DNA of 64,000 bases from an uncultured Burkholderiales bacterium (GTDB taxonomy: Bacteria > Pseudomonadota > Gammaproteobacteria > Burkholderiales > Burkholderiaceae_C): the NCBI GenBank assembly GCA_945952065.1, contig CAMFGY010000008.1, positions 124,001 to 188,000 of the forward strand. The letters run 5' to 3'. The position numbers were made by a program, and so were the translations under genes. A model generated the notes under the pieces. It saw nothing but the letters and a program-made list of their open reading frames with translations, made no database searches and was not told where the DNA came from. This document shows, piece by piece, positions 1 through 64,000 of this stretch (the stretch's first letter is position 1; every line of letters begins with the position of its first letter).

Positions 1-1563
1 CTTGAACGCCATGCGCTTGAAGGTGCTCCAGGTGCTCAGGCGTTCCAGCTTGGCATCGGCAAAGAGGCGTTCGCGTACATCCACATCAATGGCAATGAGC
101 AAACCGTTGCCGCGGCGTCGCTCCAGCGGCGTCCCCAATCGCATGCGCATTGCTTGGACGGGCACGTTGTCAAGAATGGCGCCGTCCACCAAGAGCGCGC
201 CTTGATGCAGCACGGGCGGCAGCAAGCCGGCAGGCGAATTGCTGGCCAACACGGCCTTCCAAAGCGGGCCGTGGTCCAGGACTTCGGTCTTGCCCAGGCT
301 CAAATTGCATGCCGCAGCGAAATAGGGCTTCCACAACTGCTCAATCAATTGCTCGCCGAACATGGCCTGCAAATCACGTTCGACGCGCCGGCCCCGCACC
401 AACGCCACCAAGGGCAAGGCCGGCCATTCACCGCCCGTGGCGAAACGCTGGGTTTGGCGCAGGATTTCTGGCAATTCAAGGCCACAGGCATATTGCGCGG
501 CAATCAGGGCGCCCATGCTGTTGCCGCCAATCAGATCGACCGGGATGGCCGCTTCATGCAGGGCGCGTAAAACTCCCAAGTGGGCAAAGCCACGGGCACC
601 GCCGCCGCCTAGCACCACGCCAAGCGCAGTGCCCGTCAAAAAGCGGGCCAGACGTTCGGCATCGCGCCGGTGGCTCAGGCGCAGCGGATAGATGCGCTCC
701 AACTCCCGTCCGTGCAGCCAAGGATCGGGCCGTTCTGGCACCGCGCAGGAGTCGGCATGCAACACGGCCAAGTGCTTGCGCTTGAGCACATAGCCCGGCT
801 CCCGGGACAAGCGCGCTTCGATTGGCGCCACGTCGGGTGTGGCTTGCGCGTTGGCCACAAAGATCAGTTGATCCGCCTGGCGACAGGCCTGCTGCGTCCA
901 CGCCCAGTGCTCGTCCTGGGCACTGGCCTCGTAGACGATGAACTCATGTTCGTCCTCCAAACTCGCCAAGTTCTGCTCGGCCACCGGCGCTCGCACCAAG
1001 ACCACACGGCCTTGGTGCGCCAAGGCCAGGGTCAATTCGCGGGCCAGCTCGGCGGTGGGCACTTGGGCGTTCAAGGGAATCAGCGCAAAAGTCTGCGCCA
1101 TGCGCCGACTGCCTGTTTCGCTGACATTGCGCAGTCGGTCGTAAACAGCCTTCAAAAAGACCTGAGACAAGGCCAGGGGAAAGCGCTTGAGCAAGGCTTC
1201 ATACGCGGAACGGTGGAGCAGGGCCAGGGTGGAATCGCGCACAGCGGTGACGTCTTGTGCACGCGCCTGGTTCAGAATCAAACCCAGCTCGCCGATGCTT
1301 TGGCCGGGTTGGATTTGGTTGTACAAAAGAATCTGGCCGCTGGGGTCTTGGCGTGAGACCCGCAGGCCGCCGCTGATGACAAACACAATGCTGTCGGAGC
1401 GATGGCCTTCGCTGATGATGCGCTCGCCACCATGGACCTGCCGGATCTCAATCGCCTCTGCCAAGGCTCGCAAGATGGGGTCTTCCAAGCTGCCGAAGAC
1501 TGCGCTTTCTCGCAGGACTTCGAACACGCGTTGCTGCTGGGCTTCGGCGCTCGCTGGGTTCAT
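1..1563 (-). CDS. Patatin-like phospholipase with N-terminal cyclic-nucleotide-binding domain (NTE family), 3' end outside window
   Basis: 521 codons are visible and the gene runs off the left edge. Residues about 10-130 look like a cNMP-binding/Crp-like beta-barrel (GERIISEG, GQSIGELGLI). The patatin lipase domain begins near residue 312 with the oxyanion-hole motif GGGGARG (319-325), the nucleophile elbow GNSMG (Ser349) and the DGA motif with the catalytic Asp (460), so the Ser-Asp dyad is intact. Bacterial members of this NTE-like architecture are lysophospholipase/esterase-type enzymes whose activity may be gated by the regulatory domain. Whether cNMP actually binds is unknown. The ATG at 1563 has a TAGACT hexamer only 6 nt upstream and GAGG 2 nt upstream, suggesting a leaderless or nearly leaderless mRNA. 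A minus-strand terminator of the upstream gene lies just before it, so it is probably transcribed alone. Confidence 0.88.
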   Translation of the reverse strand, partial: MNPASAEAQQQRVFEVLRESAVFGSLEDPILRALAEAIEIRQVHGGERIISEGHRSDSIVFVISGGLRVSRQDPSGQILLYNQIQPGQSIGELGLILNQARAQDVTAVRDSTLALLHRSAYEALLKRFPLALSQVFLKAVYDRLRNVSETGSRRMAQTFALIPLNAQVPTAELARELTLALAHQGRVVLVRAPVAEQNLASLEDEHEFIVYEASAQDEHWAWTQQACRQADQLIFVANAQATPDVAPIEARLSREPGYVLKRKHLAVLHADSCAVPERPDPWLHGRELERIYPLRLSHRRDAERLARFLTGTALGVVLGGGGARGFAHLGVLRALHEAAIPVDLIGGNSMGALIAAQYACGLELPEILRQTQRFATGGEWPALPLVALVRGRRVERDLQAMFGEQLIEQLWKPYFAAACNLSLGKTEVLDHGPLWKAVLASNSPAGLLPPVLHQGALLVDGAILDNVPVQAMRMRLGTPLERRRGNGLLIAIDVDVRERLFADAKLERLSTWSTFKRMAFK

Positions 1564-1586
1564 CGCCTCAGTCTAGCCTCAGGCTC

Positions 1587-1623
1587 AAAAAAAAACAGGT
1601 CCGTGTTTCTCAACACGGACCTG
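1587..1623 (-). terminator. Rho-independent terminator after the secreted protein gene at 1679-2095
   Basis: An 11-bp perfect inverted repeat (1596-1606 with 1613-1623, 6-nt loop) is followed on the minus strand by nine T residues (1587-1595 on the plus strand are A). It sits 56 bp past the stop of the unknown secreted protein gene and ends that transcript before the patatin gene. Confidence 0.88.
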
Positions 1624-1678
1624 CGTTGCTGCGCGCGAGCCGGGTGGCGGCTGTCGCGCGCAATGCGCTTGACTAGGA

Positions 1679-2095
1679 TCAGTTGGGCATCAAGGCCGAG
1701 CCCAGGGCTTGCACGGCTTCATCCAGCTTGGAGGCGGCCAGCGCCTTGCACTGCTCAAGCGAGGCATTGGGCAGATGGCCAAAGGTAGTGGCACTCTTGC
1801 CGGGCTTGAAGAGCAACTCCTTGCCGCTGACCGGCAACATCATGGTGCGGGCGGTGATGACGCAGGTCTTGCTGCTGTCCATGCCGCCTTCCACCTGGCT
1901 CAGAAAGCCCCATTTTTTGGCGGGATAGAGCTTCACGAACTTGGCCGACTGGGTCTTCAGCCAAATGCTTTCGGCCGTTGCTTGATCCATCCAAGGTGCG
2001 GTCGAATGGTCAGTGATGATGTACTTGGCGGGAGCCGCCAGAGCCAACGAGGCGCAAGGCAGCAGCATGACAGCGATCAACTTGGAGATTTGCAT
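1679..2095 (-). CDS. Secreted protein of unknown function
   Basis: A 138-residue product with a clear Sec signal peptide (MQISKLIAVMLL, hydrophobic core, ALAAPA cleavage region near residue 21). The mature part is mixed alpha/beta by eye and holds two cysteines (in KTCVIT and EQCKAL) that could form a disulfide in the periplasm. I do not recognise the family. An ATG 8 codons upstream exists, but the start at 2095 is preferred because it puts the signal peptide at the N terminus and has a GAAAGA-like ribosome site before it. It is followed by a strong terminator and separated from feoB by about 160 bp, so it appears to be a single-gene unit. Confidence 0.75.
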   Translation of the reverse strand: MQISKLIAVMLLPCASLALAAPAKYIITDHSTAPWMDQATAESIWLKTQSAKFVKLYPAKKWGFLSQVEGGMDSSKTCVITARTMMLPVSGKELLFKPGKSATTFGHLPNASLEQCKALAASKLDEAVQALGSALMPN

Positions 2096-2257
2096 GGAAT
2101 TCTTTCGACCAATGGACATTCGGAATGGATCGACCTTGAGCGGCCGACCGGCGGGATTGTAGAGACTCGAAGGCCCAAAAGCCTAGGGCTCATGCCGCGA
2201 GCGCATCGGAGAAAACCCTAGCTTGGCCCGCGGCAAAGAAGGTCAACTGCCGCGCCG

Positions 2258-4141
2258 TCAGCTCAGCAGCCAACTGCTGATTCTGAACGTTAGGAACGAC
2301 GCCAAGTAGGCCAGGCCGAACAAATAGCCGGCCATCAACAAGGGCATTTTCAGTCCGCCCGTTTCTCGCTTGACTGCGGCCAAGGTGGCCAGGCATTGAG
2401 GGGCAAACACAAACCAGGCCAAGAGTGAAAAGGCCGTGGGCAGGCTCCAGCTTTGCGCAATCAAGGGCGCCAGGGCCTGGGCCGTGTCCTCTGCGGAGGC
2501 GGACAAAGCGTACACGGTGCCCAAGGCGCTGATGGCAATTTCTCGGGCGGCAAGACCTGGCACCAGGGCCAGGCTGATCTGCCAATTGAAGCCAATCGGC
2601 TCAAACACATGGGCCAAGGCGCGTCCCAACATGCCGGCGAAGCTGTATTCAATCGGCATGCCCGAGGCGCCTGCAGGGGGCGCCGGAAAGCTCGACAAGG
2701 CCCAAAGCAACAGCGTGAGCGTCAAGATGATGCCGCCCACACGCTTCAAGAAGATCTCCGCGCGCTGCCACAGACCGATCAAGATATTGCGCGGATGCGG
2801 CCAGTGGTAGCTGGGCAACTCCATCATCAGCGGCCGGACTTGCTGGGGGCTGGTGAAGCGCTTGAGCACCCAGGCCACCGCCAGCGCACCGACGATGCCT
2901 GCGAGATACTGCCCAAACAGCACCAAGCCTTGCAAGGATAAACCGCCCCAAACCTCACGCTGTGGAATGAAGGCCCCGATCAACAAGGCATAGACCGGCA
3001 AGCGGGCCGAGCAGGTCATCAAGGGCGCAATCATCAAGGTGACCAGACGGTCGCGCGTATTGGCAATGCTGCGCGTGGCCATGATGCCTGGGATGGCGCA
3101 GGCAAAGCTGGAGAGCAGAGGAATGAAGCTGCGGCCCGACAAGCCCACGCTGCCCATCAAACGATCCAGCAAAAACGCAGCGCGCGGCAGATAGCCCGAT
3201 TCCTCCAGTACCAAAATGAAGAAGAACAAAATCAGAATCTGCGGCAGAAACACCAGCACGCCGCCGACGCCGGCAATCAAGCCGTCCACCACCAGGCTGC
3301 GCAGCCAGCCCTCCGGCAAGAGCGGGCCCACTTGCTGGCCCAGCCACGCCATGCTGGATTCGATCAGGTCCTTCGGCGCTTCGGCCCAGCTGAACACCGC
3401 CTGGAACAAGAGGAACAAGATGGCCGTCATGATCAGCGGGCCCATCACGGGGTGCAGCAGCACACGGTCCACACGGTCACTGGGCAGGTGCGGCAACTGG
3501 CGATCCAGACCCAGGCTTTGCAAGATTTGCTTCACCTGGGCGTGATCGGTGTCAGGCTGGTTGTCCAGGTTCAGATCGGGCAGGGCCTGCGAGGCCGGAG
3601 CCCAGACTTCGCGTTGATCGAGCAGCGCCTTGAGGGCGTCAATGCCTTCACCACGGGTGGCCACGGTGCGCACCACGGGCACGCCCAGCGCAGCGGAGAG
3701 TTCCTCGGTGTTGACCTCGATGCCGCGTTTGGCGGCCAGGTCTGCCATGTTCAGAACCACCACGCACGGCAATTGCAAGCGCTTGACGGCCAGGACCAAG
3801 CGCAGCGTGCGGCGCAGATTGGTGGCGTCCAGCACACAGACCACCAAGTCGGGGCGCTTCTCGCCGCGGGCGCGGCCTGCCAGCACATCACAGGTTACTC
3901 GCTCGTCGGGGGAGCGAGGGTGCAGGCTGTACGTGCCCGGCAGGTCCAGCAAGCGCAAAGCACGCCCGGACGCACTGTGCAAACGCCCTTCTTTGCGCTC
4001 CACCGTCACACCGGCATAGTTGGCCACCTTTTGGTGACTGCCGGTCAGCCGATTGAAGAGGGCGGTCTTGCCACAGTTCGGGTTGCCCACCAAGGCCAGC
4101 AAGGGGCCGCTGGGGTGCACATGGATGACTGCTTCACGCAT
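2258..4141 (-). CDS. feoB: Ferrous iron transporter FeoB
   Basis: Inner-membrane Fe(II) permease of 627 residues. The N-terminal G domain shows G1 GNPNCGKT (19-26), G3 DLPG and the NMAD form of G4. The helical GDI-like region follows, then the polytopic membrane part with two Gate-like repeats (for example PRAAFLLDRLMGSVGLSGRSF). It is shorter than the about 770-residue E. coli protein and lacks its cysteine-rich C-terminal tail, as is common outside enterobacteria. The ATG at 4141 is chosen over an upstream ATG at 4264 because it begins right before the G domain and overlaps the end of feoA by 8 bp, giving translational coupling. No feoC is present. Regulation is probably by Fur through the box upstream of feoA. 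Confidence 0.96.
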   Translation of the reverse strand: MREAVIHVHPSGPLLALVGNPNCGKTALFNRLTGSHQKVANYAGVTVERKEGRLHSASGRALRLLDLPGTYSLHPRSPDERVTCDVLAGRARGEKRPDLVVCVLDATNLRRTLRLVLAVKRLQLPCVVVLNMADLAAKRGIEVNTEELSAALGVPVVRTVATRGEGIDALKALLDQREVWAPASQALPDLNLDNQPDTDHAQVKQILQSLGLDRQLPHLPSDRVDRVLLHPVMGPLIMTAILFLLFQAVFSWAEAPKDLIESSMAWLGQQVGPLLPEGWLRSLVVDGLIAGVGGVLVFLPQILILFFFILVLEESGYLPRAAFLLDRLMGSVGLSGRSFIPLLSSFACAIPGIMATRSIANTRDRLVTLMIAPLMTCSARLPVYALLIGAFIPQREVWGGLSLQGLVLFGQYLAGIVGALAVAWVLKRFTSPQQVRPLMMELPSYHWPHPRNILIGLWQRAEIFLKRVGGIILTLTLLLWALSSFPAPPAGASGMPIEYSFAGMLGRALAHVFEPIGFNWQISLALVPGLAAREIAISALGTVYALSASAEDTAQALAPLIAQSWSLPTAFSLLAWFVFAPQCLATLAAVKRETGGLKMPLLMAGYLFGLAYLASFLTFRISSWLLS

Positions 4142-4415
4142 GCAGCGTCTCCTGGCTGTCCATGCGCTGCACTGCGACACACTCGGCTTCGGCACGCCGG
4201 AGCGCGAATGTCGATTGACCGATCCGTATGACCAGCGGGTCGGCGCCGGGTTGGCCGCGTGCAATCACCCGCACGGATTCGCCCGGCAGAAAGCCGATTT
4301 CCTCCAGCCAGCCGGACCATTCCGGCGCATGCACGGGGGCTTGGATGCTGTGGACTTGCAGCGCTTCGCCGATACAGGCTTGGGCCAAATTGGCCAGTGG
4401 GACGACGGTCTTCAT
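4134..4415 (-). CDS. feoA: FeoA, small SH3-like accessory protein of Fe(II) transport
   Basis: A 93-residue cytoplasmic protein with the typical FeoA pattern: an N-terminal PLANLA stretch, the central glycine turn ending GESVRVIARG, and a C-terminal segment giving IRIGQSTFALRRAEAECV. FeoA is thought to act on the FeoB G domain and is needed for Fe(II) uptake. It overlaps feoB by 8 bp, so the two are one operon. A Fur-type palindrome lies about 60 bp upstream of the start. Confidence 0.93.
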   Translation of the reverse strand: MKTVVPLANLAQACIGEALQVHSIQAPVHAPEWSGWLEEIGFLPGESVRVIARGQPGADPLVIRIGQSTFALRRAEAECVAVQRMDSQETLHA

Positions 4416-4474
4416 GGGCGGGGCGGTCAGGGAACTCGGCCTTCATTGCAGGCCCAAGAGCAGATGACTTTAAT

Positions 4475-4489
4475 CGAGAATGATTCTCA
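4475..4489 (-). promoter_or_regulatory. Fur box upstream of feoAB
   Basis: CGAGAATGATTCTCA matches the 7-1-7 Fur consensus TGATAATGATTATCA at 12 of 15 positions, and its core GAGAATgATTCTC (4476-4488) is a perfect 6-1-6 palindrome. It lies 60-74 bp before the feoA start, where a repressor would block the promoter when Fe(II) is plentiful. Confidence 0.85.
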
Positions 4490-4530
4490 TTGTAGTTCCA
4501 CATGCTGCCGCTGGGAACCGGGGCCTGAAA

Positions 4531-5232
4531 TCAGTCCGGAGTGAACAGTTGCTGATGCAAGTGCTGGCGGATCTCTCCCAGGTATTCGCTCACCAAACTG
4601 CTGCTGCAGGCTTCGGATTTGCCGCGATGCAGCAGTTGCTGTGCGCGCCACAGCCCCAAGGTGCCGCAATGGGCTTGCAAGCCTTCCATTTTTTGGCGCA
4701 CCGCAGGGCTCGGTGGTGCGCTGGGTGCGGCCTCATCGGCCAAAGCGGCCAGCATCTGGCCAATCTGGTTTTGCATGCCTTGCAGATAGGCGCGGTAACG
4801 GTCGGGCGCGAGTTTGAGTCGGGCCATGGTGAGCGCGGGGCGCTCCATGGTTTTGCTGGCGGCCAGTTGCAACAACTTGCTGAGTCGGTTTCGGGCGTCT
4901 TGCTGCTGGAAGGGTTTGACCAAATAGCCGCTCACGCCCAGTTGCACCGCTTCTTGAATGGCGGCCGCATCATTCACCATGGAGACGAGGACGAAAGGCA
5001 TATCCTTGCAGCCCGGATGGGCGCGTACCTTTTGCAGCAGCTCCAGCCCTGACATCCCGGGCATTCGGATGTCGCAGCAGACCAGCATGGGCGGGACGGC
5101 GTGTCCGCTGATTGCCTGCCAAGCCTGCTCCGCGTTGTCGGCCTCGCTGATGCGGTAGTTGCCACATTCGGCGATCGCGTCAATCAGCGCCAAGCGCGTG
5201 ACCTTCTCATCATCCACCACCAAGACCTTCAA
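4531..5232 (-). CDS. Response regulator: REC domain followed by an Hpt-like helical domain
   Basis: A 233-residue cytoplasmic signalling protein. The receiver domain (1-120) has the acidic pair (VVDDE), the phosphoacceptor Asp54 in CCDIRMPGMSG and the conserved Lys106. No DNA-binding or enzymatic output is visible. Residues about 130-233 are helical and contain LQAHCGTLG with His188, resembling the histidine of an Hpt fold but lacking the usual LKG after it. The start is a TTG at 5232, placed by a good GGAGG Shine-Dalgarno 7 nt upstream and a TTGA overlap with the stop of the kinase gene. It therefore is co-expressed with the upstream hybrid kinase and is its likely partner. Confidence 0.85.
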   Translation of the reverse strand: MKVLVVDDEKVTRLALIDAIAECGNYRISEADNAEQAWQAISGHAVPPMLVCCDIRMPGMSGLELLQKVRAHPGCKDMPFVLVSMVNDAAAIQEAVQLGVSGYLVKPFQQQDARNRLSKLLQLAASKTMERPALTMARLKLAPDRYRAYLQGMQNQIGQMLAALADEAAPSAPPSPAVRQKMEGLQAHCGTLGLWRAQQLLHRGKSEACSSSLVSEYLGEIRQHLHQQLFTPD

Positions 5233-7685
5233 GGCTGAACCTCCGTATTGGCCTGGATATCGAGACTGCTTTGCAACTCGCGCTTGAGCAGAGCAAAGCT
5301 TTCGATGAACTCGTCTTCGTCTTCGTTGTCCGCCATGCGTTCCAACCAATCGCTCAAGTCGTAGGCCTGCCCTTGCGGCTCGATAAAGGCCAGGCAGCCC
5401 TTGATCCCATGGGCCAGAATGGCCGCAGCCGGCCAGTCTTTGTTGGCAATGGCGGCCTCAATTTCGCGGTAGCGCAAAGGCGCTTGGGCCCGGAAGGCCA
5501 GCAGCATTTGTTCGCGCAGTTCAACAACTCTTTGGGCACGGGCGGGTGAGCTTGCAGGCTTGGCAGGCTCCGCTGCCCCGGATGTGACCGCGCCTGCCGC
5601 CTCAGGCGGCGGGGTGTCCAGCAAGGCGTCCAAGCCTGCCAAGTCGGCCGCGAGTTCGGACGCAGAGCTCGCCCTGGGCTTGAGCATCAAACCTTGGGCC
5701 TTGCGCTGTTCGATGACGCGATTGAGGGCTTGATGCAGTGCGGCTTCGTCGACGGGCTTGCGCAGAAAGTCGCTCATGCCTACCGCGAGAAACTTGGAGC
5801 GGTCCATCTCGGACGCATTGGCCGTGAGCGCAATGATGGGGATGTCGCGCTCGGCGAACACCCAGTCGCGCCAAAAACCGGCGCGAATGTGCTGGGTGGC
5901 TTCCAACCCGTCCATGACCGGCATGCGCCCGTCCATCAAGATCAGGTCGAAGCTCTCCTGTGTCAGCGCTTCCAAGGCCTTTTCGCCGTTGTTGACCAGG
6001 GTGAAGGTGTGGCCCATTTCGCTGAGCACGGCTTTGATGATCAACTGATTGGTTTCTGCATCTTCAGCAATCAGCACATGCAACTGGTGCTCATGCGGCA
6101 GCAAGACTTCAAGCGCAGCTTCGGCGGGCTGTTGACCCGGCAGCAAGGGCAGGTCGAAATAAAAGGTACTGCCGCCGCCCAACTTGCTGCGCATGCCGAT
6201 GTGGCCGCCCATCAATTCGACCAGTTGCTTGCAGATCGACAAACCCAGACCGGTGCCGCCGAAGTTGCGGGTGGTGGACATATCGGCCTGTTCGAATTTC
6301 TGGAACATGCGGCCTTGGGCTTCTTCGCTGATGCCAATGCCGGAATCCTGCACGGCAAAGTGCACCCACAGGGCTTCGTCGCCACCGTCGTTCCCGGGCC
6401 CGTGGTCCGTGTGATGATCGGGCGGGGGCTGCAAGCGCACATTCACACTCACGCCGCCTTGCTCGGTGAATTTGATGGCATTGCCGACGAGATTGAGCAG
6501 CACTTGGCGCAAGCGCGTGGGGTCGCCTTTCAGGAAGGCGGGCAGTCTGGGGTCCATATGCAGGGCAAAGCCGATGCTTTTTTGCTCGGCCCGTTCTTGC
6601 AGCAGTTGCATGGCCTCGTCCAGCAGCGGTTGCAGGGCGAAGTCCACGCTTTCCAGGCTCAGCTTGCCGGCTTCGATCTTGGAGCCATCGAGCAAATCGT
6701 TGACGATTTGCAGCAATGTGTTGGCGTTCTTGCAGGCCAACTCGACGCGCTCACGGACCGTGGCTTCCATCTGCCCGCGCAGGCTCAACTTGAGCATGCC
6801 CAAGATGCCCGCCATCGGGGTGCGCAACTCATGGCTCATCATGGCCAGGAAGGCGCTCTTGGTTGTGGAGGCTTGTTCTGCGGCCTCTTTCAGCGCCAGC
6901 AAATGGCGGTTGTTGTCTTCCAAAAGGCCGTCGCGTTTGACGATTTGGTCCAGCATGTGGTTGAACACCAAGCTGAGGTCGCCCACTTCATCATTGGCGA
7001 CCAGGGCCGCCCGGACAGTGAAGCGCTCTTGCTGGGCCACCTCGTCCATCACTTGTTTGAGTCCAGCAAGCGGTTGCAAAGCACGATGCAAAAAACGCCG
7101 AGCGGCCAGGGCCGCAACAATGCCGGAGAGGCCCAGGGCCAACAACAGCGAAAGGCCAAAGCGCAGCACCGAACGCCACATCGGCGTCAAGTCGATCTTG
7201 GCCACAACCCGGCCCACTTGCTCATGCGAGAGCAGGACTGGGGTGCTGATGAGCAAGGAGCGATCGAAATATGCGGAACTGGGCAGCAGCTTGAGCGCCT
7301 CTGGCGACAGGGGGGCTTGGGCTTCGCCCAGATGGTGGGCCATGGTGGAACCATCGGAGCGCAAGATATACGCCGCCTGCAGGCCCGGATAAATGCTGGT
7401 TGCACGCAGAATTTCGCTGGCCGCCTTGGCGTCATCAAACACCAGCGGAGACGCCGACTGCACCGCCAAGGTGTTAAGCCAGGCTTGACTGCCTTCACTG
7501 ACCGCCGCACGTTGGCTCAGCACTTCTTGACTGCTGATCCATACCCAAGCAATCAACAAGGCCGAGCCCATGGCTGCAGCAAGAATGCGCTCCAGTCGGC
7601 TGACCAAGGACAGGCGCGGAAGCTGGCTGACTTGTGAGCCAGTGTCGTCAAAGGGCGGGCCGCTGGGGGCAGGTCGGTTGCTCAC
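5229..7685 (-). CDS. Hybrid sensor histidine kinase with CHASE8-like sensor, HAMP, kinase core, REC and Hpt
   Basis: 818 residues. TM1 (about 35-52) and TM2 (about 174-196) bracket a periplasmic region of the CHASE8 type (ASPLVFDDAKAASEIL, YILRSDGSTMAHH). HAMP follows (about 197-250), then HisKA with His285 in SHELRTP, an HATPase with intact N and G boxes (NLVGNAIKFTE, GTGLGLSI), a receiver domain (LILMDGRMPVMDG) and a C-terminal Hpt (AHGIKGCLAF). The protein can therefore run an internal phosphorelay. CHASE8 is the sensor of YfiN-type diguanylate cyclases, and a YfiR-like gene sits immediately upstream, so the sensor is probably controlled by that periplasmic protein. The start is GTG at 7685 with no obvious ribosome site, 37 bp after the yfiR-like stop. 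Confidence 0.92.
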   Translation of the reverse strand: MSNRPAPSGPPFDDTGSQVSQLPRLSLVSRLERILAAAMGSALLIAWVWISSQEVLSQRAAVSEGSQAWLNTLAVQSASPLVFDDAKAASEILRATSIYPGLQAAYILRSDGSTMAHHLGEAQAPLSPEALKLLPSSAYFDRSLLISTPVLLSHEQVGRVVAKIDLTPMWRSVLRFGLSLLLALGLSGIVAALAARRFLHRALQPLAGLKQVMDEVAQQERFTVRAALVANDEVGDLSLVFNHMLDQIVKRDGLLEDNNRHLLALKEAAEQASTTKSAFLAMMSHELRTPMAGILGMLKLSLRGQMEATVRERVELACKNANTLLQIVNDLLDGSKIEAGKLSLESVDFALQPLLDEAMQLLQERAEQKSIGFALHMDPRLPAFLKGDPTRLRQVLLNLVGNAIKFTEQGGVSVNVRLQPPPDHHTDHGPGNDGGDEALWVHFAVQDSGIGISEEAQGRMFQKFEQADMSTTRNFGGTGLGLSICKQLVELMGGHIGMRSKLGGGSTFYFDLPLLPGQQPAEAALEVLLPHEHQLHVLIAEDAETNQLIIKAVLSEMGHTFTLVNNGEKALEALTQESFDLILMDGRMPVMDGLEATQHIRAGFWRDWVFAERDIPIIALTANASEMDRSKFLAVGMSDFLRKPVDEAALHQALNRVIEQRKAQGLMLKPRASSASELAADLAGLDALLDTPPPEAAGAVTSGAAEPAKPASSPARAQRVVELREQMLLAFRAQAPLRYREIEAAIANKDWPAAAILAHGIKGCLAFIEPQGQAYDLSDWLERMADNEDEDEFIESFALLKRELQSSLDIQANTEVQP

Positions 7686-7722
7686 GGCTGCAGATCGCTG
7701 GGTGTCAGGAACAAAGAGGGCC

Positions 7723-8271
7723 TCAGTTGGTGCTGCGAGCCAGTTGCAAAACCTTGGAAGACAAATTCAAACCTTGCTTCTTGACGCGCTGAACGTTGAC
7801 GTCAAACACCAAGCGGTTGCCGTCCACGCTGAGCATTATTGCGGCATTGGCCGCCAACGGGGAGTCCGCCACGGTCAGCACCGGCGCGTCGCCAATCGCG
7901 CCTTGAATCGATTGCATATTCGGCGCTTCCCGCTCGGTCACGAAGAGCAAGTGGCACTTCTTGACGCCGGGCAAATGGTTCACCCGCTGAACGCTCAAGC
8001 GTCGACCGTTGACGTTCTTGCCTTCCAGGTTGGTCAGCGCCGCGCCAAAGCTGTCTTGTCCGAAAACGCAAAGATTGAGGCCCTCACGCGGTGTGTTGGG
8101 CGCGTTGGACTCGGTGTTGGGCCATTCGGTGAACACCATGAAGTTGTACAAATAGGTGGCCTTCATCACATACTCTGGCACAGGGGGCGCCGTGGCTTGA
8201 GCGTGGGACGACGTGGACAAGCCACATCCCAGGCTCAGCAAAACGGCGATCAAGAGACCGGGCATCTTCAT
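7723..8271 (-). CDS. YfiR-like periplasmic protein (DUF4154)
   Basis: 182 residues with a Sec signal peptide (about 1-26) and the YfiR/DUF4154 hallmark EYVMKATYLYNFMVFTEWP near the mature N terminus. Two cysteines remain (68 and 106), fewer than in Pseudomonas YfiR. In Pseudomonas YfiR is a periplasmic inhibitor that binds the sensor of the CHASE8 cyclase YfiN. Here the downstream partner is a histidine kinase. The ATG at 8271 is preceded by GGAG 6 nt upstream and starts 2 nt after the TonB-receptor stop, so the genes are translationally close. Function in the same pathway as its neighbours is inferred from operon structure. Confidence 0.88.
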   Translation of the reverse strand: MKMPGLLIAVLLSLGCGLSTSSHAQATAPPVPEYVMKATYLYNFMVFTEWPNTESNAPNTPREGLNLCVFGQDSFGAALTNLEGKNVNGRRLSVQRVNHLPGVKKCHLLFVTEREAPNMQSIQGAIGDAPVLTVADSPLAANAAIMLSVDGNRLVFDVNVQRVKKQGLNLSSKVLQLARSTN

Positions 8272-8273
8272 GC

Positions 8274-10391
8274 CTATCTCCAGAAGTCCAGGCTGAGTTG
8301 CAGCCAAAAGCTGCGGCCATCCATCTCCAGGGTGTCGAGCAATGCACCCTTGTCCGAGTAGCGCGGATCGGCGGCGGGCACCTCGTAACGCCGATTCAAG
8401 GCGTTTTTGATGCTGAAGGCTGCGCCGATGCCATACCAGGTCCGTGCGGAGGTCAGGGTCAGGTTCAACAGGCTCACGCCTGCGACCGGGCGCCCTTCAC
8501 GGACCAAGATGCGGTTGTCATCGCGCAGCTCTTGGGTATTGCGCGCGCCGATGTATTGCGCCTCCAAGCCAAGCCGGGCGGCGCTTTCCAGTACCGGCCA
8601 ACTCATATTGAATTTGGCCAGTGCTCGCGGGGAGTTCATCAAGCGTTTGCCCTCAACATCGAGGGCGGACTGCAGGGCGGCACTGGCGCGAACTTTGACC
8701 TCGTCGCTCCATTTGTGATCCAGCTGAAGCTCCAGGCCGCGCGTCTTGCTTTGGCCGTCGAAAACGCGCTCGCCCGTGCTTGAGGAGCGATAGCTTTGAT
8801 CCGAGAGCCGGTAGTCGTACACCGAACCGGTCAAGCGCAAGGTCGGCGTCAAGTCATATAGCAGCACCAGTTCAGCGGCGCTGACCTGCTCGGGCTTGTA
8901 CAGGGTGGACGGAATCGGCGAATTGGCCTCGTAAGGGTTGGGCAGTCGGAAGGCCTGGCTGTACGAGGCTTTCAACGTGGTCTGGGCGTCAGGGGCGAAG
9001 ACCAAGGCCAAGCGCGGACTGACGGCTGCTTTCTTGGCATAGCTGAAGCAGGGCGGGGCGGTGCAGTCGAGCGCGTCGGGCTTGTCGTAACGCACGCCGA
9101 TATTGGCGGTGATCCACTCACTGAGCAGGAACTCGTCGGTGGCGTAAAGGCTGTACGTCTTGTTGCTGAACGGTGATTTGAAGTATTCGAACTGCTCCTG
9201 GTGCTGTCCGTCCAGGGCAACGGCGCGCACTTCTTGTTGAAAGTCATTTCGAAACTCAAAGCCGAAAATCAAGGTGTGATCCTTGATGCCGGTGTAGGCG
9301 AACTTTTGGTCCAGGCCCCACCATTTGCCGTGGGTCTTGTTTTGACGGAAGAACTCTTTCGGGTCAGGGGCGCCGTATTCCCGCAGGGTCAGGTCTTCGT
9401 AATGACCGTAATAGAGTCGAGACACCGACTTCAAGCCACTGAAGACATTGAAGTCGTATTGAGCGCTGGCATGCGTCGAGGCGTCGTTCAATTCATACGC
9501 ACGATTGAAGGCGTTTTCTCGCTTGGGGATGGGCGAAGCCTTGGTCCGCGAGGCCTTGGCGACCTGAAGGCTTAGGTTTTCATAGTCAAGCTTGGCGAAA
9601 AAACGCTGGCTGTGCTCAAAGTCCTGGCCACTCACCCAACCATTGTTTTGCCCAATCTGGTCAAAGTAGGGGAAGTAAAGGGTTTGACCTTCGCTGCGCT
9701 GGCGCGAGGCAGAGACCAAGAAATTGCTGCCGTTGTCCAGGCGCTTGCCCACCGTCACGCGTTGCTTTTGACCGCCGAAACTGGCGGCCTCGGTGGCAAT
9801 TTGCGCTGCGTTGAAGTCGCTGCCTTTTTTGGTGATGACGTTGATGATGCCCAGCAAGGCATTGTTGCCATAGGTGACTGAGCCGGTGCCGGGCACATAC
9901 TCCACACGTTCGATCAGTTCCAGATCGAGCAGGCCAGAGTTGTCGATATAGGCTTGGTTGTAAATATTGTCTTGGACGGAGTTGCCATCCACCAACATCA
10001 TGATGCGGCCGATGTAGTCCCCGGGCGCGCCAAATCCGCGACCGCCCAAATACTCGTAGCGGCGGTCATAGGTGGTGTAGAGGCCGCGCATGCCATTGAT
10101 GACATCGGCCAAAGTCCGGTAGCCAAAAGCGCGGATATCGTCTGCAGTGACGATGGCCACCGCCGAAGGGGAGTCGCTGACTTGCTTGGCAAGTTTGGAG
10201 GCGGTGATGACCGTGGTTTGGGTCAACTTTTCAAAGGGGATGGAGGTCAGGTCCCGGCTGCTGTCTTGCGCCGAGGCCAAGCCAGAGCCCAGCCAGACCG
10301 AACAGGCCAGCACTGAGGGCAAGCGCGGCCACAGCAGGCTCCAGGCGCCTTTTGAGGCCAGTGTGCGGCGGGATTTGAATGCCATCGTCAT
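8274..10391 (-). CDS. TonB-dependent outer-membrane receptor
   Basis: 705 residues: signal peptide (about 1-42), then PFEKLTQTTVITASK leading into the plug (SPSAVAIVTADDIRAFGYRTLADVIN), and a 22-strand-type barrel ending LSLDFWR. No N-terminal signalling (STN/secretin) domain is visible, so it is not a FecA-type transducer on its own. The ligand is unknown. This receptor class is often found beside yfiR-like and CHASE8 kinase genes, and here it is the first gene of that operon, suggesting that it supplies an outer-membrane input or takes up a substrate whose entry is sensed. A 13-bp palindrome lies 4 bp upstream of the ATG. A second in-frame ATG at 10385 is possible. Confidence 0.93.
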   Translation of the reverse strand: MTMAFKSRRTLASKGAWSLLWPRLPSVLACSVWLGSGLASAQDSSRDLTSIPFEKLTQTTVITASKLAKQVSDSPSAVAIVTADDIRAFGYRTLADVINGMRGLYTTYDRRYEYLGGRGFGAPGDYIGRIMMLVDGNSVQDNIYNQAYIDNSGLLDLELIERVEYVPGTGSVTYGNNALLGIINVITKKGSDFNAAQIATEAASFGGQKQRVTVGKRLDNGSNFLVSASRQRSEGQTLYFPYFDQIGQNNGWVSGQDFEHSQRFFAKLDYENLSLQVAKASRTKASPIPKRENAFNRAYELNDASTHASAQYDFNVFSGLKSVSRLYYGHYEDLTLREYGAPDPKEFFRQNKTHGKWWGLDQKFAYTGIKDHTLIFGFEFRNDFQQEVRAVALDGQHQEQFEYFKSPFSNKTYSLYATDEFLLSEWITANIGVRYDKPDALDCTAPPCFSYAKKAAVSPRLALVFAPDAQTTLKASYSQAFRLPNPYEANSPIPSTLYKPEQVSAAELVLLYDLTPTLRLTGSVYDYRLSDQSYRSSSTGERVFDGQSKTRGLELQLDHKWSDEVKVRASAALQSALDVEGKRLMNSPRALAKFNMSWPVLESAARLGLEAQYIGARNTQELRDDNRILVREGRPVAGVSLLNLTLTSARTWYGIGAAFSIKNALNRRYEVPAADPRYSDKGALLDTLEMDGRSFWLQLSLDFWR

Positions 10392-10394
10392 AGT

Positions 10395-10407
10395 GATTGG
10401 GCCAATC
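10395..10407. repeat. 13-bp palindrome abutting the TonB-receptor start codon
   Basis: GATTGGgCCAATC is a perfect 6-1-6 palindrome 4 bp upstream of the receptor ATG, in the place of the absent Shine-Dalgarno. It could be an operator or form a small hairpin (5-bp stem, 3-nt loop) over the translation start. No known regulator site is recognised. Confidence 0.4.
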
Positions 10408-10804
10408 GTGCAAGAACGGACTTGCGGTCACGCCTTTGTTCGTGGCTGCGCGCCTGCATGGCGCTGCGGGGCAGGCGCGGCAAGTGCGGTCAGAACATGG
10501 CGGAGTGCGCGGAATCCCAACTCTTCTTTCTTGAATGCTTGGGCGAGCCGTCGGTTGAGCCTGCCTGGTTCAAGCTCCCGTCTTGCCTGCCTGTTGTTTT
10601 TCGCGCATTGACTGTACTTGATTCAAAGACCGGGCCCGTCGGTGTGGGCCTTGTTAAGAACGCCTTGATTGACGCTCTTTTCGTGGCTTGAATCGCTGGG
10701 TCAGGGGCGCCATGAGGCGCTGAAGCTCATTTTTCGTTCATGAATTGCTGCGGCGGCCGGCTGTAATGACGTAAAAAATACGCTAATTGATGCAAAAACA
10801 CTGC

Positions 10805-10820
10805 GCGCAAACGTTTAGCG
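10805..10820 (+). promoter_or_regulatory. Putative LacI-family (PurR/CytR-like) operator
   Basis: GCGCAAACGTTTAGCG shares an 11-base uninterrupted core (CGCAAACGTTT) with the E. coli PurR box ACGCAAACGTTTTCGT, and has the central CG of LacI-family operators. It lies about 110 bp before the first gene of a purine/pyrimidine nucleoside uptake operon, which fits control by a nucleobase-sensing repressor. The right half-site is imperfect, and no regulator gene is in the window. Confidence 0.45.
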
Positions 10821-10853
10821 TTTTCCATTGCCTGTCGATACACTTGAATTTCT

Positions 10854-10859
10854 TACAAT
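10854..10859 (+). promoter_or_regulatory. Candidate -10 element for the nucleoside operon
   Basis: TACAAT matches the sigma-70 -10 consensus at 5 of 6 positions. No good -35 is seen at 16-18 bp (TTGCCT at 10828 is 20 bp away). If used, transcription would start near 10866, about 60 nt before the binding-protein ATG and downstream of the PurR-like operator. Confidence 0.4.
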
Positions 10860-10928
10860 GCTGGATCGCCGCCGGGCGGGGCCCCAGGTCTCGTTCGCCC
10901 TTCTTCTTTGCTGCCACCTCCTATCGCC

Positions 10929-11957
10929 ATGACGATTGCCATCTCGCCGTTTGCTCGCGCCGCTGCTTTGAAGCGTGGGTCGCCCTGGGTCACTGCACCG
11001 CTGGCGCTTGCCCTGCTGGTTTTGTCGGCGAGTGCGAGCGCACAAAGCAAGCCAGCGGTCATCTTCGATATGGGGGGCAAGTTCGACAAGTCCTTCAATG
11101 AGTCGGCCTACCGCGGTGTGGAGCGCTGGAAGCAAGAAAGCGGCAAGCCTTATCTCGAATTCGAAATCAGCAACGACACGCAGCGGGTGCAAGCCATCCG
11201 CCGCATGGCCGAACGTGGCGCCAGCCCTATCATCAGCGTGGGCTTTGCACAGGCTTCGGCGCTGGAGCAAGTGGCCAAGGAATTCCCAAAGACACAGTTC
11301 GCCATCGTGGACGCCGAGGTCAAGCTGCCGAATGTGCAGTCGCTCTTGTTCAAGGAACATGAAGGCAGCTATCTGGTCGGCGCCATGGCGGTGTTGGTCA
11401 GCAAGACCGGCAAGGTCGGTTTTGTCGGTGGCATGGATATTCCTTTGATCCGCAAATTCCAATGCGGTTACGAACAAGGGGCCAAAGCCACCAACCCCAA
11501 GGTGGAGGTTTTCTCCAATATGACCGGCACCACGTCCTCGGCTTGGAACGACCCCACCCGAGGGGGGGAGTTGGCCAAGGCGCAGTTCGCCAAGGGTTCG
11601 GATGTTGTGTTTGCCGCGGCGGGCGGCACCGGCTCGGGTGTTTATCAAGCCGCCAAGGACGCAGGGCGCTTGGCCATCGGGGTGGACAGCAATCAAAACC
11701 ATCTGCAACCGGGCACCATGTTGACCTCTATGGTTAAGAACGTGGATGTGGCGGTCTACAACGTCTTGAAGGGCTGGAAAGCAGGCACCACGGTGCTGGG
11801 CCTAAAGGAAGGCGGCGTGGAATACGCGCTGGATCAACACAATGCCAAGCTGATCAACCCAGCGGTGAAGAGCAAGGTTGAAGCCATCAAGGCCGACATC
11901 ATCTCGGGCAAGGTCAAGGTCGCCGACTACATGGCTGACGGTGCTTGCAAGTACTGA
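10929..11957 (+). CDS. BMP family nucleoside ABC transporter substrate-binding protein
   Basis: 342 residues with a signal peptide (cleavage near SASASAQS, about residue 39) and the BMP/PnrA/Med fold: KPAVIFDMGGKFDKSFNE at the mature start, VGFVGGMDIPLIRKFQCGYEQG, and GTGSGVYQAAKD. BMP proteins bind purine and other nucleosides for ABC import. It is the first gene of a run with the matching ATPase, two permeases and four nucleoside catabolic enzymes, so nucleoside binding is strongly supported by context. The ATG at 10929 is preferred over a TTG at 10908; neither has a clear Shine-Dalgarno. It lacks a lipobox cysteine, so it is probably soluble in the periplasm rather than lipid-anchored. Confidence 0.92.
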   Translation: MTIAISPFARAAALKRGSPWVTAPLALALLVLSASASAQSKPAVIFDMGGKFDKSFNESAYRGVERWKQESGKPYLEFEISNDTQRVQAIRRMAERGASPIISVGFAQASALEQVAKEFPKTQFAIVDAEVKLPNVQSLLFKEHEGSYLVGAMAVLVSKTGKVGFVGGMDIPLIRKFQCGYEQGAKATNPKVEVFSNMTGTTSSAWNDPTRGGELAKAQFAKGSDVVFAAAGGTGSGVYQAAKDAGRLAIGVDSNQNHLQPGTMLTSMVKNVDVAVYNVLKGWKAGTTVLGLKEGGVEYALDQHNAKLINPAVKSKVEAIKADIISGKVKVADYMADGACKY

Positions 11958-11988
11958 ACACCTCCCGACAAGAACTTTCCCATTCATC

Positions 11989-13590
11989 ATGAAGCAAGTT
12001 GTGCAGGGCGCTGGGCCTGATGCGGTGCCCGGCTCGGGGCGGCCTGCCGTGCGGCTGTGTGCCATCTCCAAGCGTTTTGGCGCGGTGCAGGCCAACCGAG
12101 AGGTCTCACTGAATGTGGCTGCGGCCAGTGTGCACGGCTTGGTGGGCGAAAACGGTGCCGGCAAGAGCACCTTGATGGCCATTTTGTATGGCTATTACCA
12201 AGCGGATGCTGGTCATATTGAAATCGACGGCCAGCGCGTGGAGATCAACAATTCCCAGCAGGCCATTGCCCTGGGTTTGGGCATGGTGCATCAGCACTTC
12301 ATGCTGGTGGACACGTTGAGTTGTTTGGACAATGTGATGTTGGGCGCGGAGCCCGCCTTTTTCTTGAACGCCGCCAAGCGCAGCGTCAGGGCCAAGTTGG
12401 AGGCCCTGATGCAAGACACCGGCCTGCAGGTGCGGCTGGATGCTTTGGTGGGTGACTTGCCGGTGGGCGAGTTGCAAAGGCTGGAAATCCTCAAGGCGCT
12501 CTACCGTGGCGCCAAGATCTTGATTCTGGATGAGCCCACCGCGGTGTTGACACCGCAAGAAACCCAGCAATTGTTCGAGACCCTGCGTCGCTTGAAGGCG
12601 CGCGGCACTACCATCATTTTGATCACCCACAAGCTCAAAGAAGTGATGGCTTTGTGCGATGAGGTCACCGTGATGCGGGCGGGTCAGGTGGTGCAAACGC
12701 GTGCCATTGCGGACACCAGCCCGGAGGATTTGGCAGAGGCCATGGTGGGCCGCAAGGTCAATCTTGGGCGGCGTGCCGGTGCCAAGGCCGAGCAGGCCGA
12801 GGTGCGCTTGAAGGCCGAGCACTTGAGCCTGCGTGCCGCCAATGGGGTGCCTTTGTTGAGCGACCTGAGCCTGAATTTGCATGCGGGCGAAATCGTCGGT
12901 GTGGCCGGTGTTTCGGGCAATGGGCAAAGCGAGTTGCTGGAGATTTTGTCCGGCATGCTGGCGCCGGATGCCGGACGCATGCAGCTGGGCGAGGCGCTGT
13001 TTGAGGCCGCCGCCGGCGCTTGGTTGAATCCGCGGCAGGCGCGGGCCTTGAAGCTCGCCCATGTGCCGGAAGACCGCCATCTGTGCGCCATGGTGATGAA
13101 TTTTCCGGCTTGGGAAACCGCCGTGCTGGGCTACCAAGACCAGGCCCAATATCGCAGCGGGCTTGGCGGCCTGAGCATGAACCAAGCTTGGATGCGCGAG
13201 CAAACTGCGCAGATGCAAGAGCGCTTTGATGTGCGGCCGCGCAATGTGGCGCTGGGCTCCTCCAAGTTCTCGGGCGGCAATCAACAAAAGCTGGTGATGG
13301 CGCGCGAGATCGGGCAGGCGCCTCAGGTGCTGCTGGTCGGGCAGCCGACGCGCGGTGTGGACATTGGCGCCATTGAATTCATCCACAACCAACTGCGCGC
13401 CATGCGTGACGCCGGTTGCGCAGTGCTTGTGGTCAGCAGCGAATTGGATGAAATCTTGGCCTTGGCCGATCGGGTCATCGTGATGAACGCAGGCCGGATC
13501 ACGGGTGAATTGGCAATTGAAGCCTGTGACGAAAAAACCTTGGGAATGATGATGGCAGCGCAAGTCGCCGCGACGGGAGAGCACGCATGA
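11989..13590 (+). CDS. Nucleoside ABC transporter ATP-binding protein, two fused ATPase domains
   Basis: 533 residues. The first nucleotide-binding domain has Walker A GENGAGKST (about residue 50) and Walker B LILDEPTA. The second has the degenerate P-loop GVSGNGQSE, a FSGGNQQK signature and Walker B-like LLVGQPTRG. This asymmetric, sugar-importer-like (carbohydrate uptake transporter 2) arrangement is typical of BMP-type nucleoside importers, where only one site is fully catalytic. The start at 11989 follows the binding-protein stop by 31 bp. Its end overlaps the first permease by 4 bp (ATGA). Confidence 0.94.
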   Translation: MKQVVQGAGPDAVPGSGRPAVRLCAISKRFGAVQANREVSLNVAAASVHGLVGENGAGKSTLMAILYGYYQADAGHIEIDGQRVEINNSQQAIALGLGMVHQHFMLVDTLSCLDNVMLGAEPAFFLNAAKRSVRAKLEALMQDTGLQVRLDALVGDLPVGELQRLEILKALYRGAKILILDEPTAVLTPQETQQLFETLRRLKARGTTIILITHKLKEVMALCDEVTVMRAGQVVQTRAIADTSPEDLAEAMVGRKVNLGRRAGAKAEQAEVRLKAEHLSLRAANGVPLLSDLSLNLHAGEIVGVAGVSGNGQSELLEILSGMLAPDAGRMQLGEALFEAAAGAWLNPRQARALKLAHVPEDRHLCAMVMNFPAWETAVLGYQDQAQYRSGLGGLSMNQAWMREQTAQMQERFDVRPRNVALGSSKFSGGNQQKLVMAREIGQAPQVLLVGQPTRGVDIGAIEFIHNQLRAMRDAGCAVLVVSSELDEILALADRVIVMNAGRITGELAIEACDEKTLGMMMAAQVAATGEHA

Positions 13591-14717
13591 GCAGCAGCGG
13601 CCAAGCCATTGTGTTGCCGCGCTGGATAGACGTGGGCCTGTTGCCACTTTGGAATCTTTTGGTGGCCCTGGCCGTGGCAGGCGGGGTGGTCTTGGCGATT
13701 GGGCAAAGTCCGGCTCAGGCCTTGAGCGTTTTGTTGGAAGGGGCGCTGGGCAGTTCGCGCGGTCTGGGCTACACCCTCTACTACGCCACTACCTTTATTT
13801 TTACCGGCTTGGCGGTGGCGGTGGCCTATCACGGCGGTCTGTTCAATATTGGGGGTGAGGGCCAGGCCACCTTGGGCGGCATCGGCTTGGGCCTGTTGGC
13901 GCTGGCTTTGGGGCCGCGTTTACCAGCGGCTGTGTTGTTGCCGCTGCTGGTGGTGGCGGCGGCCGTGTTCGGTATGGCTTGGGCCTTGGTGCCCGCTGCA
14001 TTGCAGGCTTGGCGAGGCAGCCATGTGGTCATCACTACCATCATGTTCAATTTTCTGGCAGCCAGCTTGAATGTCTATTTGCTGGTCAACTGGCTGCGCC
14101 CCAAGGGTTCGATGTCGGTGGAAAGCCCGGGCTTTGCGGACTCGGCGCGCATGCCCGGCCTGCATGAGATGGCTGCGCATTTCGGTGTGGAACTGCCGTC
14201 CTCGCCGCTCAATCTCAGTCTTGTGCTGGCTCTGCTGGCGGCTGCCTTTGTCTATTGGTTCTTGTGGAAAAGCCGGGCGGGCTATGCCTTGCGCGCCGTG
14301 GGCAGTGCGCCTCGGGCCGCGCATTACGCGGGCATCAAGCCGCGCATGCAGGTGCTGGTGGCCATGGGCTTGTCGGGTGCTTTGGCCGGGCTGGTGGCGG
14401 TGAACGAAATCTCAGGGGTGCAAGGCAAGCTGACCCTGGACTTTGTGGCGGGCGCTGGTTTTACCGGCATTGCGGTGGCTTTGATGGGCCGCAACCATCC
14501 GGTGGGCATCATCTTGGCGTCTTTGCTGTTTGGCGTGCTTTACCAAGGTGGGGTTGAGGTGTCGTTTGAGCTGCCCGGCTTCAGCCGGGAAATGGTGGTC
14601 ACGGCCCAAGGCCTGATCGTGCTTTTTGCGGGGGCCATGGCCAGCGTCAGCGCGCCGGTGTTTGCCCGCCTTTATGCGATGGTTGCGGCCCAGAAGAAGG
14701 AGGCCCGTCATGGATGA
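13587..14717 (+). CDS. Nucleoside ABC transporter permease, first subunit
   Basis: 376 residues, polytopic inner-membrane protein of the BPD_transp_2 family. Motifs include GLFNIGGEGQATLGG and SHVVITTIMFNFLA, followed by YALRAVGSAPRAAHYAGI, the conserved cytoplasmic loop that contacts the ATPase. It overlaps the ATPase gene by 4 bp and the second permease by 8 bp. It works as a heterodimer with that permease to import nucleosides. Confidence 0.93.
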   Translation: MSSSGQAIVLPRWIDVGLLPLWNLLVALAVAGGVVLAIGQSPAQALSVLLEGALGSSRGLGYTLYYATTFIFTGLAVAVAYHGGLFNIGGEGQATLGGIGLGLLALALGPRLPAAVLLPLLVVAAAVFGMAWALVPAALQAWRGSHVVITTIMFNFLAASLNVYLLVNWLRPKGSMSVESPGFADSARMPGLHEMAAHFGVELPSSPLNLSLVLALLAAAFVYWFLWKSRAGYALRAVGSAPRAAHYAGIKPRMQVLVAMGLSGALAGLVAVNEISGVQGKLTLDFVAGAGFTGIAVALMGRNHPVGIILASLLFGVLYQGGVEVSFELPGFSREMVVTAQGLIVLFAGAMASVSAPVFARLYAMVAAQKKEARHG

Positions 14718-15690
14718 AGTCTTGATCGGCTCCGTGCTGGCTTCGACCTTGCGCGTCAGCACACCCTTGCTGCTGTGTGCGCTGGCCGGTTTGGTCAGCG
14801 AGCGCTCGGGCGTGGTGGATATCGGCCTGGAAGGCAAGATGCTGTTTGCCGCGTTTGCTGCAGCCGCCACGGCCAGTGTGGCTCACTCGACCGGTCTGGG
14901 CGTTTTGGCAGCCGTGGGCGTGGCGTGCTTGATGTCCTTGATTCATGGCTATGCCTGTGTCAGCCACCGGGGGGACCAAGTGGTGTCGGGCGTCGCCCTG
15001 AACATGGTGGCTGCCGGCTTGACTGTGGTCTTGGGCATTGCCTGGTTTGCTCAGGGGGGCCAAACCCCGCCGGTGGCTGCCGATGTGCGCTTGAGCGGTT
15101 TGATCCCGGCCTGGAGTGAGTTGGATGCTGCGGTGGCGGCCTGGGGGCCCTGGCTGGGCGCGGTCGTTGCGCATGGTTTGCTCAGTCACAACCTCTTGGT
15201 CTATCTGGCCTTCGCGCTGGTGGCTGGGGTTTGGTTTTTTCTGGAGCGCACCAAGCCCGGGCTGCGTTTGCGCGCCGTGGGCGAGAACCCGGCCATGGTG
15301 GATGCGGCCGGCCTGTCCGTGCCGCGTCTGCGTTATGCCGCCTTGATGATCAATGGCTGTTTGTGCGGGCTGGCGGGCAGCTATTTGGTGTTGGCGCAAA
15401 ACGCGTCCTTTTCGCCCAATATGACGGCTGGCCGCGGCTATATCGCGCTGGCAGCCATGATTTTTGGCAAATGGAAGCCGCTGCCCACGATGTTGGCCTG
15501 TCTTTTGTTCGGTTTTTTGGATGCCGTGGCGATTCGTATGCAAGGCGCGGTCTTGCCGGGCATTGGTGAAGTGCCGGTGCAGTTGATTCAGGCCTTGCCC
15601 TATTTGCTCACCGTCATCTTGCTTGCCGGCTTTATCGGCCAAGCCTTGGCCCCCAAGGCCTTGGGGCGCCCTTACGTCAAAGAACGTTGA
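14710..15690 (+). CDS. Nucleoside ABC transporter permease, second subunit
   Basis: 326 residues with eight or more hydrophobic segments and the paired-permease motifs ERSGVVDIGLEGKML and GLRLRAVGENPAMVDAAGL. The ATG at 14710 has an AAGGAGG ribosome site 7 nt upstream, inside the end of the preceding gene. The next gene (cytidine deaminase) follows after 28 bp. Together with its partner it forms the membrane channel of the nucleoside importer. Confidence 0.94.
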   Translation: MDEVLIGSVLASTLRVSTPLLLCALAGLVSERSGVVDIGLEGKMLFAAFAAAATASVAHSTGLGVLAAVGVACLMSLIHGYACVSHRGDQVVSGVALNMVAAGLTVVLGIAWFAQGGQTPPVAADVRLSGLIPAWSELDAAVAAWGPWLGAVVAHGLLSHNLLVYLAFALVAGVWFFLERTKPGLRLRAVGENPAMVDAAGLSVPRLRYAALMINGCLCGLAGSYLVLAQNASFSPNMTAGRGYIALAAMIFGKWKPLPTMLACLLFGFLDAVAIRMQGAVLPGIGEVPVQLIQALPYLLTVILLAGFIGQALAPKALGRPYVKER

Positions 15691-15718
15691 AGACAAGCAA
15701 AACAGGCAGAGATTGCGC

Positions 15719-16138
15719 ATGAGCCTTCATCCCGACATGCTGCAGCAATTGCTGCAAGCCTCGCTTGGCGCGCGGCAGCACTCCCATTCGCCCTATTCGG
15801 GCTATGCCGTGGGTGCTGCGATTCTGGACGAACAGGGGCGCATCCATGTGGGTGCGAATATCGAAAACGCCGCCTATCCTCAAGGCTTGTGTGCCGAAGC
15901 CACGGCGCTTGGCGCCATGGTGATGGCTGGCGGGCGCCGTGCGCAGGCGGTGCTGGTGATTGGCCCTGGCCCAGAAATCATCACTCCCTGCGGAGCTTGT
16001 CGGCAAAAACTGCGCGAATTTGCCGGACAAGAGCTTGTCATCATTGCCGGCGATCCTTCCGGGATTCGCCAACAGTGGACCCTGGGCGAGTTGCTGCCTT
16101 TCAGTTTTGGCCCCGAGCATCTGAGTCACAAGCCTTGA
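15719..16138 (+). CDS. cdd: Cytidine deaminase
   Basis: 139 residues, the size of the tetrameric zinc cytidine deaminases. The catalytic motif CAEATA (first zinc Cys and the general-base Glu) and PCGACRQ (two further zinc Cys) are intact, and NIENAAYPQGLCAEA is the usual substrate-binding stretch. The enzyme converts cytidine and deoxycytidine to uridine and deoxyuridine in the cytoplasm. It lies inside the nucleoside uptake operon, so it probably acts on imported nucleosides. The ATG at 15719 has a weak AGGCAGAG ribosome site. Confidence 0.94.
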   Translation: MSLHPDMLQQLLQASLGARQHSHSPYSGYAVGAAILDEQGRIHVGANIENAAYPQGLCAEATALGAMVMAGGRRAQAVLVIGPGPEIITPCGACRQKLREFAGQELVIIAGDPSGIRQQWTLGELLPFSFGPEHLSHKP

Positions 16139-16181
16139 TGCGTTTTTGAGAGCGATCTCAGTTTCAGTGGAGTTTAGAAAA

Positions 16182-17033
16182 ATGATCAATCACGCCATCC
16201 TCAAGCCCGCGATCACCAGCACCGTGGCCAAACTGAACGAACTGTTCGGCGCGGCCCCGGCGGTCGCTGTGGTCCTGGGTTCGGGCTGGGCCGGCGCGGT
16301 CAGCCTGGTGCAAAACGCCAAGCATTTGTCCTACACCGAGTTGCCCGCTTTTCCACAACCCAAGGTGGAGGGCCATGTCAATGAGGTCGTGGTGGGCACC
16401 ATTGGCGCACAGCGCGTGGTGATGTTGCGCGGCCGCGCGCACACCTATGAAAGCGGCGATTGCACCGGCATGGCCGGCGCCTTGCGCAGCTTGAAAGCCT
16501 GGGGTGTGCAGGTATTGCTGCAAACCAATGCCTCGGGCTCGCTGCGCAGCCATATGCCTCCGGGCAGCCTGATGCTGATCAGCGACCACATCAACGCGCC
16601 ACAACGTTCACCCTTGGTGGGCGAGCCGGGCAGTGAGCGCTTTGTGGACATGAGTTGCGCTTATGACTTGGAACTGCGTCAGCACGCCAAGAAGACCGCG
16701 CAGGCGCAAAACCTGAAGCTGGGCGAGGGCGTCTACTGCTGGGCCCTGGGGCCGCAGTTTGAAACCCCGGCTGAGATTCGCATGTTTGCCGCCTGGGGTG
16801 CCGATGCCGTGGGCATGAGCACCGTGCCCGAGACCATTCTGGCCCGTCACGCCGGCCTGCGCGTCATGGGCTTGGCCTTGATGACCAATATGGCCGCCGG
16901 CCTTTCCGCCGAGGCGCTGACCCATGCGCTGACCTTGCAACAAGCGCAGCTGTCGGGTGAGCGTGCGGCCAGCTTCCTGGGCGCCGTGGTGGCGGGCTTG
17001 GCTGAGTTGCCTTCTTTGCAAGCGGGGGCCTGA
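16182..17033 (+). CDS. Purine-nucleoside phosphorylase (trimeric, PNP/MTAP family)
   Basis: 283 residues. Family motifs are VVLGSGWAG near the N terminus, GRAHTYESGD (phosphate-binding region), QTNASGSLR, and YCWALGPQFETPAE. VGMSTVPE and MTNMAAGL complete the base-binding site. It cleaves (deoxy)purine ribosides with phosphate to base plus (deoxy)ribose-1-phosphate. The loop GRAHTYES differs from the common GR.H.YEG by Ser for Gly. The ATG at 16182 (GGAG about 10 nt upstream) is preferred over an upstream frame start at 16146. It overlaps deoC by 1 bp (TGATG). Whether it favours guanosine/inosine or xanthosine cannot be told. Confidence 0.9.
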   Translation: MINHAILKPAITSTVAKLNELFGAAPAVAVVLGSGWAGAVSLVQNAKHLSYTELPAFPQPKVEGHVNEVVVGTIGAQRVVMLRGRAHTYESGDCTGMAGALRSLKAWGVQVLLQTNASGSLRSHMPPGSLMLISDHINAPQRSPLVGEPGSERFVDMSCAYDLELRQHAKKTAQAQNLKLGEGVYCWALGPQFETPAEIRMFAAWGADAVGMSTVPETILARHAGLRVMGLALMTNMAAGLSAEALTHALTLQQAQLSGERAASFLGAVVAGLAELPSLQAGA

Positions 17034-17794
17034 TGAGCGAGCTCAATCATGCGGCGCAATTGGCGCTGCAATGCCTGGACCTGACCAGCCTCAATGAGGC
17101 TGATACCGCCGCCGACATTGAGGCTCTGTGTGCCCGCGCTCAAACGCCGTTTGGACCGGTGGCCGCCGTCTGTGTGTGGCCTCGTTTTGTGGCCCAAGCC
17201 CGCGCTGCTTTGCCGCCCAGCATCCGCGTGGCCGCGGTGGCCAATTTCCCCGCCGGTGAATTGGATCTGAGCCGCACCTTGGCCGAGGTGCAAGAGATTG
17301 CCACCGCCGGTGGCGACGAGGTCGATGTGGTCTTGCCTTACCGCGCGTTGATGCAAGGTCAAAGCGTGGAGTGCGCTGAGTTCTTGGCCGAGGTGCGCCA
17401 TGCCACCCGACCCCTGACGCTGAAGGTCATCATCGAAAGCGGTGAACTGGCCAGCAGTGAGCTGATCGCCCAAGGCGCGCGTCTGGCTTTGATGGCCGGC
17501 GCCGATTTCGTTAAGACCAGCACGGGCAAGAGCAAGGTCTCCGCCACACCCAAGGCAGCCGGCGTGATCCTGCGGGAAATTGCCGCGAGTGGCTTCAGTG
17601 CCGCCGGATTCAAGGCCTCGGGTGGCATCCGTACCGTGGCCGATGCGCAGGTCTATTTGCAACTGGCCGAGCAGCACTTGGGTGCGTCTGCCTTGAATCC
17701 CCGTCGTTTGCGCTTTGGCGCCAGCGCCTTGCTGGGCGATATCGAGGCGGTCTTGTCCGGTACCTCCGTTGCGGTGGCTGACGTCGCCTACTGA
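17033..17794 (+). CDS. deoC: Deoxyribose-phosphate aldolase
   Basis: 253 residues. The Schiff-base lysine is in DFVKTSTGKSK, and the second active-site lysine in GFKASGGIRT. It splits 2-deoxyribose-5-phosphate to acetaldehyde and glyceraldehyde-3-phosphate, feeding the sugar of deoxynucleosides into glycolysis. It overlaps the PNP gene by 1 bp and deoA follows after 10 bp. A phosphopentomutase gene (deoB), needed to link deoxyribose-1-phosphate to this step, is not in the window. Confidence 0.95.
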   Translation: MSELNHAAQLALQCLDLTSLNEADTAADIEALCARAQTPFGPVAAVCVWPRFVAQARAALPPSIRVAAVANFPAGELDLSRTLAEVQEIATAGGDEVDVVLPYRALMQGQSVECAEFLAEVRHATRPLTLKVIIESGELASSELIAQGARLALMAGADFVKTSTGKSKVSATPKAAGVILREIAASGFSAAGFKASGGIRTVADAQVYLQLAEQHLGASALNPRRLRFGASALLGDIEAVLSGTSVAVADVAY

Positions 17795-17804
17795 TCTCGC
17801 GCGC

Positions 17805-19124
17805 ATGCTGGCTCAGGAAATCATTCGCGCCAAGCGCGACGGGCAGGTCCTGTCCGAGGCGCAAATTCAGTCTTTTGTGCGCGGCTTGGTGGACGGCAGC
17901 TGGAGCGAAGCGCAGATCGCTGCGCTGGCCATGGCGGTGTTTCAACGCGGCATGGGTCGTGACGAATGCGTGCAGCTGACCCAGGCCATGATGCGTTCTG
18001 GCCGCAGCATGAGCTGGCCCGATATGCCCGGGCCGGTGTTGGACAAGCATTCCAGCGGTGGTGTGGGCGACAAGGTCAGCCTGATGCTGGCGCCGCTGGT
18101 GGCGGCTTGCGGTGGCTATGTGCCGATGATTTCGGGCCGGGGCCTGGGGCACACCGGGGGCACTCGCGATAAGTTCGATGCCATTCCCGGCTACAACTGC
18201 ACACCCTCGCCCGAGCAACTGAGTCGCGTGGTGCGCGAAGCGGGCTGCGCCGTGATCGGCCAGACCGGTGATCTGGCCCCGGCCGATGGCCGGCTCTATG
18301 CGATTCGGGACGTGACGGCCACGGTGGAAAACGTGCAGCTGATCACCGCCAGCATCTTGTCCAAGAAGCTGGCGGCGGGTTTGCAAGGCTTGGTGATGGA
18401 CGTCAAATGCGGCAATGGCGCCTTTGCCGATTCGCTGCAGATGGCCGAGGACTTGGCGCGCAGCATTGTCGAAGTGGCCAACGGCGCCGGTCTGCCAACA
18501 CGGGCGCTGATCACTGACATGAATCAGGTGCTGGGCCGTGAAGTGGGCAACGCCCTGGAGATGGATGAAGCCATTCGCTACCTAAGTGGGCACGGGCCTC
18601 GCGAGGCGCGCTTGCATGAGGTAACCCTGGCGCTGGGCAGCGAGATGCTGCTGTTGGGTGGTTTGGCCGAGGATGAGGCCGAGGCCCGTCGTCGCTTGCA
18701 GCAGGCCTTGGACAGCGGCGCCGCCGCCGAGCGTTTTGCGCGCATGGTGGCCGGCCTGGGTGGCCCGGCTGATTTGCTGGAGCGGCCAGCGCACTACCTG
18801 GCGGCAGCGCCGGTGCGCCGGCCGGTGCCTGCGCTGCGCAGCGGTGTGGTCAGCGCCATGCGCACCCGCGACATTGGCTTGGCCGTGGTGGAGCTGGGTG
18901 GCGGGCGCCGCCAGGCCTCTGACAGCATCGATGCCCGTGTCGGTTTTTCCGGCATGTGCGGTTTGGGTGACGCGGTGCAAGCAGGCGAGGCCTTGGCTTG
19001 GGTGCATGCGTCGGATGCGACCGCAGCCGAGCGTGCCGTGGCGCAGTTGCAGGCGGCCTGCTGCATCAGCGATGCGCCGCTCCCATTCACGACGGGCGAT
19101 GTGGTGTTGGCGCGTCTGAGCTGA
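17805..19124 (+). CDS. deoA: Thymidine phosphorylase
   Basis: 439 residues, the usual length of DeoA. The family signature SGRGLGHTGGTRDK is present, as are KHSSGGVGDK (phosphate binding) and VMDVKCGNGAF. The enzyme phosphorolyses thymidine and deoxyuridine to base plus deoxyribose-1-phosphate. With cdd upstream, deoxycytidine can be converted to deoxyuridine and then cleaved. The ATG at 17805 comes 10 bp after deoC, and deoA is the last gene of the operon. No clear terminator was seen after it. Confidence 0.95.
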   Translation: MLAQEIIRAKRDGQVLSEAQIQSFVRGLVDGSWSEAQIAALAMAVFQRGMGRDECVQLTQAMMRSGRSMSWPDMPGPVLDKHSSGGVGDKVSLMLAPLVAACGGYVPMISGRGLGHTGGTRDKFDAIPGYNCTPSPEQLSRVVREAGCAVIGQTGDLAPADGRLYAIRDVTATVENVQLITASILSKKLAAGLQGLVMDVKCGNGAFADSLQMAEDLARSIVEVANGAGLPTRALITDMNQVLGREVGNALEMDEAIRYLSGHGPREARLHEVTLALGSEMLLLGGLAEDEAEARRRLQQALDSGAAAERFARMVAGLGGPADLLERPAHYLAAAPVRRPVPALRSGVVSAMRTRDIGLAVVELGGGRRQASDSIDARVGFSGMCGLGDAVQAGEALAWVHASDATAAERAVAQLQAACCISDAPLPFTTGDVVLARLS

Positions 19125-19247
19125 TTCAATGCCCGCGCTCGATGGCTGCGGCCGAAGCGGCTGGGGCGGCTAGACTCGGGTCGGATAGACTTGGCGCCCC
19201 TCGCCAGCAGGTGTTTCTTTCTTTTTTCTTCTCTTCCATTCAAGCCT

Positions 19248-19979
19248 ATGTCAGAACTTCCCGAGCAGCCGGACGCTCAAGCTTCAGCCGAGTCTGCAGC
19301 GGATGCCCCGAAACATCGCCCGATCAAGAGCTTTGTGGTGCGCGCCGGGCGCATGGGCTCGGGGCAGGTCAAGGCCTTGGCGGAGTTGGGCCCGAAATTC
19401 GTGCTGCCCTTCAAGCCCGGCCTTTTGAACCCTGCCGAGGTGTTTGGTCGTGAGGCGCCCTTGGTGTTTGAGATTGGTTTTGGCATGGGTGACGCCACCG
19501 CCAAGATTGCCCAGACCCTGGCTGACACCGATTTCATCGGCTGCGAGGTGCACGAGCCCGGCGTCGGTGCCTTGCTCAAACACATCGACGAGCGGGGCCT
19601 GAACAATATCCGCATCGTTCAACATGACGCTGTGGAGGTGCTGGAGCAGATGATTGCGCCGGCCTCGCTGGCTGGTGTGCATATCTACTTTCCCGACCCC
19701 TGGCACAAGGCGCGACACAACAAGCGGCGTTTGATCCAAGCGCCCTTTGTGGCCAAGCTGATTCAGCACATTCGCCCCGGCGGCTATCTGCATTGCGCCA
19801 CCGATTGGGAGCCTTATGCACAGCAAATGCTGGAGGTTTTGACGGCCGAGCCGGGCCTGGAGAACACCGCCCAAGGCTTTGCCGAGAAACCGGCCTACCG
19901 CCCGCTGACCAAGTTTGAGAACCGTGGCCTCAAGCTCGGCCACGGCGTCTGGGATGTGGTGTTCCGCCGCCGCGCCTGA
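19248..19979 (+). CDS. trmB: tRNA (guanine-N7-)-methyltransferase
   Basis: 243 residues. The SAM-binding motif [10 protein letters not shown] and the TrmB signatures [28 protein letters not shown] and [12 protein letters not shown] are complete. It makes m7G46 in the tRNA variable loop. The N-terminal about 35 residues are low-complexity and charged ([16 protein letters not shown]). The ATG at 19248 lacks a clear ribosome site; a TAGACT hexamer at 19171 may be its -10. coaBC begins 31 bp downstream. Confidence 0.95.
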
Positions 19980-20010
19980 GGCGCGACAGAGCCTGAGCTA
20001 GAGTGCGCGC

Positions 20011-21234
20011 ATGACTGAACTTCAACACTTGGCCGGCAAGCACATCTTGCTGGGCCTGTCTGGCGGCATCGCCTGCTACAAATCGGCGGAGTTGCTGCGC
20101 TTGCTCAGCAAAGCGGGTGCCACCGTGCAGGTGGTGATGACCGAGGCGGCCGAGCAATTCATCACGCCGGTGACCCTGCAGGCGCTGTCGAATCGGCCTG
20201 TGTTCACCAACCAGTGGGATGCCCGCGAGCCCAACAATATGGCGCACATCAACCTCAGCCGCGAGGCTGACCTGATGTTGGTGGCGCCGGCCAGTGCCGA
20301 CTTCATCGCCAAATTGGCGCAGGGACGCGCCGACGATTTGCTCAGCCTGATGGCCTTGGCACGCCCGCTGGAAACTTGCCCCTTGGCCCTAGCGCCGGCC
20401 ATGAATCGCGAAATGTGGTCGCACCCGGCCACGCAGCGCAATCTGGCCGAAGTGCGCGCCGATGGTGCTTGGGTGCTGGGGCCCGGCCATGGTGAGCAAG
20501 CCTGCGGAGAGGTGGGTGACGGGCGCATGCTGGAGGCCGCCGAGTTGCTGGACGAGGTGATCGCCCTGTTTCAGCCCAAGCTGATGGCTGGGCTCAAGCT
20601 GCTGATCACCGCCGGCCCGACCTTTGAGCCCATCGACCCGGTGCGCGGCATTACCAATCATTCAAGCGGCAAGATGGGCTTTGCGATTGCGCGTGCGGCG
20701 CGCGAAGCCGGTGCCGATGTCACCTTGGTGGCCGGCCCGGTGCATCTGCCCACGCCGCGCGGCGTCAAGCGCATCGATGTGCAGACCGCGCAGCAGATGT
20801 TCGATGCGGTGCTGCCCTTGGCGGCTTCGCACCGCGTCTTTGTGGGCACGGCGGCGGTGGCCGATTGGCGCCCCGCAGCGGTGGCCGAGCACAAGATCAA
20901 GAAGGACGGCAGCGCTCAGGCACCCAGCATTGCCATGACCGAGAACCCCGACATCCTGGCCGCCGTGGCCGCCTTGCCGCAAGGGCCGTATTGCGTGGGC
21001 TTTGCGGCCGAAAGCCAGGATCTGGTCAAGCACGGCCGCGCCAAGCTGATGCGCAAGGGCGTGCCGTTGATCGTCGGCAATATCGGCCCGGCCACCTTTG
21101 GCCGCGATGACAACGCCTTGCTCTTGATCGACGCCGAGGGCGAGCGCGAGATTCCCCATAACGACAAGCTCACATTGGCCCGCGAGCTGGTGCGCGACAT
21201 TGCCGAGCGTCTGCAACACTCCCAACGCCCATGA
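20011..21234 (+). CDS. coaBC: Bifunctional phosphopantothenoylcysteine decarboxylase / phosphopantothenate-cysteine ligase
   Basis: 407 residues. The N-terminal CoaC flavoprotein half has [10 protein letters not shown], the active-site His in NMAHINLSR, the PAMNREMW substrate clamp and [10 protein letters not shown] with its cysteine. The CoaB half begins near residue 192 with [25 protein letters not shown] and has AVADWRP. It performs two consecutive steps of coenzyme A synthesis. The ATG has no Shine-Dalgarno, but a TAGAGT hexamer lies 6 nt upstream, suggesting a leaderless message. It overlaps dut by 4 bp, the common coaBC-dut pairing. Confidence 0.96.
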
Positions 21235-21680
21235 CTTCTGTTGATCTGAAAGTGCTCGATGCCCGCATGGCCGAGCAACTGCCCGCCTACGCCACCCCCG
21301 GCAGCGCCGGCCTGGATTTGCGCGCCTGCCTGGATGCCGCCATCACCCTGGAGCCCGGCCAGACCACGCTGATCCCGACCGGCTTGGCCATTCACATCGC
21401 CGACCCGGGCTTGGCCGCATTGATCTTGCCGCGCTCTGGCCTGGGCCACAAGCATGGCATCGTGCTCGGCAATTTGGTGGGCTTGATCGACTCGGACTAC
21501 CAAGGCCAGTTGATGGTCAGCTGCTGGAACCGGGGTCAAAGTACGTTTGTGATCGAACCCATGGAGCGCATTGCGCAGTTGGTGCTGGTGCCGGTGGTGC
21601 AAGCCAGCTTCCGCCGTGTGGACAGCTTTGATGCCACGCAGCGTGGCGAGGGCGGCTTTGGTTCCACGGGCAAGGCCTGA
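21231..21680 (+). CDS. dut: dUTP diphosphatase (dUTPase)
   Basis: 149 residues with the trimeric dUTPase motifs in order: [33 protein letters not shown], the MERIAQLV strand and the C-terminal arm [10 protein letters not shown] that closes the active site. It hydrolyses dUTP to dUMP, keeping uracil out of DNA and supplying thymidylate synthesis. ATGA overlap with coaBC gives translational coupling. It converges on the slyD-like gene with only 24 bp between stops and no clear terminator. Confidence 0.96.
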
Positions 21681-21704
21681 GCCTCGCCCCTCAAGACTAC
21701 AGGT

Positions 21705-22226
21705 TCAGTGCAGCTGAGCATCCGGCGGTACGCCGCCGGGCAGTTGAAACACCGCCTCGCCCAGGCTGCCGGCTTCAAGCTCTTCGGCCGTGGCTTCGCG
21801 CACATCCAACACCTTCAGATGCATGCGCAGACCCACCCCAGCGAGCGGGTGGTTGCCGTCCAGCACCACGTGCTCGGGGTAGACCTCGGTGACGGTGTAG
21901 ATGGCGTCGTGCGGCATGTCTTCGGTGACGGCGCCCTCAGGCAGACCTTCCAGTTGCATGCCGGGCTCTAACTCTGCGGGGAAGAGGCTGCGCGCCTCAA
22001 AGCAAACCAGCGAAGAGTCGTAGTCCCCAAACGCATGCTCGGGCTCCAAGCCCACCACGGTTTGGAAGCCAGTTTCTTGGCCTTCCAGCGCCTCTTCAAC
22101 CTTGGCGAACAGGTCTTGCCCACCGTAAAAAAACTCAAGGGGCTCGGTCAGCTCATCAATCAGCTGAGCTTGGGCGTCTTCCAGTCTCCAGCTCAGGGAG
22201 ACGATGCAGGGGGCGGAGATTTTCAT
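21705..22226 (-). CDS. FKBP-type peptidyl-prolyl isomerase, SlyD-like
   Basis: 173 residues. The split FKBP fold is recognisable (LTEPLEFFYGGQDLFAKVEEALEG, then VVGLEPEHAFGDYD, and the C-terminal VLDGNHPLAGVGL). The inserted IF-type chaperone flap lies between these parts (about residues 75-130). Unlike E. coli SlyD it has no histidine/cysteine-rich metal-binding tail. It probably acts as a cytoplasmic folding helper. The start has no Shine-Dalgarno; an AACAAT hexamer 6 nt upstream may be the -10 of a leaderless message. Confidence 0.88.
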   Translation of the reverse strand: MKISAPCIVSLSWRLEDAQAQLIDELTEPLEFFYGGQDLFAKVEEALEGQETGFQTVVGLEPEHAFGDYDSSLVCFEARSLFPAELEPGMQLEGLPEGAVTEDMPHDAIYTVTEVYPEHVVLDGNHPLAGVGLRMHLKVLDVREATAEELEAGSLGEAVFQLPGGVPPDAQLH

Positions 22227-22262
22227 GCCGATATTGTTTCACAGCGCGGCTTGCGTGCCCCT

Positions 22263-22802
22263 TCAGCCGGCCTTCAGTGTCCAGGCATAGCGCCAGCCAT
22301 CTTGTGTTTGCCCCTGAATCTGACACAGGCGGGGCTGGAACTCGGCGCGTTCAAAGCCGTGTTTGAGCAAAACTCGCGCCGAGGCGGGGTTGGCTTCGCT
22401 GACAAAGGCTTCCAGAGTGCGCAATTGCCAATGCAGGGTGGCATGCCTCATCAACTCTGCCACCGCCAAGCTGGCCAAGCCCTGGCCGGTATGGGCCTCA
22501 CCGATGCGATAGCCCAGCTCGGCGCGAGCACTCGCGGCATCAATTCCTTTCAGATTGGCGCGCCCCAGGATGCGGCCCTCGGCATCGATCAGCACAAATG
22601 GGTGGAAGCGGCCCTGTGCATGCTGAGTCAGCAAGTCGTCGATATGGGCGGCCACGCCCTCGGGCGAGTAAAAGCTCGCGTCGCGAGGCTCGACAAAGCG
22701 TTCAAACCAAGCCTGATTGTCCAGTTCGAAGCGCAATAAGGGGAGGGCATCGGAGGGGGCCAAAGTGCGTGCGGTGCAGTTGAATGTCTGAGGGGCAGTC
22801 AT
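22263..22802 (-). CDS. GNAT family N-acetyltransferase (RimJ/RimL-like)
   Basis: 179 residues with the RimJ-type pattern: LRFELDNQAWFERFVEPRD, then VLIDAEGRILGRANL, ELGYRIGEAHTGQGLA (acetyl-CoA loop) and a C-terminal VLLKHGFERAEF. Such proteins acetylate protein N termini or small molecules. The substrate here cannot be named. It lies 36 bp upstream of the slyD-like gene on the same strand. Confidence 0.85.
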   Translation of the reverse strand: MTAPQTFNCTARTLAPSDALPLLRFELDNQAWFERFVEPRDASFYSPEGVAAHIDDLLTQHAQGRFHPFVLIDAEGRILGRANLKGIDAASARAELGYRIGEAHTGQGLASLAVAELMRHATLHWQLRTLEAFVSEANPASARVLLKHGFERAEFQPRLCQIQGQTQDGWRYAWTLKAG

Positions 22803-22883
22803 GAGGAGGGTTTCGAAATATAAAAAGGGCGGACCACAAGGGCAGGAGGACGAGGGGGAGGAAGAGCCCAGAGCTTGGGTGCG

Positions 22884-23192
22884 TCAGCGTTGCTGGGCTT
22901 TAAAGTGGCGCCAGCCACGCATCAGCAGGTTCAGCCCCAGCTTCGCCAAGAAGATCAGCAAACTGAGTGTGGCCATCACCATGGCGGCTGCGGCCGCGTC
23001 CATGCCGGTGTAGAGCAGGCCCGCGAGCGCCGGGATCAACAGGCTGGCCGACGCGATCGCGGTGGCCAAGCAGGCGAAGCGGCGCTGCTTGTGCCAAGCC
23101 GCGCTGGCGTAAAAACCCCAAACAATCGGGCCAATCAAGACCCAGGGCAGCACCACAAAGGGCAGCAGGCCAATGCCTAACATCAGTGTCAA
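22884..23192 (-). CDS. Small integral membrane protein of unknown function
   Basis: 102 residues with three hydrophobic segments (about 5-28, 40-60 and 65-85) and a basic C terminus (RGWRHFKAQQR), so the C terminus is probably cytoplasmic. A GAGGAG ribosome site 9 nt before the ATG supports translation. It follows the next upstream membrane protein gene by 27 bp, so the two may act together. Family not recognised. Confidence 0.7.
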   Translation of the reverse strand: MTLMLGIGLLPFVVLPWVLIGPIVWGFYASAAWHKQRRFACLATAIASASLLIPALAGLLYTGMDAAAAAMVMATLSLLIFLAKLGLNLLMRGWRHFKAQQR

Positions 23193-23219
23193 CTCCTCGA
23201 GGCTCAGTTCGTCAATGCA

Positions 23220-23666
23220 TCAAAGCGCGGCCAGTGATTGAAGGCTGAAGCCCAAGGTCATGGCCAACAGCAAGGCCAGCAAAACCACGGCCCCCACCTG
23301 GTGTTGCAGGCGATCGGTTTTGGCGAAGCCTGCCCAGTCTTTGCGTTCAGCCTGGCCCAGGCGGATCCTGACTAGAACGACGCAAAACGCATTGGCGGCC
23401 AAGGCCAGTCCCGCCAGGCTCAATTTGAGCCCGAAGTACGCAGGCCAGGACGGCTGTTGGTGCAAGAGCATGGCGCCACTGAGCAGTACGCCGCAAAACG
23501 CAGGCACTTCGATGAAGAGATCGACGCGCCAGTGCAGCCGGGCCAGCCATAGCTCAGCATCCGGGCCGCGACCCAGCAGGGCCCGTTCAAACAAGGCTTC
23601 GGTCAGCACACAACCGAGCCAAAGGCCAATCAAAAGCAGGTGCACAGGCAGCCAATGCTGGCTCAT
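23220..23666 (-). CDS. Four-helix integral membrane protein, CopD/DUF2269-like
   Basis: 148 residues with four predicted membrane helices (about 5-24, 47-66, 73-95 and 120-142). Histidines near the membrane edges (HWLPVHLL, RLHWRVDL, LQHQVG) and the overall layout resemble the CopD/DUF2269 membrane families, but I cannot assign a substrate. The ATG at 23666 has GGGAG 9 nt upstream. A much longer in-frame extension exists, but its first 95 residues are not protein-like, so the shorter form is chosen. Confidence 0.65.
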   Translation of the reverse strand: MSQHWLPVHLLLIGLWLGCVLTEALFERALLGRGPDAELWLARLHWRVDLFIEVPAFCGVLLSGAMLLHQQPSWPAYFGLKLSLAGLALAANAFCVVLVRIRLGQAERKDWAGFAKTDRLQHQVGAVVLLALLLAMTLGFSLQSLAAL

Positions 23667-24063
23667 GGGACAAGGCTCCCTAAGAGGTAGGTGGCGAAGA
23701 TGTTCGAAGCCCTCAGGCCGCACGAGCCAAGGGTCAGCGCGCAAGCCTTCCCTGAGCCTTTTTTGAGGTGCCTGGCAGGGGTTTCGAACGTTCGCAGGAG
23801 TTTCATGGAGGTCAGGCTTTGCATGCCCGCTTGGAACGCGACCCCAGCCCTTCTTGCATGCGGAGTCGGCCTGAAGATCGGGGCAGTGTGGCTTTGCGAA
23901 CAGCGTAGAGCGGGCTTGAGGTCCGCAGCTTATCTGAGGGAATGGTGTCACGCGCCTTGCTCGTCAATCAAAACGCGGCTTTTGATCAATGAGGGGCACT
24001 GGGTGGGGGCAAAGCTTGCAATACCTCAATACCCGCGGCGGCGGGTCCGGGTGACAATGGGGC
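23667..24063. other. Intergenic region between the membrane protein gene and roxA
   Basis: 397 bp between divergent genes. I see no gene, RNA fold or repeat that I can support. It should hold the promoters of both neighbours. A GACAAT hexamer at 24054-24059, only 4 nt before the roxA ATG, is the best -10 candidate. A 10-bp palindrome (23785-23794) is present but is not above expectation. Confidence 0.5.
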
Positions 24064-25191
24064 ATGAATATTCAAGACAAACTTCCGCTGCTTGGCGGCC
24101 TCAGCCCCGAACAATTCATGCGCCGCCATTGGCAGAAAAAGCCCTTGTTGGTGCGCCAGGCCTTGCCGGGCATACAGCCGCCGTTGAGCCGTGTGGAGCT
24201 GGCGCGTTTGGCCGCCAGCGATGATGTGGAGTCGCGCTTGGTCAGCGCCTTCAACGGGCGCTGGGCCTTGTACCCTGGGCCTGTGGCCAAGCTGCCCCCT
24301 TACGCCAAAGCCGGCTGGACTTTGTTGGTGCAAGGTTTGGAGCAGCATGTGCCCGCGGCGGCTGATTTGCTGAACCGCTTTCGTTTTGTGCCTGAGGCGC
24401 GTCTTGATGATTTGATGATCTCATACGCCACCGATGGTGGCGGCGTCGGCCCGCACTTCGATTCCTACGATGTGTTTTTGATTCAGGTGCACGGCCAGCG
24501 CCGTTGGCGCATTGGCCGGCAGGGCGTGGCCACCAGTGGCGCATTGCGCGAGGGTGTGCCCGTCAAGCTCTTGGCGGACTTTGAGCCGGAAGAAGAGTTC
24601 GTGCTGGACGCCGGCGACATGCTCTACCTGCCGCCCGGGTGGGCCCACGACGGCATTGCCATCAGCGAGTGCATGACCTGCTCGGTCGGCTTTCGTACCC
24701 CTTGGCGCGCCGAGTTGGCCAAGGATCTGCTGAGCCGCTTGATGGACGACGAGGATCAGGCGTATGCGAACCGCATGTATGCCGATCCCAAGCAGCCCGC
24801 CACGGTCACGCCGGGCCTGGTGCCCGATCAACTGCTGGCGTTTGCGCGTGATGCCGCCGAGCGCGCCTTGCGTGAGCCGCTGGCTTTGGAGCGCGCCCTG
24901 GGCGAAGCCCTGACCGAGCCCAAGCCGCGCGTTTGGTTTGAAGCGGGCGAACCCTTGGCAACCGGGCTGGGCGTGAGCTTGGATCGACGCAGCCGCATGA
25001 TGTATGACAAAGCCCATATCTTCATCAACGGCGAGTCCTTCCGCGCCGGTGGGCGTGACGCAAAATTGATGCGCGCTTTTGCTGACAGCAAGCAGCTCAG
25101 CGCTAAGCAAGTGGGGCAGTTGTCGGCCCCGGCCCGCGAGCTCTTGAGTCAATGGGTGGAAGACGGCTGGGTACAGCCTTCATCGGATTGA
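24064..25191 (+). CDS. roxA: Ribosomal oxygenase, RoxA/YcfD-type JmjC cupin protein
   Basis: 375 residues. The Fe(II)/2-oxoglutarate facial triad is visible as HFD (His131, Asp133) in GPHFDSYDVFLIQ and His195 in PPGWAHDG, with the RRWRIG strand between. The C-terminal half has the winged-helix region of bacterial ribosomal oxygenases. E. coli YcfD hydroxylates an arginine of ribosomal protein L16, and the motifs match that group well. No Shine-Dalgarno is seen. A GACAAT hexamer lies 4 nt before the ATG, so the mRNA may be leaderless. The next gene begins 7 bp after the stop. Confidence 0.9.
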   Translation: MNIQDKLPLLGGLSPEQFMRRHWQKKPLLVRQALPGIQPPLSRVELARLAASDDVESRLVSAFNGRWALYPGPVAKLPPYAKAGWTLLVQGLEQHVPAAADLLNRFRFVPEARLDDLMISYATDGGGVGPHFDSYDVFLIQVHGQRRWRIGRQGVATSGALREGVPVKLLADFEPEEEFVLDAGDMLYLPPGWAHDGIAISECMTCSVGFRTPWRAELAKDLLSRLMDDEDQAYANRMYADPKQPATVTPGLVPDQLLAFARDAAERALREPLALERALGEALTEPKPRVWFEAGEPLATGLGVSLDRRSRMMYDKAHIFINGESFRAGGRDAKLMRAFADSKQLSAKQVGQLSAPARELLSQWVEDGWVQPSSD

Positions 25192-25198
25192 GTGGGCG

Positions 25199-25759
25199 AT
25201 GACGCAGCCTGACTCGGCCCAAAGCTTTGAAGGGCGCAGCGCCTTTGTCGCGGCGCTCAGGCGGTCTGTGCTGCAAGCCTGTGCTGAGGATTGGCCCAAT
25301 CTGTATTGCCTGGATGCGAGCTTCGTGGACTGGCCCTGGTCAGAGGCCGAAGTCTTGAGCGCCTTGACGCAATGGGCCCGGCCCACGCGCTGCTTGCATC
25401 TCTTGGCCGAGCAGTACGAGGACCTGCGGCGACGTCATCCTCGCTTTGTGCAGTGGCGTGCCACCTGGGGCCATTGCGTGCAGGCTCAGGCTTATGGCCC
25501 GGAGGCGATGGCCGCTGTGGGGCCGGGCGGTCCGGCGGCCTTGTTCTTCGCGCGCAAGGGGCGGGCCCATCAGCCGGGTGCGCAAATCGCACAGTCTGTT
25601 GTGGCCGAGCAGGCCTTGTGCGTCAGGCTGCATGAGCAGCGTTTGTGGCGAGGTGCCGTGTCTCAGCAAGGGCCCGATGCCTTGCGTGCGGCCGAATATT
25701 TTGATGCGTTGGCGCAACGCTCCGCTGAATCGTTTGCCAGCACGACCCTGGGTCTGTAA
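25199..25759 (+). CDS. Uncharacterised protein encoded directly after roxA
   Basis: 186 residues, soluble, with no signal peptide or membrane segment. It has a WPNLYCLDASFVDWPWSEAEVL stretch followed by a run rich in Arg, His and Ala (LLAEQYEDLRRRHPRFVQW). I do not recognise a domain. The 7-bp spacing to roxA indicates co-transcription, so a link to ribosome modification or to the oxygenase is possible but unproven. Confidence 0.65.
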   Translation: MTQPDSAQSFEGRSAFVAALRRSVLQACAEDWPNLYCLDASFVDWPWSEAEVLSALTQWARPTRCLHLLAEQYEDLRRRHPRFVQWRATWGHCVQAQAYGPEAMAAVGPGGPAALFFARKGRAHQPGAQIAQSVVAEQALCVRLHEQRLWRGAVSQQGPDALRAAEYFDALAQRSAESFASTTLGL

Positions 25760-25779
25760 GAGCTTTCAAAAGCTAACGC

Positions 25780-25785
25780 TATAAT
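25780..25785 (+). promoter_or_regulatory. TATAAT hexamer, possible -10 for the lipoprotein gene
   Basis: A perfect sigma-70 -10 hexamer 21 bp after the preceding stop. No good -35 is found at 16-18 bp. If used, the lipoprotein mRNA would have a leader of about 145 nt that I cannot otherwise explain. A weaker alternative pair is TTGTAG/GGTAAT at 25875-25880 and 25898-25903 with 17-bp spacing. Confidence 0.35.
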
Positions 25786-25936
25786 TGGTGGCTAGGCGAT
25801 GGAAGCGCTCGAGGTTTCCGCGTCTTGTCATGCAGAAGTTTGCGGCCTTTCGGAGCTGTTTGGTTTTGGCAGGCTTGTAGAGCTTCAAAAAATTACCGGT
25901 AATTGCAATTTCGTTTAACGAATTTTGAGGATAAGT

Positions 25937-26176
25937 ATGAACAAGTCGATCCTGTTGGCTGCTGTGCTGGCTGCTGTTGCTCTGACCGCTTGCGGCAAGA
26001 AGGAAGAAGCTCCTGCTGTCGTGGCTCCCGCTGTTGCTGAAGCCGCTTCGGCTGCTGCCAGCGCTGTTGACGCTGCTGCTGCTAACGCTGCTTCCGCAGT
26101 CGCTACCGGCGCTGCTGACGCTGCTTCCGCTGTCGGCGCTGCCGCTGCTGACGCTGCTTCCGCAGTCAGCAAGTAA
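25937..26176 (+). CDS. Small alanine-rich lipoprotein
   Basis: 79 residues. Signal peptide with lipobox LTAC (Cys22), then KKEE, then an almost pure Ala/Ser/Val/Asp chain. The tail is built of imperfect repeats around A-D-A-A-S-A-V (visible at about residues 35-78), a pattern expected to form a long amphipathic helix, reminiscent of Lpp-like or PspA-like coils but not homologous by eye. GAGG 7 nt before the ATG supports the start. It has its own terminator. Good ribosome site, lipobox and terminator suggest a highly expressed single-gene unit. Function unknown. Confidence 0.85.
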   Translation: MNKSILLAAVLAAVALTACGKKEEAPAVVAPAVAEAASAAASAVDAAAANAASAVATGAADAASAVGAAAADAASAVSK

Positions 26177-26201
26177 TCAGACTTCGTTCTGATTCTTGAA
26201 T

Positions 26202-26232
26202 AGCCGCCCGGCGCAAGCCCGGCGGCTTTTTT
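26202..26232 (+). terminator. Rho-independent terminator of the alanine-rich lipoprotein gene
   Basis: A GC-rich hairpin (AGCCGCCCGGC ... GCCCGGCGGCT, one C-C mismatch, short loop) followed by TTTTTT at 26227-26232. It begins 26 bp after the stop codon. Confidence 0.9.
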
Positions 26233-26276
26233 GTGTCCGCACGGTTCGTGCGGCCGGGGCCCAAGCTGTTTGCGGA

Positions 26277-27053
26277 TCAGGCATCAAGCCAGGGATGACC
26301 GGCTTGCTGGTGGCAGAGCAGGGCTTCGTGGCTTGAGATGTTGAGGGCCTGTGCCAAAGCGGCGGCTGCCAATTCGGGGCGGTTGTTGCGCTCGCTCAAA
26401 TGGCCCGCCAGCACATGCCGCAGGCCCGGATGCAGGCAGCGCCGCAGCAAGTCGGCGCCGGTTTCATTGGAAAGATGGCCATGGCTGCCCAGAATGCGCC
26501 GTTTCAGGCTGGCCGGGTAGTTGGAGGCGCGCAGCAGGTCTTCATCGTGATTGAATTCCAGCAGCAAGCTGTTGCAACCCTGCAGGGCTTGCACCACGCT
26601 TTCGCAGACATGGCCAAGGTCTGTGATCAGCCCGAGGTGTGCTGCGCCATCGGTGCAACGCAGATGCAAGGGCTCTTGCGCGTCATGCGGCACGGCAAAG
26701 GGCCTGAGTTGCACATCACCCAGTTCGATAGCCTCTCCGGCGCGTGCCCAGTGCAGCAACTTGGGGTCGAAGTCGGGCTTGCCGATGGCGCGCCATGTGC
26801 CGCGGCTGGTCCAGATCGGAATGCGATAACGGGCGGACAAACTCAAGGCGCAGCCGACGTGGTCGCCATGCTCATGCGTGATGAAAATGGCGCTCAGATG
26901 TTCTGGGCTGCTGCCTGCGCGATGTAGGCGTCGGTTCAGTTCGCGCAGGCTGAAGCCGCAATCCACCAGCACCTGGGTACTGGTGATGCCTTGACTGGCC
27001 TCGATCAAACTGGCATTGCCGCCGCTGCCGCTGCCCAGATTGCAAAAGCGCAT
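26277..27053 (-). CDS. MBL-fold metallo-hydrolase, WalJ/YycJ-like
   Basis: 258 residues. The N terminus FCNLGSGSGGNASLIE and the zinc motif THEHGDHVG are typical of the YycJ/WalJ group, and the further metal ligands LGSHGHLSNE and AGHLSERNN are present. Members are thought to be exonuclease- or phosphodiesterase-like enzymes, and the substrate is not known here. The ATG at 27053 is chosen because the conserved fold begins there; the in-frame extension upstream to 27116 has no family character. It follows bamC by 98 bp on the same strand. Confidence 0.85.
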   Translation of the reverse strand: MRFCNLGSGSGGNASLIEASQGITSTQVLVDCGFSLRELNRRLHRAGSSPEHLSAIFITHEHGDHVGCALSLSARYRIPIWTSRGTWRAIGKPDFDPKLLHWARAGEAIELGDVQLRPFAVPHDAQEPLHLRCTDGAAHLGLITDLGHVCESVVQALQGCNSLLLEFNHDEDLLRASNYPASLKRRILGSHGHLSNETGADLLRRCLHPGLRHVLAGHLSERNNRPELAAAALAQALNISSHEALLCHQQAGHPWLDA

Positions 27054-27151
27054 TGAAGTCTCGAAGCTCAGGTCGGGGAGGGGAAAAGCAAAAACGCCGC
27101 CAACCTTGCGGTTCAAGCGGCGCTTGGATGCTGTGGCGTCGGCCGGTGGCG

Positions 27152-28381
27152 TTAGCGCAGATCGTCCATCAGCAAATTGAGAATGCGCTTGGCGTTCTCG
27201 CCCGTTTGCTGCTGACCCTTTTCATCCAGGATGCTGACCGTGCTGCGCTCGCCCTCGGACTTGACCGACACGCGGTAGCGCGTGGACGAGGGAGCGGCGT
27301 CAGAGCTGAACAAACGCTGGAAGAAGTTGGGTTCTTCTTTGCCGGCTTGGCTTGGGTCGGCATAGCGCAGGAAGAACAGGCCTTGCTTGCGATCGCGGTC
27401 TTCGATGGTGAAGCCATGGCGATCGAGCGACTGTCCGACGCGGCGCCAAGCGCGTTCAAAGCCTTCGTTGACCTGCAGGTTGTCGGGCACTTCGCTGAGT
27501 TTGCGGGCTTGCGGCGCAGCCGCGGCCACTGCAGCTGTGGCGGCAGCGGCGGCGGTGGCCTTGCTCGCAGCAGGTGTGCTGGCGGCCGCCAGCGCGGCCT
27601 TGGCTTGCTCATCCTTGGCGCCCAGCTTGAGCATCAGGCGCGACAGCATTTCTGCTTCCAGTTCGCGATCCGAGGGACGAGGCTGCCAGCCGGTATTGTC
27701 TTTCTGCGGGCCGGTGTACACCTCTTGCATGCCACGGTGGCTGATGGTGATCTCGGTGCCCGTGCCTTTGCTGGAGCGTTCCACGCGGGTGCGGAACATA
27801 TCGCGTTCGCCGGTGGAGTAGAAACTGTCCAGCACCTTGCCGATGGTGGAGCGAATCACGTCTTGGGGTAGCTTGGCGCGGTTCTCAGCCCAATTGGTTT
27901 CCATCACGCCGACTTCAGCGGATTCTTTGCTCAGCTCGAAGCCGCGTTCTTGCCAGAACTCGCGCAACAAAGGCCACACTTGTTCGGGCGTTGCCGAGGT
28001 GCGCAGCCAGCGATCGGCGCCGTCACGCTCCAGTTGCACATCGCCAGCGGCGTTCAGTGCCACGCTGGGCTTGGCGCTACCTGCAGCGGCCACGCTTGCG
28101 CCGGCGGCAGCTTGAGCCTCGCCCTTCTTTTGGAAGGTGGCGGCGCTGACCACGCCATCGGTGTTGGGGTTGCGATTGTTGCGAGCCAGCTGGGTCAGAT
28201 CGGGCGGCACATCCAGGCCGGCGGTTTGACGGGCGCCGCTGCGGTAGTCCACCTTGTCAGACGAGAAGGTGTTGTCAAACATGCTGCAGCCGGCCAGCGA
28301 AGCCGCCAAGACCATGCAAGCCAGACGCACCGGAGTGGCCGATGAAGAAACAGCAAAAGAAGAACGGGTCACGCTAGACAT
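27152..28381 (-). CDS. bamC: Outer membrane protein assembly factor BamC (NlpB family lipoprotein)
   Basis: 409 residues. Lipoprotein signal with lipobox LAGC, followed by the BamC N-terminal unstructured segment DKVDYRSGARQTAGLDVPPDLTQL, which in E. coli binds BamD. Two helix-grip domains follow, separated by an Ala-rich linker ([20 protein letters not shown]). BamC is an accessory of the BAM beta-barrel insertase. The start is uncertain: the ATG at 28381 has GGAG directly against it, while a GTG at 28372 lies 9 nt from the same GGAG and could be the real start. It follows dapA by about 100 bp, the conserved dapA-bamC pairing. Confidence 0.88.
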   Translation of the reverse strand: MSSVTRSSFAVSSSATPVRLACMVLAASLAGCSMFDNTFSSDKVDYRSGARQTAGLDVPPDLTQLARNNRNPNTDGVVSAATFQKKGEAQAAAGASVAAAGSAKPSVALNAAGDVQLERDGADRWLRTSATPEQVWPLLREFWQERGFELSKESAEVGVMETNWAENRAKLPQDVIRSTIGKVLDSFYSTGERDMFRTRVERSSKGTGTEITISHRGMQEVYTGPQKDNTGWQPRPSDRELEAEMLSRLMLKLGAKDEQAKAALAAASTPAASKATAAAAATAAVAAAAPQARKLSEVPDNLQVNEGFERAWRRVGQSLDRHGFTIEDRDRKQGLFFLRYADPSQAGKEEPNFFQRLFSSDAAPSSTRYRVSVKSEGERSTVSILDEKGQQQTGENAKRILNLLMDDLR

Positions 28382-28485
28382 CTCCGAGGGTCGAGCCGCG
28401 CTTGAGCGGCCCGCTTTCATGACGGTGCAAAAACTGAATCGCTGGATTAGAGCAGACTACGCGACCCAAAGGCTCAGGTCAGGGT

Positions 28486-29367
28486 TCAAAGCAGTCCGGC
28501 TTCTTGCATTGCACGGCCCACCAATGCTTGACCGGCTTCGGTCAAGGGGGTGATGGGCAGGCGCATCACGTTCTGGCAGCGGCCCAGGCGAGACAAGGCC
28601 CATTTGGTGGGCGCTGGGCTGGATTCGCAGAACAAATGCTTGTGCAGGCTCAGCAATTCGAAGTGGATGCGCTTGGCTTCGCTCACATTGCCGGCCAGGG
28701 CAGCGCGGCAGAGTTCGCTCATGGCGCGCGGGGCAACGTTGGCGGTCACGCTGACATTGCCATGGCCGCCCAGCAACATCAACGCAATGGCGGTGCCATC
28801 GTCGCCCGAGTAGATCGAAAAGCCCTTGGGTGCATGCTTGATCAGGTAGGCGGCGCGCTCGATATTGCCGGTGGCTTCTTTGATGCCAAACACGCCCGGC
28901 AACTGCGCGCAGCGCAGTGTGGTCTCGGGCTGCATATCGGCCACGGTGCGGCCGGGCACGTTGTAGAGCATCATGGGGATGTCAACGGCCTCGGCAATCG
29001 CCTTGTAGTGCTGATAAATGCCTTCTTGCGAGGGTTTGTTGTAGTAGGGCACAACGGACAAGGTGCAGTCGGCGCCGACTTCCTTGGCGTAACGGCTCAG
29101 CTCGATGGCTTCGGCGGTGCAATTGGCGCCGGTGCCGGCCATGATGGTGATGCGGCCCGCAGCATGTTCCACGGCGGCGCGGATCACCTCGCGGTTTTCT
29201 TCCATGCTGACGGTGGGCGACTCGCCGGTGGTGCCGACCACGCACACGCAGTTGGTGCCTTCAGCAATATGCCAGTCGATCAGTTTGCGCAGCGTGGGGT
29301 AGTCGATGCTGCCGTCTTCTTGCATCGGTGTCACCAAGGCGACGATGCTGCCAACAAGTCCGTTCAT
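28486..29367 (-). CDS. dapA: 4-hydroxy-tetrahydrodipicolinate synthase
   Basis: 293 residues. The Schiff-base lysine is Lys163 in GIKEATGN, with Tyr135 in YNVPGRT and Arg140 for the semialdehyde carboxylate, and GTTGESPT at 45-52. It condenses pyruvate with aspartate semialdehyde, the first step toward lysine and diaminopimelate. A clear AGGAA ribosome site precedes the ATG. It is followed by bamC, an arrangement shared with E. coli. Confidence 0.97.
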
Positions 29368-29397
29368 TGCGAGTTCCTAGTTATTCGTCGATTCTAC

Positions 29398-29964
29398 TCA
29401 GGCCAAGGAGCTCTCGGCCCGGTCGAGGGTGTAGCGCTGGAAATCCCCATCCGGCGTGTCTCGAACCGCAGCAACGCGTTGCACGAAGCGGGGGTTGACC
29501 GCCATGGCCTCAAAGCCATCTTCAAACGCCACGATGCTCAGGCTTGAACAGGCCTGCAGCAACTCGCCCGGCTGCAGCAAAAACTCGGGCCGTGCCGGGC
29601 GTCCAATGGTCTGCTGCCCCTGGGCAAAGGTTTCGTAAATCAGCCAGCCGCCCGGGGCGACGGCCGCCACAATGCGTGGGATCAGGGGGCGCCACAGGTA
29701 GTTGGTGACCAAGACCAAATCAAACTGCCGCTCGCCCAGCGGCCACGGGCCGGACTCCAAATCCGCGGTGATGATCTCGGCCCTGTCAGTCAGGGCGGCC
29801 GTGGCCTCAGCGTCGATGTCCACGCCGGTGACTCGCATGCCTTGCTCGGCCAGGTATTTCACATGCCGACCGCTGCCGCAGGCCAGGTCCAGAGCGCTAG
29901 CGCCGGGGCGCATGGCCTGCGACCAGCGCCGCAGCCATTTGGAGGGGGGAGAGGAGAGGCTCAT
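29398..29964 (-). CDS. Class I SAM-dependent methyltransferase
   Basis: 188 residues with motif I ALDLACGSGRHVKYLA (near 35-50), the acidic VTGVDIDAEA, DLVLVTNYLWRPLIP and GGWLIYETFAQGQQ, as in small TehB-like methyltransferases. The substrate is unknown. The ATG at 29964 lies 5 bp after the stop of a 42-codon membrane protein gene and has no own ribosome site, so translation is probably coupled. Confidence 0.88.
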   Translation of the reverse strand: MSLSSPPSKWLRRWSQAMRPGASALDLACGSGRHVKYLAEQGMRVTGVDIDAEATAALTDRAEIITADLESGPWPLGERQFDLVLVTNYLWRPLIPRIVAAVAPGGWLIYETFAQGQQTIGRPARPEFLLQPGELLQACSSLSIVAFEDGFEAMAVNPRFVQRVAAVRDTPDGDFQRYTLDRAESSLA

Positions 29965-29969
29965 CGAAG

Positions 29970-30098
29970 TCAAAAGCAGGCCCAGATCTGTTCTGACAGA
30001 CGGATCATCAGGCCGGGTTGGAGATAGGCCCCAAACACCAGGGCCAAGGCCAGGAGGCACAGGGCCCAGAGCAAGAGGCGAAAGTGTTTGCTGCGCAT
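29970..30098 (-). CDS. 42-residue single-span membrane protein
   Basis: A short gene between the MFS transporter and the methyltransferase. The product has a basic start (MRSKHFR), one hydrophobic helix (LLLWALCLLALALVFGAYL) and a tail ending QIWACF. An AAGG ribosome site lies 7 nt before the ATG, the stop is 5 bp before the methyltransferase ATG, and the sequence is protein-like rather than random. I believe similar small proteins occur next to this methyltransferase in related bacteria, but this needs a search. Possible roles are an accessory subunit or a membrane anchor; nothing more can be said. Confidence 0.7.
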   Translation of the reverse strand: MRSKHFRLLLWALCLLALALVFGAYLQPGLMIRLSEQIWACF

Positions 30099-30127
30099 AT
30101 TGTCGCCTTGCAGAGGATGCGATGCGC

Positions 30128-31366
30128 TTACAGAGCGGGCGCCGTGCTTTGCTGTGGCGCTCTGACGATGGCGCTCTCGCGCACCGGCAGGTTCACCAGC
30201 GCCGCCATCACGCCCAAGGCCACGGCCAGCCACCACACCACGGTATAGCTGCCGGTGCTGTCGTAGAGTCGGCCACCTAACCAGACCCCCAAGAAGCTGC
30301 CGACCTGGTGGCTCAAAAACACGAAGCCGCTCAACATGGACATGTGCTGCAGGCCAAACATCTGTGCCAGCACTGCATTGGTCGGCGGGATGGTGGACAG
30401 CCACAACAGGCCCATGACGCTGGAAAACACATAGACCGAGGCCGGTGTCAGCGGCAGCAGCAAGAACAGCACGATGGCCACGGAGCGCAGCGCGTAAATG
30501 CAAGACAAGATGTAGCGCTTCGGGTAGCGCTGCCCCAGGGCGCCTGCGGCATAGGTGCCGAACACATTGAACAGCCCAATCAAGGCCAGCGCATAAGTGG
30601 CCACCTGGGGGCTCAAGCCCTGATCCTTCAGATAGCTGGGCATGTGCACGCCGATGAAGACGACCTGAAAGCCGCACACAAAGTAACCCGCCATCAAGAG
30701 CTGAAAACTGCGGTAGCCAAAGGCTTCGCGCAGCGCTTGCAGAATGCTTTGCGAATGGGCGGGCGCCGCGTGGGCTCGCACCGGCTCGCGCAGGCCGAAG
30801 GCCAAGGGCACGATGATCAGCGCTGCGCAAGCCAGGATGAACAGCGCGTTTTGCCAGCCACTGCTGGCAATCAGCCAGTTCTCCACCGGCACCATCAAAA
30901 ACTGGCCAAAAGAGCCGGCCGCCGCCGCCACGCCCATGGCCCAGCTGCGCTTTTCGGCGGCGACATTGCGCCCGATGACGCCGTAAATCACGGCATAGGT
31001 GGTGCCCGATTGCGCAATGCCAATCAAGAGCCCGGCGCTGCCGGTGAAGGCCAGGCCCGAGGTCGAGAGCGCCATCAAGACCAGACCCAGGGCATAAAGA
31101 ACGCCGCCTGCCATCAGCACACGGAAGGGCCCAAATCGGTCCGCCAACATGCCCGTGAAGGGGCCGGCAAGACCCCAGGCGATGTTTTGAATCGCCAGTG
31201 CAAAGGCAAAGGTCTCGCGCGTCCAGCCGCGATCCATGGTGATGGGTTGCAGCCACAGGCCAAAGCCGTGGCGTATGCCCATGGAGAGGGTCACCACCAA
31301 GGCGCCGCAAAGCAGCACTTGGCGCATCGACAGACGCGCGGCGTCTGGGGCAGAGTTGGCGGTCAT
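30128..31366 (-). CDS. Major facilitator superfamily transporter
   Basis: 412 residues with 12 predicted membrane helices. The A-like motif after TM2 is GMLADRFGPFRVLMAGG. The layout is that of the monocarboxylate/oxalate-formate antiporter-like MFS group (QPITMDRGWTRETFAFALAIQN near TM1). The substrate is unknown. The gene follows the amidohydrolase by 44 bp and precedes the small membrane protein by 29 bp. Transport of a compound produced by the amidohydrolase is a plausible guess only. Confidence 0.88.
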   Translation of the reverse strand: MTANSAPDAARLSMRQVLLCGALVVTLSMGIRHGFGLWLQPITMDRGWTRETFAFALAIQNIAWGLAGPFTGMLADRFGPFRVLMAGGVLYALGLVLMALSTSGLAFTGSAGLLIGIAQSGTTYAVIYGVIGRNVAAEKRSWAMGVAAAAGSFGQFLMVPVENWLIASSGWQNALFILACAALIIVPLAFGLREPVRAHAAPAHSQSILQALREAFGYRSFQLLMAGYFVCGFQVVFIGVHMPSYLKDQGLSPQVATYALALIGLFNVFGTYAAGALGQRYPKRYILSCIYALRSVAIVLFLLLPLTPASVYVFSSVMGLLWLSTIPPTNAVLAQMFGLQHMSMLSGFVFLSHQVGSFLGVWLGGRLYDSTGSYTVVWWLAVALGVMAALVNLPVRESAIVRAPQQSTAPAL

Positions 31367-31410
31367 TGGGCTGTGTCCTTGGTCGCGGATGAGAGTGAGG
31401 TGCTCAGCGC

Positions 31411-32748
31411 TTAGTTTGCACTCAGCACGCGGCCTTGTTTGACGCGCAGCTGAATGCGGCTCAAGACTTCGAGATCGCTCAAGGGGTTGGCGGGCAGCAG
31501 CAAAAAGCTGGCCTCGCAGCCGGGCTCAAAGCAGCCCAAGCGACGCTTGGGGAAGAGCGCATGCGGCGTGTCAATGCTGGCGATGCGAAGCAGGGTGGTG
31601 CGGTCGATGGCCCCCAGTCCATCCAAGTGCTTGAGTTCGGTCAAGGCCGTGCCGTTGAAGTGGTCGGAGCCCAGCAACAACGGTGTGCCCGCGGCCTTCA
31701 GCGTTTGCAGGTTTTCGATCTGCAGGCGCCGCACGGCGGCCTGGGCCTCAACCGGCATGCGGAACAAGGTGCTGGCCACCGTGGCGGTGATGACGGCGGT
31801 CTTGCGCTTGGCGGCTTCGGCAGCGGCCTCTGGGCTGATGCGGTAGGCCTCGGCGTTCAGACCGTCATGGAAGAAATAGCCCGGCAGATGGGCCAGCCAA
31901 TCGGCGCCGGACTGAACGGCCAGGCTGAAGTCGGCAGCCGTGTCGATATGGGCCAAAACTCGCAACCCCTCATGGTGGGCACGTTTGGCAATGGCCGGCA
32001 CCAAGTCTGGCTTGAGGCCCAGGCGGCCTTGTTGCTTGGGGTCTTGGCGCAGTTCCGGGCTTTCGCTGCGGCTGATCATCAGCTTGACCAAATCGGTCTT
32101 GCGGCCTGGCACCAGCGTCCATTTCTGGTTCAACTGCTCGGGCGTGTCGATCAGCAGCAAGGCCTTGTCGGCAAAGTCTTCCAGCTTGGGCTTGGGCGCG
32201 CCGGCGCCGGGGTCTTCGGCCAGAAGCTGGGCCAGGGGCAGACCGTCGGAGGCGGTGATGCAGACGCTGGTGAACAAAACATCGGGGCCGGGCGCTTGGG
32301 CGGCCAGACTGCGCGCCGCGGCCACGCCCTTGGGTTCGCCGCATTGCATGGCCGCGTAGAACACGCCGTCACGCAGATAAGTGTGGGCAAAGCGTCCCCA
32401 GCCCCAGGCATTTTGCAGATTGTGGTTGTTGGCCTCCGCCAGCGGAGGCAGCAGGAACTGGCCTTGCAGATCCATGCGGCGCTGCGGCTTGGCGATTTTT
32501 TGCTGGGTGAACTTGCCGTCTTTGACGTAGAGCGTGCCTTTGCGAAAGCCCTTGCCGTCAAACCACTGGGCGTTTTTCAATTCCATGGTCAGAGCGGGGC
32601 CTGCGCTGAAGCGGGCGACGTCGCTTTGCGCTTGGGCCTGCGAGGGCGTCAGACTCAAACTCAGCGCGAGTGAGGCGAGTAGGCGTGCGGCCGCCAGGCC
32701 GGTTTTGGGGTGCTTGGCCCCTGGGAAAAGATCTAAACCTAAGCTCAT
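31411..32748 (-). CDS. Exported amidohydrolase-superfamily protein with an altered metal site
   Basis: 445 residues with a signal peptide (cleavage near QAQAQ, about residue 41). The superfamily shape is present: an N-terminal beta-sandwich, LPPLAEANNHNLQ where the first metal motif H-x-H belongs, RVLAHID with a metal His, and LLGSDHF with the catalytic Asp. The first motif reads Asn-Asn-His, so one expected metal-ligand histidine is missing. It may bind a single metal or be inactive. The ATG at 32748 is divergent from parE with 64 bp between the starts. Confidence 0.85.
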   Translation of the reverse strand: MSLGLDLFPGAKHPKTGLAAARLLASLALSLSLTPSQAQAQSDVARFSAGPALTMELKNAQWFDGKGFRKGTLYVKDGKFTQQKIAKPQRRMDLQGQFLLPPLAEANNHNLQNAWGWGRFAHTYLRDGVFYAAMQCGEPKGVAAARSLAAQAPGPDVLFTSVCITASDGLPLAQLLAEDPGAGAPKPKLEDFADKALLLIDTPEQLNQKWTLVPGRKTDLVKLMISRSESPELRQDPKQQGRLGLKPDLVPAIAKRAHHEGLRVLAHIDTAADFSLAVQSGADWLAHLPGYFFHDGLNAEAYRISPEAAAEAAKRKTAVITATVASTLFRMPVEAQAAVRRLQIENLQTLKAAGTPLLLGSDHFNGTALTELKHLDGLGAIDRTTLLRIASIDTPHALFPKRRLGCFEPGCEASFLLLPANPLSDLEVLSRIQLRVKQGRVLSAN

Positions 32749-32812
32749 AAGCTCGGCATGCTAGCGGGTGTTTGGCGTGGGGGCCTGGAGTGCCCGCCTA
32801 GAATCCCGCCCC

Positions 32813-34816
32813 ATGGCGACCAGCAAAGCAACCTCATCCCCCAGCAATACCCCGGCCCTTGGTACTTACGGCGAGGGGTCCATCCGCGTGCTCAAGGGCT
32901 TGGAGCCCGTCAAGCAGCGCCCGGGCATGTACACCCGCACCGACAACCCGCTGCACACGATCCAAGAAGTGATCGACAACGCGGCGGACGAGGCCCTGGC
33001 CGGTTTCGGCAAGCGCATCGACCTGATTCAGCACAGCGACGGCTCGGTGTCCATCGCCGACGACGGCCGCGGCATCCCCTTTGGCCTGCACCCCGAAGAG
33101 GGCGTGCCGGTGGTGGAGATTGTCTTCACCCGATTGCATGCCGGCGGCAAGTTCGACAAGGGTTCGGGTGGCGCGTACAGCTTCTCGGGCGGCCTGCACG
33201 GCGTGGGCGTGAGCGTCACCAATGCCTTGGCCAAGCGTTTGGAAGTGACCGTCTGGCGCGGTGGCGAGGTGGCCAGTTTGGCGTTTGAGAACGGCGATGT
33301 GGTCGAACCGGTCAGCACCCGCAAGGCCGAACGCGGTGACCGCAAGCAGGGCACGACGGTGCGGGTCTGGCCCGACGCCAAGTATTTTGAAAGCGCCGAG
33401 CTGCCCAAGAACGAGCTGATTCACCTGCTGCGCAGCAAGGCCGTGCTGATGCCGGGCGTGATCGTCACTTTGACGAATGAAAAATCCGGCGATGTGCAGA
33501 CCTGGTCCTACAAGGGCGGCTTGCGTGACTATCTTCAACAGACCCTGACGGCAGACCCGCTGATCCCCTTGTTCGAGGGCGAGCAGTACGCCGGGCGCAG
33601 TGAGACCGAGAACTTCGCCGAGGGCGAGGGCGCGGCCTGGTGCGTGGCCTTCACCGAAGAAGGCCAGACCATGCGCGAAAGCTATGTGAACCTGATTCCC
33701 ACCGTGGCCGGTGGCACCCATGAGTCGGGCCTCAAGGACGGCTTGTTTGGCGCCATCAAAAGCTTTATCGAACTGCATAGTCTTTTGCCCAAGGGCGTCA
33801 AACTGATGCCTGACGATGTGTTTTCTCGGGCCAGCTTTGTGCTCTCGGCCAAGGTGCTGGACCCGCAGTTCCAGGGCCAGACCAAGGAACGACTGAACAG
33901 CCGCGACGCGCTGCGACTGGTCTCCACCTATGTCAAGCCGGGTCTGGAGCTGTGGCTGAATCAGCATGTGGAATTCGGCAAAAAGCTGGCCGAGCTGGTC
34001 ATCAAGCAGGCGCAAACGCGCCAGCGCGCTTCGCAAAAAGTGGAAAAGCGCAAGGGCTCTGGCGTGGCGGTGCTGCCCGGCAAGCTGACCGATTGCGAAA
34101 GCCGCGATTTGCTGCACAACGAAATCTTTTTGGTCGAGGGCGACTCGGCCGGTGGCAGCGCCAAGATGGGTCGTGACAAAGAAACCCAGGCCATCTTGCC
34201 CCTGCGCGGCAAGGTGCTCAACACCTGGGAGGTGGAGCGCGACCGTCTGTTTGCCAACAACGAAATCCACGACATCTCGGTGGCCTTGGGCGTGGACCCG
34301 CATGGCAAGAACGATTCGCCCGATTTGAGCGGCCTGCGCTACGGCAAGGTGTGCATCCTCTCGGATGCGGACGTGGACGGCTCGCACATCCAGGTGCTGC
34401 TCTTGACCCTGTTCTTCCGCCACTTCCCCAAGCTGGTGGAAGCCGGCCACATCTTTGTGGCGCGCCCACCGCTGTACCGTGTCGATGCGCCGGCACGCGG
34501 CAAAAAGCCGGCTGCCAAGATCTACGCCTTGGACGAGGGCGAATTGACCGCCACGCTGGACAAGCTGCGCAAAGAAGGCGCGCGTGAAGGCTCCTGGAGC
34601 ATCAGCCGCTTCAAAGGCTTGGGCGAGATGAGCGCCACGCAACTGTGGGACACCACCCTGAACCCCGAAACCCGTCGCCTCAGCACGGTGAGCTATGGCC
34701 AGCTCGATCTGGATCAAACCGAGGCCGCCATCAACAAGCTGATGGGCAAGGGCGAGGCGTCCTCGCGGCGTGAGTTGATGGAGATTCACGGCGACTCGGT
34801 GGAAGTCGATATATGA
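32813..34816 (+). CDS. parE: DNA topoisomerase IV subunit B
   Basis: 667 residues. The GHKL ATPase has EVIDNAADEAL, SIADDGRGIPFG and GGLHGVGVSVTNAL. The TOPRIM part has LVEGDSAGGSAK and ILSDADVDGSHI, and the C-terminal domain has RFKGLGEM. ParE supplies ATP hydrolysis for decatenation of daughter chromosomes with ParC. The ATG at 32813 has a TAGAAT hexamer 8 nt upstream and no Shine-Dalgarno, suggesting a leaderless message. It overlaps the following GNAT gene by 4 bp. Confidence 0.97.
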   Translation: MATSKATSSPSNTPALGTYGEGSIRVLKGLEPVKQRPGMYTRTDNPLHTIQEVIDNAADEALAGFGKRIDLIQHSDGSVSIADDGRGIPFGLHPEEGVPVVEIVFTRLHAGGKFDKGSGGAYSFSGGLHGVGVSVTNALAKRLEVTVWRGGEVASLAFENGDVVEPVSTRKAERGDRKQGTTVRVWPDAKYFESAELPKNELIHLLRSKAVLMPGVIVTLTNEKSGDVQTWSYKGGLRDYLQQTLTADPLIPLFEGEQYAGRSETENFAEGEGAAWCVAFTEEGQTMRESYVNLIPTVAGGTHESGLKDGLFGAIKSFIELHSLLPKGVKLMPDDVFSRASFVLSAKVLDPQFQGQTKERLNSRDALRLVSTYVKPGLELWLNQHVEFGKKLAELVIKQAQTRQRASQKVEKRKGSGVAVLPGKLTDCESRDLLHNEIFLVEGDSAGGSAKMGRDKETQAILPLRGKVLNTWEVERDRLFANNEIHDISVALGVDPHGKNDSPDLSGLRYGKVCILSDADVDGSHIQVLLLTLFFRHFPKLVEAGHIFVARPPLYRVDAPARGKKPAAKIYALDEGELTATLDKLRKEGAREGSWSISRFKGLGEMSATQLWDTTLNPETRRLSTVSYGQLDLDQTEAAINKLMGKGEASSRRELMEIHGDSVEVDI

Positions 34817-35346
34817 GCACGCCGCGGGTCCATCTGCGTCCGACCATGTTGTCGGATCTGGACTATGTGGTGTCGGTCGAACAAGACGGGGCGAACCTGC
34901 CCTTCATCACGCCCTGGGAGCGTACCCAGCACGAGGGCGCGGTGCGCTTTCCAGACTTCCGGCACTTCATCATCGAAGCGGGGCCCGATTCGGCGCGGGC
35001 TGGCTTTGTGATCTTTCAAGGCTGCCGCAATCCGCATGGCTCGGTGGAGTTGAAGCGCATCGTGCTGGCACCCAAAGGGCAAGGCCTGGGCCGGGCTTGC
35101 GTGCGCTTGCTCAAGAAACTGGCCTTTACCCAGCTGCATGCGCATCGCTTCTGGCTGGATGTGAAGGCTTTGAACACCCGTGCACTCAAGCTCTATGCCA
35201 GCGAGGGCTTTGTGGAAGAGGGGCGGCTGCGCGAGAGTGTGCGCGTCAATTTGGACGGGGCCGATGGCTATGACAGCCTGATCGTCATGTCCATGCTGGA
35301 CCGCGAATACCAGGCTCGACTGGCCCTGGGCGAGGAGGGCGAGTGA
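34813..35346 (+). CDS. GNAT family N-acetyltransferase between parE and parC
   Basis: 177 residues. The acetyl-CoA loop is APKGQGLGRACVRLL, and NTRALKLYASEGFVEEGRLRESVRV is the usual C-terminal strand-helix of RimI-like GNATs. ATGA overlaps parE and the next gene overlaps its stop (GTGA), so it is translated as part of the topoisomerase IV transcript. The substrate is unknown. A role on ParE/ParC or the neighbouring wall enzyme is only a possibility. Confidence 0.88.
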   Translation: MSTPRVHLRPTMLSDLDYVVSVEQDGANLPFITPWERTQHEGAVRFPDFRHFIIEAGPDSARAGFVIFQGCRNPHGSVELKRIVLAPKGQGLGRACVRLLKKLAFTQLHAHRFWLDVKALNTRALKLYASEGFVEEGRLRESVRVNLDGADGYDSLIVMSMLDREYQARLALGEEGE

Positions 35347-36038
35347 ATTCGCGGCAACTTGCCATCGCGGTCGCGGCTCTGAGTCTGGCCCTGCCGGTGC
35401 ATGCGGAGCTTTGGGGTTATGTCGATGCCCAGGGCACGGCACATTTGGCCTCGCGTCAGATCGATGGGGCCTACAACCTGGTGCTGGGTGCGGCCGATGC
35501 CGCCCAAGGGCGGGTGCCCGGCAAGCAAGACAGCAGCCAACATTTGCTCACTTGGTTGGAGATCGCGCCCGAGGTCAAATCGGTGCAGCCTTATCTGCGC
35601 GAGGCGGCCGCCCAGACCGGCGTGGACATGGCTTTGCTGAAGGCCGTGATCACCGTGGAATCGGGCTACAAGCGCAATGCGGTATCGCCGCGCGGTGCCA
35701 TCGGCCTGATGCAAATCACCCCCGTCGCGGCAGCCCGTTATGCCAGCCTGAGCGAGCGCCTGCGTCCGGTCGAGCAGCGATTGCTGGACCCCCGTATCAA
35801 TGTCTTGACCGGCGCGCGCATGCTCGCCGATCTGATCAAACGATTTGGCCGCATCGATGCGGCTTTGGCGGCCTGGAACGCCGGAGAAGGCGCGGTACGC
35901 CGCGCTGGCGGCGTGGTGCCGCCCATTGATGAAACCCAAGCCCATGTCCATCTGGTGCTGGAGCTTTACTGGGCCTTGTTGCAACACGGCATGCCTGCCA
36001 AAGCGCAGCAACTGACGATTCACTCTGACAAACCATGA
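35343..36038 (+). CDS. Periplasmic lytic transglycosylase, SLT domain
   Basis: 231 residues with a signal peptide (1-21, PVHA cleavage), a short DUF4124-like strand pair ([14 protein letters not shown]) and an SLT domain. The catalytic Glu106 is in [22 protein letters not shown] and the AWNAGEGAV motif follows. It cuts peptidoglycan to anhydromuropeptides. The start is GTG, overlapping the GNAT stop by 4 bp. It overlaps parC by 4 bp as well, so a wall enzyme is translated between the two topoisomerase subunits. Confidence 0.9.
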
Positions 36039-38365
36039 CTCAGCAGACTTCGATTTTTGACGCGCCACCGCCCAGCGATGACCCCGATGCCTTGACCCTG
36101 GGCCACTATGCCGAACGGGCGTACTTGGAGTACGCCCTCAGCGTGGTGAAGGGCCGCGCGCTGCCCGATGTGTGCGACGGCCAAAAGCCAGTGCAGCGGC
36201 GCATTTTGTATTCGATGGAGCGCATGGGTCTGGCCTTCACTGGCACCGCCGGCGCCAAGCCCGTCAAGGGCGCCCGGGTGGTGGGCGATGTCTTGGGCCG
36301 CTTTCACCCACACGGCGACCAGTCGGTCTACGACGCCTTGGTGCGCATGGCGCAAGACTTTTCGCAGCGCTATCCGCTGATCGATGGCCAGGGCAATTTC
36401 GGCAGTCGCGATGGCGACGGCGCTGCGGCCATGCGTTACACCGAAGCACGCTTGGCACCGATTGCCCGCTTGCTGCTCGATGAAATCGACGAAGGCACGG
36501 TGGACTTTGCGCCCAATTACGACGGCTCCACCGAAGAGCCGCGTCAACTGCCGGCGCGCCTGCCTTTTGTGCTGTTGAACGGCGCCAGCGGCATTGCCGT
36601 GGGCATGGCCACCGAGGTGCCCAGCCACAATCTGCGCGAAGTGGCGGCCGCTGCCGTTGCCTTGCTGAAGAACGACCAGCTCAGCGACGACGAGCTGTTC
36701 GGCCTGCTGCCTGGGCCGGACTACCCCGGCGGCGGCCAGCTGATCAGCTCGGCGGAGGACATTCGCGCCGCCTACCAAAGCGGCCGCGGCAGCATGAAGC
36801 TGCGCGCGCGTTGGAAGATTGAAGACCTGGCTCGCGGTCAGTGGCAGATGGTGGTCACCGAGTTGCCGCATGGCACCAGCAGCCAAAAAGTGCTGGAGGA
36901 GATTGAAGAGCTCTCCAACCCCAAGGTCAAGGCGGGCAAGAAGGCGCTCAGCCAAGAGCAGCTGCAGCTCAAGGCCAGCTTGTTGGCGGTCTTGGACGGG
37001 GTGCGCGATGAGTCGAGCAAGGACGCGCCGGTGCGCCTCGTCTTCGAACCCAAGAGCCGCACGGTGGAGCAGCAAGACCTGATCACCACGCTGTTGGCGC
37101 ACACCAGTCTGGAGACCTCGGCCTCGATCAATATGACCATGATCGGCGCCGATGGCCGGCCCACGCTGAAGAGCTTGCGGCAGATTCTGAGTGAATGGCT
37201 GGGCTACCGCCAGCAAACGGTTTTGCGCCGCACCCAGCATCGTTTGGCCAAGGTCTTGGACCGCATCCATGTGCTGGAAGGCCGGCAGCTGGTGCTGCTC
37301 AATATCGACGAAGTCATCCGCATCATTCGCAACAGCGATGAGCCCAAGGCGGCGCTGATCGAGCGCTTCAAGCTCAGCGACCGGCAGGCCGAGGACATTC
37401 TCGAGATTCGCCTGCGTCAATTGGCGCGGCTGGAAGCGATCAAGATCGAGCAGGAGTTGAAAAACCTGCGCGAGGAGCAGGCCAAGCTGGAAGACATTCT
37501 GGCCAACCCCAATGTCTTGAAGCGCACCGTCATCAAGGAAATTGAGGCCGACGCCAAGCAATACGGCGACGAGCGCCGCACCCTGATCCAAGAAGAAAAG
37601 AAGGCGGTGGCCGAAGTTCGCATCGTCGACGAGCCAGTGACCGTGGTGGTCAGCATCAAGGGCTGGGTGCGCGCGCTCAAGGGCCATGACATCGACCCCG
37701 CCGCGCTGGCCTTCAAGAGCGGTGACCAGCTCTATGGCACCTTCCCTTGCCGCAGCGTGGACCCGCTGATCGTGTTCGGTAACAACGGCAGGGTCTACTC
37801 GGTGCCGGTCTCGGTCTTGCCGGGTGGGCGGGGCGATGGTCAGCCCATCACCACCTTGATCGAGCTGGAAAGTGGCAGCCAGATTGCGCACTACTTCGCC
37901 GGCAGCGCCACCCAGCGCCTGGTCTTGGCGGGCACCGGGGGCTTTGGTTTGATCGCTCAGGTGGGCGATTTGGTGGGCCGCCAGAAAGCCGGCAAAACCT
38001 TCTTGAGCTTGGAAGGGGATGAGCAACCGCTGCCGCCGTCCGCTGTGCCGGTGGGCGAGGTGTTGGGCGTGCAGCTCGCCTGCCTGAGCCTGAACGGCCG
38101 CCTGCTGACCTATCCGCTCGATGAGTTGAAGCACCAGCCCAAGGGCGGTCGCGGCCTGACCCTGGTGGATTTGGAGCCCAAAGATGCGCTGCTCAGCGTG
38201 GCCGCCTTCACCCAAAGCCTCTTGGTGCTGGGCACCGGGCGCGGCGCCAAGCCCAAGGAAGAGCTGCTCAAGGGCGTGGGCCTTGCCAGTTATGCCGGCA
38301 AGCGCGCACGCAAGGGCAAGGCGGTGGAAGCCTTCCAAAAAGTCTTGCGAGTGCTGGCGCCTTGA
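36035..38365 (+). CDS. parC: DNA topoisomerase IV subunit A
   Basis: 776 residues. The active-site Tyr135 is in [10 protein letters not shown], with the DNA gate start [19 protein letters not shown] and a C-terminal beta-pinwheel. The quinolone-determining helix reads [17 protein letters not shown], with Gln96 where E. coli ParC has Ser80 and Asp100 where it has Glu84. The ATG overlaps the transglycosylase stop by 4 bp. The beta-lactamase gene starts inside its stop codon (TTGA). Confidence 0.97.
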
Positions 38366-39267
38366 GTGCGCGTCTTGCGGGGCCGCGCCGGCGCTGGCTG
38401 CTGCAGGCCGGTTTGTCTCTGGCCCTGCCGCAAGCCGCCTGGGCGGGGGGCGAGTCTTTGCCTGAGCTGTGCCAGCGTTTGGAGCAGCAATGCGGTGGGC
38501 AAATCGGCTTGTTCGCCTTGCACACCGGCAGCCGGCGCCAGCTGGCCTACCGGGCCGAGCAGCGCTTTGCCATGTGCTCGACCTTCAAGCTGCTGCTGGC
38601 CGGCGCGGTGCTGGCGCGCATTGACGCGGGCCAGTTGCGCCACGATCAGCGGGTGCGCTTTGGCCCCCGCGATCTGGTGCCGCATGCGCCGGTAACGGGG
38701 GCTTTGTTGGCCTCCGGCACCGTGTCTGCCTCGCTGACCGTGCTGGATCTGTGCGCGGCCATCTTGCTGGAGAGCGACAACCCGGCGGCCAATCTGTTGC
38801 TGCCTCTGGTGGGCGGGCCACCGGGCCTGACGCGGTTTTTCCGTGAGTTGGGCGATACCGAAACCCGGCTGGATCGCATCGAGCCCGCGCTCAACAGCAA
38901 TCTGCCCGGCGACCCGCGTGACAGCAGCACGCCGGCCAGTTTTGTCGGCCTGATGGAGCGGCTGCTTTGCAGCGACACCCTCTCCGACGCCTCGCGCCAG
39001 CAGCTCTTGATCTGGATGAATGAGACCGAAACCGGCTTGGGTCGCTTGCGTGCAGGCGCGCCGAAGGACTGGCCCGCCGGCGATAAAACCGGCACTGGGC
39101 CGCGCGGCGCCGTCAATGACGTGGCGATTTTTTTCCCGCCCCAACAGTCGCCCATCCTGATGGCGGTATTCATGCAGGGCTCCAGCTGGGAGGTGAAGGC
39201 GCTGAATGCGCTGCATGCCGAGTTGGCGGGCAAAGTCTTGGCCGACCTGAGGGCAACGTCGACCTAG
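38362..39267 (+). CDS. Class A beta-lactamase
   Basis: 301 residues with all class A motifs: CSTFK (Ser73, Lys76; Ambler 70/73), SDN (138-140; Ambler 130-132), RIEPALN with Glu174 (Ambler 166) and DKTGTG (Lys242; Ambler 234). The export signal carries [10 protein letters not shown], so Tat export is possible. Cys72 precedes the serine (Ambler 69), but Ambler 238 is Gly, so the carbapenemase-type disulfide is absent. The start is the TTG at 38362, overlapping the parC stop (TTGA); no other in-frame start precedes the signal. No LysR/AmpR regulator adjoins it. It appears to be a housekeeping-linked chromosomal enzyme; the substrate range is unknown. Confidence 0.92.
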
Positions 39268-39310
39268 GCTGAAGAACCCCGCGGCGCGGGCTGGGCGCTC
39301 ACTCTGGGAC

Positions 39311-39769
39311 TTACCAGTGTGTGAACGGGTGGGCCGCCAATTGCGAGTTGAAGTAACGTGGGTCCTCGGTGACCTCTGAGCCCAGCCAGGGCGGAGATTC
39401 AAAGGTTTGAGACTCGTTTTGAAGCTCGATCTCAGCCACCACCAGGCCGACATTGGCACCGAGAAATTCATCCACTTCCCAGTTCATTCCGGCATGCGGG
39501 ACGATGTAGCGGATCTTCTCGACGCAAGGCCCATCCGCCAGCTTCAGCAGGGCTTGGGCATCGCCGAGCGGAATCGGGTATTCAAACTCGGCGCGGCTGG
39601 CCCCGACGCTGGCGCCCTTGATGGTCAACCAAGCCGACTCACCCGCGATGCGTACCCGCACCGTGCGGGCCGGGTCGCGGCTCAAATAACCTTGGTTCAG
39701 GTACTGGCCTTGCCCTTGCTTCCAGCCCTCGCCTTGGACCAGAAACTTGCGTTCGATCTCGACGCCCAT
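39311..39769 (-). CDS. CYTH domain protein (class IV cyclase/triphosphatase-like)
   Basis: 152 residues. It begins with the CYTH signature EIERKFLV, followed by RVRIAGESAWLTIKG and EFEYPIPLGDAQALL, the beta-tunnel charges that bind triphosphate. The C terminus holds VAEIELQ. Single-domain bacterial CYTH proteins are usually inorganic triphosphatases or of unknown role, and adenylate cyclase activity is less likely. It starts 13 bp after pyrD on the same strand and is probably co-transcribed. Confidence 0.9.
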   Translation of the reverse strand: MGVEIERKFLVQGEGWKQGQGQYLNQGYLSRDPARTVRVRIAGESAWLTIKGASVGASRAEFEYPIPLGDAQALLKLADGPCVEKIRYIVPHAGMNWEVDEFLGANVGLVVAEIELQNESQTFESPPWLGSEVTEDPRYFNSQLAAHPFTHW

Positions 39770-39782
39770 GCGTGTGCAGCCT

Positions 39783-40823
39783 TCAAGCGCGCGCCATCGC
39801 GGCGGCGCATTCGCTGACCAGGGCCGGGCCTTTGTAGATCAGGCCGGTGTAGACCTGCACCAGATCGGCGCCGGCTTGCAGCTTGGCGCGCGCATCGGCG
39901 CCGCTCATCACGCCGCCCACGCCGATGATGGGGTAGCCGCTGCCCAGCGCGGCGCGCAGCAGGCGGATCACGCGGTTGCTGGCCTCAAACACCGGCCGAC
40001 CGGACAGGCCGCCGGTTTCTTCGGCATGCGGCAGGCCTTTGACCGCATCGCGCGAGATGGTGGTGTTGGTGGCGATCACGCCGTCGATGCCGTTGGCTTT
40101 GAGCGTTTGGGCGATGACGCTGACCTGGTCTTCATCCAGATCGGGCGCAATCTTCACAAACATCGGCACGCGGCGCTTGGCGCTCGCTTCGAGCTTGAGC
40201 TTTTTCTCCTGCAAGCTGCCGAGCAAGGCGTCCAGTGCCTCATCGCTTTGCAGCGCGCGCAGGTTCTTGGTGTTGGGGCTGGAGATGTTGACGGTGATGT
40301 AGTCGGCATGGGGGAACACGCCCTCCAGGCCGATCAAATAGTCGTCGGCCGCGTTTTCAATCGGCGTGGCGGCGTTCTTGCCGATGTTCAGGCCGACCAA
40401 GCCACCGGCGGCGCGGAAGCTGTGGGCGCGCTGCACATTGGCCAGGAAGCTGGCCAGCCCTTCGTTGTTGAAGCCCAGGCGGTTGATCAAGGCATCGGCC
40501 TGCGGCAGGCGGAACATGCGTGGCTTGTCATTGCCCGGCTGGCCCTTGGGTGTGACCGTGCCGACCTCGATGAAGCCAAAGCCCATGGCCCCCAGGCCGT
40601 CGATGCAGCGGCCGTTTTTGTCCAGGCCGGCGGCCAGTCCGATGCGGTTGGGGAACTTCAGCCCGGCCAGCAGCAGCGGGTCTTGCACCCGGGTTTGCGA
40701 CCACAGGCATTGGCCCGGCGTGTTTTGCAGCTTGGCGATGGCGCCAAGCGTCAGCTCGTGGGCATGCTCGGGATCGAGGCCGAACAAAAAAGGGCGGGTG
40801 AGGGCGTAAGGGATCAAAGGCAT
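39783..40823 (-). CDS. pyrD: Dihydroorotate dehydrogenase (quinone), class 2
   Basis: 346 residues. An N-terminal hydrophobic/amphipathic membrane-docking extension ([14 protein letters not shown]) marks the class 2, quinone-using type. FMN and catalytic motifs are [36 protein letters not shown] (catalytic Ser) and [11 protein letters not shown]. It oxidises dihydroorotate to orotate in pyrimidine synthesis. The ATG at 40823 has a GACAAT hexamer 6 nt upstream and no Shine-Dalgarno, so the message may be leaderless. It is divergent from the DAHP synthase gene. The frame stays open far upstream, but those codons are antisense to aroF/G/H. Confidence 0.96.
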
Positions 40824-40895
40824 GGGCGAATTGTCGCATCGCCCGTCACAGGGGCTTGCGCATTGATAATCCGGCCAAGCCAGGAAAGCCAAACA

Positions 40896-42020
40896 ATGAA
40901 AAACCTCGACAACCCTGCCCAAGACCGCGAAGTGGGCTCTCGCGACGCCACGCAAGACAGCACCCGCACCGACGACACCCGCATCGGCGCGGTGCGACCC
41001 CTGATCTCGCCGGCGCTTTTGTTTGACGAACTGCCCGCGCCCGACGCCTCCTTGGCCTTGGTGGAAAACGCCCGCCGCGACATCAGCCGTGTGCTGCATG
41101 GGCAGGATGACCGCCTGCTGGTGGTGGTGGGGCCTTGCTCCATCCACGACCACGACCAGGCCATGGACTACGCGCGGCTCTTGCGGGATCTGCGCGATGA
41201 GCTGAGCCAAGACCTCCTGCTGGTGATGCGCGTTTACTTTGAAAAGCCGCGCACCACCGTGGGCTGGAAGGGCTATATCAACGATCCGCGCCTGGACGGC
41301 AGCTTCCATATGAACGAAGGCCTGCGCCTGGCGCGCAAGCTCTTGCTGGACGTGACGGCCCTGGGCCTGCCGGCGGGCACCGAGTTCTTGGACCTGCTGT
41401 CGCCGCAGTACATCAGCGACTTGATCGCCTGGGGCGCGATTGGTGCACGCACCACCGAGAGCCAAAGCCACCGTCAACTGGCCTCGGGCCTGAGCTGCCC
41501 CGTGGGCTTCAAGAATGGCACCGATGGGGGCATCAAGGTGGCCAGCGATGCCGTGCTGGCGGCCCGCGCCAGCCATGCCTTCATGGGCATGACCAAGATG
41601 GGCGCCGCGGCGATTTTTGAAACCCGTGGCAATGATGACTGCCACATCATCCTGCGTGGTGGCAAAGCGCCCAATTACGACGCCGCCTCGGTCGCCGCAG
41701 CCTGCGAAGCGATGGCGGCCGCCGGCTTGCGTGAGCAGGTGATGGTGGACTTCTCGCATGCCAATTCCAGCAAGAAGTACGAGCGGCAAATTGATGTTGG
41801 CCGCGATGTGGCGGCGCAAATTGCCGGCGGCGATGCACGCATCACCGGCGTGATGATCGAGTCGCATCTGCAACCGGGCCGCCAAGACTTGGCCGAGGGC
41901 AAGAGCAAGGCTGATCTTTTGCCCGGCGTCTCGATCACCGATGCTTGCCTGGGCTGGAGCCAAACCGAGCCTTTGCTGCGCGAGCTGGCCGCGGCGGTGC
42001 GCGCGCGTCGCCAGGCTTGA
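40896..42020 (+). CDS. 3-deoxy-7-phosphoheptulonate (DAHP) synthase, class I (AroF/G/H type)
   Basis: 374 residues. Class I motifs are [49 protein letters not shown] and [14 protein letters not shown] with metal ligands. It condenses PEP and erythrose-4-phosphate, the entry step of the shikimate pathway. The first about 30 residues are polar and low in predicted structure. A CAGGAAAG ribosome site precedes the ATG. Which aromatic amino acid inhibits it cannot be read with confidence. Confidence 0.95.
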
Positions 42021-42200
42021 GGGTCTAGAAGCGGGGCAAGGCACACAGCGCGGCCACGGCTCCTACCCGGCTTCGCCACCGTTCACGCCCACAGGCCGCG
42101 GCTCGCGCTGCTGGGCCTCTTTTGGTCGCATTGCGATTCATTGTTTGAAGCGCGTTCCCTAGAGTTCAGCCATCTCAACACTGAACTCAGGGAGCCAGCG

Positions 42201-42701
42201 ATGACCTCTAGCGCGACACGCCACACCATTCAACAAGGGCCAGCGAGCCCGGCCCTGGGCGGCTGGCGCAGCGGGGTGCATGCCACGGCTGCGCTGCTGC
42301 TGCTCGCGGCCTTGCCGGTGCGCCACGCTCAGGCCATGGAAATGGAGCTGGAAGTCAGCGGCCTGCGGCACAGCGAGGGGCGGGTGATGGTGGGGGTGTA
42401 CACCGAGGCCAACTGGTTGAAAGCCCCCTTGCTTGGCCACAGCGTCGACGCCAGTGCGCAAAAAGATGGCCGGGTGCTGATCCGGCTGACCGAGCTGCCG
42501 GAGCAAGCCGGTATGAGGCTCGCCCTCAGCGTCTTTCATGACTTGAACGGCAACGGCAAGCTCGACAGCAATGCCTTCGGCATGCCTAAAGAGCCCTACG
42601 GTTTCTCCAACAATGCGGCCGCAAGCTTTGGGCCGCCAAAGTTTGAAAAAGCGCAGTTCGAGGCCAAGCAGGGCGCTCGCATTGCTGTGCAACTGAACTG
42701 A
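42201..42701 (+). CDS. DUF2141 secreted protein
   Basis: 166 residues with a long signal peptide (cleavage near RHAQA, about residue 46) and the DUF2141 pattern: MELEVSGLRHSEGRVMVGVY, FHDLNGNGKLDSNAFGMPKEPYGFSNNA. The DLNGNGKLD segment resembles a calcium-binding loop. These small beta-sandwich proteins have no established function. GGGAG lies 8 nt before the ATG. The carotenoid oxygenase gene follows after 13 bp, so the two are co-expressed. Confidence 0.88.
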   Translation: MTSSATRHTIQQGPASPALGGWRSGVHATAALLLLAALPVRHAQAMEMELEVSGLRHSEGRVMVGVYTEANWLKAPLLGHSVDASAQKDGRVLIRLTELPEQAGMRLALSVFHDLNGNGKLDSNAFGMPKEPYGFSNNAAASFGPPKFEKAQFEAKQGARIAVQLN

Positions 42702-42714
42702 GCGGAGCCCGAGC

Positions 42715-44268
42715 ATGCTGCAAAGACGTGATCTTCTCAAAGCTGGTGCCTCTGGCTTGGCGGGGCTGGGCCACTTCAGCCTGCTGCAAGAAGCGCTGGC
42801 GCAAGGACTGGCGAGCCCAAACTTACCAAGCTGGGCGCCGGAGCTGGCGCCGCTGCGGGGCTTCAGCGGCCAAGAGCTTTTCGATGCGAGGGACTTGCGC
42901 ATCGAAGGCCAATTGCCGGCGGGTTTGAAGGGTGTGTACTACCGCAACGGCCCCGGCGTGATGGCGCGTGGCCAAGAGCGCTACAAGCATTGGTTCGATG
43001 GGGACGGCTTGGTGCAGGCCTGGACTTTTGGTGAAGGCGCGGTGCATCACAAAGCCCGTTTCGTGCAGACCCAAAAGCTGCGTCAAGAAACGGCTGCGGG
43101 TCGCTTCATGGTGCCGGGCTTTGGCACAGCTTTTGCCGACGCCGCCTCACGCAGCCCGGTGCGCCGTGCCGATGATCTGAACACCGCCAACACCAGCGTG
43201 ATGCTTCAACAGGGCCGCTTGTACGCGCTTTGGGAGGGCGGCAGCGCGCATGAACTCGACCCTGTGAGCCTGGCCACCCAAGGGCCCCGAGATTGGTCCA
43301 CCGACACCGCGGGCATGCCCTTCTCGGCCCACCCCAAGGTGGAAGCCGACGGCACGGTGTGGAACTTCGGCAGTCAGGCGGGCCAGATGGCGATCTATCA
43401 AATCTCCGCCCAAGGCCGTTTGCTGAACAGCCGGGTGTTGAAGATGCCTGTGGATTCGGCCATGGTGCATGACTTTGCCGTTTCGCAGCGCTTTTTGGTG
43501 TTCTTGTTGGCGCCCTTGCGGCTGGACATGGAGGCGCTGCGCGATGGCCTCAGCATGGTGGAGGCCATGCGCTGGCAGGCCCGCGAGGCCAGCACCGTCT
43601 GGGTGATCGACAAAGCGGATTTGAACCGGCACTGGGTCATGGAGATGCCCGCCGCCATGGTGTTTCACTTCGGCAATGCCTGGGACGATGGCAGGCAGAT
43701 CCACCTGGACTATGTGGAGGCGCAGGCCTTTCCCATCATCAACAGCGCGCTGACGGACATCATGCGAGGCACCCGACCCAAGCCCAAAGTGTCCAGCCCG
43801 CGCTTCCTGCGCATTGACTTGGGCGCCAGCGCCATGGGCTCGGGTTCAGGCATGCAGGCGGCGCGCATTCTGTGGATGGCGCGCGATGAATCGGTGGAGT
43901 TCCCGGTGGTGGACCCGCGCGTGGTGGCGCAGCGTTACCGGCATGTGTACTACCCCTGTGCCATCGACACCGGCGAGCGCTGGGGCTTCAACGGCTTGAT
44001 GCATCTGGACATCGAGACCGGCCGCCGTGAGCGCTTTTCGTTTGGCAACGATGTGGTGCTGGAGGAGCATGTGCTGGTCCCCAAACCGGGCAGCAGCAAA
44101 GAGGGCGAGGGCTGGCTCTTGGGCCTGGGTTACGACTTGCGCAGCAAACGCTCATTCGCCTCGGTGTTTGATGCGCAGGCGCTCAGCGCCGGGCCCTTGG
44201 CCAGGGTGTTCTTGCCCTACTGGGTCACCTACGGCTTTCATGGCAAGTTCTACCCGAGCCAAGGCTGA
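42715..44268 (+). CDS. Carotenoid oxygenase (RPE65/CCD family), Tat-exported
   Basis: 517 residues. A seven-bladed propeller family member with the four iron ligands His206 (SAHPK), His252 (MVHDF), His318 (FHFGN) and His509 (GFHGK), so an active mononuclear iron site is expected. The N terminus QRRDLLKAG followed by a hydrophobic stretch is a Tat signal, placing the folded enzyme in the periplasm. Family members cleave carotenoids or stilbene-like olefins. No carotenoid genes are in the window, so the substrate is open. It is paired with a secreted DUF2141 protein. Confidence 0.9.
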   Translation: MLQRRDLLKAGASGLAGLGHFSLLQEALAQGLASPNLPSWAPELAPLRGFSGQELFDARDLRIEGQLPAGLKGVYYRNGPGVMARGQERYKHWFDGDGLVQAWTFGEGAVHHKARFVQTQKLRQETAAGRFMVPGFGTAFADAASRSPVRRADDLNTANTSVMLQQGRLYALWEGGSAHELDPVSLATQGPRDWSTDTAGMPFSAHPKVEADGTVWNFGSQAGQMAIYQISAQGRLLNSRVLKMPVDSAMVHDFAVSQRFLVFLLAPLRLDMEALRDGLSMVEAMRWQAREASTVWVIDKADLNRHWVMEMPAAMVFHFGNAWDDGRQIHLDYVEAQAFPIINSALTDIMRGTRPKPKVSSPRFLRIDLGASAMGSGSGMQAARILWMARDESVEFPVVDPRVVAQRYRHVYYPCAIDTGERWGFNGLMHLDIETGRRERFSFGNDVVLEEHVLVPKPGSSKEGEGWLLGLGYDLRSKRSFASVFDAQALSAGPLARVFLPYWVTYGFHGKFYPSQG

Positions 44269-44340
44269 AGCGGCGCCGGACGGCGCAGCGCCGCCGCTCG
44301 AACCGCGGGGCGCCCGCGAAGATGAATCTTGAGGAAAAGC

Positions 44341-44601
44341 TCAAAGCTTTTGCACATCCAGGCTGGCGATTTGTTCGCTGCCCTGGGCCCAGCGATGCTG
44401 TGGCGCCTCCAAGTCTTGCTCTTGCGCGGCGGTGACTTCAGGGGCAGCCGCAGGTTCAAAGCTGCCGGTGCCCAAGCCCAGCAGGGTGATCAAGGCCAGA
44501 CCGGCAATCCAGGCTTGCGGGTCACGGCAGCGCTGCAGCAAGGGTTCAAGCCGCTTTTGCAGCGAGGTGGGCAGCGAATGGGCAGCAGTCATGGGCATCA
44601 T
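44341..44601 (-). CDS. Small membrane protein of unknown function
   Basis: 86 residues. A polar, basic N-terminal part (SLQKRLEPLLQRCRDPQAW) leads into one hydrophobic segment (IAGLALITLLGLGTGSF). The remainder, an acidic and polar C-terminal tail, is probably periplasmic. GGAG lies 8 nt before the ATG at 44601; a second ATG follows immediately. The gene is convergent with the carotenoid oxygenase gene. Not recognised. Confidence 0.6.
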   Translation of the reverse strand: MMPMTAAHSLPTSLQKRLEPLLQRCRDPQAWIAGLALITLLGLGTGSFEPAAAPEVTAAQEQDLEAPQHRWAQGSEQIASLDVQKL

Positions 44602-44783
44602 GGTCAGCACTCCTAAGTTCGGCGCGTGTTTGGCGTTGGAATGCTGGGACTGTATAGGCATACAGCTGTAAATGCAAACAGTTGTTGCGTGCGCCCAGGG
44701 CGCGGGCCAAGCAGGCCAGTGGCAGATAATGGTGGCCGGCCTTGCAAGGCCGCCCCTCATCCCTCAACAGAAGTTTCCTCAGC

Positions 44784-45446
44784 ATGACCCAAGACGAACT
44801 CAAAACCCTGGTTGGCCAAGCCGCTTTGCAATACGTGAAGCCCGGCAGCATTGTGGGTGTGGGCACCGGCTCCACCGTGGACAAGTTCATCGACGCCTTG
44901 GCGGCCAGCGGCATCAAGGTGGCGGGGGCGGTGTCGAGTTCGGTGCGCTCCACCGAGCGCATGAAGGCCCTGGGCATTCCGGTTTTGGAAGCATCTGAAG
45001 TGGAAGAGCTGGGTGTCTACATCGACGGTGCCGATGAGATCGACCACGCCGGCCACATGATCAAGGGTGGCGGGGCTGCGCTGACGCGCGAAAAGATCGT
45101 GGCCGATTTGGCTGAGCGCTTCATCTGCATTGCCGACGAGTCCAAGCTGGTCGACACCTTGGGCAAGTTCCCGCTGCCGGTGGAGGTGATTCCGATGGCG
45201 GCAGCGCAGATCGCGCGGGCCTTCGCGGCGCAGCGGGGCGTGGCGACCTTGCGCGCTGGGGTGGTGACCGACAACGGCTGCCAAATCCTCGACGTCACGG
45301 GCTTGCAGATTCGCGACCCGATGGCGTTTGAGCGCGAAGTGAACCAATGGCCGGGCGTGGTCACGGTGGGCGTGTTTGCCCGCAACCGCGCCCAGATTTG
45401 CTTGCTGGGCACCAAGGAAGGTGTGAAGACGCTCAAATTCCTCTGA
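44784..45446 (+). CDS. rpiA: Ribose-5-phosphate isomerase A
   Basis: 220 residues. RpiA motifs are [25 protein letters not shown] (catalytic Asp/Glu region), [14 protein letters not shown] and the C-terminal GTKEGVKTL. It interconverts ribose-5-phosphate and ribulose-5-phosphate. The ATG at 44784 starts just before the family's conserved N terminus. It converges on the chemotaxis receptor gene with 29 bp between stops. Confidence 0.96.
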
Positions 45447-45462
45447 GCGTCTCCTGGGTCTG

Positions 45463-45490
45463 CGCTTGCGGCCAGTCAGCGCCGCAAGCG
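45463..45490. repeat. 10-bp inverted repeat between convergent rpiA and the chemotaxis gene
   Basis: CGCTTGCGGC (45463-45472) and GCCGCAAGCG (45481-45490) form a perfect stem with an 8-nt loop spanning the end of the receptor gene. There is no T-run on either side. It may act as a Rho-assisted, bidirectional transcription stop or 3'-end stabiliser. Confidence 0.45.
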
Positions 45491-47029
45491 GAACACGCCA
45501 ATGGCCTCGGACAGTCGCGAAGACTGATCCCGCAGGCTCTCCGCCGCGGCGGCGGACTCTTCCACCAAGGCGGCGTTTTGCTGAGTCATTTGGTCGAGTT
45601 GGGTCACGGCCACATTGACCTGCTGGATACCGTCGCTTTGCTCGCGGGCCGAGGCGCTGATCTCGCCGATGATGTCGGAGACGCGTTGTACGCTGCTGAC
45701 GATTTCGGTCATGGTGCTGCCCGCGTCTTGCACCAAGCGTGTGCCCGACTCCACCCGCTCGACGCTGGCGCCAATCAGGCTCTTGATTTCGCGAGCCGCC
45801 TCGGCGGAGCGTTGCGCCAGCGAACGCACTTCGGAGGCCACCACCGCAAAGCCGCGTCCCTGTTCACCGGCTCTTGCGGCTTCCACCGCCGCATTCAGTG
45901 CCAGGATATTGGTCTGAAAGGCGATGCCATCAATGGTGCCGATGATGTCGCTGATGCGCCGCGAACTGGCGCTGATTTCATCCATGGTGCTGACCACTTG
46001 GCCGACCACCGCACCGCCGCGCTGCGCCACTTCGGCGGCAGAGCTGGCCAGCTGATTGGCCGTCATGGCGGCGTCGGAGGTTTGCCGCACCGTGCCGGTG
46101 AGCTGCAGCATGGACGCCGCGGCCTGTTGCAGATTGGAGGCGGTTTGCTCGGTGCGCCCGGACAAATCATGGTTGCCCACGGCGATTTCGGCACTGGCGG
46201 TGCCAATGCTGTCGGTGGACCCGCGCACCTGGCTGATCAACTGCAGCAAGGCGTTCTGCATGGTGTGCAATGAACGCAGTAACTGACCGGTCTCGTCGCT
46301 GCCGCCTTGCGGAATCGGGTGGCTGAGGTCGAAGTGCGCGATGGCGTCGGCCACGCCAACGGCTTGACGCAGTGGCGCGGTGATGGAGCGAGTCAACCAA
46401 ACCGCAGCGGCCACGCCCAGCGCGATGGCGCTGAGTTCGAACAGAATCAGCCCGGTCTGGGCGGCTTGGTTGCTGGCCTCCACCCGTTTCACCGAGACAT
46501 CGAGCTCCTCACGCTGCTGTTTGACGATGGCTTGAATCGCGCTTTGGAAGCTGCTGGCCGCTGGCTGGAACTCTTGCTCGAAGAGGCTGCGGGCGCGCTC
46601 GGCGTCACCGGCCTTTTTGGCCACGGTGACCGCGTCGCGGGCGGCCAAATAGCGCTTGCGGGCGGCCGACAAAGCCTCAAAGGCCTCACGCTCGGCCTTG
46701 TCGACCAGCAGCTTTTCGAGGGTTTTTTGCAGCTCTCCGGCGGCCTGGGTGGATTCGGCGGCACTGGCGGCAAAGAACTCGGCCAGGCTGGGGTCGCTGC
46801 TGACGGCAATGGCGGTGGTGCGGTTCACGCCATTGGTGATGTTGCGATACCAGTCCGAGGCGGCGCGCTCGGTCACCAGGGTGTGCTCATACATCACACG
46901 GGTTTCTTGCGCCACGCCGCGCAAGCACCACAGGCCATACGCCGCGCCCACGAAAGAGATCAGCAGGACCACGCCAAGCACCCAGGACAGCCGTTGGCCG
47001 ATGCTGCGGCCAGAGAAAGAAGAAAACAT
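45476..47029 (-). CDS. Methyl-accepting chemotaxis protein
   Basis: 517 residues. TM1 (about 12-33), a periplasmic four-helix-bundle ligand domain (4HB_MCP type, about 35-190), TM2 (about 192-214), HAMP (about 215-265) and a coiled signalling domain. The signalling tip is intact: [56 protein letters not shown]. The C terminus (VFRLRR) lacks a CheR-tethering pentapeptide. The ligand is unknown. No chemotaxis kinase genes are nearby. Confidence 0.94.
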
Positions 47030-47194
47030 GCAGGACTACCTTTCAGGGGAGGACGCGCCGCCTGCCCCCATGGGCCCAGCGCGTCCTTCTGGCTTGTCGG
47101 CGCCGCTGCAGCAAAGTTCAGCGCAGGTGTGCGAATGGCGAGTCGCTAGCGCTTCAGGTGCGTCCTGCGCCCGCAATGAAAGGGCTGGTGAGCG

Positions 47195-49153
47195 TCAAGG
47201 GGGGCTTGATGCAGCGCCATCGTGGCTTTGCCGATGCGCACGCACGGCGAAGCGCGCCGGGTCGATGGCGTCCAGCAGGCTGGCTTCCAAAGGGATGGGT
47301 GCGCCACTGACCTGCGCGGCCAGCACCTGCGCGCACAAGGCCGCCCAGCCGATGCCCCGCGAGCCCATGGCCATGCACAGGGCCAGACCCGCTTGGCGCG
47401 GCAAAAAACGGACTTGGTCTTGTCGCCCCCCATGCGCGCGGATGGGCAGGCCGCCGACCAGGGGCAGACGGTCTGGCGTGGCCAGGCGCCAACCGACGCG
47501 ACCCACCGGCTGGTCCTGCTGGTCCTGCTGGGGGTACTCGCAGGCTGGCTTGGGGCTCAGATGGGCCAATTCGGCCCACTGCGCCAGATTGGCAGCATGA
47601 TCGCTGGCGCGCAGCGTGGCGTCGCTGTCGCCGATGTGATGCGTCGCGCCGCACCACAGGCCTTGATCGGTGTCCGCGATGGCATAGCCCAGCCCGGCCA
47701 CCGGCATGCGCGGACGAATGGCGCTGTGGGCCAGATGGCTGATCTGGCCGCGCTGCTGGATCAGCAGCGCGGCCAAGTCCGGGGCCAGATCTTGCAGCAA
47801 GTGCAGGGCCTCATGCCCGCCCGCCAACACCAGCAGTGGTGCTTGGGCCAAGCATCGGCCCTCAGCATCCTGCGCTTGCCATAGCCCATCGATCCATTGC
47901 AGATGGGCCACGTCTGCACCGAACCGAGTTTTGGCCCCCGAATGGCGCAGCAGCGCGGCCACAAAGTCGGCGGGCGGGAGGGCGCCGCCGCCGGGGTACA
48001 GCCAGGCGGGGTATTGCAGCTCAAGGCCGCTGAGCGCGCGGGCTTGGTCTTGTGTGAGGGCCTGCACATAGTCGCTGGGCAGGCCGAGCCGGTCGAGCTG
48101 GCTTTGCATGGCGGCGTGATCCAGCCGGGTTTCCAGGCGCAGCAGGCCTTGTTGCAGCCAAGGCAGCTCGGGCCCGAGCGCTTGGAGCAGGCGTTCGGTG
48201 GCCAGCGCGGCGGCGCGATTGAAGCGGGCATGCACGCCGTCATCGGGGTTGAGCGTGCCGTGGAAGAGTCCGCCGGGGTTGCCCGAACTGGCTTGCGCAG
48301 GCCCATCGCGACGGTCCAAGACTGTGCTTTGAATGCCCTGCTGGGCCAGCGCCCAGGCGCAGGCCGCCCCGGCCAATCCGGCGCCAATGATCACGGCTTC
48401 TTGTGTGCCAGTCGGCGCCAGCGGCACGCGCCCGGCGGGTTTGGGCATTTGATGATGTGGCGCATAACGGGCCACACACATGCCCCCTTTGTTGGCAAAG
48501 CCGCGCTGGCGTTGAACGTTGAAACCGGCGGCGCCCAGGCCTTCGCGCACATCAGGGGCCACGCTCCATGAGGCGGCCGTGGCGTCCGGCGCGGCCAGCC
48601 GGGGCAGGGCTTTGAGCAGATAGCGGTCCCACATCTCGGGGTTCTGGCGCGGGTTGAAGCCGTCCAGATAGAAGGCGTCGACCTCGGCCACCAATTCGCG
48701 CAGCCAGTGGCGCGCATCGCCCAGGCAGAGCAGCAACTGCAACTGCCCTTGGGCAAAGCTCAGCCGATGCAGATTGGCGGTGAGCGGCGGCCAGGCTTGC
48801 AGCAACTGCTGAGCCAGCTCGGGCAAGGGCGACTGGCGATGCGCGTGCGCCAGATCTTCCAGGCGCAGCGGGTGTTTTTCAATGCTGATGAAAACCAGCT
48901 GAGCACAGCGCTCAGGGTCTTGAGCCCAGGCCTCCCAGGTGGCTAAAAAGTTATTGCCCAGACCAAAGCCGGTTTCCAGGATCACAAAGCGTGGCCGCGA
49001 CCTCCAGCGGCCCGGCAGCTGATTCGCGCCCAGGAAGACATGCCGGGCTTGTGCCAAGGCGCCGGCGCGGCTGTGATAAACGTCGCCAAAAGCGGGAGCG
49101 AAAGGGGCGGCGGGGTCGCTGAAATCGACAACGGCGGGGGAAATGGCGGGCAT
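47195..49153 (-). CDS. mnmC: Bifunctional tRNA (mnm5s2U34) methyltransferase / FAD-dependent cmnm5s2U oxidoreductase
   Basis: 652 residues, close to the 668 of E. coli. The N-terminal methyltransferase has ETGFGLGNNF (59-68), FYLDGFNPRQNPEMWD and the C-terminal FANKGGMCVARY. The FAD domain starts near residue 252 with VIIGAGLAGAACAW (GxGxxG 257-262) and has SSGNPGGLFHG and GSRGIGWAA. It completes the mnm5s2U34 modification of tRNAs. The ATG at 49153 is chosen because the family N terminus (VVDFSDPAAPFAPAFGDVYHS) follows it. It lies 14 bp after the MgtC-like gene on the same strand. Confidence 0.95.
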   Translation of the reverse strand: MPAISPAVVDFSDPAAPFAPAFGDVYHSRAGALAQARHVFLGANQLPGRWRSRPRFVILETGFGLGNNFLATWEAWAQDPERCAQLVFISIEKHPLRLEDLAHAHRQSPLPELAQQLLQAWPPLTANLHRLSFAQGQLQLLLCLGDARHWLRELVAEVDAFYLDGFNPRQNPEMWDRYLLKALPRLAAPDATAASWSVAPDVREGLGAAGFNVQRQRGFANKGGMCVARYAPHHQMPKPAGRVPLAPTGTQEAVIIGAGLAGAACAWALAQQGIQSTVLDRRDGPAQASSGNPGGLFHGTLNPDDGVHARFNRAAALATERLLQALGPELPWLQQGLLRLETRLDHAAMQSQLDRLGLPSDYVQALTQDQARALSGLELQYPAWLYPGGGALPPADFVAALLRHSGAKTRFGADVAHLQWIDGLWQAQDAEGRCLAQAPLLVLAGGHEALHLLQDLAPDLAALLIQQRGQISHLAHSAIRPRMPVAGLGYAIADTDQGLWCGATHHIGDSDATLRASDHAANLAQWAELAHLSPKPACEYPQQDQQDQPVGRVGWRLATPDRLPLVGGLPIRAHGGRQDQVRFLPRQAGLALCMAMGSRGIGWAALCAQVLAAQVSGAPIPLEASLLDAIDPARFAVRAHRQSHDGAASSPP

Positions 49154-49167
49154 TTTTTCATGCAGGC

Positions 49168-50502
49168 TCAAGCGAGGGCCGGCAGTATGACCCAGAGCAT
49201 GGCGGCCGCCAGCGCCAGCGATGAAAAAAGCACGCCGGCCACCATGAGGGCAAAGCGTCGCCCGCCGCTGAGCCAAGCGGTGACGCTGCGGGTCAGGCTG
49301 TTGCTGGCAATGGCGGCCAGCACGCCACGGCACATCAAGTCGGCATCGATCTGCCCGGCGTGCGCCAAGCCCGCCAGCGAAGCCACCGGCGAGTGGGCAT
49401 CGGCCAGGCCAGCCAGGGTGACCGCGGCAAACAGCCCTGAACTGCCAAAGCGGCTTTCGGCCCAGCTGACCAGCACCGCCACAGCGCTCAGCAAGAGGGC
49501 AATGAAGGCCGCTTCTTTCAGGCGCAGCGGGCCGCCGCTTTGCGAGTGTGAGCCGCGTGCCGGCGCCGCGCTGGGCGGGTTTTGGGGCTTCGCTGCCAGT
49601 TCGGCGCTGCGCTGGGCGCGCAGCGCCAAGCTGATGCCGGCACCACCTGCGACCAAAATGCCGGCCCCAGCCAGTGGCAGAAACCGCAGCGCCGCTTCCG
49701 GCGCCAGGGCCAGCAGCATCAAGGAGGCCTGCAACCAGGTGGCCGCCGTGGACATGATGGCGCCTGAGGTGCAGGCCATCAGCAAGCCGGGCTCGGCCTT
49801 GGCTCTTTGGCCCATGGTGGCGATGGTGGCGGTGCTGGAGACCAGTCCGGACATCAGGCCCGACAAAGCCAAGCCTTTTTGCGCGCCGAGCAAGCGCAGC
49901 GCCACATAACCGAAAGCCTGCAGACCCAGCAGCAGCAAGAGCAGGCCCATCAGGGAATGGGCCTTCATGCCCGCCAGCCAGGGCAGGGGTTCGGTGGGCA
50001 TGATGGGCAGCACCACCAGGGCCAGCGCGGCCAGCAGCAGGCCGTCGTGCAACTCTTGTTCTTTCAACCAGCGGGTGGCAAAACGGTGCAGCCCGGTGCG
50101 CGCGCTCAGCAAGGCCGTCAATGTGACCGCCGCCGGCGCGCCCAGCATGGGCGCTTGCACGCACAGCACGCCAATCAAATAGGTGGCCAGCAAGGCCATC
50201 TCGGTGGTCAGCCCGGGGTCGTGCTCGCTGCTGCGAAAGTAAGCCATCGCCGCCAGCACGGTGATGGCCAGGGCGCCCACCGCCACCAAACCGGGAACCT
50301 CCAGGCCATAGGCCAGGGCGCCCGCCAAGGCGGCAATGGTGAAGGTGCGCAGGCCCGCCGGTTCGGCGTGGCGGCCGCCATCATGGCCGCGGCCCTTGTG
50401 CCGCTCACGCTCCAGGCCGATCAACAAGCCGCTGCCCAGCGCGGCCAACAAGCCCATGGCCAGTGCGGCGTAGCCGCCAAACGCTTGTTCCAATAAGTTC
50501 AC
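49168..50502 (-). CDS. MgtC/SapB-type membrane protein with DUF4010 region
   Basis: 444 residues. The MgtC/SapB N-terminal helices have GSGLLIGLERERHK and GLRTFTIAALAGALAYGL. A DUF4010-type multi-helix part follows, ending AAMLWVILPALA. Such proteins are linked to magnesium or phosphate homeostasis, but those roles are not established for this subgroup. The start is GTG at 50502, overlapping the upstream nuclease stop (GTGA). Confidence 0.87.
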   Translation of the reverse strand: MNLLEQAFGGYAALAMGLLAALGSGLLIGLERERHKGRGHDGGRHAEPAGLRTFTIAALAGALAYGLEVPGLVAVGALAITVLAAMAYFRSSEHDPGLTTEMALLATYLIGVLCVQAPMLGAPAAVTLTALLSARTGLHRFATRWLKEQELHDGLLLAALALVVLPIMPTEPLPWLAGMKAHSLMGLLLLLLGLQAFGYVALRLLGAQKGLALSGLMSGLVSSTATIATMGQRAKAEPGLLMACTSGAIMSTAATWLQASLMLLALAPEAALRFLPLAGAGILVAGGAGISLALRAQRSAELAAKPQNPPSAAPARGSHSQSGGPLRLKEAAFIALLLSAVAVLVSWAESRFGSSGLFAAVTLAGLADAHSPVASLAGLAHAGQIDADLMCRGVLAAIASNSLTRSVTAWLSGGRRFALMVAGVLFSSLALAAAMLWVILPALA

Positions 50503-51896
50503 AACGCGACCGTCTCTCCATGCTGGGGTGCTCGCACCCGCCAGCCCAACTCGTCTTGGATGCGGGTGCGCAGCGCATCACTGGCAGCGGGATCACCGTG
50601 CACCACAAAGGTTTGTGCGGGGGGAGCTTGAAAGTGGCGCAGCCAAGCCATCAGCTCGTCGGCATCGGCGTGGCCAGACAAACCTTCCAAATGGCTGACT
50701 TCGGCATTGACGCTCAGGTAGTGGCCGTGCAGCTTGATTTCGCGCGCGCCTTCGACCAGCTTGGCGCCTCGTGTGCCGCTGACCTGGAAGCCAGGGAAGG
50801 CAATGTGATGGCGTGCTTGCGGGGCCATGGATTCCAGGTAGTTCAAGACCCGGCCGCCAGTGGCCATGCCGCTGGCCGAGATGATGATGGAGGATTTGGT
50901 GCGAGGCCCGGCAAAGCTCTTGGCCATGGCTTGCGAGAGCGCAGGCTTGGTGATGAATTGCACCCCATCGCAAAGATTGGCGGCTGCCGCACCGCTGATG
51001 CGCAACAACTTTTTGTGTTTGATGGTCAGTTGGGTGGCCAAATCCGCCATCGGGCTGTCCAGATAAATCGGAACGTCGGCATCCAGTTGCCCGCTGGCGC
51101 GCAGCCCTTGCAGCAGGTGCAAGAGCGCCTGGGCGCGGCCGACCGCAAAACTCGGCAACAGCACCGAGCCGCCGCGCCTGAAGGTGTTGCGAATGATTTG
51201 TGCCAAGCGGGCCGACACATCTTCGGGCGCATGCAAGCGGTCACCGTAGGTGGACTCAATCAGCAAAACATCGGCATGTGCAATGGCTTGTGGCGGTGGC
51301 ATCAAGGGGTCATGGCTGCGCCCGAGATCGCCCGAGAACACCAGGGTGCGCCCCTGGGATTCGATGGCAATGGCGCTGGCCCCCAGCAGATGGCCGACGG
51401 GCGTGAAGCGGATGGCATTGCTGCCCAGTTGCAGTCGGCCATCGCGGGGGATACCAACAAAATGCGCCAGGGCCTTCTTGGCATCGGCCACGGTGTAAAG
51501 CGGCAAGGCGGTGGCGTGTTTGGAACTGCCGTAGCGATTGGCACGGCGGGCGTCTTCTTCTTGCAGCTTGGCGCTGTCTAGCAGCAGTACCTCGCACAAA
51601 TCGTGGGTCGCGCCGGTCGAGAAAATCTGCCCTTTGAAGCCTTGTTGAATCAGTGCAGGGATGTAGCCGCTGTGGTCCAAATGGGCGTGGGAGAGCAAGA
51701 CGGCGTCCAAGCTGGAGGCGTCCACGCCGAGCCCGCTCCAGTTGCGTTCACGCAGCGTTTTGTAGCCTTGGAACAGACCGCAGTCGAGCAAGAGTCGCTG
51801 CAGTTGTGGCTGGCCTTTTTTGCTTTGCGTGGGCAATTCCAGCAAATGGCGCGAGCCGGTCACGCAATCGGCAGCGCCGAGAAAAGTCAGCTTCAT
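50499..51896 (-). CDS. Beta-CASP metallo-beta-lactamase nuclease (RNA 3'-end processing factor-like)
   Basis: 465 residues. The metallo-beta-lactamase core has LSHAHLDHSGYIP, GHLLGASAIAI, VFSGDLGR and SGHADADELMAWL. The beta-CASP cap has IYLDSPMA and SSIIISASGMATGGRVLNYL. The ending FVVHGDP matches the YSH1/Epr-like bacterial group of predicted RNases. It probably cuts RNA endo- or exonucleolytically, and activity here is untested. ATG overlaps the upstream oxidoreductase stop by 4 bp and the MgtC-like gene overlaps its own stop. Confidence 0.9.
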   Translation of the reverse strand: MKLTFLGAADCVTGSRHLLELPTQSKKGQPQLQRLLLDCGLFQGYKTLRERNWSGLGVDASSLDAVLLSHAHLDHSGYIPALIQQGFKGQIFSTGATHDLCEVLLLDSAKLQEEDARRANRYGSSKHATALPLYTVADAKKALAHFVGIPRDGRLQLGSNAIRFTPVGHLLGASAIAIESQGRTLVFSGDLGRSHDPLMPPPQAIAHADVLLIESTYGDRLHAPEDVSARLAQIIRNTFRRGGSVLLPSFAVGRAQALLHLLQGLRASGQLDADVPIYLDSPMADLATQLTIKHKKLLRISGAAAANLCDGVQFITKPALSQAMAKSFAGPRTKSSIIISASGMATGGRVLNYLESMAPQARHHIAFPGFQVSGTRGAKLVEGAREIKLHGHYLSVNAEVSHLEGLSGHADADELMAWLRHFQAPPAQTFVVHGDPAASDALRTRIQDELGWRVRAPQHGETVAL

Positions 51897-52585
51897 CGCA
51901 GGGCTCCCAGGGTTTGCAATTGCTGCGATTCAAGCACCTGCACCGCCGGCCCGGCTTGACCTAGGGCAAGACAGAGTGCGCGAGCGACCACGCTGGCTTC
52001 GATGGGTCGCCAAGCCAAGGGAATCAGTGGCAACAAGGGGCGGCTCAGTGCCAGCGCCCAGCGTTCGCCGGGCCGGTCCGGCTGGCCCAGGGCCGCGCGC
52101 TCGCCGGCCGCCGCGCGCAAGAGTGAAGGGCGCGCAATCACCAGGCGTTCAAATTGCAAGGCCATCAGGGCCGCCTCCATCTCGCCTTTGACCTGGTTGT
52201 AAAAGACCTTGGAGCCGGCGTCCGCCCCCAGCGCCGAGACCACCGCGCAGCGTTTTGCACCGGCATGCTTGGCGGCCTGCGCCACATGCAGCACGGCCTG
52301 GAAGTCCACCGCCCGAAAGGCCTCGGCCGAGCCCGCCTGCGCCTTGGTACTGCCCAGGCTGATGATCACGGCCTCGGGTGTGGGCAACGGGGCGCCGCCC
52401 AAGTCAGAACGCGAGAAGTCGACCGAATGCGCCTGGACGCGCGGCCCCTGGCTCAGGATTTGAATGGGCCGACGCAGGAGCAAGTCCACCTGGGCGTTTG
52501 GGTCCTCCAACAAGCACTGCAAGAGTGCGCGCCCCACCAGTCCATTGGCGCCCGCCAGCCAAAATTTCTTGAGCCGCACGCTCAT
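51893..52585 (-). CDS. NAD(P)-binding Rossmann-fold protein (atypical SDR)
   Basis: 230 residues. The nucleotide site is WLAGANGLVGRALLQ (GxxGxxG near residue 10), with DFQAVLHVAQAAKHAGAKR and VVSALGADAGSKVFYNQVKGEME, the KxxxE-type pattern of the HTATIP2/YwnB-like NAD(P)H-binding group. Substrate unknown. ATGA overlaps with the beta-helix gene upstream and with the nuclease gene downstream, so it is in the middle of a coupled operon. An in-frame extension to 52738 is not protein-like and is rejected. Confidence 0.87.
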   Translation of the reverse strand: MSVRLKKFWLAGANGLVGRALLQCLLEDPNAQVDLLLRRPIQILSQGPRVQAHSVDFSRSDLGGAPLPTPEAVIISLGSTKAQAGSAEAFRAVDFQAVLHVAQAAKHAGAKRCAVVSALGADAGSKVFYNQVKGEMEAALMALQFERLVIARPSLLRAAAGERAALGQPDRPGERWALALSRPLLPLIPLAWRPIEASVVARALCLALGQAGPAVQVLESQQLQTLGALR

Positions 52586-54099
52586 GGTTGCACCGTCTTG
52601 GCGTCCCACACCTTGGGTAAACACGCAGACGGCGACGCCGCCAAAGCGCCCACTTGGCTGCTGTCTTTGCGCGCTGTGCCGCAGAAGTCTTCTTTGATCC
52701 AAGGCATGGAGGGCACGGCTTCCAGAGTGCGGCGCCAAGCCAGTCGCAGCGTGTCTGCGTCTTCCAGCACCGCGCTCAGGTCGAGCACCTCGTTCATGCT
52801 GGTTTTGGCTTGCGCACCATCGCGCTCCCGGATGCGGCCATCGAGCAAATTGCCATAGACCGTGGCACTGGCGTTGGCCCCTCGGATGTCGATGCCCGCT
52901 GTGTTGATCAAGGTGTTGTGGGCCAAAAGCAAAGACGCCGACCGGTTCACATCAATCCCAAAGTCGTTGCAGTGCGCCAGCACATTGTTGGCTGCGACAG
53001 CCGCGCGCTGTTCGAACTCGCATTGCTGATCGCGGCAGAAGCGGCGATCGGTGCTGGAGCCGCCGAAAGAAATGCCGGTGCGAATCCCCGCTTGGTTGAT
53101 TTGCTGGGGTGTGCACACCAAAAGATTGCGTTCGATGCGGGTGCCATGGCCGGCACCCCGCACCAGCATGCCGAAGGAAGACTGCGCGCCTGCGCGCTTG
53201 ACGAAGTGACTGAGATGGTTGTCCAGCAATCGCCATTTGCTGGCCCCAATGATGTTGATGGGGGCGACCACCGCCTCGGTGTCGCGGGCGCGGCTGTTGC
53301 TGAAGGTGTTGAACTGCAGCAAGCCCTCATCGGGCCATTGGTCGGCATCACCATTGACCTGTAAATGGGTGTTGAAATCTTCCATCCAGTTGTTGCGAAT
53401 GACCGTGCTGCGCGCGCCGCCTTGCACCAAGAAAGCGTGTTTGCAGTCGCTTTGTACCGGGCAATTGCCGCGCAGTTGAAGGTTTTCAAAGACCCAGAAC
53501 GGGTGCTCGACCTGGAACACCTCGGCCACGGTCGATTCCAAGCGCACTTGGCCAATCTGCCGTGCTTTCACGGTGATGGGCAAGCCTTGCTGACCGGCGC
53601 GGGCAGTGCCCAGTGTTTCCGTGATGCGGTAGCGACCCGGGGCCAGCACAATGGTTTGACCAGGCTGGGCGCCACGCATCGCGCGGGCCAGCTCGGCCGG
53701 ATTGCTGACACGCAACTCAGCCCAGCTGCTGTCGGCCGAAGCGGCGCCGGGCGTGGGCTCCAAAGCGATGGGCGTGCCTTTGCTGTCATAGCTTTGCGCG
53801 GGCAGCGGCTGAGGCTGCTGCCCTTTGCCCAATGGCGGCAGTTTGCCGTTTGTTGCCGGTTGGCGTTGGACTTGGGTCTCTGCATAAGCCAGTGCGGGCA
53901 GCAGCATGGGCTCCAAGATCTGATGCCCAATCAGTCGAATCCTGGCGTAACGAATCAATTCACCGGGGGTGCGTTGATTGAAGTCGCTGCCTAGCTTGCT
54001 GGCATCAAACTGGCGCAGCAGCAAGACCACGAGGGTGATGAGGGCCGCGCCGGCGAGCAAGAGCGCGAACAAGAAGAAGCGGCGAACAGTGAGACGCAT
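52582..54099 (-). CDS. Membrane-anchored right-handed beta-helix protein
   Basis: 505 residues. One N-terminal membrane helix (about 8-30, FFLFALLLAGAALITLVVLLL) places the rest in the periplasm or at the cell surface. After a Pro/Gln-rich linker (about 85-130) comes PGQTIVLAPGRYRI and then repeating parallel beta-helix rungs (FENLQLRGN, STVIRNNWMEDF, ASKWRLLDNHLSHF, TRIERNLLV), as in pectate-lyase-like PbH1 proteins. Two cysteine pairs are spaced CPVQSDC and CRDQQC. Polysaccharide cleavage is possible; no catalytic residues can be picked with confidence. It is the first gene of an overlapping operon. A terminator of rhlE lies 98 bp upstream of its start. Confidence 0.82.
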   Translation of the reverse strand: MRLTVRRFFLFALLLAGAALITLVVLLLRQFDASKLGSDFNQRTPGELIRYARIRLIGHQILEPMLLPALAYAETQVQRQPATNGKLPPLGKGQQPQPLPAQSYDSKGTPIALEPTPGAASADSSWAELRVSNPAELARAMRGAQPGQTIVLAPGRYRITETLGTARAGQQGLPITVKARQIGQVRLESTVAEVFQVEHPFWVFENLQLRGNCPVQSDCKHAFLVQGGARSTVIRNNWMEDFNTHLQVNGDADQWPDEGLLQFNTFSNSRARDTEAVVAPINIIGASKWRLLDNHLSHFVKRAGAQSSFGMLVRGAGHGTRIERNLLVCTPQQINQAGIRTGISFGGSSTDRRFCRDQQCEFEQRAAVAANNVLAHCNDFGIDVNRSASLLLAHNTLINTAGIDIRGANASATVYGNLLDGRIRERDGAQAKTSMNEVLDLSAVLEDADTLRLAWRRTLEAVPSMPWIKEDFCGTARKDSSQVGALAASPSACLPKVWDAKTVQP

Positions 54100-54196
54100 G
54101 GTGAGTTTCTGCAGCAAGCCAGGGGCCACGGGAAAGAACGGCAAGCCACAGCGCCAAGCTGTTGCTCGCTGACCGGCCGAGTATGCGTGCGGAAAC

Positions 54197-54227
54197 AAAA
54201 AAGCCCAACCGGGTTTTGGCTGGGCTT
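54197..54227 (-). terminator. Rho-independent terminator of rhlE
   Basis: On the minus strand a stem AAGCCCAGCC / GGTTGGGCTT (one G-T wobble, loop of about 7) runs into a T-run (A 54197-54202 on the plus strand). It begins 90 bp after the rhlE stop and separates rhlE from the beta-helix gene. Confidence 0.87.
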
Positions 54228-54316
54228 GAACTCAAAAGTAGGGGGCAGCTAGTGCAAACAAGCGCTTCCATGCGGCGGGGTCAGGTCTTGCCTTGGTCGC
54301 CCCGCCCGGCTGGCTT

Positions 54317-55780
54317 TCAACGCTTGGGGCTGGTCAGCCGCGCGCCGCTGTTGCGAGCACCACCACCGCCGCCACCACCACCGGCAGGGCGGCCACCACC
54401 GCCACCTGAACGGGCGCCACCGCCGTTGCGTTGGCCGTGCGGCGCGGCTTGCCGTGGCGCCCCGCCGTCACGTGAGTTGTCGCGCGAACCCTGGGGCGCG
54501 TGGCTCGATCCACCTCGAGGTGCCGACCGACCGCCGCCGCCACCGGGGCGGCCGCCACGGCCACCACCGCCGGAGCGGCTGCCGTTGTTGTTCAGAATCA
54601 TGCGGCCCAGCACGATGGGCTCTGGCTTCTCGCTCGGGTCGGGCGCGAAACCGGCGATGACTTCCTTGGGGATCTCGCGCTTGATCAGCTTTTCGATCTC
54701 GCGCAAGAAGCCGTTTTCGTCCACGCAGACCAAGGACACCGCCTCGCCTTGCGCGCCGGCGCGGCCGGTGCGGCCGATGCGGTGCACATAGTCTTCGGGC
54801 ACATTGGGCAGTTCGAAGTTGACGACGTGGGGCAATTGGTCGATGTCGATGCCGCGGGCGGCGATGTCGGTAGCCACCAAGCAGGTCAGCTCGCCGCTCT
54901 TGAAGTCGGCCAATGCCTTGGTGCGGGCGCCTTGACTCTTGTTGCCGTGGATGGCCATGGCGCTGATGCCTTGGTCATTCAGGTAGTCGGTCAGGCGGTT
55001 GGCGCCATGCTTCATGCGGGTGAACACCAGCACTTGGTGCCAATCGCCGCTCTTGATCAGATGAACCAGCAGTTCCTTCTTGCGCTCGCGGCCCACCGGG
55101 TGAACCTTTTGCGCAATCGACTCATTGGTTTGGTTGCGGCGGGCCACTTCGATCAGCGCGGGCTGGTTCAGCAGGCGGTCGGCCAGGTTCTTGATGTCAT
55201 CGCTGAACGTGGCGCTGAACAGCAGCGATTGCTTCTTGGCAGGCAACAGGGCCAGCACTTTTTTGATGTCGTGCACAAAGCCCATGTCCAGCATGCGGTC
55301 GGCTTCGTCCAGCACCAGCATTTGCACCAGGCTCAGGTCCAGCGTGCCTTGCTGGGCGTGGTCGAGCAAGCGGCCGGGTGTGGCCACCAAGATGTCGACG
55401 CCGTCGCGCAGACGGTTGATCTGCGGCTGCATGCCCACGCCGCCGAACATCACCATGCTCTTGAGCGGCAGGTATTTGCCGTAGGTCTTGACGCTTTCTT
55501 CCACTTGGGCCGCGAGTTCGCGGGTGGGGGTCAGCACCAGGGCACGGATGGCGGGCTTGCCGCGCTTGTTCAGCAGCGGCGCTCCTTGGCTCAGGCGGTG
55601 CAGCATGGGCAGGGTGAAGCCTGCGGTCTTGCCGGTGCCGGTCTGGGCACCCGCCATCAGGTCGCCGCCTTGCAAGACGGCAGGAATGGCCTGCGATTGA
55701 ATGGGGGTGGGAGTCGTGTAGCCGGCGTCGGCGATGGCCTTCAGCAAAGGCTGGGCAAGGCCCAAAGATTCAAAGCTCAT
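54317..55780 (-). CDS. rhlE: DEAD-box ATP-dependent RNA helicase RhlE
   Basis: 487 residues. Helicase motifs are present in order: Q motif ([10 protein letters not shown]), [42 protein letters not shown] and [10 protein letters not shown]. The C-terminal about 80 residues are a Gly/Arg-rich tail of RGG-like repeats ([15 protein letters not shown]) that should bind RNA. RhlE helicases help ribosome assembly and RNA decay, especially in the cold. The ATG at 55780 has no Shine-Dalgarno. The leader carries a strong hairpin with a T-run, described separately. The gene is divergent from ettA. Confidence 0.95.
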
Positions 55781-55877
55781 TGATGGTTTGTAGAGCACGC
55801 ATCTTCGGTTGCTGGGCCGCGCTGCAGGGTATGCAACGCCAGTCTGCGAGCCTGCGATAGGAGGCGTACAAGATGAC

Positions 55878-55918
55878 AAAAATAGCAACGCCGCGGAAGA
55901 CTGGTAGCCGCGGCGTTG
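55878..55918 (-). promoter_or_regulatory. Terminator-like hairpin in the rhlE 5' leader
   Basis: CAACGCCGCGG and CCGCGGCGTTG (55886-55896 and 55908-55918) make an 11-bp perfect stem with an 11-nt loop. On the minus (rhlE) strand it is followed by CTATTTTTG, as in an intrinsic terminator. It lies 98 nt before the rhlE start and at the predicted 5' end of the mRNA. It is either a transcription attenuator or a 5' stabilising hairpin. Confidence 0.65.
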
Positions 55919-55924
55919 GGGCGA

Positions 55925-55930
55925 AGTATA
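55925..55930 (-). promoter_or_regulatory. Candidate -10 element of rhlE
   Basis: TATACT on the minus strand matches the sigma-70 -10 at 5 of 6 bases. Transcription would start near 55918, exactly at the leader hairpin. No convincing -35 is present at 16-18 bp. Confidence 0.4.
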
Positions 55931-56173
55931 GCTGGGCTAGGGCAAAACTCCGGTGAAACCCGGGGCTGCGGGCCCGCTTCGATGGGCCGCGGCACGCTGT
56001 GGCGTGAACTTGTGACGCCCAAGCGCCGAGGGTGGGCGGCGAAGCTGCGACAATAGGGCGTTTCGCGTCTTGCCAAATCGGCAGTCGCGGCGGGCCGGCA
56101 CCATTTCTGGGTGCATCAAGGCCGCGCAGCCCCGCAAAATTCTTCGAAAACTCCAGGACAGGATTCCCTCGCC

Positions 56174-57838
<1,665 letters not shown>

Positions 57839-57881
57839 GCCGGCAGGCCTGCCTCAAAGCTGGGCTGAGAGGCAGTCAAGC

Positions 57882-57905
57882 AAAAGGACCTTCGGGTCCT
57901 TTTTT
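57882..57905 (+). terminator. Rho-independent terminator of ettA
   Basis: AAAAGGACC-TTCG-GGTCC followed by TTTTTTT: a UUCG tetraloop hairpin with a T-run, 43 bp after the ettA stop. The A-run on its left side would also allow termination of minus-strand transcription. Confidence 0.93.
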
Positions 57906-57997
57906 CATGCCTTCACAGATCTTTACCGCCCCTGAATGCTCGGCTTACGTGCGGCTCCGAAGATACACACACCGCAAACCACACTTTGGAGCTGTCG

Positions 57998-58501
57998 ATG
58001 AATAAGTTTTCTATTAGCAACTTTGGCAAGAAATTCGCGGTGGTGGCCGCATTTGCTGCGGTGGCCGCTTCTGCTCAAGCGATGGGCCCCGGCGGCGCCA
58101 TGGGCCCTGGCGGCATGCGCGGTGGGCCCGACATGATGATGGGCCGCGGCATTGAACACATGCTGGACAGCGTGGACGCCAGCGATGCGCAACACGCCCA
58201 GATCAAGCAAATCATGCAAGCGGCCATGGCTGATTTGAAGCCTCAGCGCGAGGCGGGCCGCCAGATGCACGCACAAATGATGGCCTTGTTGAGTGCGCCC
58301 TCTATCGATGCCGGTGCGGTGGAGAACTTGCGTCAACAGATGCAGGCCCAACATGAGCAGGGCAGCAAGCGCATGAGCCAGGCCATGGTGGACGCTGCTC
58401 GCGTGCTTTCGCCCGAGCAACGGGCCAAGCTGGCGGAGCGCATGAAGAAAATGCAGGCACGCATGGCTGAGCACCGTGGCGGCAAGCCTGCCGGGCAGTG
58501 A
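57998..58501 (+). CDS. Spy/CpxP-like periplasmic protein
   Basis: 167 residues. Signal peptide (1-28, ASAQA cleavage), then a Gly/Met/Pro-rich N terminus (MGPGGAMGPGGMRGGPDMMM, about 29-48) and two long amphipathic helices rich in Gln, Met and Lys. The LTxxQ repeat region appears in degenerate form (SDAQHAQIKQIM, LSPEQRAKLAERM). Spy and CpxP are periplasmic chaperones that are also feedback inhibitors of CpxA. A two-component pair follows downstream, so this protein is its likely partner. GGAG lies 7 nt before the ATG. Confidence 0.85.
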   Translation: MNKFSISNFGKKFAVVAAFAAVAASAQAMGPGGAMGPGGMRGGPDMMMGRGIEHMLDSVDASDAQHAQIKQIMQAAMADLKPQREAGRQMHAQMMALLSAPSIDAGAVENLRQQMQAQHEQGSKRMSQAMVDAARVLSPEQRAKLAERMKKMQARMAEHRGGKPAGQ

Positions 58502-58608
58502 GCGAGTTGCTCGCACTTTGACTCACCCGCTGCTCGCTTATGCTTGAGACCCTGACCCAGCGGCCGCAGCAGCGGCCGCGCCTTGCAAGACCCTTGGCCC
58601 GACCCCTG

Positions 58609-59319
58609 ATGATGCAAAGACTGTTGCTGATTGATGATGATGCACGACTCACCGCCATGTTGAGTGACTACCTCGGCGGCGCGGGCTTTGAGGTGGTGCT
58701 GGCGGGCAGTTTGAGCGAGGGGCGTGAGGCCTTGGCGGGCCAGCCTTTTGATCTGCTGGTGCTGGACTTGATGCTGCCCGATGGTGATGGCCTGGACTTT
58801 TGCCGCGAACTGCGTGCAGATGCGCACACGCGTCGCTTGCCTGTGCTGATGCTGTCGGCACGTGGTGAGCCCATGGATCGCATCCTGGGCCTGGAGTTGG
58901 GCGCGGACGATTATTTGGCCAAGCCTTTTGAGCCGCGTGAATTGCAAGCCCGCGTCAAAGCCCTTTTGCGGCGCACCGAGCCTGAGCCGGGTGCGGACGA
59001 TGTCTTGCGCTTTGGTCGATTGGAAATTGATTTGGCCGCGCGCATGGCACGCTTGGATGGCCGCCCCTTGGACTTCACCGGGCATCAATTCGATTTATTG
59101 GTGGTCTTGGCACAAAGCCCGGGCCGGGTCTTGTCGCGCGATCAAATCATGGACGCGCTCAAGGGCCATCCGCTGGACGCGTTTGACCGCTCCATTGATG
59201 TGCACATCTCGCGCATTCGCGCCTTGATTGAAGATGACCCCAAGGCGCCGCGACGGGTTTTGACGGTGCGCGGCGCAGGCTATGTGTTCGCGCGCAAGCA
59301 AGACGCGGACTCGGTCTGA
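58609..59319 (+). CDS. OmpR/PhoB-type response regulator (CpxR/RstA-like)
   Basis: 236 residues. Receiver domain with acidic pocket IDDD (9-11), phosphoacceptor Asp53 in LVLDLMLPDGDG and Lys103 in LAKPFEPRE. The winged-helix output domain follows (about 130-236), with ALKGHPLDAFDRSIDVHISRIRALIEDDPKAPRRVLTVRGAGYVF. It binds DNA as a dimer. The kinase gene starts 21 bp downstream. The start is the first of two adjacent ATGs (58609 and 58612), without a Shine-Dalgarno. A search for repeat half-sites near 57998 could identify its target. Confidence 0.92.
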   Translation: MMQRLLLIDDDARLTAMLSDYLGGAGFEVVLAGSLSEGREALAGQPFDLLVLDLMLPDGDGLDFCRELRADAHTRRLPVLMLSARGEPMDRILGLELGADDYLAKPFEPRELQARVKALLRRTEPEPGADDVLRFGRLEIDLAARMARLDGRPLDFTGHQFDLLVVLAQSPGRVLSRDQIMDALKGHPLDAFDRSIDVHISRIRALIEDDPKAPRRVLTVRGAGYVFARKQDADSV

Positions 59320-59340
59320 CCCACAGCGGCTGAGCCCGGC

Positions 59341-60762
59341 ATGAAGTCGCTGTACCTGCGCATTTATTTGACCCTGGTGGTCTTGCTATTGGCCTTTGCT
59401 TTTGGCTCGGCCTGGCTGTTCCAGCGCCATATGGAGAACGAGCGTGGCGGTTTTGAAGCCACGGCCAATGAGCGCATGCTGGCCATGGCTGAACTGCTCT
59501 ACCAGGCCTTGCCCAGTGCCGACGCGCCGCGTGATTTGCAGGCGCAGGCGGTCGAAGACTGGGGGCGGCGCCTGCGCATGGCGATTGCGCTCAACGATGC
59601 CAACGGGCAGCGCATTGAAGCTTCGGAAGTGTTTGAACGCCGCCAGCAGATGGACGCAGCGGTGCCGACCTTACGCATTCCCCTCAAAGACGGGCGCAGC
59701 CTTGAATTGATGCGCGGGCCGCGCCAAATGCCTGTTTTGCAAGGCCTGGCCGCTGGAGGCGGTTTGGGCCATGGTCCGGGGCCGGGGTTTGGAGGCGGCA
59801 TGCAGGGCCCTCGTATGGACGGGCCGATGATGCCTTTGCCCTTTATCGGGCCCAGACCGAATGGCCAAGTCCTGGTGATTTTGTTGGTGCTTTTGTTCAT
59901 CGGTGTCGCGCTGGGGGCTTATCCGGTGATCCGGCGCCTGACCCGGCGCTTGGAGGCATTGCGCGCGGGCGTCGAGCAGTTCGGCCGCGGCAATTTCGCG
60001 CATCGTGTGGATGACAGTGGCAAGGACGAGGTGGCGGCCCTGGCGGTCAGCTTCAATCGTTCGGCCGAGCAAATCGAAGCCTTGATGCGCTCGCAGAAGT
60101 CTTTGCTGGCCAATGCCAGCCATGAATTGCGCTCTCCGCTGGCCCGCCTGAAGATGGCGTTCTCGATGCTCAGTGAGAACGCCGAGCGCAGCGACAGCGG
60201 GGAGATGAAGTCGCCACAGGCTCAGCGCCTGAGCCAAGAGATCCACGCCAATATTCGCGAGTTGGACGCCTTGGTTGAAGAGGTGCTGCTGGCCAGTCGA
60301 CTGGAAGCGCGCGACTCGCCGCTGCAGACGCAAAGCGTTGACCTGATGGTTTTGGCCGCCGAAGAGGCCGCGCGTGTGGGCGCCGAGTTTGCGCCCGCAC
60401 AAGGCCTGCAGCATCTGTCTGCGCCAGGCGACGAGCGCTTGCTGCGCCGCGCTCTGCGCAATCTGCTGGAAAACGCGCGCCGCTACGGCGGCGACGAAGT
60501 GTTGCTGCAACTGAACCAACGTCAAGACGGCGGCGCCGAATGTCGGGTGTGTGATCGCGGGCCGGGCGTGGCGCCCGCGATGCGGGAGCGCATCTTCGAG
60601 GCCTTCTTCCGCTTGCCCGGCCATGCCGAGCAGGCCGGTGGCGTGGGTCTGGGCCTGAGTCTGGTCAAGCAGATCCTGCAGCGCCATGGTGGCGATGTGC
60701 ATTGCGAGGATCGCGCGGGCGGCGGCAGCGTGTTTGTGATGCGTCTGCCCAAGGCCTCTTAA
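59341..60762 (+). CDS. Sensor histidine kinase (CpxA/RstB-like)
   Basis: 473 residues. TM1 (about 7-27), a periplasmic sensor (28-176), TM2 (177-195), HAMP (196-247), HisKA with His261 in NASHELRSPLARL, and HATPase with NLLENARRYGG, DRGPGV and GVGLGLSLVKQI. The periplasmic part ends in a Gly/Pro/Met-rich stretch (137-165: GLGHGPGPGFGGGMQGP). The neighbouring Spy-like protein carries a similar Gly/Met/Pro tract. The kinase phosphorylates the regulator encoded just upstream. Envelope or metal stress is the likely input, inferred from the Spy-like neighbour. Confidence 0.92.
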   Translation: MKSLYLRIYLTLVVLLLAFAFGSAWLFQRHMENERGGFEATANERMLAMAELLYQALPSADAPRDLQAQAVEDWGRRLRMAIALNDANGQRIEASEVFERRQQMDAAVPTLRIPLKDGRSLELMRGPRQMPVLQGLAAGGGLGHGPGPGFGGGMQGPRMDGPMMPLPFIGPRPNGQVLVILLVLLFIGVALGAYPVIRRLTRRLEALRAGVEQFGRGNFAHRVDDSGKDEVAALAVSFNRSAEQIEALMRSQKSLLANASHELRSPLARLKMAFSMLSENAERSDSGEMKSPQAQRLSQEIHANIRELDALVEEVLLASRLEARDSPLQTQSVDLMVLAAEEAARVGAEFAPAQGLQHLSAPGDERLLRRALRNLLENARRYGGDEVLLQLNQRQDGGAECRVCDRGPGVAPAMRERIFEAFFRLPGHAEQAGGVGLGLSLVKQILQRHGGDVHCEDRAGGGSVFVMRLPKAS

Positions 60763-60780
60763 GTGGCTTGAGAGACCTGA

Positions 60781-60812
60781 GTGGCCTAAGTGGCCTAAGT
60801 GGCCTAAGTGGC
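60781..60812. repeat. Tandem 9-bp repeat at the end of the MATE gene
   Basis: GTGGCCTAA is repeated three times without mismatch at 60781-60789, 60790-60798 and 60799-60807, with a partial fourth unit GTGGC at 60808-60812. Because the unit is three codons long, each copy carries an in-frame TAG for the minus-strand MATE gene. It could arise by slippage. Confidence 0.85.
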
Positions 60813-62222
60813 GGGGTGGCTGTTGGCCGCCTCGCGCGCTTCCACACGGTGCACCCAGGCCAAAAAGGTGCTCAAGGCCAGTGCCGCAACCACCAAGCCC
60901 GCTGTGGCGGCTGACCAAAAGCCGCGTGCGCCTTGCAAGCCGGCCAGCCCATTGCCGGCATGGCCAAACGCCAAGTAATATCCGCCGCCGAGCCCAAGTC
61001 CCCAAATCGCCAAGGCGTAGATCACCATGGGTGCGGTGGCGATGTGGTGGGCGCGCAGCACAAAAGCGGCCAAGGTCTGGCCGGCATCGGCCACATGAAA
61101 CAGCCAGACCCACAGCAGCAAGGGCATGGCCGCCGCGATGATGAGCGGGTCATGGGTGTACAGACTCAGCACCTGTTCGCGCGCCCCGAACACCAGGGCG
61201 CCGACCAGGAAAGACAGGCCCAAGCCAATCTCCAGCCCATGCCAACCCAAGCGCCGGGCCCCCGCCGCATCGTGTGCGCCGACGCTTTGCGCCACCAAGG
61301 TGCCCGTGGCATTGGCCAAGGCCAGCGGCAGCATGAACATCAGTGCAATCAAATTGGCCGCGAGTTGATGGCCTGCAACCGCGGTGGCGCCCAGTCGGGC
61401 AATGAAGATGGCCATGAAGGTGAAGCCCGTCACCTCGATCAAGATGGAGCCGCCCATCGGCAGGCCCAGCTTCAGCAAGGCCTTGATGGAGGGGCCGTGG
61501 GGGCGCCGCCATAGAGCCCCGTGTAGGCCAAAGGGGCGGTAAAACGGGTCTTTGCGCATCAGTGCGAAAGCGATCAAGGCCTGAGACCACATGGCAATGG
61601 CCGTGGCCAGCCCGCAGCCCGCTGCGCCCATCGCCGGCACTTGCCAAGGTCCCAGGCTGAAGCCTTGAATGAAGGCCAGGCTCATTGGCACTTTCACCAG
61701 CAGGCCGCTGATTTGCAGAAGCATCACGGCCTTGGGCCGCGAAACCGCCACGGTGAAGCCGCGAAAAGCCGTGAAGAACAAAGAGGCGGGCAGGCTCAGC
61801 GCCAAGGCCCATAAATAGGCCCGGACCTTGGCCTCCACCTCCGGGCTGGTTTGCGACAGGGCCAAAAAGGGCTGCGGGAACAGCAGGATCAGATCACCCA
61901 GCGCCATCAAGCCCAGGCAAAGCCAAAGCATCTGATGCAGTTGATCGCCGGCCTGCTGCAACTGGCCGGCACCGAACAGGCGGCCCACCACCGGCGAGAT
62001 GGCCATGACCACGCCCATCAGGCCGACAAAGATGGTGATGTAGATGGCACTGCCGACCGCCAGCGCCGCCAGGTCGATGGCGGAATAGCGCGCGATCAAA
62101 AGCGTGTCCACCGTGCTGAAGCCCAGCACCGCCAATTGGCCGACCAGCACCGGCCAGGCCAGCGGCACGATGCGGCGCAGGCTGTCGATGCGGGTGAGGC
62201 CGGCCGAGTCGGCGTGACTCAA
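60804..62222 (-). CDS. MATE family multidrug/Na+-type exporter
   Basis: 472 residues with 12 predicted helices. MATE features are PLAWPVLVGQLAVLGFSTVDTLLIARYS in helix 1, LAVGSAIYITIFVGLMG and GAAGCGLATAIAMW. The exported substrate is unknown. The start is a TTG at 62222 inside the preceding stop (TTGA), so it is translated with the DUF3717/DUF1289 gene. The 3' end is followed by stacked in-frame stop codons from a 9-bp repeat. Confidence 0.88.
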   Translation of the reverse strand: MSHADSAGLTRIDSLRRIVPLAWPVLVGQLAVLGFSTVDTLLIARYSAIDLAALAVGSAIYITIFVGLMGVVMAISPVVGRLFGAGQLQQAGDQLHQMLWLCLGLMALGDLILLFPQPFLALSQTSPEVEAKVRAYLWALALSLPASLFFTAFRGFTVAVSRPKAVMLLQISGLLVKVPMSLAFIQGFSLGPWQVPAMGAAGCGLATAIAMWSQALIAFALMRKDPFYRPFGLHGALWRRPHGPSIKALLKLGLPMGGSILIEVTGFTFMAIFIARLGATAVAGHQLAANLIALMFMLPLALANATGTLVAQSVGAHDAAGARRLGWHGLEIGLGLSFLVGALVFGAREQVLSLYTHDPLIIAAAMPLLLWVWLFHVADAGQTLAAFVLRAHHIATAPMVIYALAIWGLGLGGGYYLAFGHAGNGLAGLQGARGFWSAATAGLVVAALALSTFLAWVHRVEAREAANSHPAT

Positions 62223-62668
62223 GGCTTGCGGCCCTCCAGCGTTTGCGGGTGGTCGACGCCCTTGAATTCGTGGGCACGCTCGGCATAGCGATTGAAGCGC
62301 CAGGCGCTGGCCTCCATCGAAATGCGACGCCAGGTGACGCGTTTTTCTGCCGGGCTCATCACGGGCCAGTGCTGCACCTCATCAAAGCTGCGGCCACAGC
62401 CTTTGCAGATTTCATCGCCCTGGCTGGTTGAGCAGATTGCGATGCAAGGGGCGTCGGGTGTGCTGGCATACCAGCCCAGCCATGCCTGCTTGGCCTCAGC
62501 AGGCATGCTGTCTTCATCGCACTCGGTTTCGCGGTAGTAGACCAGCAGACCATAGACCTCGGCCAAGGCGCGCACCTCGGCGCAGGCGCTCAGCCCATCC
62601 GGAGACGGATGCTGCTCGCGCCACCAGTTGATGGCGGCTTCGATATCGGTGATGTGAATGCCGGCCAT
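62219..62668 (-). CDS. DUF3717-DUF1289 fusion protein
   Basis: 149 residues. The N-terminal half (IHITDIEAAINWWREQHPS ... LAEVYGLLVYYRE) is DUF3717-like and helical. The C-terminal half (APCIAICSTSQGDEICKGCGRSFDEVQHW) is DUF1289-like, with four cysteines in a CxxxC/CxxC pattern that probably hold zinc or an iron-sulfur cluster. Function unknown. The start at 62668 is the family N terminus MAGIHITDIE. It lies 8 bp after trpS and overlaps the MATE gene, so the three are one unit. Confidence 0.85.
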   Translation of the reverse strand: MAGIHITDIEAAINWWREQHPSPDGLSACAEVRALAEVYGLLVYYRETECDEDSMPAEAKQAWLGWYASTPDAPCIAICSTSQGDEICKGCGRSFDEVQHWPVMSPAEKRVTWRRISMEASAWRFNRYAERAHEFKGVDHPQTLEGRKP

Positions 62669-62676
62669 GGCCTGCC

Positions 62677-63696
62677 TCAGTAGCTCAGGCCGATGGCGGC
62701 GCGCACTTCCCGCAAGGTCTTGCGGGCCACGGCGCGCGCACGCTCGGTGCCCACTTCCACAATCCACTGCACCTGCTTGGGGTTGGCCAAATACTCGTTG
62801 GCGCGTTCGCGCCAAGGGGCTTGTTCTTTGTGGATGGCGGCGATCAGCGGTTGTTTGCAGTCCAGGCAACCGATGCCGGCCGAGGCGCAGCCTTCTTGCA
62901 CCCAGGCGCGGGTGTCGCTGTCGGAGTAGATCTGGTGCAGCGGCCACACCGGGCAGCGTGCCGGGTCGCCGGCATCGCTGCGGCGCACACGTTGTGGGTC
63001 GGTGGGCATGGTGCGAATCTTTTCGCTCACCACTTCAGGCTCGTCACGCATGGCGATGGCATTGCCAGCGCTCTTGCTCATTTTTTGGCCATCCAAGCCG
63101 GGCAGACGCGAGGTGTCGGTCAGCAGGGCTTGCGGTTCGGGCAGGATGGCTTGCTCGGGGCAGTAGATGCGGTTGAAGCGCCGCGCCACCTCACGGGTTA
63201 CTTCGACGTGCGCGGTTTGGTCTTCGCCGACCGGCACAAACGCGGCCTTGTAGATCAGGATGTCAGCGGCTTGCAGCAGCGGGTAGCCCAGAAAACCATA
63301 GGTGGCCAACTCGCGATTCTTCTCGACCTGGTCTTTGTAGCTGGGGATGCGCTCCAGCCACGACGAAGGCGTGCTCATGGCCAGCAAGGTGAACAATTCC
63401 GCGTGCTCCGGCATGCGGCTTTGGATGAAGAGCGTGGCTTGCTCGGGGTCGATGCCTGCGGCCAGCCAATCCACCACCATGTCATAGACATTGCGCTCAA
63501 TCGACTCGCGATCTTGGAAATGCGTGGTCAGCGCATGCCAGTCGGCCACGAAGAAGAAACAGTCGTGGCTGTGTTGCAGCTGTACCCAGTTCTTCAGGGC
63601 GCCGTGGTAGTGGCCAAGATGCAGGGCCCCGGTGGGGCGCATGCCGGAGAGCACGCGTTGACGGAGGGGCGGTGCAGGGCGGATGTCGGAGCTCAT
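62677..63696 (-). CDS. trpS: Tryptophanyl-tRNA synthetase
   Basis: 339 residues. Class I signatures: the HIGH-type motif is PTGALHLGHYHGAL and the KMSKS motif is KMSKSAGNAI. The tryptophan and ATP pocket residues are in GYPLLQAADILIYKA and VPVGEDQTAHVE. The ATG at 63696 is preferred over a TTG 9 codons upstream. It is first in a unit with the DUF3717/DUF1289 gene and the MATE gene. Divergent from purN. Confidence 0.95.
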   Translation of the reverse strand: MSSDIRPAPPLRQRVLSGMRPTGALHLGHYHGALKNWVQLQHSHDCFFFVADWHALTTHFQDRESIERNVYDMVVDWLAAGIDPEQATLFIQSRMPEHAELFTLLAMSTPSSWLERIPSYKDQVEKNRELATYGFLGYPLLQAADILIYKAAFVPVGEDQTAHVEVTREVARRFNRIYCPEQAILPEPQALLTDTSRLPGLDGQKMSKSAGNAIAMRDEPEVVSEKIRTMPTDPQRVRRSDAGDPARCPVWPLHQIYSDSDTRAWVQEGCASAGIGCLDCKQPLIAAIHKEQAPWRERANEYLANPKQVQWIVEVGTERARAVARKTLREVRAAIGLSY

Positions 63697-63827
63697 GAAG
63701 GGTCTTCGGACGGGAAGGGGCAAGGGGGGGTGCTGGCAATGGGCTCAAGCGCAAATGCGCGCCAGCAAGGCGGCGCTTGGGCGCAGAGAAGCCGGTCGGC
63801 GATTGTAGGCAGCTACACTGCCGCCCC

Positions 63828-64000
63828 ATGAAAAGCATTGTCATTCTGATCTCGGGTCGCGGCAGCAATATGGAAGCCATCGTGCGCGCCTGCGCCGCCG
63901 AAGGCTGGCCGGCCCGCATTGCGGCGGTCATCAGCAATCGGCCCGGCGCGGCGGGTTTGGCTTTTGCCGCTCAGCATGGCATTGCCACAGCGGTGCTCGA
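63828..64000 (+). CDS. purN: Phosphoribosylglycinamide formyltransferase, 5' part
   Basis: 57 codons are visible and the gene runs off the right edge. ILISGRGSNMEAIV is the PurN N-terminal phosphate-binding loop, followed by IAAVISNRPGAAGLAFA. The enzyme transfers the formyl group of 10-formyltetrahydrofolate to GAR in purine synthesis. TACACT lies 8 nt before the ATG with no Shine-Dalgarno, which suggests a leaderless message. Confidence 0.9.
   Translation, partial: MKSIVILISGRGSNMEAIVRACAAEGWPARIAAVISNRPGAAGLAFAAQHGIATAVL

What the first reader, a model, noticed from the sequence alone, without database searches (positions are those of the whole stretch)
4531..10391. YfiR-CHASE8 sensory pair joined to a histidine kinase and a TonB-dependent receptor
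Seen: four closely spaced or overlapping minus-strand genes encode a TonB receptor without an STN signalling domain, a YfiR/DUF4154 periplasmic protein, a CHASE8-HAMP hybrid kinase with REC and Hpt, and a REC protein. Known: in Pseudomonas, YfiR inhibits the CHASE8 domain of the diguanylate cyclase YfiN, with YfiB as the outer-membrane input. Inference: here the same periplasmic switch appears to drive a phosphorelay, with a TonB receptor replacing YfiB. That would be an outer-membrane-to-cytoplasm signalling route distinct from both Yfi and FecAR. The ligand and output are unknown.
Basis: partly seen in the sequence, partly recalled or inferred. Interest (0 to 1): 0.72.

Follow-up and report, generated by a model that had tools for sequence, protein, structure and literature searches.

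The report
TonB receptor wired to periplasmic kinase switch
Four neighbouring bacterial genes look like a signalling wire from the cell surface to the interior: an outer-membrane uptake receptor, a small periplasmic protein and a membrane kinase with its partner; similar sets occur in many bacteria, and a short end piece of the receptor seems to mark which periplasmic protein it works with.

Summary
In detail: a minus-strand cassette encodes an STN-less TonB-dependent receptor (TBDR), a YfiR/DUF4154 protein, a CHASE8-HAMP hybrid kinase (REC, borderline Hpt) and a REC protein. Malone 2012 already reported YfiR with kinases and without YfiB; the outer-membrane partner is what is new. Of 97 DUF4154 genes found in 299 genomes, 62 have a TBDR within 3.5 kb, 15 an OmpA protein, none both, 20 neither. 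OmpA-linked YfiRs form one supported branch of the tree. The second YfiR Cys pair is complete in 12 of 14 OmpA-linked and 0 of 62 TBDR-linked proteins. YfiR-linked TBDRs carry an N-terminal motif before the TonB box (58 of 62; 0 of 30 controls); 46 of 49 genomes with such a TBDR hold DUF4154. TBDRs beside another adaptor, ABC_sub_bind, lack it (17 of 18), and 14 of them, all from one family, show a different motif. The window's genome holds three TBDR-YfiR cassettes plus one YfiBNR set. Best reading: the TBDR tail docks the adaptor and so controls the CHASE8 kinase. Contact, ligand, sign and final output are not shown. New variant of a known kind.

The parts
8274..10391 (-). TonB-dependent receptor (705 aa), Plug + beta-barrel, no STN domain
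   Evidence: Pfam PF07715 and PF00593; AlphaFold2 model mean pLDDT 78.4
10194..10253 (-). TBDR residues 47-66: conserved N-terminal motif (roughly L-x-x-[hydrophobic]-[S/P]-[hydrophobic]-[E/D]-x-L) followed by the TonB-box-like stretch (label recalled); candidate docking site for YfiR
   Evidence: Alignments; scan; position checked; pLDDT under 50 over residues 1-58
7723..8271 (-). YfiR/DUF4154 protein (182 aa from the ATG 2 bp after the TBDR stop); signal peptide judged by eye
   Evidence: PF13689 128 bits; phmmer to P. aeruginosa YfiR structures, E 1.8e-6
5229..7685 (-). Hybrid histidine kinase (818 aa): CHASE8, HAMP, HisKA, HATPase_c, REC, Hpt (borderline)
   Evidence: Pfam
7203..7475 (-). 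CHASE8 periplasmic sensor domain (aa 71-161); Phe83 corresponds to the Phe of the AAVVF motif predicted to bind YfiR in YfiN
   Evidence: PF17152; Phe in 80 of 80 and 72 of 72 CHASE8 hits; model mean pLDDT 88.4; fold matches
4531..5232 (-). REC protein (233 aa) with an unassigned C-terminal part; likely last phosphate acceptor
   Evidence: PF00072 81.7 bits; no Pfam match in the last 111 aa; the slot holds REC-PAS-GGDEF-EAL in L329 and a REC-GGDEF protein in L330

Best explanation
The cassette is an outer-membrane-to-cytoplasm signalling system. A TBDR senses or takes up a ligand (unknown). Its N-terminal tail, in the periplasm just before the TonB box, is proposed to dock YfiR. YfiR is proposed to bind the CHASE8 domain of the kinase around the conserved AAxxF site and set its activity, as YfiR does for YfiN. 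Ligand binding or TonB action on the tail would change how much YfiR is held at the outer membrane and so switch the kinase. Phosphate would run His (HisKA), Asp (REC), His (Hpt), Asp (REC protein). In relatives the last slot or the next gene is a GGDEF or GGDEF-EAL protein, so the output may reach c-di-GMP. Shown here: gene content, co-conservation, mutual exclusion of TBDR and OmpA, adaptor-related TBDR tails, a conserved contact residue. Inferred: every physical contact, the sign of regulation, and the output.
For: TBDR within 600 bp of 49, and within 3.5 kb of 62, of 97 DUF4154 genes; OmpA near 15, both 0 (L134 dropped as a duplicate). TBDR on the YfiR strand in 60 of 62; plug genes about 22 times denser within 4.5 kb of YfiR than further out in the fetched stretches (64 v 2). 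TBDR linkage in 18, OmpA linkage in 5, of the 24 family codes holding DUF4154. In 80 further loci from named genomes: TBDR gene within 3.5 kb in 63, OmpA in 0. By output: kinase 45 TBDR/1 OmpA, GGDEF 9/14, Fisher 6.7e-8. Tail model from seven TBDRs of records titled outside the phylum: 58 of 62 YfiR-linked, 0 of 30 controls, 1 of 18 ABC_sub_bind-linked. Genome level: 46 of 49 genomes with a tail-bearing TBDR hold DUF4154 (base 70 of 299), Fisher 1.3e-32. Second Cys pair complete in 0 of 62 TBDR-linked, 12 of 14 OmpA-linked YfiRs. Co-divergence: within-genome shuffles reach the observed value in 17 of 2000 (YfiR-TBDR) and 52 of 2000 (YfiR-CHASE8). Phe conserved in 80 of 80 and 72 of 72 CHASE8 hits. 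DUF4154 fused to kinases in 5 of 97.
Against: No contact was predicted or measured; only single chains could be modelled. 20 of 97 DUF4154 genes have neither partner in reach (some lie at contig ends). 4 of 62 YfiR-linked TBDRs match the tail model only from position 12 on or later (L061, L100, L129, L132). 24 of the 70 DUF4154 genomes have no tail-bearing TBDR by the strict count, and three genomes have one but no DUF4154 (G063, G153, G220). A looser count, from a model not held out and a cut listing, gives 48 of 55. Two tail-bearing TBDRs in DUF4154 genomes are not near it (L221, L231). The tail model's seven rows were cut out with an HMM trained on the phylum set, so it is not wholly independent. 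Genomes are related, so Fisher values overstate independence. Co-divergence can come from joint inheritance. The Phe is equally conserved in GGDEF-type partners, so it speaks for YfiR binding in general, not for kinases in particular. The tail could serve TonB or sorting rather than YfiR.
Confidence: 0.7

Rival explanations
1. Uptake cassette whose kinase senses the imported ligand: the TBDR imports a nutrient, YfiR binds it in the periplasm and reports to the kinase; the TBDR itself does not touch YfiR.
For: YfiR's fold is described as similar to the N-terminal domain of an S. pneumoniae ABC-transporter protein and a V. cholerae protein (PMC4655355, passages); ABC_sub_bind proteins take its place in parallel cassettes. 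A ligand caught after import would give the same gene order.
Against: It does not predict that TBDR tails differ with the adaptor, nor exclusion with YfiB, which binds YfiR directly (PMC4655355). No inner-membrane transporter lies inside the cassette, though feoB lies downstream behind its own promoter-like site.
Confidence: 0.2
2. Redox or envelope-stress sensor: the Cys pair of YfiR is the real input, and the TBDR is only a regulated target of the kinase.
For: 40 of 62 TBDR-linked YfiRs keep the first Cys pair and the other 22 lack both residues; in P. aeruginosa YfiR this pair forms or breaks with redox state (PMC4655355).
Against: 22 of 62 have no such pair. A mere target would not need to stay beside YfiR in 18 family codes nor have a tail that goes with the adaptor.
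Confidence: 0.1

Closest known systems
YfiBNR of Pseudomonas aeruginosa (and HmsCDE of Yersinia, seen only in the listing)
   Same: YfiR/DUF4154 protein, CHASE8-HAMP inner-membrane receptor, conserved AAxxF Phe, periplasmic adaptor between two membranes
   Different: Input is a TBDR instead of OmpA-like YfiB; output is a phosphorelay instead of a GGDEF domain; second YfiR Cys pair absent
YfiB-less Yfi systems with kinase or Hpt output (Malone et al. 2012, PMC3375315, passages)
   Same: YfiR next to a CHASE8-type receptor with kinase output
   Different: The held main text has 0 occurrences of TonB; the TBDR, its tail and the branch of OmpA-linked YfiRs are described here
FecA-FecR-FecI type TonB signalling (recalled)
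   Same: A TonB receptor signals inward through a partner
   Different: No STN domain; no anti-sigma or sigma factor among the neighbours scanned; kinase or diguanylate cyclase instead
NCBIfam TOL_0243 YfiR-like protein and TOL_0244 TonB receptor (NF053591, NF053590)
   Same: Consecutive names suggest that curators saw a YfiR-TBDR gene pair (inference)
   Different: Window proteins score below both cut-offs: 105.6 v 125 and 86.1 v 645
WalK-YycH
   Same: Top fold match of the sensor model is an integrative WalK-YycH model; control of WalK by an accessory protein is recalled
   Different: No outer membrane, unrelated adaptor (recalled)

Membership tests
YfiBNR system | YfiR/DUF4154 periplasmic protein | tested here: met
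   PF13689 128 bits; YfiR structures E 1.8e-6
YfiBNR system | CHASE8 receptor with the Phe of the AAVVF YfiR-contact motif | tested here: met
   PF17152 39 bits; Phe83
YfiBNR system | GGDEF output on the CHASE8 protein | tested here: not met
   Histidine kinase instead
YfiBNR system | OmpA-like lipoprotein YfiB in the operon | tested here: not met
   No OmpA match in L012, which holds the cassette; TBDR instead
YfiBNR system | Second YfiR Cys pair (Cys145-Cys152) | tested here: not met
   Absent in the window protein (alignment) and not complete in any of 62 TBDR-linked proteins
YfiBNR system | YfiR binds and inhibits the CHASE8 receptor | not testable with these tools
   No complex prediction or assay available
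FecA-type TonB signalling | STN domain on the receptor | tested here: not met
   Only Plug and barrel matched
FecA-type TonB signalling | Anti-sigma FecR and ECF sigma genes alongside | tested here: inconclusive
   Neighbours scanned match FeoA, FeoB, Bmp, cytidine deaminase and patatin/cNMP-binding, one has no match; FecR and sigma families were not searched for by themselves
Multistep phosphorelay | HisKA, HATPase, REC, Hpt and a second REC | tested here: met
   Hpt borderline. Phosphotransfer itself untested
NCBIfam TOL_0243 / TOL_0244 | Score over curated cut-off | tested here: not met

The most novel reading that the evidence does not exclude
There is a large, unrecognised class of signalling TonB receptors that need neither STN domain nor sigma factor: a short N-terminal tail before the TonB box docks a matching periplasmic adaptor (YfiR for one tail type, ABC_sub_bind for another), which controls an inner-membrane kinase or diguanylate cyclase. 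YfiBNR would be an offshoot in which an OmpA lipoprotein took the receptor's place.
Probability: 0.5. Interest if true: 0.85.

Novelty: new variant of a known kind. Interest (0 to 1): 0.72.

Why it matters
It proposes what feeds the many Yfi systems that lack YfiB, which were noted in 2012 without an outer-membrane partner, and names a 20-residue segment on which the idea can be tested. If true, TonB receptors gain a second general way of signalling, and uptake would be tied directly to phosphorelay and c-di-GMP control in many environmental bacteria.

Tried and rejected
Iron control of the cassette: the 19-base Fur consensus (recalled) gave no match in the window at 3 mismatches. A 15-base form gave two matches where 0.63 are expected by chance (11 of 100 shuffles reach two): one at 4475-4489 before feoA, none before the TBDR. 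So iron is not supported as the signal of the cassette, and even the feoA site is weak by count. Promoter scan: one site found, 1.8 expected. Ligand from the nearest solved receptors: only the plug region matches colicin I, B12, enterobactin and haem receptors, so no ligand is inferred. A siderophore synthetase next door: a single-module NRPS lies left of the window with no link shown. Output of the REC protein: no Pfam match in its C-terminus. A 27-row YfiR alignment (A1) was too diverse for the contig search; a 6-row one (A2) worked. Complex modelling was not possible because the tool takes one chain. Literature: ten searches of the open PMC library were counted. In the listings shown (one search showed 30 of 37 papers) I saw no title or abstract opening on a TBDR-YfiR-kinase system. 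Passages were read in PMC3375315, PMC4655355 and PMC8846402; everything else was seen only as listings. Subscription papers and preprints are not covered.

Rows chosen or dropped: L134 (duplicate) before all counts; one short row before the tree (96 of 97); 3 of 62 cassettes before the co-divergence test; 49 of 60 candidate sensor rows and 28 of 37 candidate TBDR rows were handed to structure prediction, picked by hand; the Phe count was therefore repeated on all CHASE8 hits.

Full report
WHAT IS THERE. Four minus-strand genes form one tight cassette: a TBDR (8274-10391; Plug and barrel, no STN match), a YfiR/DUF4154 protein (7723-8271 from the likely ATG, 2 bp behind the TBDR stop), a hybrid kinase (5229-7685; CHASE8, HAMP, HisKA, HATPase, REC, borderline Hpt) and a REC protein (4531-5232) whose start overlaps the kinase stop. 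Downstream lies feoAB; upstream, divergently, a Bmp-type ABC transporter.

OWN GENOME. The genome holds four DUF4154 and four CHASE8 genes. They pair one to one: on C8 the window cassette; on C21 TBDR, YfiR, CHASE8 kinase; on C10 CHASE8-GGDEF, TBDR, YfiR; on C22 a YfiR-YfiN-YfiB set with an OmpA protein. So one bacterium keeps both input types and both output types. It has 40 plug matches in 5.27 Mb.

SURVEY. In 299 genomes of the phylum, 70 hold DUF4154, 97 genes in all. After dropping one duplicate (L134), 49 of 97 have a TBDR within 600 bp, 62 within 3.5 kb, 15 an OmpA protein within 2.5 kb, none both, 20 neither. By output: kinase, fused kinases included, 45 TBDR, 1 OmpA, 14 neither; GGDEF 9, 14, 4; unassigned 8 TBDR, 2 neither. 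TBDR linkage occurs in 18 of 24 family codes with DUF4154, OmpA linkage in 5. A scan of named genomes with a YfiR alignment gave 134 relatives, of which the best 80 loci were kept; it is biased by its single search peptide. Of these 80, 63 have a TBDR gene and 0 an OmpA gene in reach. Loci with a TBDR in reach include records titled Acidobacteria, Nitrospirae, Geobacteraceae, Magnetococcales, Methylomonas and Verrucomicrobia.

TREE. A maximum-likelihood tree of 96 of the 97 DUF4154 domains (one short row dropped) needs a single change between TBDR- and OmpA-linked states, rows with neither left out, and at least seven between kinase and GGDEF output. All 14 OmpA-GGDEF-linked rows fall in one branch of 16 rows (support 100/99) that holds no TBDR-linked row. 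The tree is unrooted, has 143 columns, its bootstrap had not settled, and many inner forks are open, so which partner is older is not shown. The second Cys pair, which P. aeruginosa YfiR needs for folding and stability (PMC4655355), is complete in 12 of 14 OmpA-linked proteins (the other two have one of the two residues in the alignment) and in 0 of 62 TBDR-linked ones. The first pair is either complete (40) or wholly absent (22) in the latter.

THE TAIL. YfiR-linked TBDRs share a segment near the mature N-terminus, before the TonB-box-like stretch. A model made from seven TBDRs of records titled outside the phylum (A4; the segments were cut out with an HMM trained on the phylum set) starts its match within the tail (position 9 or less) in 58 of 62 YfiR-linked TBDRs, 0 of 30 TBDRs from ten genomes without DUF4154, and 1 of 18 TBDRs next to ABC_sub_bind. 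The 30 controls are the loci returned, chosen there by score and genome, not a random draw. Among the 30 TBDR loci returned for seven genomes with DUF4154, two by eye carry the tail although no DUF4154 is near (L221, L231). In whole genomes the A4 model finds tail-bearing TBDRs (E 1e-30 or better) in 49 of 299; 46 of these hold DUF4154 and 24 DUF4154 genomes have none (counted by hand from the rows). Exceptions: G063 has an orphan TBDR, G153 one at a contig start, G220 one beside ABC_sub_bind. The first, not held-out, model with a cut listing gave 48 of 55.

A PARALLEL SYSTEM. Following the exceptions led to cassettes of TBDR, ABC_sub_bind (PF04392) and kinase or GGDEF protein. Eighteen TBDRs lie within 3.5 kb of an ABC_sub_bind gene on the same strand in 23 loci picked for it. 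Fourteen of them, all from one family code (f36), show by eye another shared tail (a Leu/Phe-Phe followed by acidic residues) before the TonB box; of the other four, one has the YfiR-type tail and three fit neither. Six f36 genomes (G017, G025, G048, G076, G112, G123) hold both a YfiR-linked and an ABC_sub_bind-linked TBDR, with different tails; in two of the six the ABC_sub_bind gene is directly adjacent, in four it is 3.4 kb away. Within these genomes the tail goes with the adaptor rather than the species. It is the strongest hint that the tail is an adaptor-docking site, but it rests on one family.

STRUCTURE. The kinase sensor is predicted as a PAS/Cache-like domain (mean pLDDT 88.4). Phe83, the counterpart of the YfiN Phe predicted to meet YfiR (PMC3375315), lies between the first two helices and is conserved in 50 of 50 aligned sensors and in 80 of 80 and 72 of 72 CHASE8 hits of the two surveys, GGDEF types included. 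Fold matches with E under 0.001 are a WalK-YycH model, two chemoreceptor models and the LapD-type sensor CdgS9. In the TBDR model residues 1-58 are under pLDDT 50, so the tail is not placed on the plug; low confidence does not prove disorder.

CO-DIVERGENCE. Over 59 of the 62 TBDR-linked cassettes, YfiR and plug distances correlate at 0.55; shuffling partners only within the nine multi-copy genomes reaches this in 17 of 2000 trials. For YfiR and CHASE8 (51 cassettes, seven multi-copy genomes) r is 0.85, reached in 52 of 2000. This fits fixed partnership but also joint inheritance.

OUTPUT AND DISTRIBUTION. The window YfiR type is sparse: 5 of 200 family genomes at E 1e-25, the own one included, and neither of the two other genomes of the genus that are listed. 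In L329 and L330 the REC protein is replaced by a REC-GGDEF protein, with an EAL domain confirmed in L329, and in L328 a PAS-GGDEF-EAL gene follows it; in L327 the next gene is a kinase. c-di-GMP is therefore a likely destination, but in the window nothing nearby shows it.

VERDICT. Its kinase output was in print as an in-silico remark; the TBDR input, the single branch of OmpA-linked YfiRs and the adaptor-related receptor tails were not seen in the listings of ten searches of the open library. The mechanism is inferred throughout. On checking, odds were lowered slightly (0.72 to 0.70 and 0.55 to 0.50) because the second tail type rests on one family.

Noticed in passing
L333-L348, L307, L308, L310: Parallel cassettes TBDR + ABC_sub_bind (PF04392) + kinase or GGDEF protein; 14 of 18 of their TBDRs, all of one family, show another N-terminal motif.
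   Followed up: partly
L109, L120, L126, L127, L128: DUF4154 fused to histidine kinases, with no CHASE8 match in the fusion.
   Followed up: no
L305 9513-11510; L312 8165-10234; L313 8253-10289; L318 4972-7113: TBDRs with the YfiR-type tail but no DUF4154 match in the fetched stretch; L305 is in a genome without any DUF4154 match.
   Followed up: partly
window 2258-4415; site 4475-4489: feoA and feoB directly downstream of the cassette, with a Fur-box-like palindrome in front (1 mismatch to a recalled pattern; two such matches in the window, 0.63 expected).
   Followed up: partly
G000:C8:119685-123800 (L331 15685-19800), just left of the window: Single-module NRPS (condensation, AMP-binding, carrier, thioesterase) next to a patatin/cNMP-binding gene that reaches into the window at 1-1563.
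   Followed up: no
window 10908-16138: Bmp/PnrA-type substrate-binding gene, further transporter-like genes and a cytidine deaminase, divergent from the cassette: perhaps nucleoside uptake.
   Followed up: no
L320 8011-10341; L321 3214-5112: CHASE8 kinase and CHASE8-GGDEF proteins without a DUF4154 match in the fetched stretch.
   Followed up: no
L311 2882-3448: A weak DUF4154-like protein between a TBDR and a kinase in G085, which one search does not list; the family is probably wider than the Pfam model.
   Followed up: no
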